Shown: one piece after another, positions 1-64,000 of the stretch
How positions within the stretch are numbered: position 1 is the first letter of the stretch
How the letters are laid out: the number at the start of each line of letters is the position of its first letter
Made by a program: the position numbers and the translations under genes
From: Bacteroidales bacterium
GTDB lineage: Bacteria > Bacteroidota > Bacteroidia > Bacteroidales > JAAYJT01
Reading direction: 5' to 3'
NCBI GenBank assembly: GCA_012522795.1
Contig: JAAYJT010000011.1
Coordinates: 1-64,000 of the forward strand
DNA: 64,000 nucleotides
The notes under the pieces: generated by a model
Told to the model about the DNA's origin: nothing
The model's database searches: none
Seen by the model: the letters and a program-made list of their open reading frames with translations, nothing else

Positions 1-146
1 CCATTTTCGATTGCAATAAGATCATATGCGCCATCTTTATTACTTCCCCCAAAACATTGCTGCCATATAATATCCCAATTTTGTGCAGCCAGAGTAGCCG
101 GTACCCAAAAGAATATCATTAAATAAAATAATTTAATCTTTTTCAC
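1..146 (-). CDS. Secreted protein, N-terminal fragment (runs off the window edge)
   Basis: Reading leftward from a GTG at 146-144, the frame stays open to the window edge (48 codons). It begins with a basic, hydrophobic signal peptide (MKKIKLFYLMIFFW) ending near an AAQ cleavage site. The next residues, WQQCFGGSNKDGAYD, resemble the repeat-type opening of large secreted Bacteroidetes surface proteins; that resemblance is from memory. The GTG overlaps the TGA stop of the upstream gene (GTGA), so the two are probably translationally coupled. Only the export signal is supported; function cannot be judged from this fragment. Confidence 0.6.
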   Translation of the reverse strand, partial: MKKIKLFYLMIFFWVPATLAAQNWDIIWQQCFGGSNKDGAYDLIAIEN

Positions 147-1063
147 AATTTTATTATCTTGAAATTAAAAAACTCATTATTGTTTTCAATCATTAGGAAA
201 TAGAATCCGTTTTTTTCATTAAGAAGATTTATTAATATCTGTTGATCAACAACATGTTGTTGCCGGTAAATAACTGCCCCCATGTTGTTAAGTATCGTAA
301 TAGATTGTACCGGTAATAATAAATGATCAATAAAATCAATCTTTAAGATATCGTTTACTATGGTATTGACCCTTATTTTTTCAGCAGTATTTATTAAATC
401 GTATGTACCTACGGTTTGATGATCGCATGGCAGATAATTAGTCATTACATGGTTCCCATTTTCAAGATAACACCTTAATGGTCCTCCATCCTCACAAGGA
501 GTTTTCGGGAGAAAAGGAAAAAGAGATAATTCAAAGCCAATGTTTTCAATGATCATCCCCGAAAATATTTTATCATATGCATTTGTAGTAACATATTGTG
601 CTTTTCTAATCTCACCATTTGTTAAAGTTATCATTTTAACAGAATCAACAAACACCGTATCATAATCATATTTTGGCAGTATCCAATATTCACCAGGGTT
701 TTTATTAAAATCATAAAGCAAAAATAGCACATCATTCCATACTTCATATACCCTTCCTCCTTCAGCTATCATAATGTGATTTTTGGTTAACGTATCAGGT
801 TCTCCGCTGCAATTAAAGTTTCTTGTTTCACGAATAAGCCTACATGTTACATTGCTAATCAATGTGTCTTTGATTGATTGAAATTTAGTGTATGTTGAAC
901 CGCCAGGGCCAGGAATTTGGCGAAAATTATAAGTAAAATACCATTCTGCTCCAATAGGTGCCCATTGGGAATTACATTTAATAAGATTTTCATTTTTTTC
1001 TTGTGCAAAAGAGGGGTAGCTATTCATTAGGAATATTATTACTGTAATAATTTTTATTCTCAT
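143..1063 (-). CDS. Secreted protein with T9SS type A C-terminal sorting domain
   Basis: This 306-residue protein has a Sec signal peptide (MRIKIITVIIFLMNSYPSFA, cleavage before QEKN). A central region rich in aromatic residues has no family I recognise. The last ~80 residues have the form of a type IX secretion sorting domain: SITILNNMGAVIYRQQ, then an FYFLMI strand and a terminal FKIIKL. Such domains route Bacteroidetes proteins through the outer membrane and are usually removed at the surface. Four cysteines in the middle (NCSG, TPCEDGG, RCYL, PCDH) could form disulfides. The stop overlaps the GTG of the next gene, so the pair is likely one transcript. Substrate or role is unknown. Confidence 0.75.
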   Translation of the reverse strand: MRIKIITVIIFLMNSYPSFAQEKNENLIKCNSQWAPIGAEWYFTYNFRQIPGPGGSTYTKFQSIKDTLISNVTCRLIRETRNFNCSGEPDTLTKNHIMIAEGGRVYEVWNDVLFLLYDFNKNPGEYWILPKYDYDTVFVDSVKMITLTNGEIRKAQYVTTNAYDKIFSGMIIENIGFELSLFPFLPKTPCEDGGPLRCYLENGNHVMTNYLPCDHQTVGTYDLINTAEKIRVNTIVNDILKIDFIDHLLLPVQSITILNNMGAVIYRQQHVVDQQILINLLNEKNGFYFLMIENNNEFFNFKIIKL

Positions 1064-1207
1064 AATTTCTTTTTTTTAACGAACAATAGTTCAAATTATT
1101 AATGTTTTAAACCTTCATATATGTTTTTTGAATGTATGCTGCTTGTTATATTAAACTTGTTGTAATAAAAATTTAATTTACAATTGCTTGCTGTTATCTA
1201 CGGTGGC

Positions 1208-1300
1208 ACATCCTTAACCGGCAATCTTATCTGCAGTGCAATTAACTGCCTGTCAGGCTGACAAAATAGCTGTGTTTGCATGAGATTGCGGTAAGGATGT
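1208..1300. repeat. Long imperfect inverted repeat with inner hairpins
   Basis: The arms 1208-1227 (ACATCCTTAACCGGCAATCT) and 1283-1300 (AGATTGCGGTAAGGATGT) are complementary except for two small bulges. The ~55-nt interior contains two further short inverted repeats: GCAGT/ACTGC around 1233-1249 and TGTCAG/CTGACA around 1251-1263. The whole could fold as a branched RNA or cruciform. No gene overlaps it. It may be a structured RNA, a palindromic mobile repeat or a remnant. Confidence 0.55.
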
Positions 1301-1453
1301 AAAAATACTTTTGAAAGTGAAACAATGTAATTGTAAGAAAGGATTGTTTTAAACCACTTAATTTCTTTGGAGTATTCAGAGTGTTTGAGAGCGTTAATTT
1401 TATATTTAACCAGATCAATATATTTGGAGAAGTCTCTCCATCTTTTTCTTTTA

Positions 1454-1475
1454 CTCTCTCTCTCTCTCTCTCTCT
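1454..1475. repeat. Dinucleotide microsatellite (CT)11
   Basis: Eleven uninterrupted CT units occur in otherwise mixed sequence. Tracts of this length are prone to slipped-strand length change. It sits in a gap with no convincing gene. Confidence 0.9.
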
Positions 1476-1686
1476 ACAGTCATGCGGGTTTGCTGAGAAA
1501 CTGCCTTGTTATCTGAGAAATAAGCACAAGCCGTTAGTTTATATAAATAGGTTGTTTTCATGTTTCAATATGATCAGAAAAAACTAGCCTTATAATTATA
1601 AGAACAACTTTTAGAAATGAAGTGCCAAAGCTACAACAAATTTTCGTAAAAAGCAAAAGTCAGGTGAAATTAAATGAATTTATTTG

Positions 1687-1759
1687 TTATACGAATTGTA
1701 TTTACAAAAATGCCCTAACTGTTTCGCCGATGGTAGAAATATACAGAACAATCGGGTAG
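1687..1759 (-). repeat. Dispersed palindromic repeat, copy A
   Basis: It starts TTATACGAATTGTATTT, continues with a degenerate palindromic core (ACAAAAATGCCCTAACTGTTT) and a CCGATGGT block, and ends CAATCGGGTA. The same order of blocks occurs in copies B, C and D. This is the most degenerate core of the four. Confidence 0.6.
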
Positions 1760-1763
1760 GGCG

Positions 1764-1822
1764 ATTATACGAATTGTATTTGCAAAATAGTCCAAGCTGT
1801 TTTGTAAATTATGCCGGTGGTT
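1764..1822 (-). repeat. Dispersed palindromic repeat, copy B
   Basis: It starts ATTATACGAATTGTATTT, has a palindromic core (GCAAAATAGTCC..GCTGTTTTGT) and ends ATTATGCCGGTGGTT. It is nearly identical over ~58 nt to the reverse complement of copy D at 44271-44329, with only a handful of mismatches by eye. It lies in tandem with copy A, four bases away. Confidence 0.75.
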
Positions 1823-1942
1823 TAAACTCACATTGTATTTGCTAATTAAAAATACGTAATTGATTCTTATGATTTGAAATTAATTACTAACATGTATTTT
1901 GTAAGTTCTTGTTTATCAATGCTTTGATTGAAACACTGCATT

Positions 1943-2620
1943 CTATGACTGAATCTGATCTTTCCGAAAACGTTTTTCAAGAAGTTCAGAGTTTTTAATG
2001 GTATGCCTTGCCCAAAGCAGCTTTACTTCTGTTACTTCCTCCTGGCTTAACTGCCAGGGTATTGGCAAACCACGCATTTTTTCAGATAAATGATATAGAG
2101 ATAATGCAGCAGATACTGAAATATTAAAACTTTCAGTAAAACCGTACATGGGAATCTTAACATAGGCATCACTCATTTCCATGGCTATTGGCGACAGACC
2201 CCGCATCTCGGTTCCGAATAAAAGAGCCGTTTTCTGATCCAGAGGTAATTCGTTGATAAGATATCCTTTTTCTTGAGGTGAAGTAGCTACAATGCGATAA
2301 CCTTTTGATTTTAGTTGTAATAGGCAATCTCTTGTATTGTTCTCAAAACTATTGTATTTAATAATATTTAGCCATTTGCTCGAACCAAGTGCAACATCCG
2401 GATTTACATTATAAGTATTGTCGTTTTCAATTATATGTATATCCTGAATGCCAAAGCAGTCGCACGAACGCAAAACTGCACTGGCGTTATGAGGCTGAAA
2501 GATATCTTCGAGCACAATGGTCAGATATCGAGTGCGATATCTGATTACTTCTTCGAATTTTCTGTTCTTGTTCTCCGAAACAAACTCCAGCAAATAATTA
2601 AGTACTTGTTCTTCGCTCAT
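1943..2620 (-). CDS. trmH: tRNA 2'-O-ribose methyltransferase, SpoU/TrmH family
   Basis: This is a 225-residue SPOUT-fold methyltransferase, close to the usual TrmH length. All three SpoU motifs are visible: motif 1 (PHNASAVLRSCDCFG, ~residues 43-57), motif 2 (LLFGTEMRGLS, ~133-143) and motif 3 (IPMYGFTESFNISVSAAL, ~155-172). These build the knotted SAM site. The short basic C-terminal tail is also TrmH-like, which favours Gm18 methylation of tRNA over 23S methylation by RlmB, a close relative that normally carries an N-terminal L30e-like domain absent here. A -7 type box (2662-2669, minus strand) precedes it. It is divergent from the TPR gene. Confidence 0.8.
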   Translation of the reverse strand: MSEEQVLNYLLEFVSENKNRKFEEVIRYRTRYLTIVLEDIFQPHNASAVLRSCDCFGIQDIHIIENDNTYNVNPDVALGSSKWLNIIKYNSFENNTRDCLLQLKSKGYRIVATSPQEKGYLINELPLDQKTALLFGTEMRGLSPIAMEMSDAYVKIPMYGFTESFNISVSAALSLYHLSEKMRGLPIPWQLSQEEVTEVKLLWARHTIKNSELLEKRFRKDQIQS

Positions 2621-2661
2621 ATGACTGGATAGGGTTTATTCTTTATTATTCAACAAAGCTT

Positions 2662-2669
2662 CAAAAATA
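2662..2669 (-). promoter_or_regulatory. Putative -7 promoter element for trmH
   Basis: TATTTTTG on the minus strand matches the Bacteroidetes -7 consensus TAnnTTTG, ~42 nt upstream of the ATG. No clear -33 TTG was found. Confidence 0.4.
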
Positions 2670-2774
2670 AATTTTTTTGTCGGTTTTGATGAAATTATTG
2701 GCTGTCGTCCGATAAAAAAGAAGGATTATTGATATTAATTATAGGTTCATAATTTGGGATAATGAAAAAAAATC

Positions 2775-2782
2775 TATTTTTG
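2775..2782 (+). promoter_or_regulatory. Promoter of the TPR membrane protein gene
   Basis: TATTTTTG at 2775-2782 fits the -7 consensus, and a TTG at 2754-2756 lies 18 nt upstream, the spacing also seen at the rRNA promoters here. The start codon follows 22 nt later. Confidence 0.6.
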
Positions 2783-2804
2783 CACGCTAATTTAAGAAAG
2801 TGTT

Positions 2805-3491
2805 ATGGCTAAGAAAAAAGATCAAACAGAAAAAAATATTACAGCGGTAGAGGAAGCACTGAGTAAATCAGAGCTTTTTATTGAAAAAAATCAAAAAATA
2901 CTTACTATCATAGTCGGGATACTTGTTCTGCTTGTGCTGATTTTCTTCGGAATTCGCAAATATTACATTGATCCAAAGGAAAAAGAGGCAGCTTCGGTAA
3001 TTTTTAAAGCCGAGCAATATTTTGCAATAGATTCTTTGTACCTGGCTTTGGATGGCGATGGTAATTACCCTGGATTTCTTGAGATCATCAGTGATTACCC
3101 GTGGACCAAAACCGGCAGGCTGGCTAATTACTATGCCGGAATTATTTATCTTAAGCAGGGAGATTATAATGAAGCTATCAAACATTTGAAGAAATTCCGT
3201 AGTAAGGATTTTCTGGTTAATAATATTGCAAAAGCCGCCATTGGTGATGCTTACATGGAACTTGGCAATCATGGCAAAGCTGTATCTTATTATCTTAAAG
3301 CTGCCAGTAGCAATGCTAACGATCTTACAACTCCGGGATTTTTGATGAAAGCGGCACAAACATATGAACTTATGGGAGAGTGGAAGAAAGCCCTGAATAT
3401 TTACGAAAAAATTAAAAAAGAACATTATGAAAGCATTGAAGCACGCGATATAGATAAATCAATTTCGCATGCTCAGGCTATGTCAAAATAA
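2805..3491 (+). CDS. Membrane-anchored tetratricopeptide-repeat protein (YfgM-like)
   Basis: The 228-residue protein has a charged cytosolic N-terminus, one transmembrane helix (~residues 33-55, ILTIIVGILVLLVLIFFGI) and several TPR helices: YYAGIIYLKQGDYNEAIKHL, AAIGDAYMELGNHGKAVSYY and AAQTYELMGEWKKALNIYE. This is the layout of the YfgM/TPR_21 group. In E. coli YfgM helps periplasmic chaperones at the SecYEG translocon; whether that role holds here is not shown. It has its own promoter and ends in a hairpin terminator before fmt. Confidence 0.75.
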   Translation: MAKKKDQTEKNITAVEEALSKSELFIEKNQKILTIIVGILVLLVLIFFGIRKYYIDPKEKEAASVIFKAEQYFAIDSLYLALDGDGNYPGFLEIISDYPWTKTGRLANYYAGIIYLKQGDYNEAIKHLKKFRSKDFLVNNIAKAAIGDAYMELGNHGKAVSYYLKAASSNANDLTTPGFLMKAAQTYELMGEWKKALNIYEKIKKEHYESIEARDIDKSISHAQAMSK

Positions 3492-3517
3492 TAAAGTGAA
3501 TAAACAATAATTAAAAG

Positions 3518-3544
3518 AACCTGTCAGAAACGACAGGTTTTTTT
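3518..3544 (+). terminator. Rho-independent terminator after the TPR gene
   Basis: The inverted repeat AACCTGTC/GACAGGTT (8 bp, 6-nt loop) is followed directly by a T run. It separates the TPR gene from fmt, whose ATG follows within 12 nt. Confidence 0.85.
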
Positions 3545-3554
3545 ATCTGAGATC

Positions 3555-4532
3555 ATGAATAAGCCACGCGAAAAATTCAGGATAGTTTTCATGGGTACGC
3601 CTGTGTTTGCAGTACAAGCACTTGAAATACTGCTTAATTCAGAATATGATATAGCAGCAGTAGTAACAGCACCTGATAAACTTGCCGGACGTGGATTGAA
3701 ATTTAAAGCAAGCGAAGTTAAACTGTTTGCTCAGGAAAAAGGGCTTAAATTGCTTCAGCCTGATTCGCTTAAAAATGTTGATTTTGTTAACATACTAACC
3801 GAACTTAAGGCTGATCTTTTTGTAGTAGTTGCTTTTCGTATGTTGCCGGAAGTAGTTTGGAGTATTCCTTTTTATGGAACAATTAATCTGCATGCCTCAT
3901 TATTACCTCAATATCGTGGTGCTGCCCCTATTAACTGGGCTATTATCAACGGTGAGAAGAAGACCGGTATTACTACATTTCTGATTGATCATGAAATTGA
4001 TACAGGAAAATTGCTCTTACAAAAAGAGTTAAGTATTGGAAATGATGAAACTGCAGGAGAGCTTCATGATCGTCTTATGATAGAAGGAGCCCAGCTATTA
4101 TTGAAAACAGTTGATGATCTGCGCAATAATAAATTAGTCCCTGTTGCTCAGAATGAAGAGATATCAGGGATTAAGAAACTTAATAAAGCTCCTAAAATAT
4201 TCAGGGAAGATTGCCGTATTGACTGGAAACTCAGCGCATTAGAAGTTTTTAACCTCATCAGAGGATTAAGCCCTTATCCGGCAGCTTATACAATATTACG
4301 ATCAAAAGCAGGAGCCGAACATCATTTAAAAATTTTTCGTGCTAAGCTGAGTGATAATTTTGAAAAAGATATACCAGGAACTATACAAATAAATGATAGA
4401 AAAATGATGTTCATTTGTGCTGAGGATTCCTGGATTGAACTAACAGAAGTACAGCTTGAGGGGAAAAAAAGAATGAGTATTTATGATTTTCTGAATGGGT
4501 TTGAAATTGAAGATGGGCTTAGCGCTGTATAA
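3555..4532 (+). CDS. fmt: Methionyl-tRNA formyltransferase
   Basis: It transfers a formyl group from 10-formyl-tetrahydrofolate to Met-tRNAi, giving the initiator for bacterial translation. The 325-residue protein has the expected two-domain form. The N-terminal formyltransferase fold begins with IVFMGTPVFAVQAL and carries the folate/catalytic motif NLHASLLPQYRGAAPINWA (~residues 112-130) with the family's Asn, His and downstream Asp (HEIDTG). The C-terminal tRNA-binding domain follows from ~residue 210, with RGLSPYPAAYT. The start ATG lies 10 nt after the terminator T run, so its own promoter was not identified and readthrough may contribute. Confidence 0.95.
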   Translation: MNKPREKFRIVFMGTPVFAVQALEILLNSEYDIAAVVTAPDKLAGRGLKFKASEVKLFAQEKGLKLLQPDSLKNVDFVNILTELKADLFVVVAFRMLPEVVWSIPFYGTINLHASLLPQYRGAAPINWAIINGEKKTGITTFLIDHEIDTGKLLLQKELSIGNDETAGELHDRLMIEGAQLLLKTVDDLRNNKLVPVAQNEEISGIKKLNKAPKIFREDCRIDWKLSALEVFNLIRGLSPYPAAYTILRSKAGAEHHLKIFRAKLSDNFEKDIPGTIQINDRKMMFICAEDSWIELTEVQLEGKKRMSIYDFLNGFEIEDGLSAV

Positions 4533-4669
4533 TTGTTTGGTAAGCTTCGCTTGGCAGGTAAATGAGCGTAAAGATGCAAGAAATCCACGTTTTTTTTAAC
4601 AAATATGCATTTTTATTAACAAATTCATCATTTTTTCACTCTTCCTATTGCTTTTTTCTTTAAATGACA

Positions 4670-4677
4670 TATATTTG
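4670..4677 (+). promoter_or_regulatory. Promoter of the HU gene
   Basis: TATATTTG fits the -7 consensus and TTG at 4648-4650 lies 19 nt upstream. The box lies inside an upstream extension of the HU reading frame (open from 4664), which rules that extension out as the start. Confidence 0.7.
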
Positions 4678-4729
4678 CAGATACTATTATTTTAAGAGTT
4701 TTTTAAGTACTAATTTAATTTTTAAAATT

Positions 4730-4999
4730 ATGAACAAGGCAGAGTTAATTGATGCAATTGCAGCAGAAACCGGCTTAACAAAAGTCAATTCAAAAAAAGC
4801 TCTTGAAGCTTTTATTAATGCAACAAGCCAGGCACTTGCAAAGGGCGACCGTGTTGCTCTTGTAGGTTTTGGATCTTTTTCGGTAGTTAAAAGAGCTGCC
4901 CGTAAAGGGCGTAATCCGCAAACCGGTAAAGAAATTAATATCAAGGCTAAATCGGTTGTTAAATTTAAACCAGGTGCCGAACTGGCGGCAACGGTTTAA
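4730..4999 (+). CDS. HU-family nucleoid DNA-binding protein
   Basis: This 89-residue histone-like protein bends and compacts DNA as a dimer. It starts MNKAELIDAIAAETGL, has the helical dimerisation half, then the β-arm region ending GRNPQTGKEINIKA with the conserved RNPxTG tip proline, then VVKFKPGAEL. The frame is open 22 codons further upstream, but the promoter -7 box falls in that extension, so ATG 4730 is chosen. A terminator follows. Which HU paralogue it corresponds to cannot be decided here. Confidence 0.93.
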   Translation: MNKAELIDAIAAETGLTKVNSKKALEAFINATSQALAKGDRVALVGFGSFSVVKRAARKGRNPQTGKEINIKAKSVVKFKPGAELAATV

Positions 5000-5316
5000 T
5001 TAAACCCTTTACCATGTGATTAAGAGGCTGTTCCAAAGGGCAGCCTTTTTTATTTTATTCAAAAAGCCACTAATATTATATAAAATTAATTTCCTTATTC
5101 TTTCGGATATTGTCGTTTTTTGTAAAGCGAACTTACAACATAGTGAAAAGCTCTAGGATGTAGCCCCTTATTTTATTTAAGTTGGATGATAGTGATAAAA
5201 CATGATAAAATATATCTGGAGCGCCTAACGAACGGAGGCGAATTACAATCAGTCTGCAAACAATTTAATCATAACTATAACATAAAACGGCTTTACTCAT
5301 CTATCGGGAATGCCCT
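5000..5316. other. Intergenic gap between HU and the patatin pseudogene
   Basis: It holds the HU terminator. A 62-codon frame at 5186-5374 overlaps the patatin remnant in another frame and shows no family features. Nothing else was seen. Confidence 0.6.
5025..5052 (+). terminator. Rho-independent terminator after the HU gene
   Basis: AGGCTG/CAGCCT arms with a 10-nt loop are followed by TTTTT and further T-rich sequence, ~25 nt after the HU stop codon. Confidence 0.8.
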
Positions 5317-6108
5317 AAATACAGATTGGGCATTTCGCTTAGTGGAGAAGGTGTTAGAGGAATTGCACATTTAGGAGTGCTTGAAAGCTTGAAAAACCAC
5401 TATATAGAACCCGGTATAATCTCAGGTGCAAACATGGGTGTGATTATAGGTTGTTTGTATGCAGCAGGTTACGAAGCCAGATTTATTCTTGAAGAAATCA
5501 GAAAGGAGAAACTCTCCGGATTTCTTAGCTAGAGTCTGCCGGGCGATGGATTTCTTAATTCTGAGTATATGGAGGAGCTTCTTGCAGCTCATATTGACAA
5601 AAATGATTTCATCGCTTTGAAAAAGCTTTTGTTTGTATCAGTAAATAATTTGAATACCGGACTTAGTGAGATAATCAGCGAGGGTCCGTTATTTGAATAT
5701 ATAATTGCTTCAGTTTCAATACCTATAGTTTTCAAACCACGTATAATTAATGATCAAATATATGTTGACGGTGGTTTGCTTAATAATCTGCCTTCAACCG
5801 CCACAAGAAATAAATGTAAACGACTGATAGGAGTTGATGTTAACCAATGCGAGCCTACAGATCATATAAACGGAATTAAGGAAATTGCTGAATGCTGCCT
5901 GAGACTTGGTGTGAAATGTAATGTTAAAGAAAATCTAGAAGTGTGTGATTTTGTCATTGTTCCGAAAGGAATTCAGGAATATTATATATTCGACTTTCGT
6001 AAAGCTGACGAGATTTTTGAGAAAGGCTTTGACTATACTGAAAAAATCATAGGGCAGATAATTGAAATCATGGAGAACCTTATTGATTTAACTTTAAACT
6101 GTTTATAA
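5317..6108 (+). pseudogene. Patatin-like phospholipase, broken by an in-frame stop and lacking its nucleophile
   Basis: Two frames in the same register (5317-5529 and 5533-6108) form one patatin-like protein split by a single TAG at 5530-5532. The N-terminal oxyanion-hole block reads SLSGEGVRGIAHLGVL where the family normally has GGG(A/K)xG. The nucleophile elbow, normally GxSxG, reads SGANMG, so the catalytic serine is replaced by asparagine. The partner Asp motif survives as YVDGGLLNNLP. The usual ATG is missing; a TTG at 5326 or a lost start further up would be needed. Three independent defects make a decayed lipase gene the best reading. Its end overlaps the convergent acyl-CoA reductase gene by 29 bp. 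Confidence 0.8.
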
Positions 6109-7162
6109 ACTCTATTGTGTCAATACCATCAGCATAATCGCTTAATTCCGGTTCCTGAGTTTTACCAAAATCAATAGTTTTATAATGCAAAGAAGGCAAG
6201 CCCGATATGCATTGAATTTCATTGTTCTGATTGTTTATCAGGGATTTAAGGCTTTTATTATCATCATAAAATTCATAATGCAGAGTAGCAGGTTGTGAAG
6301 AAATTAACAAAGAATTGATTAAAAGTATAAAACCATTATCAATAACGCCACTTTCCTGCATAGAGTTTAAAGCCTTCTGATAGCGATAATTATTCATAAA
6401 TGGTTTGTGATTTAAAACGTAATCCGCAGTTTTAAAGGCTTTAATCAAACTTTTAAAATCATAGCCAACAGGAATATACAGTTTTGAAACATTTCTGCAG
6501 CCCAGTCCGAAATGCATGAAAATATCCCTGGTCAGATTAATTAACTGTAATTCAGTTTCTTTCCCTGATAAAATCGCTATTCCATTACGATTTTGCCTGA
6601 AAATATGTGGTTTCGAACCATAAAGGAAATCAAAATACCTTGCTGTATTATTGCTGCCTGTTGCTATTACAGCATCAGCATTTAGAGGAATTTTAGGATG
6701 GAAAGTAATAAGGTCAGAGAATTTCTTATCAATATTTATTAATATTTCAGCAAAACAAGGTAACAGATAAGGATCATCTGATGAAAGCTTACCGGCATAC
6801 TTGTTTCCGGTGATGAGTACTGTTAAAAAATCATGAAAACCAACTGCAGGAATATTTCCAGCATTGATAACACCGATCTCTAATGGCTTTTTATCTTGAT
6901 TGCTGTTTAAGTCGTAATGTTCCAGCCAGGAATCAAGATTTTGAAAAGTAAGCATATTGCTGATGGCCCGTAAAGCATATAAAATATGTTGCTGTATAAA
7001 CCATTGGTTGTTTTCTATTGATTTTTTAATTGATTGATGTATCAGTTCATGATAATAATTGAAGCCAGGCTTTTTATTTTGCAAATTATGACCCGGCAGG
7101 TATGTTCTGATTGCCTCACCCAAAGCTACAAATGCCTGTATTCGGTGTTTAAGCTTCATCAT
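6080..7162 (-). CDS. Acyl-CoA reductase, LuxC family
   Basis: The 360-residue protein resembles the LuxC-type fatty acyl reductases common in Bacteroidetes. An aldehyde-dehydrogenase-like fold is suggested by VINAGNIPAVGFHDFL and by VIATGSNNTARYFDF. The catalytic cysteine is in GLGCRNVSKLYIP (~residues 221-233). LuxC enzymes reduce acyl-CoA or acyl-phosphate to fatty aldehyde with NADPH; no luciferase genes are present, so a role in lipid metabolism is more likely. The gene is convergent with, and overlaps by 29 bp, the patatin pseudogene. MM at the start leaves ATG 7162 or 7159 open. Confidence 0.75.
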   Translation of the reverse strand: MMKLKHRIQAFVALGEAIRTYLPGHNLQNKKPGFNYYHELIHQSIKKSIENNQWFIQQHILYALRAISNMLTFQNLDSWLEHYDLNSNQDKKPLEIGVINAGNIPAVGFHDFLTVLITGNKYAGKLSSDDPYLLPCFAEILINIDKKFSDLITFHPKIPLNADAVIATGSNNTARYFDFLYGSKPHIFRQNRNGIAILSGKETELQLINLTRDIFMHFGLGCRNVSKLYIPVGYDFKSLIKAFKTADYVLNHKPFMNNYRYQKALNSMQESGVIDNGFILLINSLLISSQPATLHYEFYDDNKSLKSLINNQNNEIQCISGLPSLHYKTIDFGKTQEPELSDYADGIDTIEFINSLKLNQ

Positions 7163-7395
7163 GGTTCATGAAAAATTGTTATAATGTGCAAAAATAAGCA
7201 TCCCTTCTGATTTAATTATATTATTGGTTAGAAGTTGAGTTTTGTGATTGATTACCAGATGTTTGCACAATAATGATTTGGTTATTTTAAAGAAAATAAT
7301 CTTTATTTAAGAATAATTCCTACCTTGCGCTCGTTATTTGAAACCAAAGAAATACCATAACCGAAAATATTCATTTTCATAAGTAGCTTGATTTT

Positions 7396-8421
7396 ATGAC
7401 TTATACAGCAGATCAGATTGCCAAATTCCTGAATGGCACAATTGAGGGTGATCCGAATGTGAGCATACACAAATTATCAAAAATTGAATCAGGTGAGCCC
7501 GGTTCACTCACATTTCTGGCAAACCTTTTATATATTCCTTATATATATACTACACAGGCAAGTATTGTTATAGTTTCTAAAAGCTTTATACCCGAACAAA
7601 AGATTACAAGCACCTTAATAAAGGTTGATAATGTTTATGATGCATTTGCAAGGCTTTTAGAAATATATGATAAAGCAAAATTTAATAAAAAAGGAGTGTC
7701 AGCCAACGCTGCTGTTTCAGAAACCAGTACTATTGGAAATGAAGTTTATATAGGCGATTTTACTGTAATAAGTGATAATGCGGTCGTAGGGCACAATGTG
7801 AAAATATTCCCACAGGTCTTTATTGGACCCAACGTAAATATAGGAGATGATACGATTATATATCCCGGGGTGAAAATCCTTAATGATTCAGTGATTGGCA
7901 AGAATTGTATTATTCATGCGGGAGTTATAATTGGAGGAGATGGATTTGGATTTGCACCTCAGGAGGATAGTAATTACAGGAAAGTTGCACAGATCGGAAA
8001 TGTTATAATTGAAGATAATGTTGAGATTGGTTCGAACACAACAATTGACCGGGCTACATTGGGTTCCACCATTATTCGCAGAGGCGTAAAACTTGATAAT
8101 CTTATTCAGGTAGCTCATAATGTGGAAATTGGAGAAAATACTGTAATTGCAGCACAAACCGGAATTTCAGGAAGCACCAGAATTGGTAAAAACTGTATGC
8201 TAGGTGGTCAGGTGGGTATAGTAGGGCATATTACAATTGCCGATAACGTTAAAATTGGTGCCCAATCGGGAATTTCATCAAGCATACGAAAACCCGGGCA
8301 AATTGTAATAGGTACGCCTGCCATTGACGCTTCAGTTTTTAAAAAATCAGCAGTATATTTTAAAAATCTAAACCAGCTTGCTGATGATATTCAAAAATTG
8401 AAAAAGAAAATTTTTGAATAA
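7396..8421 (+). CDS. lpxD: UDP-3-O-acylglucosamine N-acyltransferase
   Basis: It adds the N-linked hydroxyacyl chain from acyl-ACP to UDP-3-O-acyl-glucosamine, the third step of lipid A synthesis. The 341-residue protein shows an N-terminal LpxD uridine-binding domain (~1-100; PGSLTFLAN) and a long left-handed β-helix of hexapeptide repeats (~100-310). The family's active-site stretch [17 protein letters not shown] is present, with the catalytic His in HN(V)EIG just downstream ([14 protein letters not shown]). It heads the run lpxD, lpxC-fabZ, lpxA. A second LpxD-type gene lies at 12235-13161. Confidence 0.93.
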
Positions 8422-8611
8422 TTCCCAAGGACCTTCTTATTTTTTTAATATTCAAATCCTTAAACTTTGATTCTAACAATGCTTCTATCTCTAGGGGAGA
8501 TATTGTTCATGAGTGTTTTATGTGTGTGTTGATGTGCTCTGTTTATAATCACAAGGTTTCTATAACATAAATTCAAACTTTTTGACTTCATGTGGTACAT
8601 TTAAATTTTTA

Positions 8612-8619
8612 TACCTTTG
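8612..8619 (+). promoter_or_regulatory. -7 promoter element of lpxC-fabZ, predicted leaderless
   Basis: TACCTTTG ends only 6 nt before the ATG at 8626. It overlaps the in-frame TTG at 8617, arguing against that as the start. With transcription starting a few bases after the box, the mRNA would have almost no leader. No clear -33 TTG was seen. Confidence 0.55.
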
Positions 8620-8625
8620 CCGACT

Positions 8626-10026
8626 ATGAAAGAGAAACAGAAAACTATAAAGCAGCCGGTATCTGTATCAGGTGCTGGATTGCATACGGGTAAAACAGTA
8701 ACACTTACTTTTAAACCAGCACCCGAAAATCATGGTTTAAAGTTTCAACGTATTGATCTTGAAGGTCATCCGGTTGTTAATGCAAGTGTTGAGAATGTTG
8801 TTGACACCAATCGTGGTACCAGCCTCGAACAAAACGGGGTTCGCATAAACACGGTTGAACATGTCCTCGCAGCATGCGTGGGTATGGGAATTGATAATAT
8901 GATAATTAAGCTGGACGGTATTGAGACTCCAATACTCGACGGAAGTGCCAGACAATATATTGAAGCAATTGAAAAGGTTGGGATTATAGATCAAAAAGAA
9001 GAAAAAATATGGTATGAGCTCGATTCAAACATATCTTATACAAATCCGGATCATAAGATTGAATTATTGGCAATTCCAAGTAATGAATATAGGATCTCAG
9101 TAATGATTGATTATGATGAGGATGTACTTGGAACACAAAATGCCATTCTTAATAAAATAAGTGATTTTAAATCGGAAATAGCATCATGCCGTACTTTTGT
9201 ATTTCTTCACGAACTGGAGTACCTGATCCATAATAACCTTATAAAAGGCGGGGACCTTAACAACGCTATAGTATTTGTAAACCGTTTGATTGGCCAGGCT
9301 GAACTTGACCGTTTGGCGCAGTTTTTTAATAAGCCGAAGATTGAAGTTCTTAAAGAAGGCATTCTTAATAATCTGGAACTATATTTCCCAAACGAACCAG
9401 CACGTCACAAGTTGCTTGATGTGGTAGGTGATCTTGCTTTAATAGGTGTGCCATTAAAAGCTCATATAATTGCCAGTCGACCTGGGCATACTTCAAATGT
9501 TCAGTTTGCTAAACTGATAAAAAAACATATCAGAGAAGTGTCCAAGCAACCTCTTGCTCCATATTATGACCCCGGCAAGCCACCATTATTTGATATTAAT
9601 CAGATAAAGAGGATATTACCGCATCGCCCGCCGTTTCTTTTAGTTGATAAAATCCTTGAGATCGGTGAAGATTATATAATTGGCATGAAAAACGTTACAA
9701 TGAACGAACCATTCTTTATAGGTCATTTCCCTGACGAACCACTCATGCCGGGAGTATTACAGGTTGAGGCTCTTGCCCAGACTGGGGGTGTTTTTGTTTT
9801 AAACAGTGTTCCTGATCCTGAAAATTACAATACTTATTTTTTAAAAATTGAAAATGTAAGATTCCGTCAGAAAGTAGTGCCAGGTGATACTTTAATATTT
9901 AAACTTGAGCTTTTGTCACCTTTCCGGCGTGGAATTTGTAATATGAAAGGAACAGCCTGGGTAGGAAGAAAAATTGTTACCGAAGCCAATCTTATGGCTC
10001 AAATTGTTAAGAAAACCGATTATTAA
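8626..10026 (+). CDS. lpxC-fabZ: Bifunctional LpxC deacetylase / FabZ dehydratase
   Basis: This fusion combines UDP-3-O-acyl-GlcNAc deacetylase, the committed zinc-dependent step of lipid A synthesis, with 3-hydroxyacyl-ACP dehydratase of fatty acid elongation. LpxC (~1-305) shows SVSGAGLHTGK, the metal ligand TVEHVLAA, the ligand pair HKLLDVVGDLALIG and RPGHTSNVQFA. FabZ (~320-466) shows ILPHRPPFLLVDKI with the catalytic His and FIGHFPDEPLMPGVLQVEAL with the catalytic Glu. Such fusions are typical of Bacteroidetes and couple 3-hydroxyacyl-ACP use between the two pathways. ATG 8626 is preferred over TTG 8617 because of the promoter. lpxA follows 24 nt later. Confidence 0.95.
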   Translation: MKEKQKTIKQPVSVSGAGLHTGKTVTLTFKPAPENHGLKFQRIDLEGHPVVNASVENVVDTNRGTSLEQNGVRINTVEHVLAACVGMGIDNMIIKLDGIETPILDGSARQYIEAIEKVGIIDQKEEKIWYELDSNISYTNPDHKIELLAIPSNEYRISVMIDYDEDVLGTQNAILNKISDFKSEIASCRTFVFLHELEYLIHNNLIKGGDLNNAIVFVNRLIGQAELDRLAQFFNKPKIEVLKEGILNNLELYFPNEPARHKLLDVVGDLALIGVPLKAHIIASRPGHTSNVQFAKLIKKHIREVSKQPLAPYYDPGKPPLFDINQIKRILPHRPPFLLVDKILEIGEDYIIGMKNVTMNEPFFIGHFPDEPLMPGVLQVEALAQTGGVFVLNSVPDPENYNTYFLKIENVRFRQKVVPGDTLIFKLELLSPFRRGICNMKGTAWVGRKIVTEANLMAQIVKKTDY

Positions 10027-10050
10027 TACCATACATTATTATATATAGTA

Positions 10051-10854
10051 ATGAATCAACCACTGGCATATGTTCACCCGGAGGCAAAAATTGCAGAAAA
10101 TGTTGTAATTGAGCCATTTGTTAATATCCAAAAGAATGTTGAAATTGGCGAAGGTACCTGGATAGGTTCAAATGTAACAATAATGGAAGGGGCGCGTATT
10201 GGAAAAAACTGTCGTATTTTCCCTGGAGCTGTTATTTCTGCAATTCCTCAGGATTTGAAATTTGATGGTGAGGATACAATCGTTAAAATTGGCAATAACG
10301 TTACAATCCGTGAATTTGTTACTGTGAACCGTGCTACCAAAGCTAACTGGGAAACAGTGGTGGGTGATAACACACTCTTAATGGCATATGTTCATATTGC
10401 TCACGATTGCATAATAGGAAAGAACTGCATTCTGGCTAATGTGGTCAATCTTGCCGGACATATTGTAATTGACGATTGGGCAATTCTTGGCGGACTTACT
10501 GCCGTACATCAGTTTGTTCATATAGGTTCGCATGTGATGATAGCAGGTGGATCGCTTGTGCGCAAGGATGTACCGCCGTTCACAAAAGCAGCACGTGAAC
10601 CACTGTCTTATGCAGGCATCAATTCAATAGGATTGCGTAGAAGAGGATTCAGCAATGAAAAGATTAATGAAATCCAGAACATTTACCGACAGATATATCT
10701 TGAGAATAATAATGTAACCCAGGCACTTCGCCTAATTGAAACCAATTTTCCTGTAACTCCCGAGCGTGATGAGATCCTAAATTTCATTACCGGTTCGCAA
10801 AGAGGCATTATGAAAGGACTCAGTAAGTATCAAGAAACGGAGTTAGAAGCTTAA
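10051..10854 (+). CDS. lpxA: Acyl-ACP--UDP-N-acetylglucosamine O-acyltransferase
   Basis: It catalyses the first step of lipid A synthesis, transfer of 3-hydroxyacyl from ACP to UDP-GlcNAc. The 267-residue length is usual. An N-terminal β-helix of hexapeptide repeats runs from VHPEAKIAENVVIEPF, with the catalytic His in AYVHIAHDCIIGKN and the family block HQFVHIGSHVMIAGGS. The C-terminal helical domain starts around residue 190 (GLRRRGFSNEKINEI). It lies 24 nt after lpxC-fabZ and is probably co-transcribed with it. Confidence 0.95.
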   Translation: MNQPLAYVHPEAKIAENVVIEPFVNIQKNVEIGEGTWIGSNVTIMEGARIGKNCRIFPGAVISAIPQDLKFDGEDTIVKIGNNVTIREFVTVNRATKANWETVVGDNTLLMAYVHIAHDCIIGKNCILANVVNLAGHIVIDDWAILGGLTAVHQFVHIGSHVMIAGGSLVRKDVPPFTKAAREPLSYAGINSIGLRRRGFSNEKINEIQNIYRQIYLENNNVTQALRLIETNFPVTPERDEILNFITGSQRGIMKGLSKYQETELEA

Positions 10855-10937
10855 CAAGTTTGTAACTTAATGGTGCAGGAAAGAATAATCTGGCTTTTTT
10901 AATAATTTAGCCTTGTTTCTATAAATCATTCATTTTT

Positions 10938-11558
10938 ATGAAAATTATCCTTGAAAGCCTCGGAAAGCGTTTTAATAAACAATGGATATTTGATGGGCTG
11001 AATTATGAGTTCGAACTAGGTAAGCGTTATGCAATACTGGGCAGGAACGGTTCAGGTAAATCAACACTTCTGCAGATTATTGCCGGATTTCGCGTTCCAT
11101 CAAATGGAAAAGTGCTTTTTAAAGGTTTTGATAAGGATATTCCGGTTGATGTACATTATAAATATATCTCAATTGCAGCTCCTTATCTGGAACTTATTGA
11201 GGATTTCAATATTAGTGAACTCTTAAAATTCCATTTTGGTTTAAAACCATTAATTCCCAATATTGATATTGATGAAATTGAGTCTCTGCTTCAGATATCT
11301 GATATCCGGGGTAAACCGGTCAAGCAGTATTCATCGGGTATGAAGCAACGCCTGAAGCTGGCACTTGCTTTTTTTACCCATACTCCGGCACTTCTTCTTG
11401 ATGAACCATGTTCAAACCTTGATGCACATGGAATAAAATGGTATCGTGAATTATTGGCCAGTTATTCGGCTGAAAGATTAACGGTGATTTGTTCAAATCA
11501 TCAGGAAAATGAGTACTTTCCGGTTGATAAGATGATTGAAATAGAACATTATAAGTAA
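10938..11558 (+). CDS. ABC transporter ATP-binding protein
   Basis: A 206-residue stand-alone ATPase domain with Walker A (GRNGSGKST, ~36-44), the signature motif (YSSGMKQRLKLALAF, ~131-145), Walker B (ALLLDEP, ~151-157) and the H-loop (CSNHQEN). There is no permease partner beside it. Its position between lpxA and efp hints at a general or lipid-related export role, but the sequence does not show a substrate. The gap of 83 nt to lpxA contains no clear promoter or terminator. Confidence 0.88.
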   Translation: MKIILESLGKRFNKQWIFDGLNYEFELGKRYAILGRNGSGKSTLLQIIAGFRVPSNGKVLFKGFDKDIPVDVHYKYISIAAPYLELIEDFNISELLKFHFGLKPLIPNIDIDEIESLLQISDIRGKPVKQYSSGMKQRLKLALAFFTHTPALLLDEPCSNLDAHGIKWYRELLASYSAERLTVICSNHQENEYFPVDKMIEIEHYK

Positions 11559-11588
11559 ACTAAGCTGTTTTAATCTGGCAAAATTTAG

Positions 11589-11596
11589 TAATTTTG
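11589..11596 (+). promoter_or_regulatory. -7 promoter element of efp
   Basis: TAATTTTG matches the consensus, 36 nt before the efp ATG. No clean -33 TTG was seen. Confidence 0.5.
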
Positions 11597-11632
11597 CACG
11601 CTTTTTAGAAAAAATTAAATCTCTTATTCTTT

Positions 11633-12199
11633 ATGGCTACAACAGCAGATTTTAGAAATGGTCTATGTATCGAGTTTAATGGTGAATTGTATTCGATAGT
11701 TGAATTTCAGCATGTGAAACCTGGTAAAGGTGCAGCTTTTGTCAGAACAAAACTGAAGAATCTTAAAACCGGGAAGGTGGTTCCCAATACTTTTAATGCC
11801 GGTGTTAAGATTGACGTTGCAAGAGTTGAAAGACGCCAGTATCAGTTTTTATATAAGGATGAGTCAGGTTATCATTTCATGCATAATGAAACCTTTGAAC
11901 AAACATTCATTAATGAAGAAATGATAAGCGCACCTGATCTACTTAAAGAGGGACAGGAGGTTGAAATATCTTTTCATGCTGATACTGAAACACCACTCAC
12001 GTGCGATTTGCCGCCTTTCGTTGAGCTTGAAATAGTCTATACCGAACCTGGTGTTAGAGGCGATACTGCTACCAATGCCATGAAGCCTGCTACACTTGAA
12101 ACAGGTGCAATAGTCAATGTGCCTCTATTCATTGATGTCGGCGAGCGCATTAAGGTAGATACCCGTACAAATACTTATTCTGAACGTGTGAAGAGCTGA
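11633..12199 (+). CDS. efp: Translation elongation factor P
   Basis: EF-P enters ribosomes stalled at consecutive prolines and promotes peptide bond formation. The 188-residue protein has the three β-barrel domains: the KOW-like N-terminal domain, a middle OB domain ([19 protein letters not shown]) and the C-terminal OB domain ([19 protein letters not shown]). The loop tip [10 protein letters not shown] places Lys32 at the residue modified in other bacteria. No modification enzyme such as EpmA is in this window. An LpxD paralogue follows 36 nt later. Confidence 0.96.
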
Positions 12200-12234
12200 T
12201 AAACCTGATATTCTATCCTTCTTCCTGAAGTAAT

Positions 12235-13161
12235 ATGCAATTCATTTCCCCAACTACTCTTAAGGAACTTGCTGATTTTTTGTCTGCAGACTTCGATGGC
12301 AATCCTGATCACGTAATAAGCGGTATCAATGAAATTCATATGGTACAGCCCGGCGATATTACGTTTGTTGATCACCCCAAGTATTATAAAAAAGCTCTTG
12401 GGTCAGAAGCAGATACTATCATTATTAATTCAAAGGTGGAAAAACCTGAAGGTAAAGCTCTGATTTTTTCAGATGATCCATTTACTGATTACGTGAAAAT
12501 CGTGAAAAGATACAGACCTTTTGTTCCTGCTAATAAAATGATTAGTTCTGAAGCCTGCATTGGTGAGGGAACAATAATCCAGCCAGGGGTATTTATTGGT
12601 AACAATGTGATCATAGGTAAAAATTGTCTGATCCATGCCAATGTCACTATATACGATCACAGCATTATTGGTGATAATGTGATTATACATTCAAATACTG
12701 TTATAGGAGCTGATGCATTTTATTTTCAGCGAAAACCTTCCGGATATTCAAAGATGGAGTCTTGTGGCAGAGTTATTATTGAAGATAATGTTGAAATAGG
12801 TGCATGCTGTACTATAGATAAAGGAGTATCAGGCGATACTGTTGTTGGCAATGGAACGAAACTCGATAATCATATACAGATTGGCCATGATACTGTGATT
12901 GGTAAGAATTGTTTGTTCGCTTCTGCTGTTGTAGTTGCAGGTGTTACCAAAATTGAAGATGACGTTGTATTGTGGGGGCAGGTGGCAGTTCAAAAAGATA
13001 TTATTATTAAAAAAGGAGCTATAGTACTGGCAACATCAGCAGTTGATAAGACTCTTGAAGGTAACAGAGTGTATTTTGGGGTACCTGCAATAGAAGCTCG
13101 GCGCAAGTGGAGAGAGCTTGCTGCATTAAGACAATTGCCGGAATTAATACAACAATTGTAA
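12235..13161 (+). CDS. LpxD-like N-acyltransferase paralogue
   Basis: The 308-residue protein has the LpxD layout: an N-terminal uridine-binding-like domain (VQPGDITFVDHPKYY) then hexapeptide β-helix (~100-290). It differs from the LpxD at 7396 in the active-site region: GADAFYFQRKPSGYSKME replaces the GGDGFGFAP stretch, though the His of NHIQIGHDTVIGKN remains. It may be a second lipid A N-acyltransferase or an acyltransferase for another UDP-sugar. It directly follows efp and is the last gene before the rRNA operon. Confidence 0.85.
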   Translation: MQFISPTTLKELADFLSADFDGNPDHVISGINEIHMVQPGDITFVDHPKYYKKALGSEADTIIINSKVEKPEGKALIFSDDPFTDYVKIVKRYRPFVPANKMISSEACIGEGTIIQPGVFIGNNVIIGKNCLIHANVTIYDHSIIGDNVIIHSNTVIGADAFYFQRKPSGYSKMESCGRVIIEDNVEIGACCTIDKGVSGDTVVGNGTKLDNHIQIGHDTVIGKNCLFASAVVVAGVTKIEDDVVLWGQVAVQKDIIIKKGAIVLATSAVDKTLEGNRVYFGVPAIEARRKWRELAALRQLPELIQQL

Positions 13162-13252
13162 AAGTTTTTGAAAATAATAAAAAAATAATGAATTTGATAG
13201 TCTTGATATTGAATGAATTAAAGAAAATGAGAAAAATATTTTCAAAAAATGC

Positions 13253-13281
13253 TTGTGGGAATAGAAATAGTTGTATCTTTG
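13253..13281 (+). promoter_or_regulatory. rRNA promoter P1
   Basis: TTG at 13253-13255, 18-nt spacer, TATCTTTG at 13274-13281. It is preceded by AAAAAATGC, also found before P2. Confidence 0.75.
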
Positions 13282-13372
13282 CACCCGCTTTTGAAAAACA
13301 AAGTTCATTGAAAAGCTAATTACCAAATTTAGTGGAAGTATTAATAAAAAGTAAGATTTTTTATAAAAATGC

Positions 13373-13402
13373 TTGGTAGTAATATTAAATGTGCTATCTT
13401 TG
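13373..13402 (+). promoter_or_regulatory. rRNA promoter P2
   Basis: TTG at 13373-13375, 19-nt spacer, TATCTTTG at 13395-13402. The -7 box is the same 8-mer as P1. Confidence 0.8.
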
Positions 13403-13464
13403 CAGTCCCAAACTTAGGAGAAAGATATTTTTGAGTTGATGGGAGAAAAAAAATACTATTTAGT

Positions 13465-13493
13465 TTGGTATATTAAAAAAAATATTAATTTTG
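13465..13493 (+). promoter_or_regulatory. rRNA promoter P3
   Basis: TTG at 13465-13467, 18-nt spacer, TAATTTTG at 13486-13493. It is the promoter nearest to the 16S gene. Confidence 0.75.
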
Positions 13494-13628
13494 CAGCCCT
13501 TTTCGTTTTTTGAAAAGGCATACAAAAAAGTTCTTTGAAAGTTTGAAGTGATACTTTAGCAGCAAATATCCTTTTAATATTAATGTTAAATTGAAGAGTA
13601 AAACCTGAGATATTAAGATCAAATTTTT

Positions 13629-15153
<1,525 letters not shown>

Positions 15154-15289
15154 CTAGAGTGGTTTTACCTCTTATCCTGAATATTCAGGATGATATTTGC
15201 TGCAACACTTCAAATTATTGTTCTGATTTTAATCCCAAATGAGTATGTGTATGCTCTTTGTCTAGCAAGAGCAAAAGGATTTAAATAAT

Positions 15290-15363
15290 AGTCCCGTAGC
15301 TCAGTTGGTTAGAGCACTACACTGATAATGTAGGGGTCAGCAGTTCAAATCTGCTCGGGACTA
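15290..15363 (+). tRNA. tRNA-Ile (GAT)
   Basis: A full cloverleaf of 74 nt. The acceptor AGTCCCG/CGGGACT, D arm GCTC/GAGC, anticodon stem CTACA/TGTAG and T stem AGCAG/CTGCT all pair. The anticodon loop CTGATAA gives GAT. CCA is not encoded, so the cca gene product at 53595-55019 would add it. It lies in the 16S-23S spacer. Confidence 0.97.
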
Positions 15364-15378
15364 CATCATCGCTCAAAT

Positions 15379-15452
15379 GGGGAATTAGCTCAGCTGGCTA
15401 GAGCACTAGCTTTGCAAGCTAGGGGTCAAGGGTTCGAATCCCTTATTCTCCA
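15379..15452 (+). tRNA. tRNA-Ala (TGC)
   Basis: A full cloverleaf of 74 nt. The acceptor GGGGAAT/ATTCTCC, anticodon stem CTAGC/GCTAG and T stem AAGGG/CCCTT pair. The loop TTTGCAA gives anticodon TGC. The order Ile-Ala in the rRNA spacer is the common bacterial arrangement. CCA is not encoded. Confidence 0.97.
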
Positions 15453-15507
15453 CAAAATGATTTGTAATTGAAGATTAAAAATTTTATCTCAATTTTAAAA
15501 ATCAGAA

Positions 15508-15517
15508 AGTTCTTTGA
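15508..15517 (+). promoter_or_regulatory. boxA-like antitermination site before 23S
   Basis: AGTTCTTTGA repeats the string upstream of the 16S gene (around 13529-13538). It is inferred to be an rRNA antitermination signal from its position ahead of both large rRNAs. Confidence 0.5.
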
Positions 15518-15587
15518 CATATTGAAAGAAAATACAACGAGCCAATCTGTAATTATCCCAAGATAATAAAGATTAAAAAATATTAAG

Positions 15588-18486
<2,899 letters not shown>

Positions 18487-18553
18487 AATAAAAACAGTTA
18501 GGTCTGTACTTGTTGTATTTTCTTTCTTGATATGTCATATGATATTGAAAATT

Positions 18554-18664
<111 letters not shown>

Positions 18665-18673
18665 TATACAAAG

Positions 18674-18700
18674 ACCCCGTCAATTTTGGCGGGGTTTTTT
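18674..18700 (+). terminator. Terminator of the rRNA operon
   Basis: An ACCCCG/CGGGGT stem, extended to 8 pairs with one G-T wobble, is followed by a T run immediately after 5S. Confidence 0.9.
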
Positions 18701-18734
18701 GTTTGTAGATAATCGTATTGTTATTGCACTGAAT

Positions 18735-20552
18735 TTATAATCCAAGAAAATACTGCTGATAAATATTGAAAAATGAAAATGCTTTGATGCTGGTTGAATC
18801 ATTTATACAAGCTTGTATGGGCGTTCGGCTGACATGATCCCATATGAATACATCGTCAGATGTTAGAAAACCAAAACCATCATTGAAAGCATAATAAGTG
18901 AAAGGATTAGAAGAGGAAGCAATTAAATCCTGCGAAAACCTGAATTCTTCGGTTTCAAGGTTCAACCTGGCAAGCAGAGTTTTAGCCAGGTCAGTCTGAG
19001 AACCAGTACGATCAATAATCCCTTTAGTTTTTAGTGCGCCACCAAGCCAAAGCATAGGAACGGCAAATTTTAGTGGTTCGTAATAGGGTGTATTGTCTGG
19101 CAGGCGGTGTCCGTGATCAGCAAGAATAATGAACAATGTGTTGTCGTATATGGGTTTCGTTCTGACTTTCTGAAAAAAATCAGCAAGACAGAAGTCGGTA
19201 TAAGCAATACTACTTAGGAATCTTTCATTTTTAGTATTTCCGGGAAATCTTGGCTCGCAAGGGATATCAAAAGGTTCATGACTACTGAGAGTAAAAATTA
19301 CCCGAAAAAATGGACTGGATGTTGTATCGAGATCAGTACTGAGGCGCTCAAATACATATTCATCATGCACTCCCCATTTTGATTTTTTTAGCGATCCTGG
19401 AAAATCATTCTGAGAAATAATATTCTGGAATCCGGATTGGTATAAATATGCTCTGATATTTGAAAAATCTATATCTCCTCCATAATAGAATGTTGAATGA
19501 TAACCGTCTGCTCTCAGGTGTCTGGTAATTGAAGGAAGTTTTGATACTTTCGAAACGCTTTTTATAACAGACTGTGAGGATTGGGCAGGAAATCCGCTAA
19601 GGATAGCAATTAGCCCTTTGTTGCTTCTATCGCCTGAGGCATAAAATTGGGTAAAAAGTAATCCTTCTTCTGCTAAGCTATTCAAACCAGGAGTGATATC
19701 ATTTAAGCCTCCAAGAGGTTCAACAACTTTAGAGGTAAAGCCCTCAAGTATGATCATTACAATATTTGGGCGTGAATTGTTAAGCACATTAATGGCATCA
19801 CCATTTTCAGCCATAATATTTTCAAAAACCTGTTTAGCTGTTTCATCCTGAATATATTCAGGATATTTTCTATTCATACTTTCTGATTTAAGCACGCTGT
19901 GCAAAAAATTCCATCCTACGTTTAGTGCAGCATGGTTGTAAAAAACCTGATGACTGAAATATACTTTTCCAGGATTCATGGAAGCCAGACCAAAACCACC
20001 GCGGATAGGGATTATATTGGTTGCAGCAATCAGAAGAAACAGAAGAACATTAAGCCAATGTGTTTTTTTCGGTTTGATCTTATGTACAAAAATATTAAAA
20101 CAATAATACGAACTAGCAAAAATTATCAGCACTCCTGAAATGAAAAACACTAACTGTTTGGTTTCCAGTGATGCCATTGCTTCTCGGGGCGACATCAGGA
20201 AAAAAAGGGGAGTAGCATCAATCCTGAATTGCCAATGACGATAAAGCTCCATATCGGCAAGTATGATGACTGAAAACCCCAATAATATAAAAGCACTGTA
20301 GGTTTTTATGATCAGCCCTGTGATTTTACCGGAGAAGAAAAATATTCCGGTAGTCAATGATGCAAGCATCACCAGATATCCAGTCATTGAAGCATCCATT
20401 TTAATGCCAGAATAAAAGATATTAATCCAGTCTTTAATCGGAATGGAGAAAGACTTTTCGTGATGATAAAGCAAAAAGAGTAATCGGGCAAGAATGAAAA
20501 AGACCATCCAGAATATGGTGTAGCGTAATAAATATATAAGCCTGGTCTTCAC
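18735..20552 (-). CDS. LtaS-like membrane sulfatase-fold transferase
   Basis: The 605-residue protein has about five transmembrane helices in the first ~200 residues, then an extracytoplasmic sulfatase-fold domain (~260-570). Metal-site motifs are present: NIVMIILEGF at the start of the domain and ILADHGHRLP near its end. In lipoteichoic acid synthases and their relatives a threonine is the nucleophile; the matching segment here reads GDRSNKGLIAILSGFPAQ, with Ser apparently in that place. The substrate is unknown; relatives move phosphoglycerol or phosphoethanolamine onto glycans or lipids. Gram-negative envelope decoration is a reasonable guess. Confidence 0.82.
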   Translation of the reverse strand: MKTRLIYLLRYTIFWMVFFILARLLFLLYHHEKSFSIPIKDWINIFYSGIKMDASMTGYLVMLASLTTGIFFFSGKITGLIIKTYSAFILLGFSVIILADMELYRHWQFRIDATPLFFLMSPREAMASLETKQLVFFISGVLIIFASSYYCFNIFVHKIKPKKTHWLNVLLFLLIAATNIIPIRGGFGLASMNPGKVYFSHQVFYNHAALNVGWNFLHSVLKSESMNRKYPEYIQDETAKQVFENIMAENGDAINVLNNSRPNIVMIILEGFTSKVVEPLGGLNDITPGLNSLAEEGLLFTQFYASGDRSNKGLIAILSGFPAQSSQSVIKSVSKVSKLPSITRHLRADGYHSTFYYGGDIDFSNIRAYLYQSGFQNIISQNDFPGSLKKSKWGVHDEYVFERLSTDLDTTSSPFFRVIFTLSSHEPFDIPCEPRFPGNTKNERFLSSIAYTDFCLADFFQKVRTKPIYDNTLFIILADHGHRLPDNTPYYEPLKFAVPMLWLGGALKTKGIIDRTGSQTDLAKTLLARLNLETEEFRFSQDLIASSSNPFTYYAFNDGFGFLTSDDVFIWDHVSRTPIQACINDSTSIKAFSFFNIYQQYFLGL

Positions 20553-20598
20553 GAAAAACTTGTATTAGCTAGAAAAATACTATCATAAGCTGATTAGA

Positions 20599-22917
20599 TC
20601 AGAAAGGATATCCTATACCCAAATTCCATACAATATCCCGTATCTGGAATTTTGACAGATCAACCCAGCGATCAAACTTTTGTTTTGCAGGATCTTTAAC
20701 CTTTATGGCACCATCAATACGGAAAATAAAGAAACTAAAATCAAATCTCAAACCAAATCCTGAGCTAACCGCAATTTGTTCATTGAAGTTTGATATCTCA
20801 AATTTCCCACCAGGGAAGTCAATATTTTCATTTAACAACCAGATATTTCCAATATCGGCAAACATTGCTCCATGTAAAAAACTGTACATATGAAATCTGT
20901 ATTCAATATTGCTTTCAAGCCAAAGCTCACCCATTTTGTCAAAAACATTTTCAGGATCGCTAAATGAGCCCGGACCTAATGATCGAATCTCCCATCCCCG
21001 ATTGCCATTGGCGCCACCGGCATAGAAACCTTTTTCAACAGGAAGTACATCTGAGTTCCCAAATGGAACCCCAACCCCACCCGCAAACCTGAAGACCAGA
21101 TTACTTTTGGGGTTTAGAAATTTATAATATCTAAAATCGGTTTCAAGCCTGACAAATTGTGTGTATCTTACTCCAAGTGTGGTATAATATCCTTCTTCAG
21201 TTTTTGCTGTATTGAATAATTTATCTGTTAGACGAAAAATATTTCCACTTTCTTCGATATTGGTTCTTACAAAAATAAAATCCCGATTTTTACGAATTGG
21301 CTGATTATTGAAAATAAAAATATACCGCGAAAGAGGAACAAGATGATTTGTGTACTGATATTTAAGCCTGGGGTCTTTAAGTGTTTGCAGCCATTCAGTA
21401 AATCTATCCGAACGATCTATTCTGACCAGGTTCAGTTCTGCCGGAATAAATGTATGGCTGATTGTTGCTGATTCGCGCCATTCGTAACCGAACGAAGCAT
21501 TCATGATATAGCGTGTGTAATCAGGACGGTGCTGAAAATTAAGACCGGTAGCCATTGTAGTTCCCGGCATTGCATAATGAGCAAAACGTTGTTGCTTGAC
21601 CGGAAGTAATAATCTGGGCAGGCTAAGTCTTAACTCGACCCCTGTCTCAATAGTATTGAACCCGAGGAAAAAAGGAGTTGCTTCTCCAAGTGAACGCTGC
21701 ATTTCAAGTCCGTTTTTTATTTTCACTGAAAGAACTTCGCTGCCGCGGAAAAGATTACGATTACCATAGCTGATATTTGCACCCATTCCAAGAAATCCAC
21801 CAGTATTTGTACCTTCTGCTTCTATAGTGAAAATTTTTACCGGGTTACGTCCAATATCAATAAAGCAATTTAACATACCACAACCTTCTTCCTGAAACTC
21901 CATTATAGGTTCGAAACTCATATTTACAAACCTGACAATTGGGAGATTGGAAATACGGTTGTATGTGAGATTGGCATTATCGAGTCCGTAAAAACTACCA
22001 CCACGCAAAAACATGACCCTATCAATAGTTGGAGGTGTCAGACGTAATTTTTCCTTAAATAAAAAATTATGTTTATAATGATTGTTAGGATCTTTGCTGT
22101 CCTGAAGAATTGTCAGAGTATCAAAAGTTATGTGTCTGTCAGGTATAAATCTGAAATCTGTATTGATGTAAGTATCGTTTATCTTATAACGCAAATGTCG
22201 TTTTTCAACATTTTTATTGGTTTCTTTGTCGCGTTGCCATGGTTGCTGAAATTCCACAATCACATCCATTTGATTGCTTTGCAGATTGCTGTCAACTTTA
22301 AAAAGGATGTAATCGTTGTTGAAGAAATAATAACCCTGGTCTCGTAAAAAATTGGTAATTCTGTGACGTTCATCATCAAACAGGTAGGCATCGTAATTAC
22401 TTCCTGGTCTTATCTTTGAATTTGCACTGTCGCTCAAAACATAGCCGGCTAATTGTTCATCTTTGATTGAATATGAAATGTTCCGGAGCGTGTATGATAA
22501 ACCTGAACTTATTGAATAAACTACTTTGGCAGTTCTTTTAGTGGTATGGATGCAGCTGTCAACTTCAGCATGGAAATATCCTTTGGCAGCCATATACAAT
22601 TCCATCTCCCTCATTGAATTACCAACCATGCTCCGGTCAAGGATAACAGGCTTTTTACCCAATGTTTCCTTGACCCATTTAGGTTTGAACCGTTCGTAAA
22701 AAAATGTATTTAATCTGACAAGTCCCAGAAATTTTTGGTTAGGTTGTTGATGTATGAAGCCTTCCAGTTCTTCAATCGAGATGGATTTATTGTCAGTTTT
22801 AATTCTGTTCCGATCAAGTAATAATCCTTCGCGCTGAACTTTTTTTGGCGAAACGCAGGATGTTACAATTGAAAACAGGAGAACAAAAATAAAAATTACC
22901 GATGGTTTAAGTTTCAT
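20599..22917 (-). CDS. BamA/TamA (Omp85) family outer-membrane protein, lipoprotein-type signal
   Basis: The 772-residue protein starts with a signal ending in a lipobox-like SIVTSC, then POTRA-like periplasmic domains (~30-370) and a C-terminal β-barrel. The barrel shows the strand pattern of Omp85 proteins, GNRGWEIRSLGPGSF near the loop 6 region, and ends in a phenylalanine (IGYPF), the usual β-signal. Omp85 proteins insert or move proteins across the outer membrane. An acylated N-terminus is unusual for BamA itself and points to the TamA-like side paralogues common in Bacteroidetes. It sits 46 nt upstream of the LtaS-like gene on the same strand. Confidence 0.85.
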   Translation of the reverse strand: MKLKPSVIFIFVLLFSIVTSCVSPKKVQREGLLLDRNRIKTDNKSISIEELEGFIHQQPNQKFLGLVRLNTFFYERFKPKWVKETLGKKPVILDRSMVGNSMREMELYMAAKGYFHAEVDSCIHTTKRTAKVVYSISSGLSYTLRNISYSIKDEQLAGYVLSDSANSKIRPGSNYDAYLFDDERHRITNFLRDQGYYFFNNDYILFKVDSNLQSNQMDVIVEFQQPWQRDKETNKNVEKRHLRYKINDTYINTDFRFIPDRHITFDTLTILQDSKDPNNHYKHNFLFKEKLRLTPPTIDRVMFLRGGSFYGLDNANLTYNRISNLPIVRFVNMSFEPIMEFQEEGCGMLNCFIDIGRNPVKIFTIEAEGTNTGGFLGMGANISYGNRNLFRGSEVLSVKIKNGLEMQRSLGEATPFFLGFNTIETGVELRLSLPRLLLPVKQQRFAHYAMPGTTMATGLNFQHRPDYTRYIMNASFGYEWRESATISHTFIPAELNLVRIDRSDRFTEWLQTLKDPRLKYQYTNHLVPLSRYIFIFNNQPIRKNRDFIFVRTNIEESGNIFRLTDKLFNTAKTEEGYYTTLGVRYTQFVRLETDFRYYKFLNPKSNLVFRFAGGVGVPFGNSDVLPVEKGFYAGGANGNRGWEIRSLGPGSFSDPENVFDKMGELWLESNIEYRFHMYSFLHGAMFADIGNIWLLNENIDFPGGKFEISNFNEQIAVSSGFGLRFDFSFFIFRIDGAIKVKDPAKQKFDRWVDLSKFQIRDIVWNLGIGYPF

Positions 22918-23285
22918 AATTATATTTCATTCTGCAGCAAAAGTATACAAAATCGTATTTAATATGAATGTTATCTGTAAATGACTTAATACAGTTATGA
23001 ATATTTTTAGTTTATTATTAAAGTTAGTTTCGGGTTACCTTTACAGTTTTGAGCTTATGATAAATTATTTATCTGTAATTGTCTGAGTTGTTTAACATTG
23101 CTGGTATGACCCGTAAACTTAATGTATGCCAATATTTTTAATATGTTTGCATTTTGTTCAATCCCTATATATTTATTGATTACAAACGCTAAAGCCTGAT
23201 TCTATTGAGTTTTTTGCAAAAAAGAAAGAAATTTTCACTACTAACCCTGGTAAACGATATTCATTTGTAATTTAGCCTACGAGAT
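22918..23285. other. Divergent intergenic region
   Basis: It separates the minus-strand Omp85 gene from the plus-strand DUF2520 gene. A -7 type box for the minus gene is at 22938-22945 (TACTTTTG). No comparable box was found for the plus gene, and no other structure was noticed. Confidence 0.5.
22938..22945 (-). promoter_or_regulatory. -7 promoter element of the Omp85 gene
   Basis: TACTTTTG on the minus strand, 20 nt before the ATG. Confidence 0.45.
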
Positions 23286-24077
23286 ATGAAAAACATCAGT
23301 GAAATTAAAAATATTGTGATCCTTGGTGCCGGAAGTGTAGCAACACATTTGTCGCATGCACTGAATTTGAATGATTACCGGATTGTACAGATATACAGTC
23401 GTACCAGTGATTCAGCGGAGGTGTTGGCAATGAAAACCAATTCGGAGTATATAACTGATATTGACCTTCTTAATAAAGATGCTGATTTATATATTGTTGC
23501 ATTAAAGGATTCAGTTGTAGAATCTTTACTCATCAAGATTAGGGTAAACGGAATTGTTGTTCATACTTCAGGAACATTGCCGATGGAAGTGCTTAAAAAA
23601 ATGTCGAAACGTTATGGTGTGTTTTATCCATTGCAGACATTTTCAAAATCAAGACCTATAAAATTTGATCATATTCCCATGTGTCTTGAAGCTTCTGATG
23701 AACAAACGCTTGAAGCCATACGGGGAGTTGCCGTTAAACTTTCAGATAAGATTTATGATATCAGTTCTGAATTACGGCGGTATATTCATCTTGCTGCGGT
23801 ATTTTCATGCAACTTTTCAAATTTTATGTACGTAGCCGCCTCCGATATTCTGAAAAAACATGAAATAAGCTTTGATATACTGATTCCTTTAATGAGAGAA
23901 TTTTTTGATAAAGTTACTTTTATGGAACCCTGGGAGGCTCAAACTGGACCAGCTGTCAGGGAGGATCATGCAGTGATTGACAGGCATATGCTGCTGCTTG
24001 ATGAATTTCCTGATTTTAAGGAAATATATACAGCGATCACAAAAGAGATAATAAAACGAAAGCGTAATCAAAACTAA
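23286..24077 (+). CDS. Rossmann-fold protein with DUF2520 domain
   Basis: The 263-residue protein has an N-terminal NAD(P)-binding fold (IVILGAGSVATHLSHAL, ~10-26; DLYIVALKDSVV) and a C-terminal helical DUF2520 domain containing the conserved segment HLAAVFSCNFSNFMY and the GPAVREDHAVIDRH block. The fold resembles ketopantoate reductase and 6-phosphogluconate dehydrogenase relatives, but the substrate of DUF2520 proteins is not known to me. It is followed after 9 nt by kdsC, so the pair is probably one transcript. Confidence 0.82.
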   Translation: MKNISEIKNIVILGAGSVATHLSHALNLNDYRIVQIYSRTSDSAEVLAMKTNSEYITDIDLLNKDADLYIVALKDSVVESLLIKIRVNGIVVHTSGTLPMEVLKKMSKRYGVFYPLQTFSKSRPIKFDHIPMCLEASDEQTLEAIRGVAVKLSDKIYDISSELRRYIHLAAVFSCNFSNFMYVAASDILKKHEISFDILIPLMREFFDKVTFMEPWEAQTGPAVREDHAVIDRHMLLLDEFPDFKEIYTAITKEIIKRKRNQN

Positions 24078-24086
24078 ATCTGACTT

Positions 24087-24608
24087 ATGAGTAACTACAA
24101 AGAACTGCTACGAGACGTTGATACATTTATTCTAGATTATGACGGAGTGCTTACTGATGGCAATGTGATCTTGATGAGCGATGGCGATGCACTCAGAACT
24201 GCCAATGTTAAAGATGGTTATGCCTTGCAGTTGGCTGTTAAAAATGGGTACCGGGTTGCAATAATATCGGGAGGTTATTCTGAATCAATGTTGCACCGGT
24301 TCAAAGCTTTGAAAATAAAGAATGTTTTTCTGGGAGTAGACAAGAAAATTGAAGTTTTGCAGAAATTCATGCAGGATAATAATCTTGAACCTCGACAAGT
24401 TCTGTACATGGGAGATGATATACCTGATTACGAAGCTATGTTACTGGTAGGAGTGCCTACATGCCCGGCTGATGCTTCGGAAGAGATCAAGGCTATTTCA
24501 AAATACATAAGTCATCGTAGCGGAGGCAAGGGTTGTGTAAGAGATATTATTGAGCAGGTGATGAAGATACAGGGTAAATGGATGAATGATCTTTCATTTC
24601 ATTGGTAA
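24087..24608 (+). CDS. kdsC: 3-deoxy-manno-octulosonate-8-phosphate phosphatase, KdsC family
   Basis: A HAD phosphatase of 173 residues without a cap domain, as expected for KdsC, which removes phosphate from Kdo-8-phosphate in LPS inner-core synthesis. Motif I is LDYDGVLTDG (Asp17 and Asp19), motif II is AIISGG, the lysine of motif III is in DKKIEVL, and motif IV is YMGDDIPDYEAM. The C-terminal HRSGGKGCVRDI is also family-like. The neighbouring DUF2520 gene is a frequent companion in Bacteroidetes, as far as I recall. Confidence 0.88.
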   Translation: MSNYKELLRDVDTFILDYDGVLTDGNVILMSDGDALRTANVKDGYALQLAVKNGYRVAIISGGYSESMLHRFKALKIKNVFLGVDKKIEVLQKFMQDNNLEPRQVLYMGDDIPDYEAMLLVGVPTCPADASEEIKAISKYISHRSGGKGCVRDIIEQVMKIQGKWMNDLSFHW

Positions 24609-24675
24609 ACTGTAAAAATAACAGATTCGTCTTTTTGATTGTTCTGTAATTTTCAGGGACTTTAATATTTAAATT

Positions 24676-25803
24676 ATGCAAAAAGTTATTGTTCTTGGCG
24701 GCGGACTGGTTGGCGGTCCCATAGCTCTTGATTTGACTGGCGATTTCAAGGTAACAGTTGCTGATGTTAATAATGCTGCTTTGGGAAAATTAAGTAAGAA
24801 AGCAAATATTGAAATTAAACTAACTGACCTGAGAAATCAGAATGAGCTTAGGGAATTATTGAGTGATACTGACTTCGCAATAAATGCTGTTCCGGGATTT
24901 ATGGGGTTTAGAACACTGGAAGCATGTATAATGGCAGGAGTCGATACAATTGATATTGCTTTTATGCCTGAAAATGTGATGGAGCTTGACGAAATAGCCC
25001 GCAAAAACAATGTGTGTGTGATCAGCGATATGGGCGTAGCCCCCGGGATGAGTAATTTATTGGCAGGTTATGCCGGTACAATGCTGGATGATTACCAGAA
25101 ACTTGAAATTTATGTAGGCGGCTTACCTAAAGTTCGCATTTGGCCATGGGAATATAAAGCTGTTTTTTCACCGGTTGATGTTATTGAAGAATATACACGC
25201 CCGGCACGTTTGGTTCGGGATGGAAAGATAGTTGTCAAACCTGCATTGTCAGAACCAGAGCTTATTGATATTCCGGTAATTGGCACTTTGGAGGCTTTTA
25301 ACAGCGATGGACTCCGATCACTGATCAATACCCTTGATGTTCCGGATATGGTTGAAAAAACACTTCGCTATCGTGGACATTCAGAGCTTATGCGTGTGCT
25401 GAGCCATGCCGGGTTCTTCAGCACTCAGGAAATTAAAACAGGTAATTCATTTGTAACTCCGCTTGATTTTACTTCTGAAATTCTTTTCAGGCAGTGGAAA
25501 CTTAATGAGTTTGAAGAAGATTTAACAGTAATGAAAGTGATAGCCCGGGGATTGAAATCAGGAAAAGAAACTGAAATTAGCTGGGATTTATATGATGAAT
25601 ATAGCCATAGCACCGGCATACACAGTATGGCGAGGACTACAGGTTATGCTGCTACATCAGCACTCAGGTTGGTAGCATCTCAGAAATTCAGACAGACAGG
25701 CGTACATGTTCCTGAGTTCATTGGACGCCTGCCTGAATGTGTTGAATTTATGCTTAAGGAGCAAGAAAAAAGGGGAGTAGTTTATAAAAGATCCGTAGTC
25801 TGA
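24676..25803 (+). CDS. Saccharopine dehydrogenase-family oxidoreductase
   Basis: The 375-residue protein has an N-terminal NAD(P) fold (VIVLGGGLVGGPIALDL, ~4-20) and the MGVAPGMSNLLAG segment typical of the saccharopine dehydrogenase C-terminal domain family. The family includes saccharopine dehydrogenases, lysine 6-dehydrogenase and carboxynorspermidine synthase. The sequence alone does not separate them; length and the APGMSNL block fit the lysine-dehydrogenase-like members. It is convergent with the GH20 gene, 36 nt away, with no strong terminator seen between. Confidence 0.75.
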   Translation: MQKVIVLGGGLVGGPIALDLTGDFKVTVADVNNAALGKLSKKANIEIKLTDLRNQNELRELLSDTDFAINAVPGFMGFRTLEACIMAGVDTIDIAFMPENVMELDEIARKNNVCVISDMGVAPGMSNLLAGYAGTMLDDYQKLEIYVGGLPKVRIWPWEYKAVFSPVDVIEEYTRPARLVRDGKIVVKPALSEPELIDIPVIGTLEAFNSDGLRSLINTLDVPDMVEKTLRYRGHSELMRVLSHAGFFSTQEIKTGNSFVTPLDFTSEILFRQWKLNEFEEDLTVMKVIARGLKSGKETEISWDLYDEYSHSTGIHSMARTTGYAATSALRLVASQKFRQTGVHVPEFIGRLPECVEFMLKEQEKRGVVYKRSVV

Positions 25804-25839
25804 TATTTTCTTTCATTTTAAGAACCCTGTTTCCCTTTT

Positions 25840-28179
25840 TTATTTAACTGTTATTTCACTTACAAAAACCCATGATGGCTGACCTTCGCCTGCATGACCC
25901 GGAGGGCAAACTCCCTGATTAGTCATGTGTACACGTACAAACCGAACTTTTCGTGCTTTGTGTTTTGCACTGAATATTTGTAAAAGTTTTCCCATATCAT
26001 GTATTGAAGTAGTATTCACGATTTCATGGATTTTTGTAAAAGTTTTTCCATCTTGCGAGATCTCAAAAATTACTTTTTCAGGATAAAATATCCATGAAGC
26101 ATTATTTTGCAAAGCATCTACTTCAATTAGCTTAATATCAGTGGGTTCAGGAAGTTCGATCGTAGCTATTACATCATTGCCAAGAAAACCTAACCAGTTG
26201 CCATCATTAAATTCCTTACCACCACGTATGCCATTCACAAGGGTGTATTTACCCTGACCACTGTATTGAGGGCTGTTGGCATACTTGAAAGTTATATCTC
26301 CAGCAAAGGATTTGTTAATCTCAAAATTACGGTTTAGCAATCTTTCCTGTCTTTCGCCTTCACTATAAACAGCGGCTTTTAATCTTGTGGTTTTATTAAT
26401 TTCAATAGGTCCTTTATACACTGGCGAGCCTATTTTAGGATTACTTCCATCAAGGGTATATCTTATCAAAGGATTATTTACATCAGTTTTAAGCGTCAGT
26501 TTCATACTTCGGTTGTGTTCATTTACTTCAGGATAAACTGTTATCTGATAAGCACTTCTGGAATAATTAATTCCGAGTTTATCATACCGCTGATACTGAG
26601 TTGTCATACGTTTTAAAAAATCATCCCAGTTGCGCGCTTCTTTTTCTGACCATAGTACTTCTGCCAAAGCGGCAAGACGCGGAAATGATTTGTTTTCAAC
26701 ATCCTGAGGGGTGTGCATTAACTCAGCCCAGTGGTTAGCCTGAGCACCTAAGACAAATTTTGCTTCTTCGGCAGTAAGTTCTGCTGGCACAGGTTCGTAA
26801 TGATAAACTTTTGAAAGAGTAGTAAATCCACCAATGGCAAGTGATTCAGGAGATGGGTCTCCCTGCGGATGGTCAAAATAACAATGGCTTCCTGGAGTCA
26901 TGATAACAGTATGACCGTGTTTTGCTGCTTCAATTCCTCCGCTTTCACCACGCCACGACATTACTGTTGCGTTAGGAGCAAGCCCGCCTTCAAGGATTTC
27001 GTCCCACCCAATAATTCTGCGTCCATGAGCATTCAGGAATTTTTCAATCCTTTTGATAAAATAACTCTGAAGTGCATCTTCATCTGCAAGTTTTTCATTT
27101 TTTATCCGTGCCTGACATTTGGGACAGGTACGCCAGTTGGCTTTATCAGCTTCATCACCGCCAATATGGATATATGTTGACGGGAAAAGACCCATAACTT
27201 CTGTAAGAACATCCTCAAGGAAAATAAAAGTGCTATCGTTGCCGGCACAATAAATATGGGTAATAGGCCATACTCCTCCTGCTGGTATTCCTACATCTTC
27301 GCTAGTACATGAAAATTGCGGATAAGATGCCAATGCCGACATGACATGTGCCGGCATTTCGATTTCAGGAATAATGGTAATATGTCGTTCTTCAGCATAT
27401 TTAACAACAGCCTTTACTTCTTCCTGAGTGTAAAATCCGCCATAAGTTGCATTGGTTCTGTCGTTAGTCAAAGGCCGATCTTCCCAGTCACGGTGTTCAA
27501 GGTCAACCCGCCATGCGCCAATTTCAGTAAGTCTGGGATATTTTTTAATTTCAAGCCTCCATCCCTGGTCATCAACAAGATGCCAGTGAAAAACATTTAA
27601 TTTATGCATTGCGAGTCTGTCCAGAGTCTTATATATGAACTCAAGAGGCATAAAATGTCTGGAAACATCGAGGTGCATGCCGCGATAGGGAAATCGTGGG
27701 TAATCCATAATCTGGCAGGCAGGTAGCAAGCTTTGTTCCTGTTCATCAAACATCTGTGAAATGGTTTGAATACCATAGAATAATCCTGCATTTGTATTGG
27801 CTGACAGGAATATTATTTTTTGATCAATCTCAATTTTGTATCCTTCATTTCCGAGTGCCTTATCATTTGGATTGGTTAATTGCATCACAAATCCCGCAGG
27901 TTTCTGAATATATGTTTGTTTCGCGGTACGGAGCTTAAACCCGAGCTTGCTTTCCCAAAGATCAGCCGCCATTTGTGCTGTATTTTTCAGATCATCAATA
28001 TGATAATAAATCACTGTTTCAGGTGAAAATCTGAAATATCCTTCCTGCATGTTTACCTGAACCGGTTTGGGAATTAATGATATCTTGTGTGCATAAATGC
28101 TTAACGAAGCCATTGATAAAAAGGCTATTACAAATCCTTTTGTGAGAAGCCTGAAAATATGAATATTGTTTATCTTCAT
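25840..28179 (-). CDS. Secreted β-N-acetylhexosaminidase (GH20)
   Basis: The 779-residue enzyme cleaves terminal β-linked GlcNAc or GalNAc. It has an N-terminal signal peptide (FVIAFLSMASLSIYAH), the GH20b domain (ISLIPKPVQVNMQEGYF, ~34-150), the GH20 barrel with the catalytic Asp-Glu pair in HIGGDEADK (~residue 340) and WHLVDDQGWRLEIKKYP. A chitobiase/Fn3-like C-terminal module (YTLDGSNPKIGSPVYKGPI) and a terminal discoidin-type β-sandwich follow. It lies 114 nt downstream of the GH29 gene on the same strand, suggesting joint action on fucosylated amino-sugar glycans. No SusC/SusD pair is nearby. Confidence 0.93.
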   Translation of the reverse strand: MKINNIHIFRLLTKGFVIAFLSMASLSIYAHKISLIPKPVQVNMQEGYFRFSPETVIYYHIDDLKNTAQMAADLWESKLGFKLRTAKQTYIQKPAGFVMQLTNPNDKALGNEGYKIEIDQKIIFLSANTNAGLFYGIQTISQMFDEQEQSLLPACQIMDYPRFPYRGMHLDVSRHFMPLEFIYKTLDRLAMHKLNVFHWHLVDDQGWRLEIKKYPRLTEIGAWRVDLEHRDWEDRPLTNDRTNATYGGFYTQEEVKAVVKYAEERHITIIPEIEMPAHVMSALASYPQFSCTSEDVGIPAGGVWPITHIYCAGNDSTFIFLEDVLTEVMGLFPSTYIHIGGDEADKANWRTCPKCQARIKNEKLADEDALQSYFIKRIEKFLNAHGRRIIGWDEILEGGLAPNATVMSWRGESGGIEAAKHGHTVIMTPGSHCYFDHPQGDPSPESLAIGGFTTLSKVYHYEPVPAELTAEEAKFVLGAQANHWAELMHTPQDVENKSFPRLAALAEVLWSEKEARNWDDFLKRMTTQYQRYDKLGINYSRSAYQITVYPEVNEHNRSMKLTLKTDVNNPLIRYTLDGSNPKIGSPVYKGPIEINKTTRLKAAVYSEGERQERLLNRNFEINKSFAGDITFKYANSPQYSGQGKYTLVNGIRGGKEFNDGNWLGFLGNDVIATIELPEPTDIKLIEVDALQNNASWIFYPEKVIFEISQDGKTFTKIHEIVNTTSIHDMGKLLQIFSAKHKARKVRFVRVHMTNQGVCPPGHAGEGQPSWVFVSEITVK

Positions 28180-28293
28180 TTTATAAATTGGTTTTGCATT
28201 TAATACTTTCTGATTTTATCTTGCTTTAATGATTTCTCACGTGGATGTCTTATTGAAAAACTTTGGTTTATTATTTTCTGAATCTTTTAATTC

Positions 28294-30198
28294 TTACTTT
28301 TTCATGTATCCCTCAATTTTGAATGTCCAGGCATCGTGACCCGGCAATTCATTACACCTTACTACAGCGGTATTGATTATAAGTTTCCCGTTTTCGTAGC
28401 TCCATGGTAACTCACCCTGGCGACCAAGCAGACTGATCTTTGTTCCTGGTTTGGGTTTAACAATAGATAGTTCAAGGATTTCGTCAGGCCATTCAAAGCT
28501 TATAACGTAAAGGTTATCATTGTTTTGAGTGTAAGCAAGGTATTGACGCATGGATTTATAGGTTGCATTCAGTCCGTTGCCTTTTAATTTGTCCATGTCA
28601 GTGAACAGGTTTTTTTGTGGCACTATCTCTTTTGCCTGCGATTTACTTTCCCAGTATAATGCTATGGATGCACTTAGTACGGTCTCATAGAATTCAATTA
28701 TGACTTGATATTTTTTATTCTTTTGAAGTGTAATTTTTCCTGTTACACCCTGTGATGCTTTTTCGCGCATGGCTTCTGATTCACTTCCTGATTCTGATTT
28801 GTTCCAGTTATCCAGAATAAGTACATCGTTGATAAACAGGCGCATTCCATCATCGGCATCACTGGAGAATGTGTATTCTTCTGAAAAATCCGGTTGAATA
28901 AATCCGGTCCATAAAGCTGTAAAATTATCTTCAGTAATTGGATATCCGGGAGAGTTTCTGACCCAGTTAAAATTTATTTCAGGGTCAATACGCTGCAAGG
29001 TAACTTCTTTTTCCTCGCCGCTTCTTATCCATGCTTTTGAACCATAAATTGCTTCTTCGTTTATATTTATCCATTCTCCAAGGTTTTCAATTCTTTCCTG
29101 TTGCAACAGGGGAATTTTGCCATCGGCAGCCGGACCAACATTGATGGTAAGCCCTCCTCCATGTGCAACGGTTCTGACAAACAAATGTATCAGTTCACGC
29201 GAAGTCATATATGCTGATAATTTTTCATTGCGGTTCAAACCAAAAGAACGACCCAGACCACGCACTTCAGCCCAGGGACGATCTGTAATGAAGCCGCCGG
29301 CACTGTATTCAGGGGTTTTATAACCGATATCGCTGCCTTCTCCCCAGCGATCGTTGGTAATAGCATCGCTGCCAATAAGGTTGTAATACCAGGATATTAA
29401 TTCTCTGGCATGCCAATCCTCGGCTGAATTAAACCACTCTCCATCAGCAAAAATGAGATCGGGGCGATAGGCTTCAACAAATTCTTTAAACTGCGGGATC
29501 ATATACTGCTCCACATATTTGTAAATTGAATCATGTGGGTCAGTGTACCAAAAATGCAGAGGATTGTTCCATTCAGGCAACGAATAATACAAGCCAAGGC
29601 GTATACCTCTTTTCTTAACAGCTTCAGCTACTTCCCCAACTATATCACGCTGTGGACCTACATCCACACTGTTCCAACCGGGAGCATACTTGCTTGGCCA
29701 AAGGCAAAATCCATCATGGTGTTTGGTGGTGAGTATTATATATTTTGCCCCGGCTTTCTTAAAAATGTCAGCCCATTCATCAGGATCGAACAATTCAGCT
29801 TTCCATAGAGGTGCAAAGTCTTCATACTCAAAATCTTCGCCATAGTTTTTTTTCATGAAATCAATACGAGCCTGAGTTCCGGCCTGTAATCCGCGAAGAT
29901 ACCATTCAGCATAAGATTCAGCACCACCGTATGAAGGAACTGAATAAATCCCCCAGTGAATGAATATACCTAGTTTGGCATCGCTGAACCATTGTGGATA
30001 TGGTCTGTTGCGTAGAGCTTCCCATGAGTCATCAACAGGTCTTTCCTGTGCCTTTAATGTAAGGAAGGCAGCTGTCTGAAATACCAGAAATAAAAACAAT
30101 ATTTTAAGTTTCAGAGTGCTTTTTATAATGCGTTTGCCTGTTATGGAAGGTATAGCATCAGGCGGGTTTGAAGAATAGTTAGTTATAGTTCTGATCAT
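28294..30198 (-). CDS. α-L-fucosidase (GH29) with PA14-type module
   Basis: The 634-residue secreted enzyme removes α-linked fucose. A signal peptide lies at ~30-50 (LKILFLFLVFQTAAF). The GH29 barrel begins with WFSDAKLGIFIHWGIYSVPS and contains TTKHHDGFCLWPS and the likely nucleophile Asp in LIFADGEWF (~residue 249). A PA14-like β-module follows (WTGFIQPDFSEEYTFSSDAD, ~435-545). The stretch before the signal peptide is longer than usual, so the true start may be further in. A promoter box lies at 30224-30231. Confidence 0.92.
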   Translation of the reverse strand: MIRTITNYSSNPPDAIPSITGKRIIKSTLKLKILFLFLVFQTAAFLTLKAQERPVDDSWEALRNRPYPQWFSDAKLGIFIHWGIYSVPSYGGAESYAEWYLRGLQAGTQARIDFMKKNYGEDFEYEDFAPLWKAELFDPDEWADIFKKAGAKYIILTTKHHDGFCLWPSKYAPGWNSVDVGPQRDIVGEVAEAVKKRGIRLGLYYSLPEWNNPLHFWYTDPHDSIYKYVEQYMIPQFKEFVEAYRPDLIFADGEWFNSAEDWHARELISWYYNLIGSDAITNDRWGEGSDIGYKTPEYSAGGFITDRPWAEVRGLGRSFGLNRNEKLSAYMTSRELIHLFVRTVAHGGGLTINVGPAADGKIPLLQQERIENLGEWININEEAIYGSKAWIRSGEEKEVTLQRIDPEINFNWVRNSPGYPITEDNFTALWTGFIQPDFSEEYTFSSDADDGMRLFINDVLILDNWNKSESGSESEAMREKASQGVTGKITLQKNKKYQVIIEFYETVLSASIALYWESKSQAKEIVPQKNLFTDMDKLKGNGLNATYKSMRQYLAYTQNNDNLYVISFEWPDEILELSIVKPKPGTKISLLGRQGELPWSYENGKLIINTAVVRCNELPGHDAWTFKIEGYMKK

Positions 30199-30223
30199 AA
30201 TTTATTAGATTTATTTTCAGGCA

Positions 30224-30231
30224 CAAAGGTA
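30224..30231 (-). promoter_or_regulatory. -7 promoter element of the GH29 gene
   Basis: TACCTTTG on the minus strand, 25 nt before the called ATG. No -33 TTG was obvious. Its position supports the start at 30198. Confidence 0.5.
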
Positions 30232-30326
30232 GCCAGATTATAATTAATAATTTCTCTGAGTGTTAAATAATTAGCTGTTGCAAAACCCAATAATTTCAGA
30301 TAATTAGACTGAACAGATTAAATACT

Positions 30327-30334
30327 TATTTTTG
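30327..30334 (+). promoter_or_regulatory. -7 promoter element of prmC, predicted leaderless
   Basis: TATTTTTG ends 4 nt before the prmC ATG at 30339, so transcription would begin at or next to the start codon. Confidence 0.5.
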
Positions 30335-30338
30335 CCAT

Positions 30339-31205
30339 ATGAAAAATACTGAATCTCAAAATATCACTGAATTTTTTCGGAATATCCGGTTAAAGCTTGA
30401 GGAAGCATACGACAGCAGGGAAGCAAGATCCCTTGCACTGGTTTTAATGGAATATATTGCCGGCATTGATATGAAGGAAATGATTGTTGAACCGGATGCA
30501 TATCTGGATGAGGTTGAAAAAGAACGAATTATGTCGGCAGTTGAAAGATTATTAAAGCATGAACCAGTACAATATATTATAGGGTTGGCTTATTTTGCAG
30601 GAAATGAATTTAAGGTAACGCCTGATGTTTTAATTCCCCGTCCTGAGACTGAAGAATTAGTGCGTTGGATCCTTGAAGACCATGCTGGTTCTGACAATCT
30701 GAGTATTGCTGATGTTGGTACCGGAAGCGGATGTATAGCTGTTTCACTTTCATTAAGGATGTCGGATGCAGAAATTGATGGATTGGATATTTCGAAGGCA
30801 GCATTGGAGCTTGCTGCTAAAAACAATGAAGAACTGGGTGGACGAGTGAAGTTTTTTAAACTTGACATTATTGATGAAACTACATGGGTTCAAAAAATTT
30901 ATGATGTTATTGTAAGTAATCCTCCGTATATTCCTGAACAACATAAAAAAAGTCTTTCTGCCAATGTTGCAGGCTATGAACCGGAGTCAGCCCTATTTGT
31001 CCCCGGCGATGATGCATTACTGTTTTATCGCGCTTTATCAGGATTTGCAAAAACACATCTGAGCTCATCCGGAAGTGTCTATGTGGAAGTGCATGAAGAG
31101 CTTGCTGCTGAAGTTGTAGAGTTGTTTAAAAGCCAGGGATTCAGCCAGGTAATCTTTCACAGCGATATAAACGATAAGCCTCGAATGGTCAAGGCTGTTT
31201 TATAG
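30339..31205 (+). CDS. prmC: Release factor N5-glutamine methyltransferase
   Basis: It methylates the glutamine of the GGQ motif in peptide-chain release factors, improving termination. The 288-residue protein has the helical N-terminal domain with the segment PVQYIIGLAYFAGNEFKV, PRPETEELV, the SAM-binding loop IADVGTGSGCIAVSLS and the catalytic NPPY within VSNPPYIPEQ (~residues 192-201). It is convergent with the branching enzyme gene. The promoter places its start at the ATG with essentially no leader. Confidence 0.94.
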   Translation: MKNTESQNITEFFRNIRLKLEEAYDSREARSLALVLMEYIAGIDMKEMIVEPDAYLDEVEKERIMSAVERLLKHEPVQYIIGLAYFAGNEFKVTPDVLIPRPETEELVRWILEDHAGSDNLSIADVGTGSGCIAVSLSLRMSDAEIDGLDISKAALELAAKNNEELGGRVKFFKLDIIDETTWVQKIYDVIVSNPPYIPEQHKKSLSANVAGYEPESALFVPGDDALLFYRALSGFAKTHLSSSGSVYVEVHEELAAEVVELFKSQGFSQVIFHSDINDKPRMVKAVL

Positions 31206-31248
31206 TTTTTTATCTAAAAATATTTACTAAACACAGGTGTTCTGTAGC

Positions 31249-33276
31249 TTATTTTTGTTTTTCGAACACTAAAACTGTGCGGTTAACATTGTATATCTTT
31301 ATATAAGTTACTTCAGTTTCCGGATCGGTATAAGAAAAGTGTTTAATGTTTTCGTCAATACGTCCGTGCCCCCCAAATTCAGGATTATCAGAATTAAAAA
31401 TTATCTGATAAGTTCCGGGTTCAGGAACCATGAATTCATAATCAGGGATTGAATTGTTTATATGAAAATTGAAAACAAAGACCAGCCCACCTTTTTCAAA
31501 CACCAGAGTTTTATTGTCCTCATCCAAAATAAGTTGGCTTCCATATCCGGCATGCAGCAGGTTGTATTCCTTAACCAGATCAAGCATCTTTTTATCAAAA
31601 TACAGAAGATATTTATATTTCAGATTTGGATCATCTGCCAGCGACCATTGCCTGCGAGCATACCAGTAACTCCAGTTATTACCAGCGCGTGGAAAATCAA
31701 CCCATTCAGGATGTCCGAACTCGTTGCCTATGAAATTCATATATGCCTGACCACCAAGAACAATTGTAACAAACCTTATCATTTTATGCAATGCAATTCC
31801 TCTGTCAATGACGGGATTATTATCATTGACCTGCATGTGATAATACATTTCCTTGTCCATAAGCCAGAACGCAATTGTTTTATCGCCAACCAAAGCCTGA
31901 TCATGCGATTCGCAATAGGAAACCGTATTAACATCAGGTTTACGGTTATTCAGCACATTCCATATATCGTTAACGCTCCAGTCTTCATCACGTTTGGTTT
32001 TCAGAGTTTCAACCCAGAAATCAGGAATTCCCATACCCAGTCGGTAATTAAAGCCAATTCCACCTTCAGGTATAGGTTGTGTAAGTCCCGGCATACCAGT
32101 AACATCTTCGGCAATTGTAATTGCATCGGGTTTGATGGTATGAATGAGGTCATTGGCAAGTTGCAAGTATGTAACAGCATCAAACTCAACACCATCAGTA
32201 AAGTATTTCCACTGGTCGAATGAGCCTATATTACCATGATGAAAATACATCATTGAGCCAACGCCGTCAAACCGGAATCCATCAAAATGGAATTCTTCAA
32301 TCCAGAATTTCAGATTACTGAGAAGAAATCGTAACACTTCAGTTTTTCCGTAATCAAAAAGTTTTGAATCCCATTGAGGATGATTCCCCCGTTCACCACC
32401 ATGACTATATTGAAAATCGGTACCATCGAAAGCATTAATTCCTTCAAGAAAATTTTTAACAGTATGACTATGCACCAGATCCATTATCACTGCTAACCCC
32501 ATTTTATGAGCCGTTTTAATCAGATTTTTTAGATCTTCGGGTGTGCCAAAACGCGAGGATGGAGCAAAGAAATTAGAAACATGATATCCAAACGAGCCAT
32601 AATACGGATGTTCCATGACTGCCATAAGCTGAATGGCTGTATATCCTGCGGCTTTTATCCGTGGAAGAATGTTTTTAGTGAATTCATTCCATGTTCCGAT
32701 TGCAGTTTTTTCCTGAGCCATACCCGGATGGCATTCGTAAATAAGCAGGTTTTTAATTTTTGACAATGGCGAAGTATCACCTTTCCAGCTAAACTTGTCT
32801 TCAAGCCATAATTGACCTGAAAAATTGCTTGAACCTTCATCCTGTATTACTCTGCGGATATATGCCGGGATACGCTCGTAACGTCCGTTTGCACCATCAA
32901 CCAGGACTTTTACCCTGCCTTTATGTACGAATTTTGTTTTGTAAATAGCTTCTGAAAGGAAGAGCTCCCAGACTCCAAATTCATTCTTTTTCATAGGGTG
33001 AGACTGGTAGTCCCAATCGTTAAAATCGCCGATAAAATGCAGGGCAAAGGCTCCGGGAGCCCATTCGCGGTAAGTCCATCCCTTGCGTTCAGGGTCGTAA
33101 TTAATACCAAAATAATTATATGCATCAGCAAACCGGACAAGGCTGCCAAAATCGTTTTCAATTTGTTTAATACGCTGACGGTAGCGCTCCAGGCGCATCC
33201 AGACACCCTCGGCTATGGGTTCGAGCCAGGGGTCTTTTTCAACCAATACAGGAATGGTGAAATGTTTTTCTCTCAT
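31249..33276 (-). CDS. glgB: 1,4-α-glucan branching enzyme (GH13)
   Basis: The 675-residue protein makes α-1,6 branches in glycogen. It has an N-terminal β-sandwich (CBM48; YREWAPGAFALHFIGDFNDW) and a GH13 barrel with the nucleophile Asp in FRFDGVGSMMY (~337), the acid/base Glu in IAEDVTGMPGL (~392) and the third Asp in CESHDQALVGD (~457). The C-terminal β-domain closes the protein. The arrangement resembles the eukaryote-like GH13_8 branching enzymes also seen in Bacteroidetes. No other glycogen gene is adjacent. A -7 box lies at 33300-33307. Confidence 0.9.
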   Translation of the reverse strand: MREKHFTIPVLVEKDPWLEPIAEGVWMRLERYRQRIKQIENDFGSLVRFADAYNYFGINYDPERKGWTYREWAPGAFALHFIGDFNDWDYQSHPMKKNEFGVWELFLSEAIYKTKFVHKGRVKVLVDGANGRYERIPAYIRRVIQDEGSSNFSGQLWLEDKFSWKGDTSPLSKIKNLLIYECHPGMAQEKTAIGTWNEFTKNILPRIKAAGYTAIQLMAVMEHPYYGSFGYHVSNFFAPSSRFGTPEDLKNLIKTAHKMGLAVIMDLVHSHTVKNFLEGINAFDGTDFQYSHGGERGNHPQWDSKLFDYGKTEVLRFLLSNLKFWIEEFHFDGFRFDGVGSMMYFHHGNIGSFDQWKYFTDGVEFDAVTYLQLANDLIHTIKPDAITIAEDVTGMPGLTQPIPEGGIGFNYRLGMGIPDFWVETLKTKRDEDWSVNDIWNVLNNRKPDVNTVSYCESHDQALVGDKTIAFWLMDKEMYYHMQVNDNNPVIDRGIALHKMIRFVTIVLGGQAYMNFIGNEFGHPEWVDFPRAGNNWSYWYARRQWSLADDPNLKYKYLLYFDKKMLDLVKEYNLLHAGYGSQLILDEDNKTLVFEKGGLVFVFNFHINNSIPDYEFMVPEPGTYQIIFNSDNPEFGGHGRIDENIKHFSYTDPETEVTYIKIYNVNRTVLVFEKQK

Positions 33277-33299
33277 GTTTCAAGTGATTTTATATTTGG

Positions 33300-33307
33300 C
33301 AAATCTA
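33300..33307 (-). promoter_or_regulatory. -7 promoter element of the branching enzyme gene
   Basis: TAGATTTG on the minus strand, 23 nt before the ATG. Confidence 0.45.
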
Positions 33308-33398
33308 AAGAAAATGATGGAATACTGATATGGTAAAATAAAATTTTGGAGCTGGACAGGCTAAAACTGAATTTGTGTAACAAAACATGAACCTGGCA

Positions 33399-34505
33399 TC
33401 AATTCAGGTATCTGAACATAAGCTGTGCAACTCTGGCTGACGCACCCGTACCTCCAAGCCTGGTTTCCAATTCCTGATAATTGTCTTTTATCTTTTGAAT
33501 TAGTTCCTGATTAGTGAGGATCTGATCAAGTTCAAATTTTAAATTACTGATGTTTAGTTGTTGTTGTATGAGTTCTTTAACAACCGGGCGATACATTATG
33601 AGATTAACAAGTGATACATATTTTACATGCACAAGCCTTTTTGCTATCTCGAACGAGATCCGGTTCCCTTTGTAACAAACCACCTGCACCACCTTGAACA
33701 AAGCAGTTTCGAGGGTAGCAGTACCGGAGGTCACAAGAGCGGCAGTGGCAATATTAAGTAAGGGATAAGTTTGATTGAAAACCAGATCAACATCATATCC
33801 TTTTATGATATCTTTATAAAGCGATTCGGGCAACGAACCATAACCGGCAACAACGAATTTGTAATTAGGAAAGAAAGGAATTATTTTAACCATTACCGAA
33901 AGCATTTTTATTACTTCCTGTTTGCGGCTGCCGGGTAATATAGCAATAACAGGCTTTCTGGCGTATTTTTCTTGTAATGATGAATCAGTTTGCTGCTTGA
34001 ATGAGGAGATTTCATCAAGCAGGGGATGCCCTTGAAATTCAACATCAACTCCGTAGCGCTGATAGAATTCTTTTTCGAAAGGTAGTATGACAAACATACG
34101 ATCCACCCATTTTTTGATCTGCGAAATGCGTGATCGTTTCCATGCCCATAACTGAGGTGAGATATAATAGAATACCCTGATTCTGATTTTTTTTACATAT
34201 TTTGCAATTCGCAGATTAAAGCCCGGATAATCAATGAGTATCACTACGTCGGGGTTGAACTCCTTTATGTCTTTTTTGCATTTATCCAGAAGTTTACTGA
34301 TGGTTCGGATATTGGCCAAAACTTCAACAAAACCCATATATGCCATATGCCTGTTGTGAACTACCAGCTCAGCGCCTTGTTCTTGCATTCTGTCGCCACC
34401 CCAGGCCCTGAAAACAGCATTACTATCTGTTTTTTTAAGCTCACGTATCAGGTTTGATCCATGCAGGTCGCCTGATGCTTCACCGGCTATCAGATAATAC
34501 TTCAT
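33399..34505 (-). CDS. lpxB: Lipid-A-disaccharide synthase
   Basis: It joins UDP-2,3-diacylglucosamine and lipid X into the lipid A disaccharide at the inner membrane. The 368-residue protein is a GT19 enzyme starting with YYLIAGEASGDLHGSNLI, the diagnostic N-terminal motif, and continues with FRAWGGDRMQEQGAEL, YYISPQLWAWK, ILPGSRKQEV and SGTATLETAL. It lies in a minus-strand run after surE and a small membrane protein with short gaps (24 and 49 nt), so it is likely expressed with them. Confidence 0.95.
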   Translation of the reverse strand: MKYYLIAGEASGDLHGSNLIRELKKTDSNAVFRAWGGDRMQEQGAELVVHNRHMAYMGFVEVLANIRTISKLLDKCKKDIKEFNPDVVILIDYPGFNLRIAKYVKKIRIRVFYYISPQLWAWKRSRISQIKKWVDRMFVILPFEKEFYQRYGVDVEFQGHPLLDEISSFKQQTDSSLQEKYARKPVIAILPGSRKQEVIKMLSVMVKIIPFFPNYKFVVAGYGSLPESLYKDIIKGYDVDLVFNQTYPLLNIATAALVTSGTATLETALFKVVQVVCYKGNRISFEIAKRLVHVKYVSLVNLIMYRPVVKELIQQQLNISNLKFELDQILTNQELIQKIKDNYQELETRLGGTGASARVAQLMFRYLN

Positions 34506-34554
34506 AAACAGGGATATTGGGTTTTAATATAGGTTTGAAAATAGAGATATGGTT

Positions 34555-34845
34555 TTAATGGATGAAAATAAAATATAAAATTGTCAGAACAAACATTGTG
34601 GCAAGTATTCCACGACCGGTTTTGTCGAATTTTAAACCTGCCATGTAGGTTCGGAAGGGAAAAAGGTTAACAAAAATACTTATTACGACCAGTACCTGTT
34701 GTCGTAAAAATTTATTGCTGAACGCTTCGGGAAAAATTACTGACAGCAAATGCAAAATTGCGTACGTAACCAGGCTAAGTGTAAGGGCAATTAATACCCC
34801 AAAAGCAAAATTGTCCTTTCTGAAAAAAAGCTTTATCCGTTCCAT
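34555..34845 (-). CDS. Small membrane protein between surE and lpxB
   Basis: The 96-residue protein has three predicted transmembrane helices (FGVLIALTLSLVTYAIL, VLVVISIFVNLFPF and ILATMFVLTILYFIF) with a basic N-terminus. I do not recognise a named family. Its tight placement between surE and lpxB on the same strand suggests an envelope-linked function, but nothing in the residues shows one. Confidence 0.7.
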   Translation of the reverse strand: MERIKLFFRKDNFAFGVLIALTLSLVTYAILHLLSVIFPEAFSNKFLRQQVLVVISIFVNLFPFRTYMAGLKFDKTGRGILATMFVLTILYFIFIH

Positions 34846-34869
34846 GGTCAGATTTTATTAATTTAAAGA

Positions 34870-35652
34870 TCAGGATTCATGGCTGAAATCCCATTCAGCC
34901 AGCTTGTCTATTGCATGATGGGCGGTAAGGTCAATATGAATGGGTACAACAGCAATGTAATTGTTATTCAAAGCCCATGTGTCGGTGTCCTCGTTATTAT
35001 CAGAACCAACAAAATGACCTGCAAGCCAGTAATAATCGCGTTTATGGGGATCAATGCGCCTGTCAAAGTTTTCAATCCAGTTGCCCTTGCCTTGCCTCAC
35101 AATTTTTACACCTTTTATTTCTGAAGGTTTAACATATGGAATATTGACATTCAGACAGGTATAAGGAGGCAAGCCGTTTTTCAATACATTTCGGGTAATA
35201 GTTTCAATATGTTTTTCGAACCCATCAAAATTAGCATTCAATGAGTAATTATCAAGTGAAAAGCCGATTGCAGGAATGTTCTCCATAGCTGCATCCATGG
35301 CAGCAGCCATAGTGCCGGAGTAAAGAACGTTAACTGAAGCATTGTTCCCATGGTTAATTCCCGAAACCACCAAATCGGGTTTTCGTCCAAGTACTACTTT
35401 AATTCCCATTTTTACACAGTCAACTGATGTACCGGTACAAGAGAATTCAAGATGACGGTTTTCGTTTTGGATCTGATGGAGCATAAGCGGAAAAGCCACA
35501 GTTACGGCATGACTCATTCCCGATTGAGGTTTGTCAGGTGCTACAACGGTAACATCTCCGATACGGTGCATGATATCAATTAGTTTGCGAATACCCGGTG
35601 CTGTTATGCCATCATCGTTGGTTATAAGAATAGTAGGACGGTTTTTAGTCAT
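34870..35652 (-). CDS. surE: 5'/3'-nucleotidase SurE
   Basis: A metal-dependent phosphatase acting on nucleoside monophosphates. The 260-residue protein begins TILITNDDGITAPGIRKL with the metal-binding NDDG, followed by VVAPDKPQSGMSHAVT and VVSGINHGNNASVNVLYSGT, all characteristic of SurE. The reading frame is open 20 codons further upstream (to 35712), but a -7 box at 35710-35717 overlaps that start, so ATG 35652 is chosen. It appears to lead the surE-membrane protein-lpxB run. Confidence 0.93.
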   Translation of the reverse strand: MTKNRPTILITNDDGITAPGIRKLIDIMHRIGDVTVVAPDKPQSGMSHAVTVAFPLMLHQIQNENRHLEFSCTGTSVDCVKMGIKVVLGRKPDLVVSGINHGNNASVNVLYSGTMAAAMDAAMENIPAIGFSLDNYSLNANFDGFEKHIETITRNVLKNGLPPYTCLNVNIPYVKPSEIKGVKIVRQGKGNWIENFDRRIDPHKRDYYWLAGHFVGSDNNEDTDTWALNNNYIAVVPIHIDLTAHHAIDKLAEWDFSHES

Positions 35653-35709
35653 GTGATAATGATTTTTATTATGATTTGTTCTCAATAATGAATGATTCGT
35701 ATCAAACTG

Positions 35710-35717
35710 CAAAAATA
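35710..35717 (-). promoter_or_regulatory. -7 promoter element of surE
   Basis: TATTTTTG on the minus strand. It overlaps the first codon of the longer surE frame and so argues for the internal start at 35652. Confidence 0.5.
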
Positions 35718-35813
35718 CGTAAAATACAGGTAAATGAGCATTTTGTTGTTTTGTTACTATGTGGTTTTGTAGTAAGGCATGTTAAAGGCTGAAAATATAT
35801 TAACTATGGCTGA

Positions 35814-35842
35814 TTGATTTAATAATAATTGTTTTAAGTTTG
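35814..35842 (+). promoter_or_regulatory. Promoter of the acyl-CoA synthetase gene
   Basis: TTG at 35814-35816, 18-nt spacer, TAAGTTTG at 35835-35842. It overlaps the TTG codon at 35840, favouring ATG 35870 as the start. Confidence 0.65.
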
Positions 35843-35869
35843 CTGCCAGAGAACAAAACACCTGAATTA

Positions 35870-37780
35870 ATGAAAACAATTCCTTCATTTTTTGAGCACT
35901 ACTCAGAGCGTTATAAAAATAACGTAATGATGTGGGAAAAAACAGACGGCTCCTACAACGGGCTTACTTACAATGAGATGCGCAAACTCGTTTACCGGTT
36001 TGCCGGCGGATTGCTAAGCATGAAAATCAATGCCGGCGATCGTGTAGCATTGCTGTCAGAAGGCAGAAATTACTGGGCTATGAGCGAACTCGGCGTACTT
36101 TATTGCAAAGCCATTTGCGTTCCGTTATCAGTAAAACTCGATGAAATTTCGGAAGTGAAATTCCGGTTGACACATTCGGGGTGTCGTATGGTTATAATAT
36201 CGGGACAACAGCGGGCGAAAATGTCTGAAATGCTAAAAAAGCTTGAAGATATTGAGAAAATAATACTTCTTGATCCTGTAGCAGACATGACTGAAAAGGA
36301 AATTTACGTTGAAGATGTACTTAAGCTGGGCGATGAGTGGCTTAAAAATAATCCTGATAAGCTTGAAGGAATCTGGAAATCAGTTAAGGAGAATGATCTG
36401 GCTAATATCAGCTATACTTCGGGTACTACTGCCGACCCCAAAGGTATAATGCTGACTCATAGAAATTATACTGCCAACGTTGAGCAGGCCGACACTCTGA
36501 TGCAAATACCTGAACATTACCGTACCTTGCTCATTTTGCCATGGGATCATTCGTTTGGTCACACCGCCGGTATTTATAGCTTTATTAAAAACGGAGCCAG
36601 CTTTGCATCGCTGAAATTAGGCAAAACAGCTATGGAGAGCCTGAAAAATATTCCTTTGAACATAAAAGAGATACAGCCTGACTTGCTTCTGAGTGTACCG
36701 GTTCTGGCAAAGAATTTCAGAAACAATATTGAGAAAAATATAAAGGATAAGGGCAAATTGCTCAATGGTTTATTCCGGTTCGCACTTAAAATTGCTTATA
36801 TCTATAATCAGGAAGGTCATAATAAGGGAGCAGGGTTCAGAATATTGTTAAAACCTGTTTACTGGTTGTTTGATAAGATTATCTTTAAGAAAATTCGTGA
36901 TGGTTTTGGAGGAAAGCTCAAATTTTTCATTGGTGGTGGAGCTTTGCTCGATATAGAGTTACAAAGGTTCTTTTATGCTATCGGAATGCCAATGCTGCAG
37001 GGTTATGGTTTATCAGAATCTTCACCTATCATTTCTGCCAATGCTTTGCACAGGCATAAGCTGGGTTCTTCAGGCTTTTTGGTTCAGAACCTTGAACTCA
37101 AGATATGTGACGACGATGGAAATTCATTGCCTGTAGGTGAGAAAGGTGAGATAGTTGTAAAAGGTGAGAATATCATGGCAGGTTATTGGAAAAACGAAAA
37201 AGCCACAGAACAGGCATTGCGTGATGGATGGCTTTATACCGGCGATCTGGGTTATATGGACAAGGACGGATTCCTTTATGTGCTGGGTAGGTTTAAGAGC
37301 CTGCTGATAGGTAATGATGGCGAGAAATTCAGCCCTGAGGGAATAGAGGAAAGTTTGATGAACCATTCTTTATATATCGAGCAGCTTATGTTGCATAATA
37401 ATCAGAACCCTTACACTGTAGCACTGATCTATCCGCGTAAGGATGCATTGCGTAACTGGTTGAAACATAAACAACTGGATGTTAATAGTGAAGAGGGTCG
37501 CATAGCTATGATCAAGGCAATTAACTATGATTTAAATCAGTATCGTAAAGGAGGGAAAAACCAGGGTGAATTTCCTGAGCGCTGGCTGCCAGCTGGATTT
37601 GCCATTCTCAACGAAGGATTTACTGCTGAAAATCAATTGCTGAACAGCACCATGAAAGTGATACGGGGGCGTGTGACCGAACGTTATAAAAACCTGCTTG
37701 ATATGCTCTACACCCCTGAGGGCAAAAATATAATGAACGAACATAACAAAGCTGTACTAAAACAGATGTTTGAGAAATAA
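35870..37780 (+). CDS. Long-chain acyl-CoA synthetase (AMP-forming)
   Basis: The 636-residue adenylate-forming enzyme activates fatty acids to acyl-CoA. Visible motifs are the phosphate-binding loop YTSGTTADPKGIMLTH (~residues 183-198), the A5 motif QGYGLSESSPIIS, and YTGDLGYMDKDGFLYVLGR with the hinge Asp and the ATP-binding Tyr. It resembles the FadD-like ligases with long C-termini common in Bacteroidetes. It is monocistronic: its own promoter precedes it and the accessory island starts just after. The start was chosen from the promoter. Confidence 0.9.
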   Translation: MKTIPSFFEHYSERYKNNVMMWEKTDGSYNGLTYNEMRKLVYRFAGGLLSMKINAGDRVALLSEGRNYWAMSELGVLYCKAICVPLSVKLDEISEVKFRLTHSGCRMVIISGQQRAKMSEMLKKLEDIEKIILLDPVADMTEKEIYVEDVLKLGDEWLKNNPDKLEGIWKSVKENDLANISYTSGTTADPKGIMLTHRNYTANVEQADTLMQIPEHYRTLLILPWDHSFGHTAGIYSFIKNGASFASLKLGKTAMESLKNIPLNIKEIQPDLLLSVPVLAKNFRNNIEKNIKDKGKLLNGLFRFALKIAYIYNQEGHNKGAGFRILLKPVYWLFDKIIFKKIRDGFGGKLKFFIGGGALLDIELQRFFYAIGMPMLQGYGLSESSPIISANALHRHKLGSSGFLVQNLELKICDDDGNSLPVGEKGEIVVKGENIMAGYWKNEKATEQALRDGWLYTGDLGYMDKDGFLYVLGRFKSLLIGNDGEKFSPEGIEESLMNHSLYIEQLMLHNNQNPYTVALIYPRKDALRNWLKHKQLDVNSEEGRIAMIKAINYDLNQYRKGGKNQGEFPERWLPAGFAILNEGFTAENQLLNSTMKVIRGRVTERYKNLLDMLYTPEGKNIMNEHNKAVLKQMFEK

Positions 37781-37797
37781 GCTTTGATCCCGGAAAA

Positions 37798-37892
37798 TAC
37801 CGATTGGCAAAATATAACAGACCAATTTTAACTATCGGCATTGACGATTGTAAAATTCACAAAACAGCCTGGGCTGTTTTGTAAGTACAATT
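37798..37892 (+). repeat. Dispersed palindromic repeat, copy C (left edge of the island)
   Basis: It opens TACCGATTGG, has a TATCGGCATT block, and its core is a perfect 11-bp palindrome with a 2-nt centre (ACAAAACAGCC/GGCTGTTTTGT, 37859-37882) followed by AAGTACAATT. The block order matches copies A, B and D. It lies 17 nt after the acyl-CoA synthetase stop and is in direct orientation with copy D at the other edge of the island. Confidence 0.65.
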
Positions 37893-37894
37893 AA

Positions 37895-37924
37895 GAGTCC
37901 CCTCCGAAAAGTCGGAAGGGACTC
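37895..37924. repeat. Strong inverted repeat, not a classical terminator
   Basis: GAGTCCCCTCCGA and TCGGAAGGGACTC pair with one mismatch around an AAAG loop. No T run follows on either strand, so it is not a typical Rho-independent terminator, though it could still end the upstream transcript. It directly adjoins repeat copy C. Confidence 0.7.
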
Positions 37925-37977
37925 AAGGAATAAACTGAAAATCCACAATAAAGTACGCATTATAAACTTAAATTATC

Positions 37978-38526
37978 ATGGATACAAAAACATCAAAAAC
38001 TCTTTCAATTATCGCGGCAAGTGTAATTTTGATTGCTTCTTTTATGCCTTGGACCAAATCAATTTTTGATACTAGCTCTTCATTTTGGAGGTTGTTGTTA
38101 TTTAGCATAAAACATATAAATAGTCTTGGTGATTTAATCTCTATTATCATAATTGCTATTCCTATCTGCTCAGGGTTAATTATTATTATTAATATAAAAA
38201 CGTTAAATAATAGTAATGATAAAACAAAAACTTTAAAAATGCTTTCAATTATAGTTTTTGTTTTAGAAATAATTACAATGGTTTATTACCAAACTAGAAA
38301 TCCACTTTCGATATTATTTAGCATTATCAATAAACCTGGAATTGGTTTTTATCTTGCACTTATTGGGAATGTTTATTTTTTAATTGACTTACTCTTAATC
38401 AAAACAGACACCCTAAGAAAATTTACCCCTCCAACGCAAAATAAAATCTTCTGCTCAAATTGTGGCAAGCAATATTATGAAGATAGTGACGGGCAATTTT
38501 GTGAAGAATGTGGCGAAAAACTTTAA
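37978..38526 (+). CDS. Membrane protein with C-terminal zinc ribbon
   Basis: The 182-residue protein has about four transmembrane helices, including LSIIAASVILIASFMPW and LISIIIIAIPICSGLIIII. A cytosolic zinc ribbon ends the protein (Cys159, Cys162, Cys175 and Cys178; CxxC-12-CxxC). No named family was recognised. It is the first gene of the island. The zinc ribbon resembles those in the proteins at 38905 and 42224, which suggests a common theme among these neighbours. Confidence 0.7.
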   Translation: MDTKTSKTLSIIAASVILIASFMPWTKSIFDTSSSFWRLLLFSIKHINSLGDLISIIIIAIPICSGLIIIINIKTLNNSNDKTKTLKMLSIIVFVLEIITMVYYQTRNPLSILFSIINKPGIGFYLALIGNVYFLIDLLLIKTDTLRKFTPPTQNKIFCSNCGKQYYEDSDGQFCEECGEKL

Positions 38527-38536
38527 ATTATTTGAA

Positions 38537-38845
38537 GTGAACGACAATCAAAAATTCGAAACAGCAGTGACTATGATTGGTGCTACCTTGTTAATAAAAT
38601 CACAATTAGCAAATTTTTATTCGACAGATTGTGAAACCATGACCAATCCATTTGGTAATACAGGTTTTTCACTTCCTGTAACAAAATACAACGATGCTCT
38701 TAATAATGGATTACTCTATTTGGGATTAGTATTGGCTGTAATAGGAAGCTTTATTAACACTGATGATACAAAAAGCAACTCAGCCACAGCCTTCAAACAC
38801 ATAAAAGAGCAAATTCTGCTTAGAGTGCAGGGAAATACAAACTGA
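38537..38845 (+). CDS. Small putative membrane protein, start uncertain
   Basis: The frame could begin at GTG 38537 (102 residues), at ATG 38573, or further up at 38462 within the zinc-ribbon codons of the previous gene. The upstream option would overlap that gene in another frame and is less likely. Two hydrophobic segments are seen (TMIGATLLIKSQLANFY and LLYLGLVLAVIGSFI). No family was recognised. It may be a short gene or the remnant of a longer one. Confidence 0.45.
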   Translation: MNDNQKFETAVTMIGATLLIKSQLANFYSTDCETMTNPFGNTGFSLPVTKYNDALNNGLLYLGLVLAVIGSFINTDDTKSNSATAFKHIKEQILLRVQGNTN

Positions 38846-38904
38846 TAATAGTTGGTTCTATTGAGAATAATGTGGTAAAAAACTTTTACATTTAATTAAT
38901 TATT

Positions 38905-40827
38905 ATGAAAACCTGTAAAGAATGTGGAATAGAGTATGATGACTACAAGAAGTTCTGCAAAAAATGCGGAAGCGCTCTTACCGAAAAGAAAAAGATTGAA
39001 ACAATGGAGACAGTCAAGAAATTGGTTTTTGAAGAACGACTCAAAGCCGACCCTTTGAATTTAGAAATTCTGAAAGAATTTTCTCTTTTTCTATTAGAAA
39101 ACAGGATGTTTATTGACACCATTAATATTTCGTTGAGAATACTGGCTATTGATGAGAATGATCTGATAACCAAAAAAACACTGACTAAAGCTTATTTAAT
39201 GTTAAATGAGTATGAGAAAGCAATTGAAAGTGCAGAACAACTAGTGTCTGAAAAGCCTGATGACACTGAACTATTGAAAATACTTATTAATGAATTGTAT
39301 GCGCACGGCAAATATGAGAAAGCAATTTTGTATTGTGACAAGTTATTGGCTCTCGAGCCACTTAATAACAAAATCCTGCATACGAAAGCTCTATCCTTGC
39401 TACTATCAGCTCAAATTGTCGAAGCATCACATATTTTTGCCAAACTTAAAAAAGAAGGATTTAAGGATTTGCAAACCCTCATTTATGCAGGTATTAATTG
39501 CATTTTAAGTAATGAGTTTGAAGCTGCCATTGAAATTTTTAATCCGGTATTATCCGATAAAGAATCGTCAAATTCTGATATGGACATTAACCGTGGCTTT
39601 TTATTTATGGCTTTTTGTCTAAGCCAATTTGAAAACACATTGGTAGAAGTTGATGAGTGGTTGTCAAAAATTGATTTTCAGATTTTACAGAAAAATCGTC
39701 ATCCCTTGGATGTTCAAACTTATTTAAAATTAACAACATCAGTTTTTGAATTAACATTTGCTAGAAAAAAACTAGTTTTAAGTCGTTATAAGATTGAGAA
39801 TTTTATACATAAGTATCTTGATAGCAAAAGCAGTTATCTTGCTTTTTATTCAAAGGATTTGCAGGCTGAATTGTGGTATAAGATATCATTAATACAAGCT
39901 GAGATGAGATTATTTGATGAAGCAAAGCAATTACTGAATAAATCTATAGCTTTAATGCCCTTAAAAACTGAGTACAGCAAAACAATTACAGAAGTCAGTC
40001 AATTACACGAAGATAAAAAAAGGTTAAGAAAAAAGGAAACAATCATTATATTGAGTATAGTGACTGCTCTGCTTTTAATAGTTTATGCCTCTGTTTATTT
40101 TATTAAGCGTCAAAAAGAAAATAAAGCTTGGAAGGTTGCTACCGCTGAAAGAACACTGGAACAATACAAGTCTTACATCGAAAAGTATCCTAAAGGAAAA
40201 TACACCGATGAGGCAAGAAATAAATTAGTGGTATCTGACAACAGAGATGGCAAAACATATAAGATTGATAAAATAGGGCAACGATGGTGGATGACAGAAA
40301 ACCTAAACGTTGCCCATTTTCGCAACGGCGACCCTATACCGCATATAAAAACAGATGAAGAATGGATATTAGCTGGAAAACAAGGACAAGCCGCATGGTG
40401 CTATTACGATAATGACCCTGCAAACGGGGAAATCTACGGCAAGCTCTACAACTGGTACGCTGTTAATGACTCCAGAGGTTTAGCACCAGTGGGCTACCAT
40501 ATTCCAAGTGATGCAGAGTGGTTAGAATTAATTGATAATCTTGGTATCAATGCCGGAGGAAAATTAAAAGAAATCGGCACGAAACACTGGAATAGCCCAA
40601 ACACTGGTGCAACTAACGAAACCGGCTTTTTGGCGTTTCCGGGTGGTTACCGTGGTAGCGATGGCTATTTTTATTACATTGGAAGCAACGGTTACTGGTG
40701 GAGTTCTACTGGGTTCTCTTCAGAGAATGCCTGGTACTGGGATGTGGGCTTCGATCACGAAGACGTATATTACAGCAACTACGGCTTAAAGACGGACGGC
40801 AATAGCGTAAGGTGCTTTAGGGATTAA
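38905..40827 (+). CDS. Zinc-ribbon / TPR / transmembrane / FISUMP fusion protein
   Basis: The 640-residue protein combines four parts. An N-terminal zinc ribbon (Cys4, Cys7, Cys18, Cys21) is followed by TPR-like helices (~45-370; AYLMLNEYEKAIESAEQLV, LINELYAHGKYEKAILYC), one transmembrane helix (~379-399, IIILSIVTALLLIVYASVYF) and a C-terminal FISUMP domain (~446-640; YKIDKIGQRWWMTENLNV, GKLYNWYAVNDSRGLAP, NSVRCFRD at the end). FISUMP is the Fibrobacter succinogenes major paralogous domain, normally on exported lipoproteins. If the helix inserts N-in, the TPRs are cytosolic and FISUMP periplasmic. The FISUMP coding part is visibly richer in G+C than the TPR part. Function is unknown. Confidence 0.8.
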   Translation: MKTCKECGIEYDDYKKFCKKCGSALTEKKKIETMETVKKLVFEERLKADPLNLEILKEFSLFLLENRMFIDTINISLRILAIDENDLITKKTLTKAYLMLNEYEKAIESAEQLVSEKPDDTELLKILINELYAHGKYEKAILYCDKLLALEPLNNKILHTKALSLLLSAQIVEASHIFAKLKKEGFKDLQTLIYAGINCILSNEFEAAIEIFNPVLSDKESSNSDMDINRGFLFMAFCLSQFENTLVEVDEWLSKIDFQILQKNRHPLDVQTYLKLTTSVFELTFARKKLVLSRYKIENFIHKYLDSKSSYLAFYSKDLQAELWYKISLIQAEMRLFDEAKQLLNKSIALMPLKTEYSKTITEVSQLHEDKKRLRKKETIIILSIVTALLLIVYASVYFIKRQKENKAWKVATAERTLEQYKSYIEKYPKGKYTDEARNKLVVSDNRDGKTYKIDKIGQRWWMTENLNVAHFRNGDPIPHIKTDEEWILAGKQGQAAWCYYDNDPANGEIYGKLYNWYAVNDSRGLAPVGYHIPSDAEWLELIDNLGINAGGKLKEIGTKHWNSPNTGATNETGFLAFPGGYRGSDGYFYYIGSNGYWWSSTGFSSENAWYWDVGFDHEDVYYSNYGLKTDGNSVRCFRD

Positions 40828-41136
40828 ATTATTTGGTTATTTGAGAGATTTGATTATTTAAGGGGGATGCAAGGGATTAGGCTTCTGTCGAAAAAAATGA
40901 AAAAACAAATCCTCATTCGATTATTTGTAGATTTCAATATATTTGCAATGTAAAGAATTTGTGGCAGGACAATCATACATTTTCACACATTTAATAGAAA
41001 GGTCAGTTGACTATTCACAAAGCCCGATTGAACGTTTGGTAAATAAAATTAAAAAAATAAATTAAAAAGATAAAATCGACAAAAACTGATAACTTTGTGC
41101 GAGTATTTACTAGCCATCAAACGTATTATAAAGACA
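40828..41136. other. Intergenic region before the first GIY-YIG gene
   Basis: It is AT-rich, with no gene and no strong hairpin seen. It ends with a -7 box at 41090-41097 that defines the start of the next gene. Confidence 0.55.
41090..41097 (+). promoter_or_regulatory. -7 promoter element of the first GIY-YIG gene
   Basis: TAACTTTG. It covers the TTG that would open the longest frame (41095), so the true start is the downstream ATG 41137, giving a ~35-nt leader. No -33 TTG was seen. Confidence 0.55.
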
Positions 41137-42078
41137 ATGACAACAGAAGAAGTAATCAAATTGTTAAGAGAACGAGAAACTGATTTCCTAAAAACAAAGA
41201 CATTTTCACAATTACCTGGCATTTATGCATTTTTCTTTATTGGAAGTGAGTTTCCTGTTTTTTGTGAATCAGTTACTAAACATCAAATCATTTACATTGG
41301 AAAAACTGAATCCAGTCAAGAAGCAAGAGATGCTAAAACACATTTTACAACCGGCAAGACTGGTAGTTCGACAGTTAGAAAATCAATAGGTTCACTTTTA
41401 TGCTCCATTAAAAATCTGAATCCAATACCCAGAAACAATACTGATTACGAGGAAGGACGATTCAGTCATTTCAAGTTTGACGAATCAAGCGAAGAATTTA
41501 TTACAGACTGGATGAAAAATAATTTGGCTCTATCGTTTTATGAATTTCCAAAGTCAAAAAAAGAAATTGAAGATTTAGAGACTGAAATTATTAATCAATT
41601 GGTCCCAATCCTAAATATTTCTAAGAATCCAAAAAATCCCTTTAAAGACGTTCTTCAACAATTAAGAAAGAATTGTGCTTTAATTGCAGCAAAAGAGTTT
41701 TTAAAAAATGAAACCATTATAAAAAATAATATTTATAAATCACAAAAATCATTTACTATGAGCACAACAGGAAAGTATATAGATTTATGGACCAAAAGAC
41801 GGGAACAGATAAAAAAGATGCTAAAAGTTTCACAAACAAAACAATCTTTACAATTATCTTCAGAAGAATTTAAACGTGTTGGGAATCGACAAAGCTATGC
41901 ATTCAATCTGGAATTTTTAAATGGGACTGTCAGCAACAATATTGGAGGATCAGCAGTCGCAAGAGATTTGGCAAAAGTCCTTGAAAACTCAGCTGAAATT
42001 CGTGAAATCTTAAAAGTTGGTCATTTTAAAATTAATATGGATAGACAATTTTGTTTATGGATAGAGAAGAAATTTTAA
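41137..42078 (+). CDS. GIY-YIG nuclease-like protein
   Basis: The 313-residue protein has the two GIY-YIG strands near the N-terminus: PGIYAFFFIG (~27-36) and IIYIGKT (~51-57). A basic stretch TGKTGSSTVRKS follows, and the metal-binding glutamate is probably in DLETEIINQLVPILN (~150). The C-terminal ~130 residues are basic, with no recognised domain, and could bind DNA or RNA. The spacing resembles the Eco29kI-type restriction nucleases more than UvrC or homing enzymes, but no methyltransferase partner is present. Substrate unknown. Confidence 0.7.
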   Translation: MTTEEVIKLLRERETDFLKTKTFSQLPGIYAFFFIGSEFPVFCESVTKHQIIYIGKTESSQEARDAKTHFTTGKTGSSTVRKSIGSLLCSIKNLNPIPRNNTDYEEGRFSHFKFDESSEEFITDWMKNNLALSFYEFPKSKKEIEDLETEIINQLVPILNISKNPKNPFKDVLQQLRKNCALIAAKEFLKNETIIKNNIYKSQKSFTMSTTGKYIDLWTKRREQIKKMLKVSQTKQSLQLSSEEFKRVGNRQSYAFNLEFLNGTVSNNIGGSAVARDLAKVLENSAEIREILKVGHFKINMDRQFCLWIEKKF

Positions 42079-42223
42079 ATAATCAGATTAACTACGGATT
42101 TGCTTAATTCTGGGCTATACTTTAATATTTGCTGTAAATCATTTTTTTAACATTTAATAATATATAATGAGTAAAATCACTGATTCATTTATAATTCATA
42201 TAAAAAATATAAACTAGTATAAT

Positions 42224-42562
42224 ATGAAAAATAAGAATGATGAGAATAATGCAAATTCTGCAATAGGAGAAGGCATGGCTATAGGATGTCTTTCCGGTAC
42301 TATTACTTCTGTGCTATGTATTATTGTCGGCATATTATTAAGTTCTACTGTGATTGGAATACTTATAGGAGGTCCTTTAATAATATATGGTTTATTTGGT
42401 CCATTTTATGGAATGTATCGAGGATTAGGCGCACTCAAAGGCATCTGTCCCTATTGTGGTTATGAAATTTCCAGCCCATATGCTGTAAAATCAATGAAGT
42501 GTCCTATCTGCAAAAATCGAGTTATTATTAAAGATAATAAATTTATTAAAATCAATAAATAA
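42224..42562 (+). CDS. Two-helix membrane protein with C-terminal zinc ribbon
   Basis: The 112-residue protein has two hydrophobic segments (~17-62, including SGTITSVLCIIVGILLSS and IGILIGGPLIIYGLFG), then a zinc ribbon (Cys75, Cys78, Cys93, Cys96). No named family was recognised. It lies 7 nt upstream of a lipoprotein gene, so the two are almost surely co-transcribed. Confidence 0.7.
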   Translation: MKNKNDENNANSAIGEGMAIGCLSGTITSVLCIIVGILLSSTVIGILIGGPLIIYGLFGPFYGMYRGLGALKGICPYCGYEISSPYAVKSMKCPICKNRVIIKDNKFIKINK

Positions 42563-42569
42563 TAATACT

Positions 42570-43259
42570 ATGAGAATCATTCTTATTCTTATTGCTATCG
42601 TCGTATCATTGATTAGTTGTGGAGATTCAAAAAAAGAAGAAGCATTATATAATCAAATTAATGAGCTTGAATTGAAACTTGATTATTATAGAAATGGTGT
42701 TGAAAGAATATATACCAATATTAATAATTGTATAGATCAAGAACAAACTGAACAAGCCAAGGAATTAATTCATGAGTTAGAAGAGAATTTTTCATACTGT
42801 AATATATTTCATAAAATTGATAGTATAAAAAATATTATTAGACTTATTGAGTTAAGAAACTTTGAAGCCCATCCTATAAGAGCAGAAAAGGAAGAAATAA
42901 AAGTAGAAGAAAAAACAAGAATTGATGAAGAAGAGCAGAAAACGTTTGCAAAAAGTCTTTTTTTAAAAGTATATGCTCAGGCTTACTCAGATGGTTATTT
43001 GTCTTGTAATATATTCCTTGCTGATTTAAAAGGAAATACATATTCCATGATTGGTGGGGAGCTGGATTATAAAGTATATGACATAACTGGCTCAATTATT
43101 AAAACTTATGCGAATAGCAATATCACAACTGTAGGTGATGCAATTTACATAGATATTCCTTTGGGTATTAGTGCATTAAGTAGAGCAAGGTTTGTGGAAT
43201 TTGAGTATATAAATTACAAAGGCGAAACATTTAAATCTAGTAAGACGGCTATTGAATAA
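42570..43259 (+). CDS. Lipoprotein with coiled coil
   Basis: The 229-residue protein has a lipoprotein signal (MRIILILIAIVVSLISC, lipobox LISC with Cys17). A heptad-rich coiled-coil follows (EALYNQINELELKLDYY, ~23-40), a charged middle, and a C-terminal ~110-residue β-rich part (KTFAKSLFLKVYAQAY, then GELDYKVYDITGSIIK). No named family was recognised. Its partner gene 7 nt upstream encodes a zinc-ribbon membrane protein, so the two products may link inner membrane and envelope. Confidence 0.7.
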   Translation: MRIILILIAIVVSLISCGDSKKEEALYNQINELELKLDYYRNGVERIYTNINNCIDQEQTEQAKELIHELEENFSYCNIFHKIDSIKNIIRLIELRNFEAHPIRAEKEEIKVEEKTRIDEEEQKTFAKSLFLKVYAQAYSDGYLSCNIFLADLKGNTYSMIGGELDYKVYDITGSIIKTYANSNITTVGDAIYIDIPLGISALSRARFVEFEYINYKGETFKSSKTAIE

Positions 43260-43276
43260 TATTTAATCGTTAGGAC

Positions 43277-43294
43277 TTTTGCAATCTTGCAAAA
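43277..43294. repeat. Perfect 8-bp inverted repeat in the island
   Basis: TTTTGCAA and TTGCAAAA are separated by two bases. There is no T run after it, so it is not a classical terminator. It lies just after the lipoprotein gene, in a 215-nt gap without a gene. Confidence 0.55.
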
Positions 43295-43474
43295 TACGTT
43301 GGATAACAGCAAGGCTATATGCAATAAAGGTTCCAATAGTAAATCAAGCACTTTGTCCTGCTCAAACTTCTGCACGGATGGAAAAGTTAGTAGCACACTA
43401 TCCCTTATTGCTTTTACTCTCAACCATTATGTAAAACTCGGCTACTACAGTTTTAAATCTATAAAACACAAATA

Positions 43475-44131
43475 ATGCCAACGAAAATAGTAGAGATATT
43501 TAATCACTTTGGACTTACCATTCATGGCCAGGTTAAATGGAACGAAGAAATTAATTCAAACAAGTATGGCGTTTATGTTGTCGCATTGACAAATGACATA
43601 AATAAATTAATAACCTTAGATAAAGCTAATTTCAACGACAATGCAATTAATAATTGGATTGAGTTAATTAAAACTAGTGGTAAGGCACTGTTAGTTGACG
43701 GAGAACTTGCTACAACAGATTTAATAAAGAAGCGACTTTCGCAATTTTGGTTTTCTGACGAAACAATTTTATATATTGGAAAAGCTGGACCGACAATGAG
43801 TCGAACACTAAAAGCACGAGTAAAAGAATTTTATAAAACAAAATTGGGTTGTGACAAAAAACATGCAGGCGGTCATTGGCTTAATACTTTGCAAAACCTT
43901 TCTTCCTTAAATATTTTTTACTCTGAAACAAATCCTGACATTGAGGAAAATATGATAAAATATTTTTGTGAGCATGTTTCTGATGAATCAAAATCAAAAT
44001 TATTTGACACCATAAATTGTTTCCCATTTGCAAACAAAGAAATAAATAAAAGCACTCGTAAGAAACATGGCTTATCAAACCAAACGATAAATTGTGGTAG
44101 TAACTGGAAGAAGTTGTATATTAGGGACTAA
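43475..44131 (+). CDS. Divergent GIY-YIG nuclease-like protein
   Basis: The 218-residue protein carries YGVYVVALT (~31-39) and TILYIGKAGP (~97-106), the two GIY-YIG strands, separated by ~66 residues, much longer than the usual spacing. An arginine in LKARVKEFY (~113) and a glutamate in DIEENMIKYF (~155) match the positions of the catalytic Arg and metal-binding Glu. The segment HAGGHWLNTL has no counterpart in the first GIY-YIG protein. I do not recognise a characterised subfamily. It is the last gene of the island, just upstream of repeat copy D. Confidence 0.62.
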   Translation: MPTKIVEIFNHFGLTIHGQVKWNEEINSNKYGVYVVALTNDINKLITLDKANFNDNAINNWIELIKTSGKALLVDGELATTDLIKKRLSQFWFSDETILYIGKAGPTMSRTLKARVKEFYKTKLGCDKKHAGGHWLNTLQNLSSLNIFYSETNPDIEENMIKYFCEHVSDESKSKLFDTINCFPFANKEINKSTRKKHGLSNQTINCGSNWKKLYIRD

Positions 44132-44210
44132 GCTGCACACCATTACGGTGATGCTGCTACTTACAATTGGCTTCGGTTTTTTGGGAAAGAACAATGAGAG
44201 AATAAAATTA

Positions 44211-44329
44211 TACCGATTGGGAAATTATAACAGAAGAATTATCGATCCGCTCAATTGTTCTGAATTTTTTAACCACCGGCATAATATACAAAGCAGTTTG
44301 GACTATTTTGTAAATACAAATCGTATAAT
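44211..44329 (+). repeat. Dispersed palindromic repeat, copy D (right edge of the island)
   Basis: It opens TACCGATTGG like copy C, and its right half (44271-44329) is nearly the reverse complement of copy B: AACCACCGGCATAATATACA, then GGACTATTTTGTAAATACAA, then ATCGTATAAT. It lies ~80 nt after the second GIY-YIG gene and ~90 nt before the end of maf. Confidence 0.75.
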
Positions 44330-44417
44330 AAGCGAAGTTTCAGAATTGAATAAGTGACTTAATATTGATTTGCAATAGTTTTCACAATAAGCATTTTGTA
44401 TTGTTCAATATATCAGG

Positions 44418-45014
44418 TCAGATAATTTCACAGAACTTCAATAATTCTTTATAAACCCTCTGAATTGGCAATCCCATCACGTTTTGATATGAACCGATAA
44501 TTTTCCCTATACTGGCATATCCTATCCATTCCTGAATAGCGTAGGCTCCTGCTTTATCGAAAGGCTTAAAGTGGCTAACATAATATTCAATTTCATCATC
44601 GTGCAGTGAATTGAAAAATACTTCAGTACACTCGTGGAATATATGTGATTTCCGGGCTGAGCGAAGGCAAACTCCTGTAATTACATCATGCTTCTTTCCT
44701 GAAAGTGTTTTTAAAGTTTGGCGTGCTTCTTCCGCATCTTTTGGTTTACCGATATTTTTTCCATCAATCCAGACTATTGTATCAGCTGTGATAAGAATAG
44801 TTTTATCATCAGTGAATATATCATCAAATGCCTGTGATTTGCGTTCGCACAAAAAAACTGCAATTTTCTCTTTTTGTAGGTGCGGCGGATAGTCTTCCCC
44901 GATATTTCTGGCTATAACCTCAAAGTTTAACCCCAGTTTACGAAGAAGAAGCTGACGGCGCGGAGAATTTGATCCAAGAATAATACGGAAAGAATTGAGT
45001 TTTTGGATTAACAT
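44418..45014 (-). CDS. maf: Maf-type nucleotide pyrophosphatase
   Basis: The 198-residue protein hydrolyses non-canonical or pyrimidine nucleoside triphosphates. It shows ILGSNSPRRQLLLRKLG (the SxSPRR phosphate motif, ~12-28), TADTIVWIDGKNIGKP and DKAGAYAIQEWIGYASI. The IQEW pattern fits the YhdE (dTTP/UTP) group rather than YceF. Older annotations call it a septum-formation inhibitor. It is the first core gene after the island. Confidence 0.9.
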   Translation of the reverse strand: MLIQKLNSFRIILGSNSPRRQLLLRKLGLNFEVIARNIGEDYPPHLQKEKIAVFLCERKSQAFDDIFTDDKTILITADTIVWIDGKNIGKPKDAEEARQTLKTLSGKKHDVITGVCLRSARKSHIFHECTEVFFNSLHDDEIEYYVSHFKPFDKAGAYAIQEWIGYASIGKIIGSYQNVMGLPIQRVYKELLKFCEII

Positions 45015-45091
45015 ATGTGTTTGAATATCAGTGGTGTGAATATGTGTTTGATGTTTTAGGGGTTATTGTTCTAACCAGAGTTGCGATATAT

Positions 45092-46126
45092 TTACTGCAA
45101 AAATATGATTTCCAGTTTAAAAAGCTGAATTCCAAGCAGTCCTGCCACCATAACTATTTTTGCAATGTTTCCGGCGAACCTGAAATCTTTGGTGGTTTTT
45201 GAATGTAAGGTCAAAGTCAGCAAATAGACAAATAACGCCTGAACTGTTATCAGATAATAAAAAAACAAGATTCTGAAATCATGCGTAAACATTAAATATT
45301 GGGCAAATGCCAGTACTATGATTGAAAAAACTATCAAGGTAAAAATGATGTTTTTTGTGACTTTAATCCCCAGCGTCAAAGGCAGAGTTTGACAGCCAGC
45401 GGCACTGTCGCCGTCAATATCTTCAATGTCCTTGATCATCTCCCGGATCAATGTTACGACAAATGCAAAAATGGCATAGAACCAGACTGATACATTAATA
45501 ATAGTATTGATTGATTTTGCTGATATCAGAAATTCAGGATTCTGAGCTTTTGTCATAAAAAAGTTAAACAGCCATACCAACAATACCGGCATTGCCGAAA
45601 GTAATGAAACCACAAGATTGCCTATCAATACCATACGTTTATACTGCATTGAATACATCCATAGTAATCCTGCAGTTACAGGAAAAATAAACCCAAGGCT
45701 CAGAGCTGAGACTCTGTGAGCAACATGAAAACCGGCTGCTACCCCTATTATATTTAAAATCCAGTATAAATATAAACCCTGCTTTTTGCTGATAAACCTG
45801 CCGATTATAACACGCTCAGGCTTATTGATAATATCAATTTCAACATCAAAATAATCGTTTATGATGTATCCTGCAGCAGCAATCAGAATGGTAGAAATTA
45901 ATAGAATGCCAAAATTTATCCCTGACATGGAAATGAATGGGATTCCGGCTATTTCAGCAAAAGGTATGATGAGAAAATACTGGAGTAATACCTGTGTCAG
46001 AATTATAATAAGCAGGTTATGCCAGCGAACAAGACGAAATATCGCTCCAAACAGTCTGATATTATCTTTTTCACCGGTAATATTTGCTTTTATTGTTCTG
46101 CGCACTTTATCAGATTTATTTCTCAA
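45092..46126 (-). CDS. UbiA-family prenyltransferase
   Basis: The 344-residue protein has about eight transmembrane helices and the two Asp-rich prenyl-diphosphate motifs of the family: INDYFDVEIDIINKP (~87-101) and IEDIDGDSAAGCQTLP (~212-227). Bacteroidetes homologues are often annotated as geranylgeranylglycerol-phosphate transferases by similarity to archaeal lipid enzymes; a quinone or other acceptor is equally open from the sequence. It lies 77 nt upstream of maf on the same strand, and 27 nt separate it from the EamA gene. Confidence 0.82.
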   Translation of the reverse strand: MRNKSDKVRRTIKANITGEKDNIRLFGAIFRLVRWHNLLIIILTQVLLQYFLIIPFAEIAGIPFISMSGINFGILLISTILIAAAGYIINDYFDVEIDIINKPERVIIGRFISKKQGLYLYWILNIIGVAAGFHVAHRVSALSLGFIFPVTAGLLWMYSMQYKRMVLIGNLVVSLLSAMPVLLVWLFNFFMTKAQNPEFLISAKSINTIINVSVWFYAIFAFVVTLIREMIKDIEDIDGDSAAGCQTLPLTLGIKVTKNIIFTLIVFSIIVLAFAQYLMFTHDFRILFFYYLITVQALFVYLLTLTLHSKTTKDFRFAGNIAKIVMVAGLLGIQLFKLEIIFLQ

Positions 46127-46153
46127 TTGAATTGATTTTTAATGTATTGTGTT

Positions 46154-47089
46154 TCAGAGGTCTTTCTTTCTGTTTACAGTTATGAACCTGTAAATCCCAG
46201 TTACACCTGAGTTACGGTTATATTGCGAAAGTACAACTCCAAAAAGAACCAGGGCAATGCCGATTATTTTACGGGTGTCAAAGTGTTCTTTAAACAGTAT
46301 ATAAGAAGCAATGGCTGTAAAAACAGGAATGAGATTTGAGAAAATATTCGTTTTGCTGATACCAAGGTGTTTTGTTGTAACTGTGTAAAAGATAAAAGCA
46401 AGAGATGATGCAAAAAAAGCCAGCAGAACCAGCGATACAATTAACCTTTGATCAGGAACTACTGTGATGAAAGTTTTGAAATCGAAAATCAGGAATAAAG
46501 GCAAAAAATATAATGCTCCTATGAAATTTTGTGTAGCAATTATGGTGAAAGCCGAATAGTGCGTTGTCAACCGTTTTAATACTACCGAATAGCTTACCGC
46601 CGAAGCAATTGCAAATATTAGATAAGCAATGCCGGCGGGCGAAGCTGCCATACTCAGGTCGGGTTTGATAAGCATAAGCAGAATACCGGCAAACGAAACG
46701 AACATTCCCATAATATTCATCCTGTTCAGTCTTTCATTTAATATCAGTATGCCTGCTATAGGTGTAAAAAGTGGGATCGTGGCTATTATTACAGCGCTTA
46801 TTGTTGGTGAAGTCAGTTTAAGTCCGAAATTCTCACCCAGAAAATAAAAGAATGGATTGAGCAATGATGAGAGCAGGAATAATTTATAATGCTCCCGGCG
46901 GATCTTGTCTTTTTTGATAAATAATTTTGCAATGACCCATAGTATAAATGATGATAATAGCAGACGCAGGAATATGGTTGCAATGGGGTCATAATATTCA
47001 AATACAATAGTTGACCAAATGAAGGACATGCCCCAGAAAACCATTGATAGCACAGCCAGCAGATAAACGTAAACAGGTGTTTTATGCAT
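46154..47089 (-). CDS. EamA/DMT-family transporter
   Basis: The 311-residue protein has ten predicted transmembrane helices in two EamA repeats. The N-terminal VFWGMSFIWS is typical of the family, and the second repeat starts near AYLIFAIASAVSYSVVLKR. It likely exports a small metabolite of unknown identity. The frame is open to 47251, but a -7 box at 47107-47114 and the family's usual N-terminus place the start at ATG 47089. Confidence 0.87.
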   Translation of the reverse strand: MHKTPVYVYLLAVLSMVFWGMSFIWSTIVFEYYDPIATIFLRLLLSSFILWVIAKLFIKKDKIRREHYKLFLLSSLLNPFFYFLGENFGLKLTSPTISAVIIATIPLFTPIAGILILNERLNRMNIMGMFVSFAGILLMLIKPDLSMAASPAGIAYLIFAIASAVSYSVVLKRLTTHYSAFTIIATQNFIGALYFLPLFLIFDFKTFITVVPDQRLIVSLVLLAFFASSLAFIFYTVTTKHLGISKTNIFSNLIPVFTAIASYILFKEHFDTRKIIGIALVLFGVVLSQYNRNSGVTGIYRFITVNRKKDL

Positions 47090-47106
47090 AGTTTTCAGAA
47101 TTGGCG

Positions 47107-47114
47107 CAAAGGTA
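47107..47114 (-). promoter_or_regulatory. -7 promoter element of the EamA gene
   Basis: TACCTTTG on the minus strand, 17 nt before ATG 47089. It lies inside the longer open frame and so fixes the start. Confidence 0.5.
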
Positions 47115-47182
47115 GGGATTTCATTAAAAGGTAAAAGCAGGGAGTCTGTGTATTCTGCTTTTAAGATTTTGAATTTATCAGT

Positions 47183-48229
47183 ATGGATAGAAATGTTAAT
47201 TTTGCATGTCATCAAATAAGCTATAAGTTCGAAAAGATACTTGTCATACAAACAGCTTCAATCGGCGATGTAATCCTTGCAACGCCTGTTATTGAACAGT
47301 TGCATCTTCGTTTTCCGGAAGCACGTATTGATTTTTTACTTAAAAAAGGCACTCACAGCCTTTTTGATGGTCATCCTTTTCTGAATGAGGTTATTGTATG
47401 GGATAAGAGTAAAAATAAATATCTGAGCTTTTTCAGGATACTCAAAAAGATAAGGCAGCGTCGGTATAATCTGATTATCAATATTCATCGGTTTTTTACC
47501 AGCGGTTTGACAGTGTTCTTATCAAAAGCAGAAACTACTGTAGGGTTTGATAAAAATCCGTTTTCATGGTTTTATACTTATAAAGTAAAGCATGAAATAG
47601 GTTCAAAAGAAAATTTTATGCATGAAACCATGCGTAATCTTCTACTGATACGCGAACTTGCAGGACAAGGACAAATGAGACCCAGGTTATACCCCACTGA
47701 AAGTGATTATGAAGCTGTGAGATCATACGGCGGTACTGAATTTATCACCATTTCCCCGGCTTCAATCTGGTTTACCAAGCAATTTCCAAAGGATCAGTGG
47801 GTTAAGTTTATTAAAGCTGTTGATTGCAATTACAGTATTTATCTGATTGGCGGCAAGGATGACAGACAATTATGTGATGAGATCATTAATGAATCAGGGA
47901 AAACCAGAATCCAGAACCTGGCCGGAAAGCTAACTTTTCTCCAGTCACTTGCATTGATGAAAGATGCAGCTATGAATTATGTGAATGATTCAGCACCTAT
48001 GCATCTGGCTTCAGCTATAAATGCTCCGGTTACAGTGGTTTTCTGTTCCACGGTTCCGTATTTTGGTTTCGGACCTTTATCAGAAAGGTCATTTATAGTT
48101 GAAACCGGGGAGAATCTTGCATGTCGTCCTTGTGGGCTTCATGGAAGAAAGGCGTGTCCGGAAAAACATTTTAAATGTGCTTTGACTATTGATACTGAGC
48201 AACTTATACAAACTTTAAAAGCTAAATAA
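47183..48229 (+). CDS. Glycosyltransferase family 9 (heptosyltransferase-like)
   Basis: The 348-residue protein resembles ADP-heptose:LPS transferases of the inner core. The N-terminus reads KILVIQTASIGDVILATPVI, with the catalytic Asp of the SIGD motif, and the donor-binding half contains ISPASIWFTKQFP and YVNDSAPMHLASAINAP. A Cys-rich ACRPCGLHGRKACPEKHFKC near the end is common in these enzymes. ATG 47183 is the only normal start before the core. A TAATTTTG at 47197-47204 lies inside the first codons and is probably a chance match. Confidence 0.88.
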   Translation: MDRNVNFACHQISYKFEKILVIQTASIGDVILATPVIEQLHLRFPEARIDFLLKKGTHSLFDGHPFLNEVIVWDKSKNKYLSFFRILKKIRQRRYNLIINIHRFFTSGLTVFLSKAETTVGFDKNPFSWFYTYKVKHEIGSKENFMHETMRNLLLIRELAGQGQMRPRLYPTESDYEAVRSYGGTEFITISPASIWFTKQFPKDQWVKFIKAVDCNYSIYLIGGKDDRQLCDEIINESGKTRIQNLAGKLTFLQSLALMKDAAMNYVNDSAPMHLASAINAPVTVVFCSTVPYFGFGPLSERSFIVETGENLACRPCGLHGRKACPEKHFKCALTIDTEQLIQTLKAK

Positions 48230-48244
48230 ACAATCAAAACATCT

Positions 48245-48835
48245 ATGGGAACCAGATCATTACCACAAAATTTTCAACAGGAAGCTCAGCGGGCATTTGA
48301 AGTATTGAGTAATGGTGGGGTAATCCTTTACCCCACTGATACCATTTGGGGAATAGGTTGCGATGCCACGAATTTTGCTGCGGTTCAGAAAGTGTATAAA
48401 ATTAAAAAACGAGTAGAAAGTAAAAGCATGATCATATTGCTTGATAATGTTGAGAAGCTTTCTACCTATGTGAAGAATATACCTGAAACAACTGCTGACC
48501 TGATTAAATCGGTTGACACGCCTCTGACCGTAATTTATTCAAATGCACAAAGACTGGCAAGTAATGTCATTGCAATGGATAATACGGTGGCAATCAGAAT
48601 TGTAAAAGAACCATTTTGTAAAGCATTGATAGGTTTATTAGGGAAACCTATAGTTTCGACCAGTGCCAATGTAAGTAATGAACCAATAGCAATCACTTTT
48701 AAAGAAATCTCGGGTGAAATTATCAATAATGTTGATTATGTGGTAGATCTGTATAAGGATAGGGTCAGACAGATAAAACCTTCAACAATAATAAGATTGT
48801 ATGAAAATGGGGAGTATGTGGTTGTAAGGAGATGA
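48245..48835 (+). CDS. tsaC: Threonylcarbamoyl-AMP synthase (Sua5/YciO/YrdC)
   Basis: It makes threonylcarbamoyl-AMP from threonine, bicarbonate and ATP for the t6A modification of ANN-decoding tRNAs. The 196-residue YrdC-type protein shows GGVILYPTDTIWGIGCDA (~23-40), KRVESKSMIILL and PIVSTSANVSNEP. It is the short form without the C-terminal Sua5 domain. It follows the GT9 gene by 15 nt and is likely in the same transcript. Confidence 0.9.
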   Translation: MGTRSLPQNFQQEAQRAFEVLSNGGVILYPTDTIWGIGCDATNFAAVQKVYKIKKRVESKSMIILLDNVEKLSTYVKNIPETTADLIKSVDTPLTVIYSNAQRLASNVIAMDNTVAIRIVKEPFCKALIGLLGKPIVSTSANVSNEPIAITFKEISGEIINNVDYVVDLYKDRVRQIKPSTIIRLYENGEYVVVRR

Positions 48836-49274
48836 ATCTGTAATTTATCTGTGATATAAACAGTCAGCTTTTAAATCCATATAAACCTAAGTAAAATTAA
48901 TAACTCTGGCCCATTGAATGACAATAAGGTAGAGCATCGGATAATTCATGAGATTTCGTGATTGATATTACATTCCTTAAAATCAAATCTTTATGAGATT
49001 CTTGCTTGGGTGTACTTTTAAGGTAAATGGATTTTTGTCATGTTAAGTTCGCGGCACAGGTTTTGATGGTTATTTTTCATAAAAATAATAAAATCTGCTA
49101 TGGTTGCGTTTAATGAATCGGTATTAATGTCGGATTCTTAGGAATATTAAGATTTGACGCCTGTTTATAAGATTAATTTTAATTTTGCCACGATTTAAAT
49201 TCTCTTTAATGAATTAGCTATAAAATTTTAAAAATTAAACTCACAAATTCTAATCACTAAACTTTTGTTTTATT
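48836..49274. other. Intergenic region upstream of a lipoprotein gene
   Basis: No gene or strong repeat was found. A -7 box for the next gene lies at 49180-49187, leaving a leader of ~85 nt. Confidence 0.55.
49180..49187 (+). promoter_or_regulatory. -7 promoter element of the lipoprotein gene
   Basis: TAATTTTG, with a TTG at 49154-49156, 23 nt upstream. That spacing is longer than at the other promoters here. Confidence 0.45.
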
Positions 49275-50135
49275 ATGAGAAAATTAAATGTAATTTTATT
49301 TCTTGCTCTTTTGGTTGGAGCTATTTCAATCACCGGTTGTCAGGATGATGACCCGATTATCGGAAAACCCACAATTGATTTCAAAGGCGGAGCTGGATAT
49401 GCCCATGACGATGTTACTTTGAAAACATATGAGAAATTGCTTGTAGGTTTTAATGCTGCTTATGATGATGATACTGATAATTTTTTAACCAGATTCACCT
49501 TAAAGATAGGTGATGAAGTATTAGTTGACTCAATATTTAACGCCGAAACTTTTTCAGCTGATTATTTAATCAGTTTTGACGCAGTTGGTGAAACCACTCT
49601 TACCGGTAAAATTACTGATGCAGGTGGCTTTACTGATCAGGTTTCATTTAATATAACTATTGAAGAAGGTGGTGTGAAAGTTAGAAAAACTGAGGAGTTT
49701 GTCCTTGGAAGTGTAAACGATCTGGAAGCCGGAAGTTTCTATTCTGCAGTAGAAAATGTTATTTATGATAGGGATAATGTGAGTGAAAATACTGATAAAG
49801 TTGATTTTATTTTCTTTAAAGGAGCTACAAATCAGAATACCCTTGCTGCACCTGATGATCCTGATGTAGTAACAGTATTTCCAAGTATCAACAATTGGAC
49901 AGTACACAATAAAACCCGTTTTGAGCCTACAGAAATGACAGCACAGGAATTTGATGCTTTGGAAGATTACCATATTTTCCCTGAATTTACCGAGACTACT
50001 TCAAAAGCCAATCATTTGGAAAATGGTGATGTAGTTTATTTTAAAACAGATTCCGGTAAACAGGGATATGTTAAGGTTGTTGACCTTTTTACCCGTGGCG
50101 ATGTTGCTAAGCTGCAGGTAATTATCGAAGAATAA
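49275..50135 (+). CDS. Secreted lipoprotein, β-rich
   Basis: The 286-residue protein has a lipoprotein signal (FLALLVGAISITGC, lipobox ITGC with Cys22). An acidic Asp-Asp-Asp sequence follows the Cys, resembling a surface-lipoprotein export signal of Bacteroidetes. The first half looks like an Ig-like β-sandwich (LKTYEKLLVGFNAAYDDD, then GETTLTGKITDAGGFTDQVS). The second half is unrecognised (VFPSINNWTVHNKTRFEPTE). A hairpin terminator follows. Function unknown. Confidence 0.75.
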   Translation: MRKLNVILFLALLVGAISITGCQDDDPIIGKPTIDFKGGAGYAHDDVTLKTYEKLLVGFNAAYDDDTDNFLTRFTLKIGDEVLVDSIFNAETFSADYLISFDAVGETTLTGKITDAGGFTDQVSFNITIEEGGVKVRKTEEFVLGSVNDLEAGSFYSAVENVIYDRDNVSENTDKVDFIFFKGATNQNTLAAPDDPDVVTVFPSINNWTVHNKTRFEPTEMTAQEFDALEDYHIFPEFTETTSKANHLENGDVVYFKTDSGKQGYVKVVDLFTRGDVAKLQVIIEE

Positions 50136-50160
50136 GCATTGAATTATCAATGTATTATTG

Positions 50161-50192
50161 ACCGCTTTCAGCAAATTCTGGAAGCGGTTTTT
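50161..50192 (+). terminator. Rho-independent terminator after the lipoprotein gene
   Basis: ACCGCTT/AAGCGGT arms, with additional inner pairing (CAG/CTG), are followed by a T run, 26 nt after the stop codon. Confidence 0.88.
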
Positions 50193-50230
50193 CTATTTCT
50201 TAAAGTTCATATCATTTGATTGTATTGGTT

Positions 50231-50238
50231 TATATTTG
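50231..50238 (+). promoter_or_regulatory. -7 promoter element of the SixA-like gene
   Basis: TATATTTG, 23 nt before ATG 50262. It lies inside an upstream frame extension and excludes that as the start. Confidence 0.45.
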
Positions 50239-50261
50239 CATTTATTAAATTTCATACAACT

Positions 50262-50747
50262 ATGAAAAGATTATTTGTTATTCGGCATGCAAGATCTTCA
50301 GGGAAAGTTGCCGGTGTACATGATCATGAACGTCCTTTAATACCGGCCGGAAATGCTCAGATAAAAGAATTAGGTAGTAAGTTGTTAAGCTTAAGTGTGA
50401 AGCCCGATATTATATTATGCAGTACAGCTCTTCGTGCACGCCAAACAGCTCAGTTGCTGGTTGAAAGCCTTGATATACCGGCTAATATTATAGAAACAGA
50501 TTCAGAGTTGTACTTGATTGATAGTAGCGAATTAAAATTCAAAATCGCACAATTGCGTGATAATATTCATACTGTGTTTGTAATTGGACATAATCCTGCA
50601 ATGACTAATTTTGTAAATTATTTCTTAAATCCAAGGATTGATGATCTGCCAGCAGCAGGTTTAATAGGAATTGAGCTTGATGCCGAAGATTGGGAACAGT
50701 ATACTAAGGTCAGGCACACCGTTATTTTAAAATGTTTCCCGTTTTAA
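50262..50747 (+). CDS. SixA-like histidine phosphatase
   Basis: The 161-residue protein of the histidine phosphatase superfamily has the phospho-acceptor His in VIRHARSSGK (~6-15) and the second His in IGHNPAMTNFV (~102-112). The RHA rather than RHG form matches SixA-type proteins, which remove phosphate from histidine-containing phosphotransfer proteins. The target here is unknown. The start was chosen from the internal promoter; an upstream extension of 14 codons has a poor start and hydrophobic content unlike the family. Confidence 0.85.
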   Translation: MKRLFVIRHARSSGKVAGVHDHERPLIPAGNAQIKELGSKLLSLSVKPDIILCSTALRARQTAQLLVESLDIPANIIETDSELYLIDSSELKFKIAQLRDNIHTVFVIGHNPAMTNFVNYFLNPRIDDLPAAGLIGIELDAEDWEQYTKVRHTVILKCFPF

Positions 50748-50848
50748 ATAGGGATTTAATCTTTATAAAGCTTTAAATAGTTTAAAAGCAGAGGTTCACA
50801 GGAATCTTATACAAGTATTTATGTATTAAAGACGGAGGAGATATTTTT

Positions 50849-51142
50849 TTATTCATTGTGCTCTTCTTTTAATTCATGAGCCTCAGATAAACTTTTAACG
50901 TGTCTGCTAAATCTGATATATACATAGATGCCAATTCCCAGAAAAACAAAAGAACCCGGGATAAGAATCATTCCAAGCCAATGAAGAAATTCTCCGGCAG
51001 GAAGAAATTTTATCAGTGATACACCGCTCGCCAACAACATAAAAGAAGTACGGACGTAGGCAAGAAGAGTTCTTTGGTTAGCCATATGCGTCCGATCGGC
51101 AGCCCAGTAATCCTTAGTTGGGGTAATATTTGTTTTTGCCAT
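50849..51142 (-). CDS. DUF202 (YidH-like) membrane protein
   Basis: The 97-residue protein has the family N-terminus DRTHMANQRTLLAYVRTSF followed by two transmembrane helices (LLASGVSLIKFL and LIPGSFVFLGIGIYVYI). DUF202 proteins are small inner-membrane proteins of unknown function. It lies 40 nt upstream of the minus strand's head-GIN gene relative order (which ends before it), so the gene pair runs DUF202 after head-GIN. Confidence 0.85.
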   Translation of the reverse strand: MAKTNITPTKDYWAADRTHMANQRTLLAYVRTSFMLLASGVSLIKFLPAGEFLHWLGMILIPGSFVFLGIGIYVYIRFSRHVKSLSEAHELKEEHNE

Positions 51143-51182
51143 AAAAATTGTCTTAAAATATTATCGCTTTACTAATTAAAAT

Positions 51183-51902
51183 TTATTCTATCCTTTTTAC
51201 CTTTCCGGCACCCGAAATATTACTGTGAACCTTGGGGTTGCCTGCATAACGGATATTTCCTGCCCCTGAAATACTTGCATCAAGCTCATTTATTACATTG
51301 ACTTTTGCTGAGCCGGCTCCGCTGATCTCTATATCTATATTATTTACAATTAATTCTTCAGCAAATAGTTTTGAAGCTCCGGAAAGTTTAATGACGGCTT
51401 TATCAATATTACCTTTCATAGAACCCTTGCCTGCTCCACTCACCTTTAATTCTAGTTTATCTCCATAAAGCTCTATATTCAGATTGGCTGCTCCGCTCAC
51501 TTCGATTGAAAGATCATCAATGTCAAGGGGTGTCTCTCCTGTAATTTTAACAGCTCCGCTGGCTTCTATATTATTTAGTACTTTAATGGTAATATATGCT
51601 TTTAAAGTAGTGCTTTTTAAATTATAACCTATTGTCTCAAGATATAGAGTACCACCACTGACATGGCTTTTAATATATTTCATAAGGTTGTCGTCAGCTT
51701 CTATCATAAGGCTTTCGTTATCGCCCTGACTTAAGAATATTTTAAAAGAGCCTGAAATATCAATGGCTTTGAAAGAATTAACATTGCGGCTTTCTTTCAC
51801 TACTTTGCCGCTTCCTATTATTATTTCATCGCAGCTGCTAAATAGAATCAGGCTGCCGATAATCAGAAATAAATGGATAAATAACTGATGTTTTGTTTTC
51901 AT
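51183..51902 (-). CDS. Head-GIN domain (DUF2807) lipoprotein
   Basis: The 239-residue protein has a lipoprotein signal (HLFLIIGSLILFSSC, Cys24) followed by the DUF2807 right-handed β-helix-like repeat domain: GSGKVVKESRNVNSFKAID, then repeated IxVSGA/GAG rungs (ASGAVKITGE, VSGAANLNIE, VSGAGKGSMK, ISGAGNIRYA). Such proteins are abundant in Bacteroidetes and presumed to be exported adhesion or envelope proteins. No partner is evident. Confidence 0.88.
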   Translation of the reverse strand: MKTKHQLFIHLFLIIGSLILFSSCDEIIIGSGKVVKESRNVNSFKAIDISGSFKIFLSQGDNESLMIEADDNLMKYIKSHVSGGTLYLETIGYNLKSTTLKAYITIKVLNNIEASGAVKITGETPLDIDDLSIEVSGAANLNIELYGDKLELKVSGAGKGSMKGNIDKAVIKLSGASKLFAEELIVNNIDIEISGAGSAKVNVINELDASISGAGNIRYAGNPKVHSNISGAGKVKRIE

Positions 51903-51985
51903 GATAACCGAATTAAAAGTAATATTTAAATATTATGACGCAACATACAGGACAAAAGTTACAAGTGCTTATAATAGTTTGATCC

Positions 51986-52894
51986 TCAGTTAAATTGCAT
52001 TTTTATAAGTTCCATGATCTCGTTTGTTTCATCCGGATGGAACCATTTATATTCAACATCTTTTTTAAACCATGTGAGCTGCCTCTTAGCATAGCGCCGG
52101 GTATTGGTTTTGATGTCTTCAATTGCTTGTGACAGTGAAATTTTTCCGTCAAGATATTCAAAAATTTCTTTGTAACCTACTGTTTTTAATGCGTTAAAAT
52201 GACGGTAGGGGATAAGGCTTTTTACTTCATCTACCATGCCATCGGCAATCATTTTATCGGTTCTCAGGGCAATTCTGTCAAATAGCTCTTTGCGCTCGCG
52301 ATTCAAAACAAGTTTAAGTATCCTGAAAGGTCTTTCCTGTGGTTTCCCTTTTCTAAGCTGTGAGAAAGTTTTTCCTGTTATAATACATACCTCTATTGCT
52401 CTTAACAAACGATTGGGATTGTTTATGTCAACCTTGCTAAAATACTCGGGATCAAGCTTTTTTACCTGCTCCTGCAAATATTCTAAACCATATTTTTTAT
52501 ATTCCTGCTGTAATTTCATACGAAGTTCAGGATCGCGGTCCGGTAATTCGTCGAAACCGCGACAAACAGCATCAATATAAAGCCCGCTGCCACCAGTCAT
52601 AATGGCAAATTGCTTTTGTTGAAACAGGTTCTCAAGACATGCAAGAGCATCAGCTTCAAAGCGGAAAACATCATAGGGTTCGGTAACAGAAAGAAATCGG
52701 ATAAAATGATGAGGTACTAAAGCTAATTCTTCTTCTGTAGGGGCAGCAGTACCAATTTGCATTTCCTTATAAAACTGACGGGAATCGCATGAAATGATCT
52801 CAGTTTCAAGCTGCTTTGCCAGCTGTGTTGAAATAGTTGTTTTGCCAACGGCCGTAGCTCCGGTAATTACAATAAGTAATTTTGGTTTAGTCAA
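51986..52894 (-). CDS. miaA: tRNA dimethylallyltransferase
   Basis: It adds a dimethylallyl group to A37 of tRNAs reading UNN codons. The 302-residue protein has the P-loop ITGATAVGKTTIS (~10-22), SCDSRQFYKEMQIGTA (with the catalytic Asp), and the family segments LPDRDPELR and ALKTVGYKEIFEYLDG. The only usable start is TTG at 52894, since an in-frame TAA lies a few codons upstream and no ATG precedes the P-loop. Confidence 0.94.
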   Translation of the reverse strand: MTKPKLLIVITGATAVGKTTISTQLAKQLETEIISCDSRQFYKEMQIGTAAPTEEELALVPHHFIRFLSVTEPYDVFRFEADALACLENLFQQKQFAIMTGGSGLYIDAVCRGFDELPDRDPELRMKLQQEYKKYGLEYLQEQVKKLDPEYFSKVDINNPNRLLRAIEVCIITGKTFSQLRKGKPQERPFRILKLVLNRERKELFDRIALRTDKMIADGMVDEVKSLIPYRHFNALKTVGYKEIFEYLDGKISLSQAIEDIKTNTRRYAKRQLTWFKKDVEYKWFHPDETNEIMELIKMQFN

Positions 52895-52984
52895 AAGAAA
52901 GATTTGATATGTTTAAGATGTTTATATTAATCAGGGATATGGTAGATAAGAAGATGTTCCGGATCAAATCTTTCAGCTTTTTTA

Positions 52985-53557
52985 TTATTCAGGTTCATTT
53001 ATCGAATCAAGATCTTCGTTTTCTACTTCAAATGAATCATGCAGAATATCATCTTCTGATGTAAGGAGGTCTTCTTTAAGATCATCAATAACAAAACTCC
53101 TGCGTGCAGGTGTTTTGACAAAATTACCAACCGAGCGAACTACCAGCGGATATGTTTTACCTTCTTCGCTTTTAATGATCTTTATCAGTTCAATATAAAA
53201 AACAAAAGGATTCAGAAAATCGTATTCATAAATAAGACGTTGGTGTGGATCGTCAATAGCATCCTTTATTTTTACATCCTTCATGACAGAAACCGGAATA
53301 TGGGTTTTCATGTCTTTTGAATCCTCATCATCAGTATCTTCAATTTCATCATGATGCATATCAATTAGGGTTAGCTCCTTTAGTCTGATCCATCTGCTGT
53401 CGCAAATATAAAATGAGGCTAATTCATCATTTTTCAGATTGAACATGTCAATGAAGGCCTGATGAAAGTCCTGAAAGGTCTGATTGGTAAGGATATCAAT
53501 ATCTCTTACAAAATTATCCTGATCTTCATTTAAGATTCTGAAACGATAAGCGTGCAT
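52985..53557 (-). CDS. Plasmid pRiA4b ORF-3-like protein
   Basis: The 190-residue protein resembles the PRiA4_ORF3/IS1096 passenger family: the opening AYRFRILNEDQDNFVRDIDI, the segment FQDFHQAFIDMFNLKNDEL and FYICDSRWIRLKEL. The C-terminal third is acidic. The family was first noted on plasmids and insertion sequences, but nothing mobile is seen here, so a chromosomal housekeeping version is likely. Function unknown. A -7 box lies at 53583-53590, just beyond the cca stop codon region. Confidence 0.75.
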   Translation of the reverse strand: MHAYRFRILNEDQDNFVRDIDILTNQTFQDFHQAFIDMFNLKNDELASFYICDSRWIRLKELTLIDMHHDEIEDTDDEDSKDMKTHIPVSVMKDVKIKDAIDDPHQRLIYEYDFLNPFVFYIELIKIIKSEEGKTYPLVVRSVGNFVKTPARRSFVIDDLKEDLLTSEDDILHDSFEVENEDLDSINEPE

Positions 53558-53582
53558 GGTTATTAAAGGTTTAAAACGACCG

Positions 53583-53590
53583 CAAAGATA
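53583..53590 (-). promoter_or_regulatory. -7 promoter element of the pRiA4b-like gene
   Basis: TATCTTTG on the minus strand, 25 nt before the ATG. It is the same 8-mer as the rRNA P1 and P2 boxes. Confidence 0.5.
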
Positions 53591-53594
53591 AATA

Positions 53595-55019
53595 TTATTT
53601 TATCGGTTTGAACCCTAATTTTTCACCTTCTTTTATCATCATTTCAAAAGCCTCTTCAAAGTTATTGCAAATAACCCCATCAAGTATGGCTTCACGGATT
53701 GCAGTTTTAATAATTCCTATTTCTCTGCATGGGGGCAAACCAAAAGTATCCATTATAATCTCTCCCGAAATCGGAGGCTGCCAATTCCTTATTTTATCAG
53801 CTTCTTCCACTGATTTTAATTTCTGGCGTACTAATGCAAAATTGTTTAAAAAGCGCCTTACCTTATTGGGATTTTTTGAGGTGATATCGGCTTCACTAAG
53901 TAGCATGAGGTCATCAATATCGTCTCCAGCTTCAAAAAGTAAACGTCTGACTGCTGAATCAGTAACCTGTTCTTCAGTCAGGGCAATTGGTCTTAGGTGC
54001 ATTAAAACCATTTTCTGAACATACTTCATTTTTTCATTCAACGGAAGCCGTAGTTTTTTGAATATCCCCGGTATCATTTTACTACCTACATAGTCGTGCC
54101 CATGAAATGTCCAGCCATTTTCATGTGTGAACCGTTTGGTGGCTGGTTTACCTATGTCGTGAAGAAGAGCGGCCCAGCGCAGCCATAGATTATCACTTTT
54201 TTTAGCCAGATTGTCCAGAACCTGAAGAGTGTGGTAAAAATTGTCCTTATGCCCGATACCTTCCATAAATTCAGCACCTTTCAGGGCGAGCAACTGTGGT
54301 AGTATCAGTTCGAGCAGGCCACTGCTTTCAAGAAGTTTGAACCCTTTTGAAGGTGTTTTTGCAAGAATGATCTTATTAAGCTCTTCAGTTACTCTTTCAC
54401 CTGATACTATCTCAATGCGATTACGATTTTTTATTATTGATGTCCAGGTATTTTGTTCGATTTCAAAATCAAGCTGGGTAGCAAATCTTATTCCCCTTAG
54501 CATGCGTAAAGGATCATCGGAAAAGGTTGTGTCAGGATTTAGAGGGGTGCGGAGAGTTTTATTTTCAATATCATCAATTCCGCTAAAAGGGTCAATCAGA
54601 TTGCCATAATCATCTGTCTGAAGACTGAGTGCCAGAGCATTGATAGTAAAATCCCTTCGGTTCTGATCGTCTTGTAGAGTGCCAGGCTCTACATCGGGTT
54701 TGCGTGAAGTAAATTTATATGACTCTTTACGTGCACCTACAAATTCAATATTATATTGCTGATATTGCAGCATGGCAGTTTTAAAGTTTCTGAACACAGT
54801 GACTTTTACTCCCGGACCAATTTTTTTTGCTACTTTTTGTGCTAATTCAATTTCGTTCCCGATTGTAACAATATCAATATCGGTACAAGGACGCTGCATT
54901 ATGAGATCACGAACAAATCCACCAATAACATACGCAGGATTACCAATTTCTGTTGCAGCTCCGGTAATTATTTCAAAAATCGGATGAGTTAAATCTTCAG
55001 CGTAATTATTTTTATTCAT
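53595..55019 (-). CDS. cca: CCA tRNA nucleotidyltransferase / poly(A) polymerase-type enzyme with HD domain
   Basis: It adds CCA to tRNA 3' ends, needed here since the two tRNA genes in the window do not encode CCA. The 474-residue protein has the head domain AYVIGGFVRDLIMQRPCTDIDI (GG and DxD), RRDFTINALALSL, GIRFATQLDFEIEQ, and an HD domain (WAALLHDIGKPATKRF). The frame is open 6 codons upstream, but the -7 box at 55024-55031 lies there, so ATG 55019 is the start, and the mRNA would be essentially leaderless. Confidence 0.9.
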   Translation of the reverse strand: MNKNNYAEDLTHPIFEIITGAATEIGNPAYVIGGFVRDLIMQRPCTDIDIVTIGNEIELAQKVAKKIGPGVKVTVFRNFKTAMLQYQQYNIEFVGARKESYKFTSRKPDVEPGTLQDDQNRRDFTINALALSLQTDDYGNLIDPFSGIDDIENKTLRTPLNPDTTFSDDPLRMLRGIRFATQLDFEIEQNTWTSIIKNRNRIEIVSGERVTEELNKIILAKTPSKGFKLLESSGLLELILPQLLALKGAEFMEGIGHKDNFYHTLQVLDNLAKKSDNLWLRWAALLHDIGKPATKRFTHENGWTFHGHDYVGSKMIPGIFKKLRLPLNEKMKYVQKMVLMHLRPIALTEEQVTDSAVRRLLFEAGDDIDDLMLLSEADITSKNPNKVRRFLNNFALVRQKLKSVEEADKIRNWQPPISGEIIMDTFGLPPCREIGIIKTAIREAILDGVICNNFEEAFEMMIKEGEKLGFKPIK

Positions 55020-55023
55020 GCGG

Positions 55024-55031
55024 CAAAAGTA
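55024..55031 (-). promoter_or_regulatory. -7 promoter element of cca, predicted leaderless
   Basis: TACTTTTG on the minus strand ends 4 nt before the ATG, the same geometry as at prmC. Confidence 0.5.
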
Positions 55032-55197
55032 AGTCAAAAATTGTTTTATCTGTTTCGTCCGAACCGAATGTTCTATATTCTTCCAATCGGAAAAGAGTAA
55101 TAATTCATCTGGTTTTCACCAGTTTATGCCAGAATTTATTTTATATGTTTATTATCAGACCAAATTGTTCAGATAAACAAAGAAATGATACACCGAA

Positions 55198-56703
55198 TTA
55201 TTTAACCACTCTGAATATTTTATTCCAGCGTATCTTACCATCAAACAAGGTTTTGTTTTGATCTAACGAAAGCCATACGAACACAGCCTTGCCAACTATA
55301 TGGTCGTTTGGTACAAAGCCCCAGAACCTTGAATCGGCTGAATTATGACGGTTATCGCCCATAAGCCAGTAATAGTCAAGTTTAATGGTATATGTATCAG
55401 TTTCCTGGCCATTAATAAAGATCCGATTATTTTTGACTTCCAGGGTGTTATGTTCATATGCCGCTATGATCCTGTCGTACAGACAAAGATTATCAGTGGT
55501 GAGCTTTATTTTATCACCAGCTTTGGGAATATATAAAGGGCCGAAACTATCTAGATTCCATAAATATTTTTCGTTGAACGGGAATATAAAATTCTGATGA
55601 TGACCTTCAGGATAAACAATGTTTTTTACTTCCAGCACTTCACTGTTAGTTTCTAATTCTTTAGCTGCTGCCTGAGTAAGCGTAAGATGATACTCACCGG
55701 GAGCTGACATCATTACATCTTCGGTTATGTCGAGTTTGTTGAGTAGGCGGTTGCTCAGTCTTGCGCCATTGGTTCTTACATAATATTTTGATTGAGCCAA
55801 AGGTGGTAGCTCCTGTTTTTTACTATTTATGAACACTTCCTGATTGATTATTTGTAATGTATCGCCGGGAATTGCAATACAGCGCTTGATGTAATTTTCC
55901 CGCTTGTCAACCGGACGTGCAACTATATCGCCAAAAGTCATTTTATCATTCCAGACCCTTTGTCGTCCGTAATCTCTGATAAGTGCGTAATAACTCTGGT
56001 TCTGAACCTTTAATGCAACAGTGTCGCCATCGGGATAGTTAAAAACCACAGCATCTCCATGTTTTACTTTCGATAATCCCGGGAAACGATAATATGGCAG
56101 CTTTATCCATTCAAGATACGATTTTCTGGTTTTGGAAAGAGGCATTGTATGATGCACAAAAGGAAATGCAATAGGCGTATTTGGTGTTTTAGGACCATAA
56201 CTTATCTTCGAAACAAAAAGAAAATCGCCTACCAGCAATGATTTTTCCATTGATGATGTTGGTATGGTATAGGCTTCAAACCAAAACATGCGAATAATAG
56301 TGGCGGCAATAACGGCAAACAGAAGTGCATCAACCCATTCGCGTAGCGCTGATTTCTTGTATACTGGTAATTTTGAAGGGTGTACGTAGATTTTATCTTT
56401 CATTCCCAGCCAGGGCAGCACAACAACCGGTAATATCACTGCTGCCGCCTGCTGATGTATGCCACGCATATTGTACGATTTTAGCAGCTCAACTATCATA
56501 AGCATGACCATAAAAGCATTTATGAATGGTATGAGCAGAAAAATATACCACCACATAGGCTTATCAATAATTTTGAGCCAGTAGTAATAATTCAGGAAAG
56601 GAATTACAGAATAATATCCTTTGTAACCGGCTTTTTCAAAAGTGTTCCAAAGAAGAACAGGGAAAAAGGTAAAAGCTAAGATCAGGATTATAAGTGTGTT
56701 CAT
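55198..56703 (-). CDS. lepB: Signal peptidase I with extended membrane N-terminus
   Basis: The 501-residue type I signal peptidase (S26) cleaves exported proteins. The catalytic Ser lies in IPTSSMEKSLLVGDFLFV (~150) and the Lys in YIKRCIAIPGDTL (~268); the late MGDNRHNSADSRFWGF block is also typical. The first ~120 residues form an added membrane domain (KAGYKGYYSVIPFLNYYYWL) resembling DUF5684. The protein is longer than E. coli LepB, mainly through this domain and inserts in the β-domain. It lies 29 nt after dapB on the same strand. Confidence 0.93.
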   Translation of the reverse strand: MNTLIILILAFTFFPVLLWNTFEKAGYKGYYSVIPFLNYYYWLKIIDKPMWWYIFLLIPFINAFMVMLMIVELLKSYNMRGIHQQAAAVILPVVVLPWLGMKDKIYVHPSKLPVYKKSALREWVDALLFAVIAATIIRMFWFEAYTIPTSSMEKSLLVGDFLFVSKISYGPKTPNTPIAFPFVHHTMPLSKTRKSYLEWIKLPYYRFPGLSKVKHGDAVVFNYPDGDTVALKVQNQSYYALIRDYGRQRVWNDKMTFGDIVARPVDKRENYIKRCIAIPGDTLQIINQEVFINSKKQELPPLAQSKYYVRTNGARLSNRLLNKLDITEDVMMSAPGEYHLTLTQAAAKELETNSEVLEVKNIVYPEGHHQNFIFPFNEKYLWNLDSFGPLYIPKAGDKIKLTTDNLCLYDRIIAAYEHNTLEVKNNRIFINGQETDTYTIKLDYYWLMGDNRHNSADSRFWGFVPNDHIVGKAVFVWLSLDQNKTLFDGKIRWNKIFRVVK

Positions 56704-56732
56704 ATCAGTAATATTTTAATCGTATGGTAATG

Positions 56733-57461
56733 TTAATTTTTATCATTGATCTCTAAAAGGTCTTTCATGCTGAATATTCCTTTTTTGCCAATAAGCCACT
56801 CGCCTGCCATAATCGCACCCATTGCAAATCCTCTCCGGCTTTTTGCGCTGTGGGTGATCTCAATTTTATCAAACGACGATTCATAAACAACAGTATGTAT
56901 TCCGGGAATGTTGCCTTCGCGAATTGATGTTATTCCAATCTGCTCCGGATCAGGATTTTCAGCTTTCGACCAGGTTTTTTTATGTTCAGTCTCCTCAACT
57001 ATATCATCGGCAAGCCGGATGGCAGTGCCGCTGGGAGAATCGGCTTTCATGCTGTGGTGCGCTTCTTCAATTGATATTTCATATCCCGAAAATGGTTTCA
57101 TCAATCGTGCCAGCTTTTTATTAATCTCAAAGAAAATATTAACGCCTATACTGAAATTAGGAGCATAAAAAAATGACTGTCCTTCTAAAATACAAACTTG
57201 TCTGACTTCTTCGTATTGAGCCAGCCATCCTGTAGTACCGCAAACAACCGGCAGATTCACCTCAAAACATTTTAAAATATTGGTTACTGCATTTTGCGGA
57301 ATACTGAATTCAAAGGCAACATCAGCATTAGTTAGATTCTTGCCTTGCAATTCCCAATCATTGGGATTATCAATTATTGCAACTATCTGATGTTTCTTTT
57401 CGCGGGCAACTATCTCAACTTCTTTGCCCATTTTGCCATATCCAATGATCGCTATATTCAT
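56733..57461 (-). CDS. dapB: 4-hydroxy-tetrahydrodipicolinate reductase
   Basis: It reduces the cyclic intermediate of the diaminopimelate/lysine pathway with NAD(P)H. The 242-residue protein has the N-terminal MNIAIIGYGKMGKEV Rossmann motif, VVCGTTGW, FYAPNFSIGVNIFFEI, and the catalytic block EEAHHSMKADSPSGTAI (~145-162) with the conserved His-His and Lys. It is slightly short compared with E. coli (273), as usual in Bacteroidetes. It is in the parA-parB-DUF5683-dapB-lepB run. Confidence 0.95.
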   Translation of the reverse strand: MNIAIIGYGKMGKEVEIVAREKKHQIVAIIDNPNDWELQGKNLTNADVAFEFSIPQNAVTNILKCFEVNLPVVCGTTGWLAQYEEVRQVCILEGQSFFYAPNFSIGVNIFFEINKKLARLMKPFSGYEISIEEAHHSMKADSPSGTAIRLADDIVEETEHKKTWSKAENPDPEQIGITSIREGNIPGIHTVVYESSFDKIEITHSAKSRRGFAMGAIMAGEWLIGKKGIFSMKDLLEINDKN

Positions 57462-57510
57462 ATTTTGTAGAATTTTTCTTTCAAATTATTACAATTAATT
57501 AGTCAGTAAA

Positions 57511-58170
57511 TCAAAATTTAAAAGTAAAGCCCAAACCTGTAACATGCCTGTTGGCTATGGGATCGCGGAGCATAATAGGTTCAATGTTCAGACTTAAATT
57601 ATCGCTGACATCATAATTAAATAAATGAGCGTCAACTGCTGCATCAATAATATTGAGAATATAAAAAGCACCGCCAACAATATAGCCTATCTCCAGATTG
57701 CGCCGGTAGTGATTTTTGCCAAGCATTAACTGTTGCTGTGAATAACGATGTACGTATTCATTATTTATCGGAATTGTATCCTTGTTTGCCACATATTGGT
57801 AGGCTTCAAGAAATTTACGGTATTCCAGGGTGTTTGCCCGGGTTATATAATAAATGGTTCCAAAACCGGCATAAATGATCGGTATTTTCCAGTATTTTTT
57901 ATTGTAAGCCTGACCAAGTCCGGGCAAAACTGCTGAATATATTGAAGCCTTTTTTGGAGAATGATACTCTTTATCTATGGTTGTTTCTATTGCTGTCTGG
58001 GCTTGTAAAGGAGTTGTGATGCCTGCGGTTATCAGTACAAGTATCAGTATCTTCAATAATGTCTTGGATTTGCACAGAAAATAACAGGAATAAGTCTTCC
58101 TGATCTTTAATCCCGTAAAACCAGATGCCGGTATTATTTCATGCATCTTCAGGGACAGGTTCTGGCACAT
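57511..58170 (-). CDS. DUF5683 membrane-associated protein
   Basis: The 219-residue protein has a signal or anchor helix (LLKILILVLITAGITTPL), then the family stretch KKASIYSAVLPGLGQAYNKK, WKIPIIYAGFGTIYY and a C-terminal FTFKF. DUF5683 genes are regularly found between parB and dapB in Bacteroidetes, as far as I recall. Function is unknown; the final Phe and β-rich tail could suit an outer-membrane location. The first ~35 residues before the hydrophobic segment are atypical, so the start may lie further in. Confidence 0.82.
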   Translation of the reverse strand: MCQNLSLKMHEIIPASGFTGLKIRKTYSCYFLCKSKTLLKILILVLITAGITTPLQAQTAIETTIDKEYHSPKKASIYSAVLPGLGQAYNKKYWKIPIIYAGFGTIYYITRANTLEYRKFLEAYQYVANKDTIPINNEYVHRYSQQQLMLGKNHYRRNLEIGYIVGGAFYILNIIDAAVDAHLFNYDVSDNLSLNIEPIMLRDPIANRHVTGLGFTFKF

Positions 58171-58182
58171 AAATCAGATAGA

Positions 58183-59070
58183 TTATTTGTTGAGTAATCC
58201 GGCTATTCGTTCTAATTCCTGCTCGTCATTAAATTCAATAACGATCTGACCTTTACCCTTATTATTCATTTTTATCTTAACAGGTGTGCTAAGTCTCTGT
58301 AAAAGAGTGTTTTTAAGAATTATTAACTTTTCAGGCTGAACCTGTTTTGATGGTTTTACCGGATTTGATGTTTTATCCGATAGTTTTCTTACAATTTCTT
58401 CAACCTGCCGTACTGATAACCCTTCGGCAAGAATTTTATTAAGAATGTCAATCTGTATTTGTGGTTCGCTGACATTTATCATTGCCCGTGCATGCCCCAT
58501 GCTTATCTTATTGTCGCGCAATGCAATCTGTATTTCTACAGGAAGTTTCAGCAAGCGAATATGGTTTGCAACATTGCTGCGGCTTTTACCGACCCTATCA
58601 CTAAGTTGTTCCTGGGTAAGTTTACACTCTTCAATCAGGCGCTGAAAACTTATTGCAACTGCCAATGGGTTCAGGTCCTGACGCTGGATATTTTCTACCA
58701 GTGCCAGTTCAAGCATTTGTTGATCGTTTGCTACCCTGATATATGCCGGAACTTTTTCAAGACCCGCCATAATGGCGGCGCGAAGCCTACGTTCTCCGGT
58801 AATGAGCTGATAGCGGTCGTAGCCAAGTTTTCTTACTGTTACCGGCTGTATAATCCCCTGTTCGGCAATACTGTCAGCAAGTTCTTTCAAAGCTTCTTCT
58901 TCAAATATGTCGCGAGGCTGAAATGGATTGGCATCAATACGTTCAATATTAATTTCGGCAATAGCACCGGCTACAAAATCGCCAGATATATCTTTTGATG
59001 TTATATCAGTTTCAGGACTTGAAAGTATGGCGCTTAATCCACGCCCAAGGACACGTTTTTTAGAATTCAT
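58183..59070 (-). CDS. parB: Chromosome partitioning protein ParB
   Basis: ParB binds parS sites and CTP and loads onto DNA to drive segregation. The 295-residue protein begins KRVLGRGLSAIL, has the NPFQPR motif, the CTP-binding GERRLRAA motif (~105-112), ENIQRQDLNPL and a helix-turn-helix (TQEQLSDRVGKSRSNVANHI). The frame is open 9 codons upstream, but ATG 59070 gives the usual N-terminus and an 11-bp overlap with the end of parA, consistent with coupling. Confidence 0.95.
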   Translation of the reverse strand: MNSKKRVLGRGLSAILSSPETDITSKDISGDFVAGAIAEINIERIDANPFQPRDIFEEEALKELADSIAEQGIIQPVTVRKLGYDRYQLITGERRLRAAIMAGLEKVPAYIRVANDQQMLELALVENIQRQDLNPLAVAISFQRLIEECKLTQEQLSDRVGKSRSNVANHIRLLKLPVEIQIALRDNKISMGHARAMINVSEPQIQIDILNKILAEGLSVRQVEEIVRKLSDKTSNPVKPSKQVQPEKLIILKNTLLQRLSTPVKIKMNNKGKGQIVIEFNDEQELERIAGLLNK

Positions 59071-59875
59071 CTTCGATATGGATTTTTTTATCGGCATTCT
59101 TTATCATTGTGAGATCATTCTTCTGAAGTATCTCTCTTGCCAGATTAAGGTAATTGATGGCACCGGTACTGTTTACATCGTGCATCATTATGGATTCTCC
59201 AAAACTTGGTGCTTCGCTCAAACGTACATTTCGGTTTATGATAGTGTTAAAAACCATTTGCTGGAAATGTGCTTTTACTTCTTCGACCACCTGGTTTGAA
59301 AGACGTAAACGTGAGTCGTACATGGTAAGCAATATGCCTTCAATATCAAGCGAAGGGTTTAGCCTCGATTGTACAATCTTAATTGTATTAAGCAGTTTAC
59401 CTAATCCTTCAAGAGCAAAATACTCACACTGAACAGGAATGATCACTGAATCGGCTGCTGCTAAAGCGTTAACTGTTATTAAACCTAATGAAGGACCACA
59501 GTCAATTATAATGAAATCGTAATCTTCACGAAGGTTAGCAGTCAACTTTTTCATCATTTTCTCGCGGTTCGTAAGATTAATCATTTCAATTTCAGCACCT
59601 ACCAGATCAATATGTGCAGGTAACAGATCAAGATTGGGCGTCTTGGTATTTAAAATTATATTTTTAGGGTCAACCTCATCAATAATACATTCGTAAATAC
59701 TGGTTTTGATGTTTTTTGGATCAAACCCCACTCCTGAAGTTGAGTTAGCCTGAGGATCAGCATCGATAAGCAGGGTTTTATATTCAAGTATTGCAAAACC
59801 TGCACCGAGGTTAATGGCTGTTGTAGTTTTACCTACACCCCCTTTTTGATTGGCTATGGTGATTACTTTTCCCAT
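59060..59875 (-). CDS. parA: Chromosome partitioning ATPase ParA
   Basis: The 271-residue deviant Walker ATPase begins GKVITIANQKGGVGKTTTAI with the KGGVGKTT motif (~10-17), LLIDADPQANSTSG, and DFIIIDCGPSLGLITVNAL. It works with ParB to segregate chromosomal origins. It leads the minus-strand run parA-parB-DUF5683-dapB-lepB. A -7 box lies at 59951-59958. No parS-like palindrome was found in the window. Confidence 0.95.
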   Translation of the reverse strand: MGKVITIANQKGGVGKTTTAINLGAGFAILEYKTLLIDADPQANSTSGVGFDPKNIKTSIYECIIDEVDPKNIILNTKTPNLDLLPAHIDLVGAEIEMINLTNREKMMKKLTANLREDYDFIIIDCGPSLGLITVNALAAADSVIIPVQCEYFALEGLGKLLNTIKIVQSRLNPSLDIEGILLTMYDSRLRLSNQVVEEVKAHFQQMVFNTIINRNVRLSEAPSFGESIMMHDVNSTGAINYLNLAREILQKNDLTMIKNADKKIHIEDEF

Positions 59876-59950
59876 CTTTACAGCAGGTTTTTTTTATATG
59901 AAATGCTAACAATTGAATTCCGTCATGCTTTTTTCAGAAAAGCTTAGCGA

Positions 59951-59958
59951 CAAAAATA
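59951..59958 (-). promoter_or_regulatory. -7 promoter element of parA
   Basis: TATTTTTG on the minus strand, ~75 nt before the ATG. The leader contains a short hairpin (GCTTTT/AAAAGC, around 59928-59944). Confidence 0.45.
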
Positions 59959-60064
59959 CAATAATAATATGAGCCTTGGAAAAAGGTTCTGCTTTTGTTA
60001 ATAAGTTTTTGGGTTGTAGAACATTCAAATGCCTACTGCGAAAGGATACTGATGAAGAATGAAA

Positions 60065-60424
60065 TCATTCTTCATCTTTTCCTATATCTTCGAAGTTAAT
60101 TTCAGATTTATTATCCTTATGATGACCTTCTGCATCTTTAGTAACCTCCGGTGCTTTGCCTGTTTCAATAAACTCAATTACCCCCTGTAGTCCATCACTG
60201 AACTTGCGAAAGTCCTCCTTGTAAAGAAAAATCTTATGTTTTTCATAATAAAACTTACCCTGTTCATTACTGAACCGCCTTTTGCTTTCGGTTATAGTAA
60301 GATACTTTTCTTCGTTACGGGTTTCTTTAACATCAAAGAAATAAGTTCTTTTGCCGGCGCGAATTGCCAATGAAAATACTTCGTCTCTTCTTTCGCTACG
60401 TTCATTTGCTTCCTTCTCTTCCAT
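60065..60424 (-). CDS. PUR-alpha-like nucleic-acid-binding protein (DUF3276)
   Basis: The 119-residue protein has the single PUR repeat of the Bacteroidetes/spirochaete PUR-alpha family: EVFSLAIRAGKRTYFFDVKE (~15-34), EKYLTITESKRRF and KHKIFLYKEDFRKFSDGL. Such proteins dimerise and bind single-stranded DNA or RNA; the bacterial role is not established. It has an acidic C-terminal tail. A -7 box lies at 60464-60471. Confidence 0.9.
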   Translation of the reverse strand: MEEKEANERSERRDEVFSLAIRAGKRTYFFDVKETRNEEKYLTITESKRRFSNEQGKFYYEKHKIFLYKEDFRKFSDGLQGVIEFIETGKAPEVTKDAEGHHKDNKSEINFEDIGKDEE

Positions 60425-60463
60425 TTTTCAACAATTTAGTTAACAAAAATCAAGTCTAAGCCG

Positions 60464-60471
60464 CAAAAGTA
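60464..60471 (-). promoter_or_regulatory. -7 promoter element of the PUR-alpha-like gene
   Basis: TACTTTTG on the minus strand, 39 nt before the ATG. Confidence 0.5.
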
Positions 60472-60669
60472 AAAATATTATTGGTTTATCATCTTCTTTA
60501 ATACGTATTTATTGAATAAAAAATATTAAAATTTGGTAGTAATTCTAATATGCTGTCTTTTTTCGGAGCAATATATCAGACTGTTATAATGATCGTTATC
60601 AGATATGAAATTTAGCTTTCGTTATTGGAATTAAACGCGAGTAAGTAAAATTGACCGGTATGGATTTAG

Positions 60670-60699
60670 TTGGTATACAACACTAATGTAGTATATTTG
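60670..60699 (+). promoter_or_regulatory. Promoter of the DUF4783 gene
   Basis: TTG at 60670-60672, 19-nt spacer, TATATTTG at 60692-60699. The leader is ~85 nt. Confidence 0.6.
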
Positions 60700-60788
60700 C
60701 AAATCTTTTTTGATTTAAACAGGTTGATTGTTTGATATTGGTTTGTTTTTTGATAATAAGAATAGGAATATAATTAATCGTGCAGATT

Positions 60789-61193
60789 ATGAATTTCAGC
60801 AGCCTCCTTACAATATTTTTGGTTTCTTTCTTGTTTTCCGTACCTGTGATTACTGCTCAGGACGAAGATTACGGGGCTAAGATCTCCAATCTTATAAACA
60901 AATCGAACACAAAAGAATTAGCCCAATATTTTAATTCTACAATTCAGTTAGTCCTTCCGGGTGATGAAGGTCGGTACAGTCGTGTTCAGGCTGAATTTAT
61001 CATCAAGGATTTTTTCAGCAATTATCCTCCTAAATCGTTTAATATCAATCATCAGGGTTCATCCACTGATGGTTCGAAATATTATATAGGAGATTATAAA
61101 TCGGGCAAAAAAACTTTCAGGACTTATTTCCTTGTAAAAAAGATAAACGATCAAAAACTTATACATCAGCTTCGTTTTGAGGAAGATAAATAA
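60789..61193 (+). CDS. DUF4783 secreted protein
   Basis: The 134-residue protein has a signal peptide (MNFSSLLTIFLVSFLFSVPV, cleavage near ITAQ). An NTF2-like α/β domain follows: LAQYFNSTIQLVLPGDEG, then AEFIIKDFFSNYPPKSF and YFLVKKINDQKLIHQLRFE. This is the pattern of DUF4783, a small exported Bacteroidetes family of unknown function. A GTG at 60780 is an alternative start. The YihY gene follows 26 nt later. Confidence 0.85.
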   Translation: MNFSSLLTIFLVSFLFSVPVITAQDEDYGAKISNLINKSNTKELAQYFNSTIQLVLPGDEGRYSRVQAEFIIKDFFSNYPPKSFNINHQGSSTDGSKYYIGDYKSGKKTFRTYFLVKKINDQKLIHQLRFEEDK

Positions 61194-61219
61194 GAAAACC
61201 TTTTCACATAATTATTGTC

Positions 61220-62191
61220 ATGAATTATTTTGTGCGGCTGTACAATAAATTTCTTGATAGTCCGCAAAGACGTTTATTAATTCGCTATCTGCGTAAAATA
61301 GTCATTCCGGGTTTTGATGGTATGCCATTTTATGATGTGATGAAGTTTTTTATTACAGGTGCTATTAAGGGCTCGGTACCAACAAGGGCATCTTCGGTAT
61401 CGTTCAGCTTTTTTATGGCGCTGTTTCCGGCTATTCTTGTTTTGTTTACTCTTATCCCCTATGTTCCTATAGCGGGTTTTCAGGATTCGTTAATTGAACT
61501 GATGAAAGAACTGATTCCTCAGCAAATATTTGGTACTGTGGAGGGTACATTGCTTGATATTGTGAATCGTCCGCGTGGTGGTCTACTTTCAGTAGGATTC
61601 CTGCTCACACTTTATTTCTCTACCAATGGCGTGAACAGTATAATTGAAGCTTTTAACCAGACCTATCATACCATTGAAACCAGATCATTTTTAAGGCAAC
61701 AACTGGTTTCTCTGATGCTTTTGTTCATTCTGTCAACTATTTTAATCCTTGCCATTGCGTTTATCACCATAGGCCCTATATTTATAAACTGGCTGGATGC
61801 CAAAGGTTTCCTGAAAGGACGATTTACATACGAGATAATAATGGCTACAAAATGGCTGATTATTATTCTCATGTTTTTAATGATGTATTCATTCCTTTAT
61901 TATATGGCGCCGGCACGAAAAAAAGATTTTCGGTTTATTTCGGCAGGTTCTACTTTTTCCTCTTTAAGTACTATCCTTACCAGTATTGGCTTTAACTACT
62001 ATGTAAATAATTTTAACCGCTACAATACTTTATATGGTTCAATAGGTACTCTACTTGTTTTTTTGCTTTGGATATATTTTAATTCAATTATCTTACTAAT
62101 TGGTTTTGAGTTAAATGCAAGCATTTCACAGGTGAAGCGTGTAAGGAATTCCAATAATGGTGATAATAATGGTGTAAGCCCGAAACCATAG
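61220..62191 (+). CDS. YihY/BrkB-family membrane protein
   Basis: The 323-residue protein has about six transmembrane helices. The family core is visible in TRASSVSFSFFMALFPAILVLFTLIPYVP (shown in part: SFFMALFPAILVLF), the second-helix region LLSVGFLLTLYFSTNGVNSI, and the C-terminal GSIGTLLVFLLWIYFNSIIL. Early reports that such proteins are RNase BN were later withdrawn, so that name is not used. Function unknown; transport across the inner membrane is likely. Confidence 0.9.
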   Translation: MNYFVRLYNKFLDSPQRRLLIRYLRKIVIPGFDGMPFYDVMKFFITGAIKGSVPTRASSVSFSFFMALFPAILVLFTLIPYVPIAGFQDSLIELMKELIPQQIFGTVEGTLLDIVNRPRGGLLSVGFLLTLYFSTNGVNSIIEAFNQTYHTIETRSFLRQQLVSLMLLFILSTILILAIAFITIGPIFINWLDAKGFLKGRFTYEIIMATKWLIIILMFLMMYSFLYYMAPARKKDFRFISAGSTFSSLSTILTSIGFNYYVNNFNRYNTLYGSIGTLLVFLLWIYFNSIILLIGFELNASISQVKRVRNSNNGDNNGVSPKP

Positions 62192-62243
62192 TCAATTGTA
62201 TTGTGTAATTTCGCAACCTTTTTTAACCCCCTTATTTTATATT

Positions 62244-63221
62244 ATGAAGCAAGGCAAAATAATCATAGCTGGTGCCGGCTCTATTGGCACAGCCCTTGGC
62301 AATGTATTTGCAGTCCGCCCTGATCTTGATATTAGCCTATTGTCAATTGAACCTGATGTGGTTAAGTCTATTAATAATAATGGTGTTAACAGCCGATATT
62401 TCCCGGGTATTAAACTGCATCCCAGACTTAAAGCCATTGAAGAGAAAGCAGAAGTATCGGAGGCACAAGCTATTTTCTTTGCTGTGCCTTCAGTTGCTGT
62501 TATAGAGGTAGCCGACGACCTTAAAGACTACCTGCATCCTGATGCTTTACTTGTTAATCTGGCAAAAGGCTATGGAAATGGTTCAAAAACAGTTGCAGAG
62601 ATTCTTAATTCATCATTCTTAAATCCTGTAGCCAGTTTTAAAGGACCGGCATTTGCCCGTGAACTGTTAAATAATTCTCCGACCGGTTTTACTGTAGGAA
62701 GTAGTGATGATGATACCTTTGATTTTTTTAAGGATATAGCGCCGGGCACAACCATTCACCTTGATTTTTCGAGCGACCTGCGTGGGGTGGAGCTTATAAG
62801 TATTTTAAAGAATATTTATGCCATTGCAATGGGTATAGTCGATGCCCATTTCGATTCGTCTAATCTTCGTTTTATGGTGCTTACAAGAGCATTCAACGAA
62901 ATACGGCTCTTAATGAAAATCCTTGGCGGACAGGAAGAGACCATGTATCGTTATTGTGGGATAGGTGATTTCGGACTAACGGCTCTTAACGATCTGAGCC
63001 GGAACAGAACATTGGGGTTGTTGATAGGTAAAGGGTTCTTTACTGAATCAATTTCAGATAAAGTGGTTCTGGAAGGTAAAATGGCAATACGTATTATTGG
63101 CAAAGAAATTACTGATAAAAATGAAAGCCTTGATAAAGTTCCGATATTCAAGGAGTTGCTTAAAATATTCTCAGAACCTTATAATCTTACCCTATTTGTT
63201 AATAATATCCTTAAAGATTGA
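62244..63221 (+). CDS. gpsA: NAD(P)-dependent glycerol-3-phosphate dehydrogenase-like protein
   Basis: The 325-residue protein fits GpsA, which makes sn-glycerol-3-phosphate for phospholipids. It has IIIAGAGSIGTALGNVFAV (~6-24), VPSVAV, FKGPAFARELL (the KGP motif with Lys), LKNIYAIAMGIVDA with the catalytic Lys, and GIGDFGLTALNDLSRNRTLG. The canonical GCGDLxxTC reads GIGDFGLTA here, so it is somewhat divergent. ATG 62244 is favoured over an extension to 62196 that would begin just after the YihY stop. Confidence 0.85.
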   Translation: MKQGKIIIAGAGSIGTALGNVFAVRPDLDISLLSIEPDVVKSINNNGVNSRYFPGIKLHPRLKAIEEKAEVSEAQAIFFAVPSVAVIEVADDLKDYLHPDALLVNLAKGYGNGSKTVAEILNSSFLNPVASFKGPAFARELLNNSPTGFTVGSSDDDTFDFFKDIAPGTTIHLDFSSDLRGVELISILKNIYAIAMGIVDAHFDSSNLRFMVLTRAFNEIRLLMKILGGQEETMYRYCGIGDFGLTALNDLSRNRTLGLLIGKGFFTESISDKVVLEGKMAIRIIGKEITDKNESLDKVPIFKELLKIFSEPYNLTLFVNNILKD

Positions 63222-63227
63222 TTTTTA

Positions 63228-64000
63228 TCATTTCTTGTGAACCAGGAAGCTCCTGACTTTTATCAGGTAATTTATAATTAGCTGGTTAGCTTCTTCCGAA
63301 ATCTTAAAATAATAAACCAGAACTATAAAAATTGTACCAGTTAAAATACTGCGTATAAGAACATCTACATATACATTCATAATCTGTTTTACTGAAGCTG
63401 ATATTAGCATTACAGCGAGAATAATGAAAGGAAGCCATAACTGCCTATGATGGAATGGCTGTATCCCGAAATGTATTTTTATGAAGATGATACGGAGTAT
63501 ATTGAAAATTATAAGGCATATCATACTTGCTAAAGCAGCGCCAATCATACCTAAAAGGGGTATGAAAATATAATTTGTGATTATAGCCAGAATCAGCAAT
63601 CCAATGGTAAAGAAAAGATCGTATCTGTATTTGTTTGAGGTAAGGAGGATAATCCCGTTAATCCCTGATGCCATGTCAAAAAGCCTGCCTATGCCAAGAA
63701 AGAGAAAAACATATTTGCCGGTAGCATAATCAGCGGGCATAAAATAAAACAGAGAATCAATATTCACCCAGATCAGTAAAAACAAGGCACCGCCAATAAC
63801 CAGATTGCTTCCGGTAGTGCTTGTGTATAGATCTTCCATTTCGTTTAAAGCACGTTTTTTCCAGTAGTTTGCCACTACAGGCGTGGTAACTTTTATGATT
63901 GACCGGTAAGGGATCAGTAAAATACTGGTAACAAAGATCATTGTAGTGTATATACCGGCTGAATTTAAATCAATCATCTGTGCTACCATCAGTGAATCAA
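63228..64000 (-). CDS. Polysaccharide flippase (MOP superfamily), C-terminal part, truncated by the window edge
   Basis: The frame is open to the right edge, so the N-terminus lies outside. The ~257 visible residues hold about seven transmembrane helices, including GIYTTMIFVTSILLIPYRS and LLGMIGAALASMICLIIFNI. The pattern is that of Wzx-like oligosaccharide flippases that carry lipid-linked sugars across the inner membrane. It is convergent with the gpsA-like gene, 6 nt away. Confidence 0.82.
   Translation of the reverse strand, partial: DSLMVAQMIDLNSAGIYTTMIFVTSILLIPYRSIIKVTTPVVANYWKKRALNEMEDLYTSTTGSNLVIGGALFLLIWVNIDSLFYFMPADYATGKYVFLFLGIGRLFDMASGINGIILLTSNKYRYDLFFTIGLLILAIITNYIFIPLLGMIGAALASMICLIIFNILRIIFIKIHFGIQPFHHRQLWLPFIILAVMLISASVKQIMNVYVDVLIRSILTGTIFIVLVYYFKISEEANQLIINYLIKVRSFLVHKK

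Follow-up and report, generated by a model that had tools for sequence, protein, structure and literature searches.

The locus examined here raises the question of whether a pair of dispersed repeats, one near each edge of a block of accessory genes and both in the same orientation, carried that block to its present place. The window, i.e. the whole stretch of 64,000 nucleotides that was analysed, belongs to contig C63 of a genome binned from a metagenome (2.88 Mb, 100 contigs, 97% complete; G000 in the coordinates below), and two congeners only, G001 and G002, were open to comparison, G002 being the nearer of them (fadD identity of 80% vs 69% for G001). An earlier note on this DNA had proposed that the block arose by insertion or recombination between the repeat copies, and had expected related genomes to show an empty site with a single repeat. 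The features at the junction are as follows.

35840–37780, + strand: long-chain acyl-CoA synthetase, fadD-like, core in the genus (PF00501, 1e-67); adjoins maf in both congeners
37781–44417, no strand: inserted segment (islet) of 6,637 bp, 31.8% G+C, absent from G001 and G002
37798–37892, + strand: repeat copy C, a decayed copy of a putative MITE, 5' end TACCGATTGG intact
44211–44325, + strand: repeat copy D, a copy of the putative MITE with both ends, TTA on its left and TAA on its right
44326–44417, no strand: 92 bp between D and maf, without counterpart in the congeners (junction of at most 19 bp in G001 and G002)
44418–45014, − strand: maf, core (PF02545, 4e-56), present in 40 of the 41 genomes searched

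In both congeners the fadD-like gene and maf are convergent neighbours, their stop codons separated by 19 bp in G002 and by about 1 bp in G001, and neither junction contains the islet or any copy of the repeat. The genes around the junction match those of the window, in G002 including ubiA-like, surE and lpxB genes, and among the relatives examined the fadD/maf adjacency is confined to the genus. As two congeners independently show the site empty, the islet is confirmed as a lineage-specific insertion. The earlier note was therefore correct in placing an insertion at this junction and in regarding the acyl-CoA synthetase and maf as core-like flanks, whereas the single repeat it had predicted at the empty site is found in neither congener.

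Because G002 is the closer congener and loss would be needed twice, gain in the lineage is the simplest account. An ancestral islet lost separately from G001 and G002 is very improbable, although the availability of only two congeners leaves some room for it and also counts against the explanation preferred below. Two precise losses would be required, down to junctions of 19 bp and 1 bp; the islet genes are rare in the order, and two of them, ORF4 and ORF7, have no match anywhere in the whole genomes of G001 and G002. Nucleotide matches to the islet in the congeners are limited to short pieces, mainly of the FISUMP domain.

The content of the islet, all of it on the + strand, is listed below.

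37895–37924, + strand: hairpin GAGTCCCCTCCGAAAAGTCGGAAGGGACTC located 3' of C, terminator-like by sequence and fold
37978–38526, + strand: ORF1, 182 aa, predicted membrane protein with a C-terminal zinc ribbon (zinc-ribbon matches weak)
38462–38845, + strand: ORF2, at most 127 aa, no family by ORF list and family search, doubtful as a gene (overlap with ORF1)
38905–40827, + strand: ORF3, 640 aa, zinc ribbon, TPR and FISUMP (PF09603, 2e-42; TPR_2, 2.4e-10)
41137–42078, + strand: ORF4, 313 aa, GIY_YIG_2 nuclease domain (PF20815, 6.8e-26) and DUF7664
42224–42562, + strand: ORF5, 112 aa, predicted small membrane protein with a zinc ribbon (ORF, family search)
42570–43259, + strand: ORF6, 229 aa, predicted lipoprotein (LISCG signal in the sequence), no family
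43475–44131, + strand: ORF7, 218 aa, divergent GIY-YIG-like protein (GVY ... LYIGK motifs, three homologues)

Seven ORFs thus lie on the + strand of the islet, with a patchy distribution across the order; two of the seven encode GIY-YIG-like nucleases, and the single orientation noted earlier holds for all plausible genes. The earlier description of these genes as families with no known function holds only in part, as a FISUMP (PF09603) and TPR protein and a GIY_YIG_2 (PF20815) nuclease are among them. A check of base composition upheld the AT-richness claimed for the block, its G+C content being lower than in the flanking 10 kb (39.2% and 36.1%) and under that of every other 6.6-kb interval once the rRNA operon is left out, the lowest of which reaches 33.9%. 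Two features by which genomic islands and islets are recognised were therefore found, namely absence from the same junction in close relatives (G001 and G002) and deviant composition, by G+C. Genomic islets at convergent junctions consist of lineage-specific, AT-rich accessory genes between core genes, the junction being empty in relatives. The islet described here is an ordinary genomic islet of this kind, differing from typical ones in having no tRNA, integrase or att site: searches with Pfam, PADLOC, NCBIfam and PHROG found no integrase in it, no att repeats were seen, and the only tRNAs of the window lie within the rRNA operon at 15.3 kb. A prophage or an ICE was considered and ruled out, as the islet lacks an integrase or phage gene; an integron cassette array was likewise ruled out, as members of the repeat family occur only at the two edges and none between the ORFs.

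The PADLOC, NCBIfam and PHROG models did not explain the islet as a phage or known defence system, and the sole PADLOC match on it, SIR2 for ORF6, had an E-value of 0.028, so that no known anti-phage defence system was recognised there. Counting the genome itself, matches to ORF4 occur in 14 of the 295 genomes of the order and matches to ORF7 in 4. In ORF7, G32, Y34 and LYIGK are invariant in the three homologues. In a fold search with a structure model built from three sequences (pLDDT of 66), the top-ranked matches were all to the GIY-YIG enzyme R.Eco29kI but at a non-significant level (E-value of 0.22, TM of 0.25), and a sequence search of ORF7 against the PDB gave no match; an identification of ORF7 by its fold was therefore rejected.

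What the relatives of ORF4 have in common with it is the GIY_YIG_2 domain (68% identity in G074, 56% in G187), their C-terminal parts being unrelated, and in G187 the DUF7664-like part is found as a separate fragment downstream (G187:C317, 140–1096 and 3623–3973); comparison of these sequences suggests exchange of C-terminal domains among ORF4-type proteins. The G074 relative has an MmeI-like restriction-modification enzyme, a ResIII/DEAD helicase and a T5orf172 protein nearby (G074:C26, 2700–12495), in what is probably a defence island. On account of this company, a role of ORF4 in restriction or defence may be proposed, by analogy, as a fair guess at most.

The repeats present a different picture. 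A BLAST search with D against its own genome gave 47 matches at E-values of 0.001 or lower, and searches with the end patterns gave 68 and 52 matches, far above the 1 and 0 obtained with reversed control patterns, which bears out the existence of a dispersed element. On clustering, the matches make up 50 loci, all intergenic, with none inside an ORF of at least 80 aa. Where both neighbours are known, the surrounding gene pairs are tandem in 23 cases, convergent in 6 and divergent in 5, and the other 16 loci lie at contig edges. The standard element, of ~125 bp, has TACCGATTGG as its 5' end and AATTCGTA as its 3' end and is laid out as TACCGATTGGAAAAATATAACAGACCAATT followed by about 95 bp that close with a hairpin and then by ...TACAATTCGTA. 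A 31-bp 5' module is present in 1–5 copies per element and a ~96-bp 3' module in 1–2 copies; single-module elements are mostly 115–126 bp long and most elements 115–160 bp. A repeat search of the window revealed a further member.

1687–1826, − strand: family member with two tandem 3' modules and without the 5' module

At least two subfamilies can be distinguished. Copies of the second are near-identical and often situated at contig ends, which suggests that this subfamily has spread recently. Many contigs end inside the repeat, mostly in the second subfamily (C2, C17, C22, C33, C36, C39, C58, C68, C75, C82, C89 and C100), and the true copy number is therefore probably above 50. The family thereby helps to explain the break points of the metagenome assembly. 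For a metagenome bin with so many contigs ending in family copies, it could be argued that foreign DNA was wrongly joined to the contig at the repeats, as repeats do disturb assembly. We consider such a chimaera the least probable of all the explanations weighed: assembly breaks occur mainly at near-identical recent copies, whereas C and D are divergent and an unlikely site for a false join, and D is a member of the genome's own family and lies within the gained segment.

Identical 3-bp flanks, either TAA or TTA, were observed for 19 of the 28 elements with both ends, while 4-bp identity was observed for none of the 28 (flank shuffle, p = 0.004). The proportion rises to 19/23 once five elements without a readable outer end are set aside, in which a contig end or a tandem module interrupts that end or extra decayed modules are present; the remaining four misfits, D included, are flanked by TTA and, at the opposite end, by TAA. 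The family also shows the size of a MITE (50–600 bp, too short to encode a transposase), dispersal over about 50 loci, and a target site duplication of fixed length, 3 bp. Its terminal inverted repeats are short and imperfect, TACCGATTGG and TACGAATTGT agreeing at TAC and ATTG only. From these sequence features we interpret the repeat as a MITE family whose target is the 3-bp TWA. None of the six PF01609 transposases of the genome has the repeat's ends, and an assignment of the MITE to an IS family through them was accordingly rejected; a literature search for the terminal motif returned nothing relevant. At the level of gene order, the neighbours of the copy at C26:36892 remain together in G002, with a shorter gap between them. 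Two elements in G014, a genome of another family of the order, share the ends, as TACCGATTG...CAATTGGTA and TACCAATT...AATTGGTA, with TAA on both sides. These distant relatives, located at C109:5183-5247 and C371:1113-1163 and one of them about 60 bp long, have cleaner inverted ends (TACCGATTG/TACCAATTG and TACCAATT/AATTGGTA), and either the repeat family or the transposase that serves it may occur widely among Bacteroidales.

BOX elements of Streptococcus pneumoniae are short modular intergenic repeats in which the internal part varies in copy number. By description, the present family resembles them in these respects and differs from them in belonging to another phylum and in its 3-bp target duplication; BOX elements are named in PMC10969869. 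The family is new to us; among described elements, the one that comes nearest to it is the modular BrickBuilt MITE of Porphyromonas gingivalis, which has 23-nt modules with leader and tail segments and a length of 84–991 nt (PMC4596501). As far as descriptions allow comparison, the two occur in the same order, are intergenic, dispersed and transposase-free, and have short inverted ends and tandem modules of variable number, but the modules here are a 31-bp 5' module (1–5x) and a ~96-bp 3' module (1–2x). With its 3-bp TWA target and variable modules, the family would be the second modular MITE in Bacteroidales.

Against this background the two copies at the islet can be examined individually. 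That C and D lie in the same orientation at the block's edges was seen correctly (37798–37892 and 44211–44325), C beginning about 17 bp past the fadD stop and D lying about 90 bp from the maf stop. Both do belong to one dispersed family, but C is only a partial copy, lacking an internal stretch of 28 bp and the 3' terminal CGTA, and D has an internal deletion of 10 nt that is not the deletion of C. Although each of them is 90–91% (0.90–0.91) identical to other family copies, they are only 82.7% identical to one another over 81 columns, which among the 34 aligned copies is the (joint) lowest value for C and the second lowest for D. The ungapped stretches that they have in common are two, of about 31 bp at 81–87%, and they were not paired when the window was searched for ungapped repeats. 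The outer flanks are AAA to the left of C and TAA to the right of D, so that an exact duplication is absent.

Recombination between C and D as the origin of the islet is not supported by these observations. Copies of one event should be alike, and at 82.7% identity C and D do not appear to come from one event; moreover, the 92 bp beyond D lack a counterpart in the congeners, so that on the right the gain extends past the repeats. The earlier proposal that the block came in through its repeats is thus not supported, given the (near-)lowest mutual match of the two copies and their unequal flanks. A Campbell-type event, in which a repeat resident at the junction recombined with one on an incoming circular DNA, would leave a directly oriented repeat at each edge, as seen, and the mismatched TTA/TAA flanks of D, one of four such elements, are as expected of a recombinant. 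It appears distinctly improbable nonetheless, as the empty sites of G001 and G002 carry no repeat and as stretches of about 31 bp at 81–87% offer little homology for RecA between copies that are among the worst matches in the family.

The distribution of the family in the genome points in the same direction. Same-direction neighbours within 6.5 kb of one another were seen three times, and about three would be expected from an estimate with 50 loci placed at random in 2.88 Mb. Longer same-direction pairs enclose core genes such as pnp, rpoD and rpe (C62) and era, der and alaS (C26), and a short one encloses glyA, all names being assigned by eye. The occurrence of about 50 intergenic copies, with pairs around core genes, largely corresponds to the even spread without relation to islands that the earlier note had itself named as contrary evidence. 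For a family of about 50 loci, the presence of two like-oriented members beside an islet is weak evidence for a vehicle.

The closest competitor is a decayed composite transposon, in which C and D were once similar and a transposase acting in trans moved the 6.5-kb nuclease islet into a TAA at the junction. The C-to-D unit would have legitimate ends, since C keeps its outer 5' end (TACCGATTGG) and D its outer 3' end (CGTA), only the inner end of C being gone. The outer flanks, AAA and TAA, are one base apart, and the G002 junction reads CCGGTTAAT, where the window has CCGGAAAA immediately followed by TACC; repeat-free empty sites are also what transposition of a unit predicts. TIME-COMPs, which are Tn3-derived composites bounded by MITEs, include documented cases in which the bounding elements are directly oriented, and in most of them exact direct repeats surround the whole unit (PMC13367494). 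The islet resembles them in having accessory genes between two directly oriented MITE copies, but here the bounding copies, though members of one family, are divergent, one of them (C) is truncated and the outer duplication is inexact. As few copies in the family are less alike than C and D, 92 bp foreign to the congeners lie beyond D and the genome holds no second copy of the C-to-D unit, we regard this origin as unlikely, though not negligible; were it true, BrickBuilt-like elements would be linked to gene capture.

We therefore favour, with a probability of about 0.72, a gain of the islet that was independent of the repeats, C and D being two independent old MITE insertions. The islet genes would be horizontally acquired accessory genes gained at the convergent fadD-maf junction, where an insertion would break neither a gene nor a promoter. 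They may have entered in one or several steps, most likely through recombination of incoming DNA, either illegitimate or flank-homologous, with no integrase, no att site and no clean target duplication left behind. A transposase acting in trans would insert the MITE at TWA sites in AT-rich intergenic DNA, and the islet, by supplying such sites, would have gathered two copies near its ends. As the islet offers TWA sites, the C-D pair would mark a permissive AT-rich intergenic region and not a vehicle. Independent insertion has points against it: C and D occupy the outermost gaps of the islet, which random intergenic insertion would produce only now and then, AAA and TAA are one change away from a target duplication, and the 19-bp junction of G002 has a TAA about where it would be expected. 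The analysis tells apart two look-alikes, namely a gene islet specific to one lineage and a MITE family spread over the whole genome.

Comparison of five repeat copies with the synteny of G002 placed two at breaks and a third at a break that falls on the end of a G002 contig. Among the same five, one copy borders a stretch specific to its own genome and one is a plain insertion, and repeat-free breaks also occur in those stretches. A stretch of some 3 kb (G000:C62:65000-84000, 1511–4701), which codes for a FISUMP protein and for one sorted by the T9SS, is missing at the syntenic place in G002 and abuts a repeat on one side. The glyA gene (identified by eye) lies between two same-direction multi-module copies (G000:C26:20500-40000, 5032–6989), and in G002 it is found at the start of C18 with other neighbours. 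Both copies around it belong to the four elements whose flanks are mismatched (TTA/TAA), as a rearrangement would leave them.
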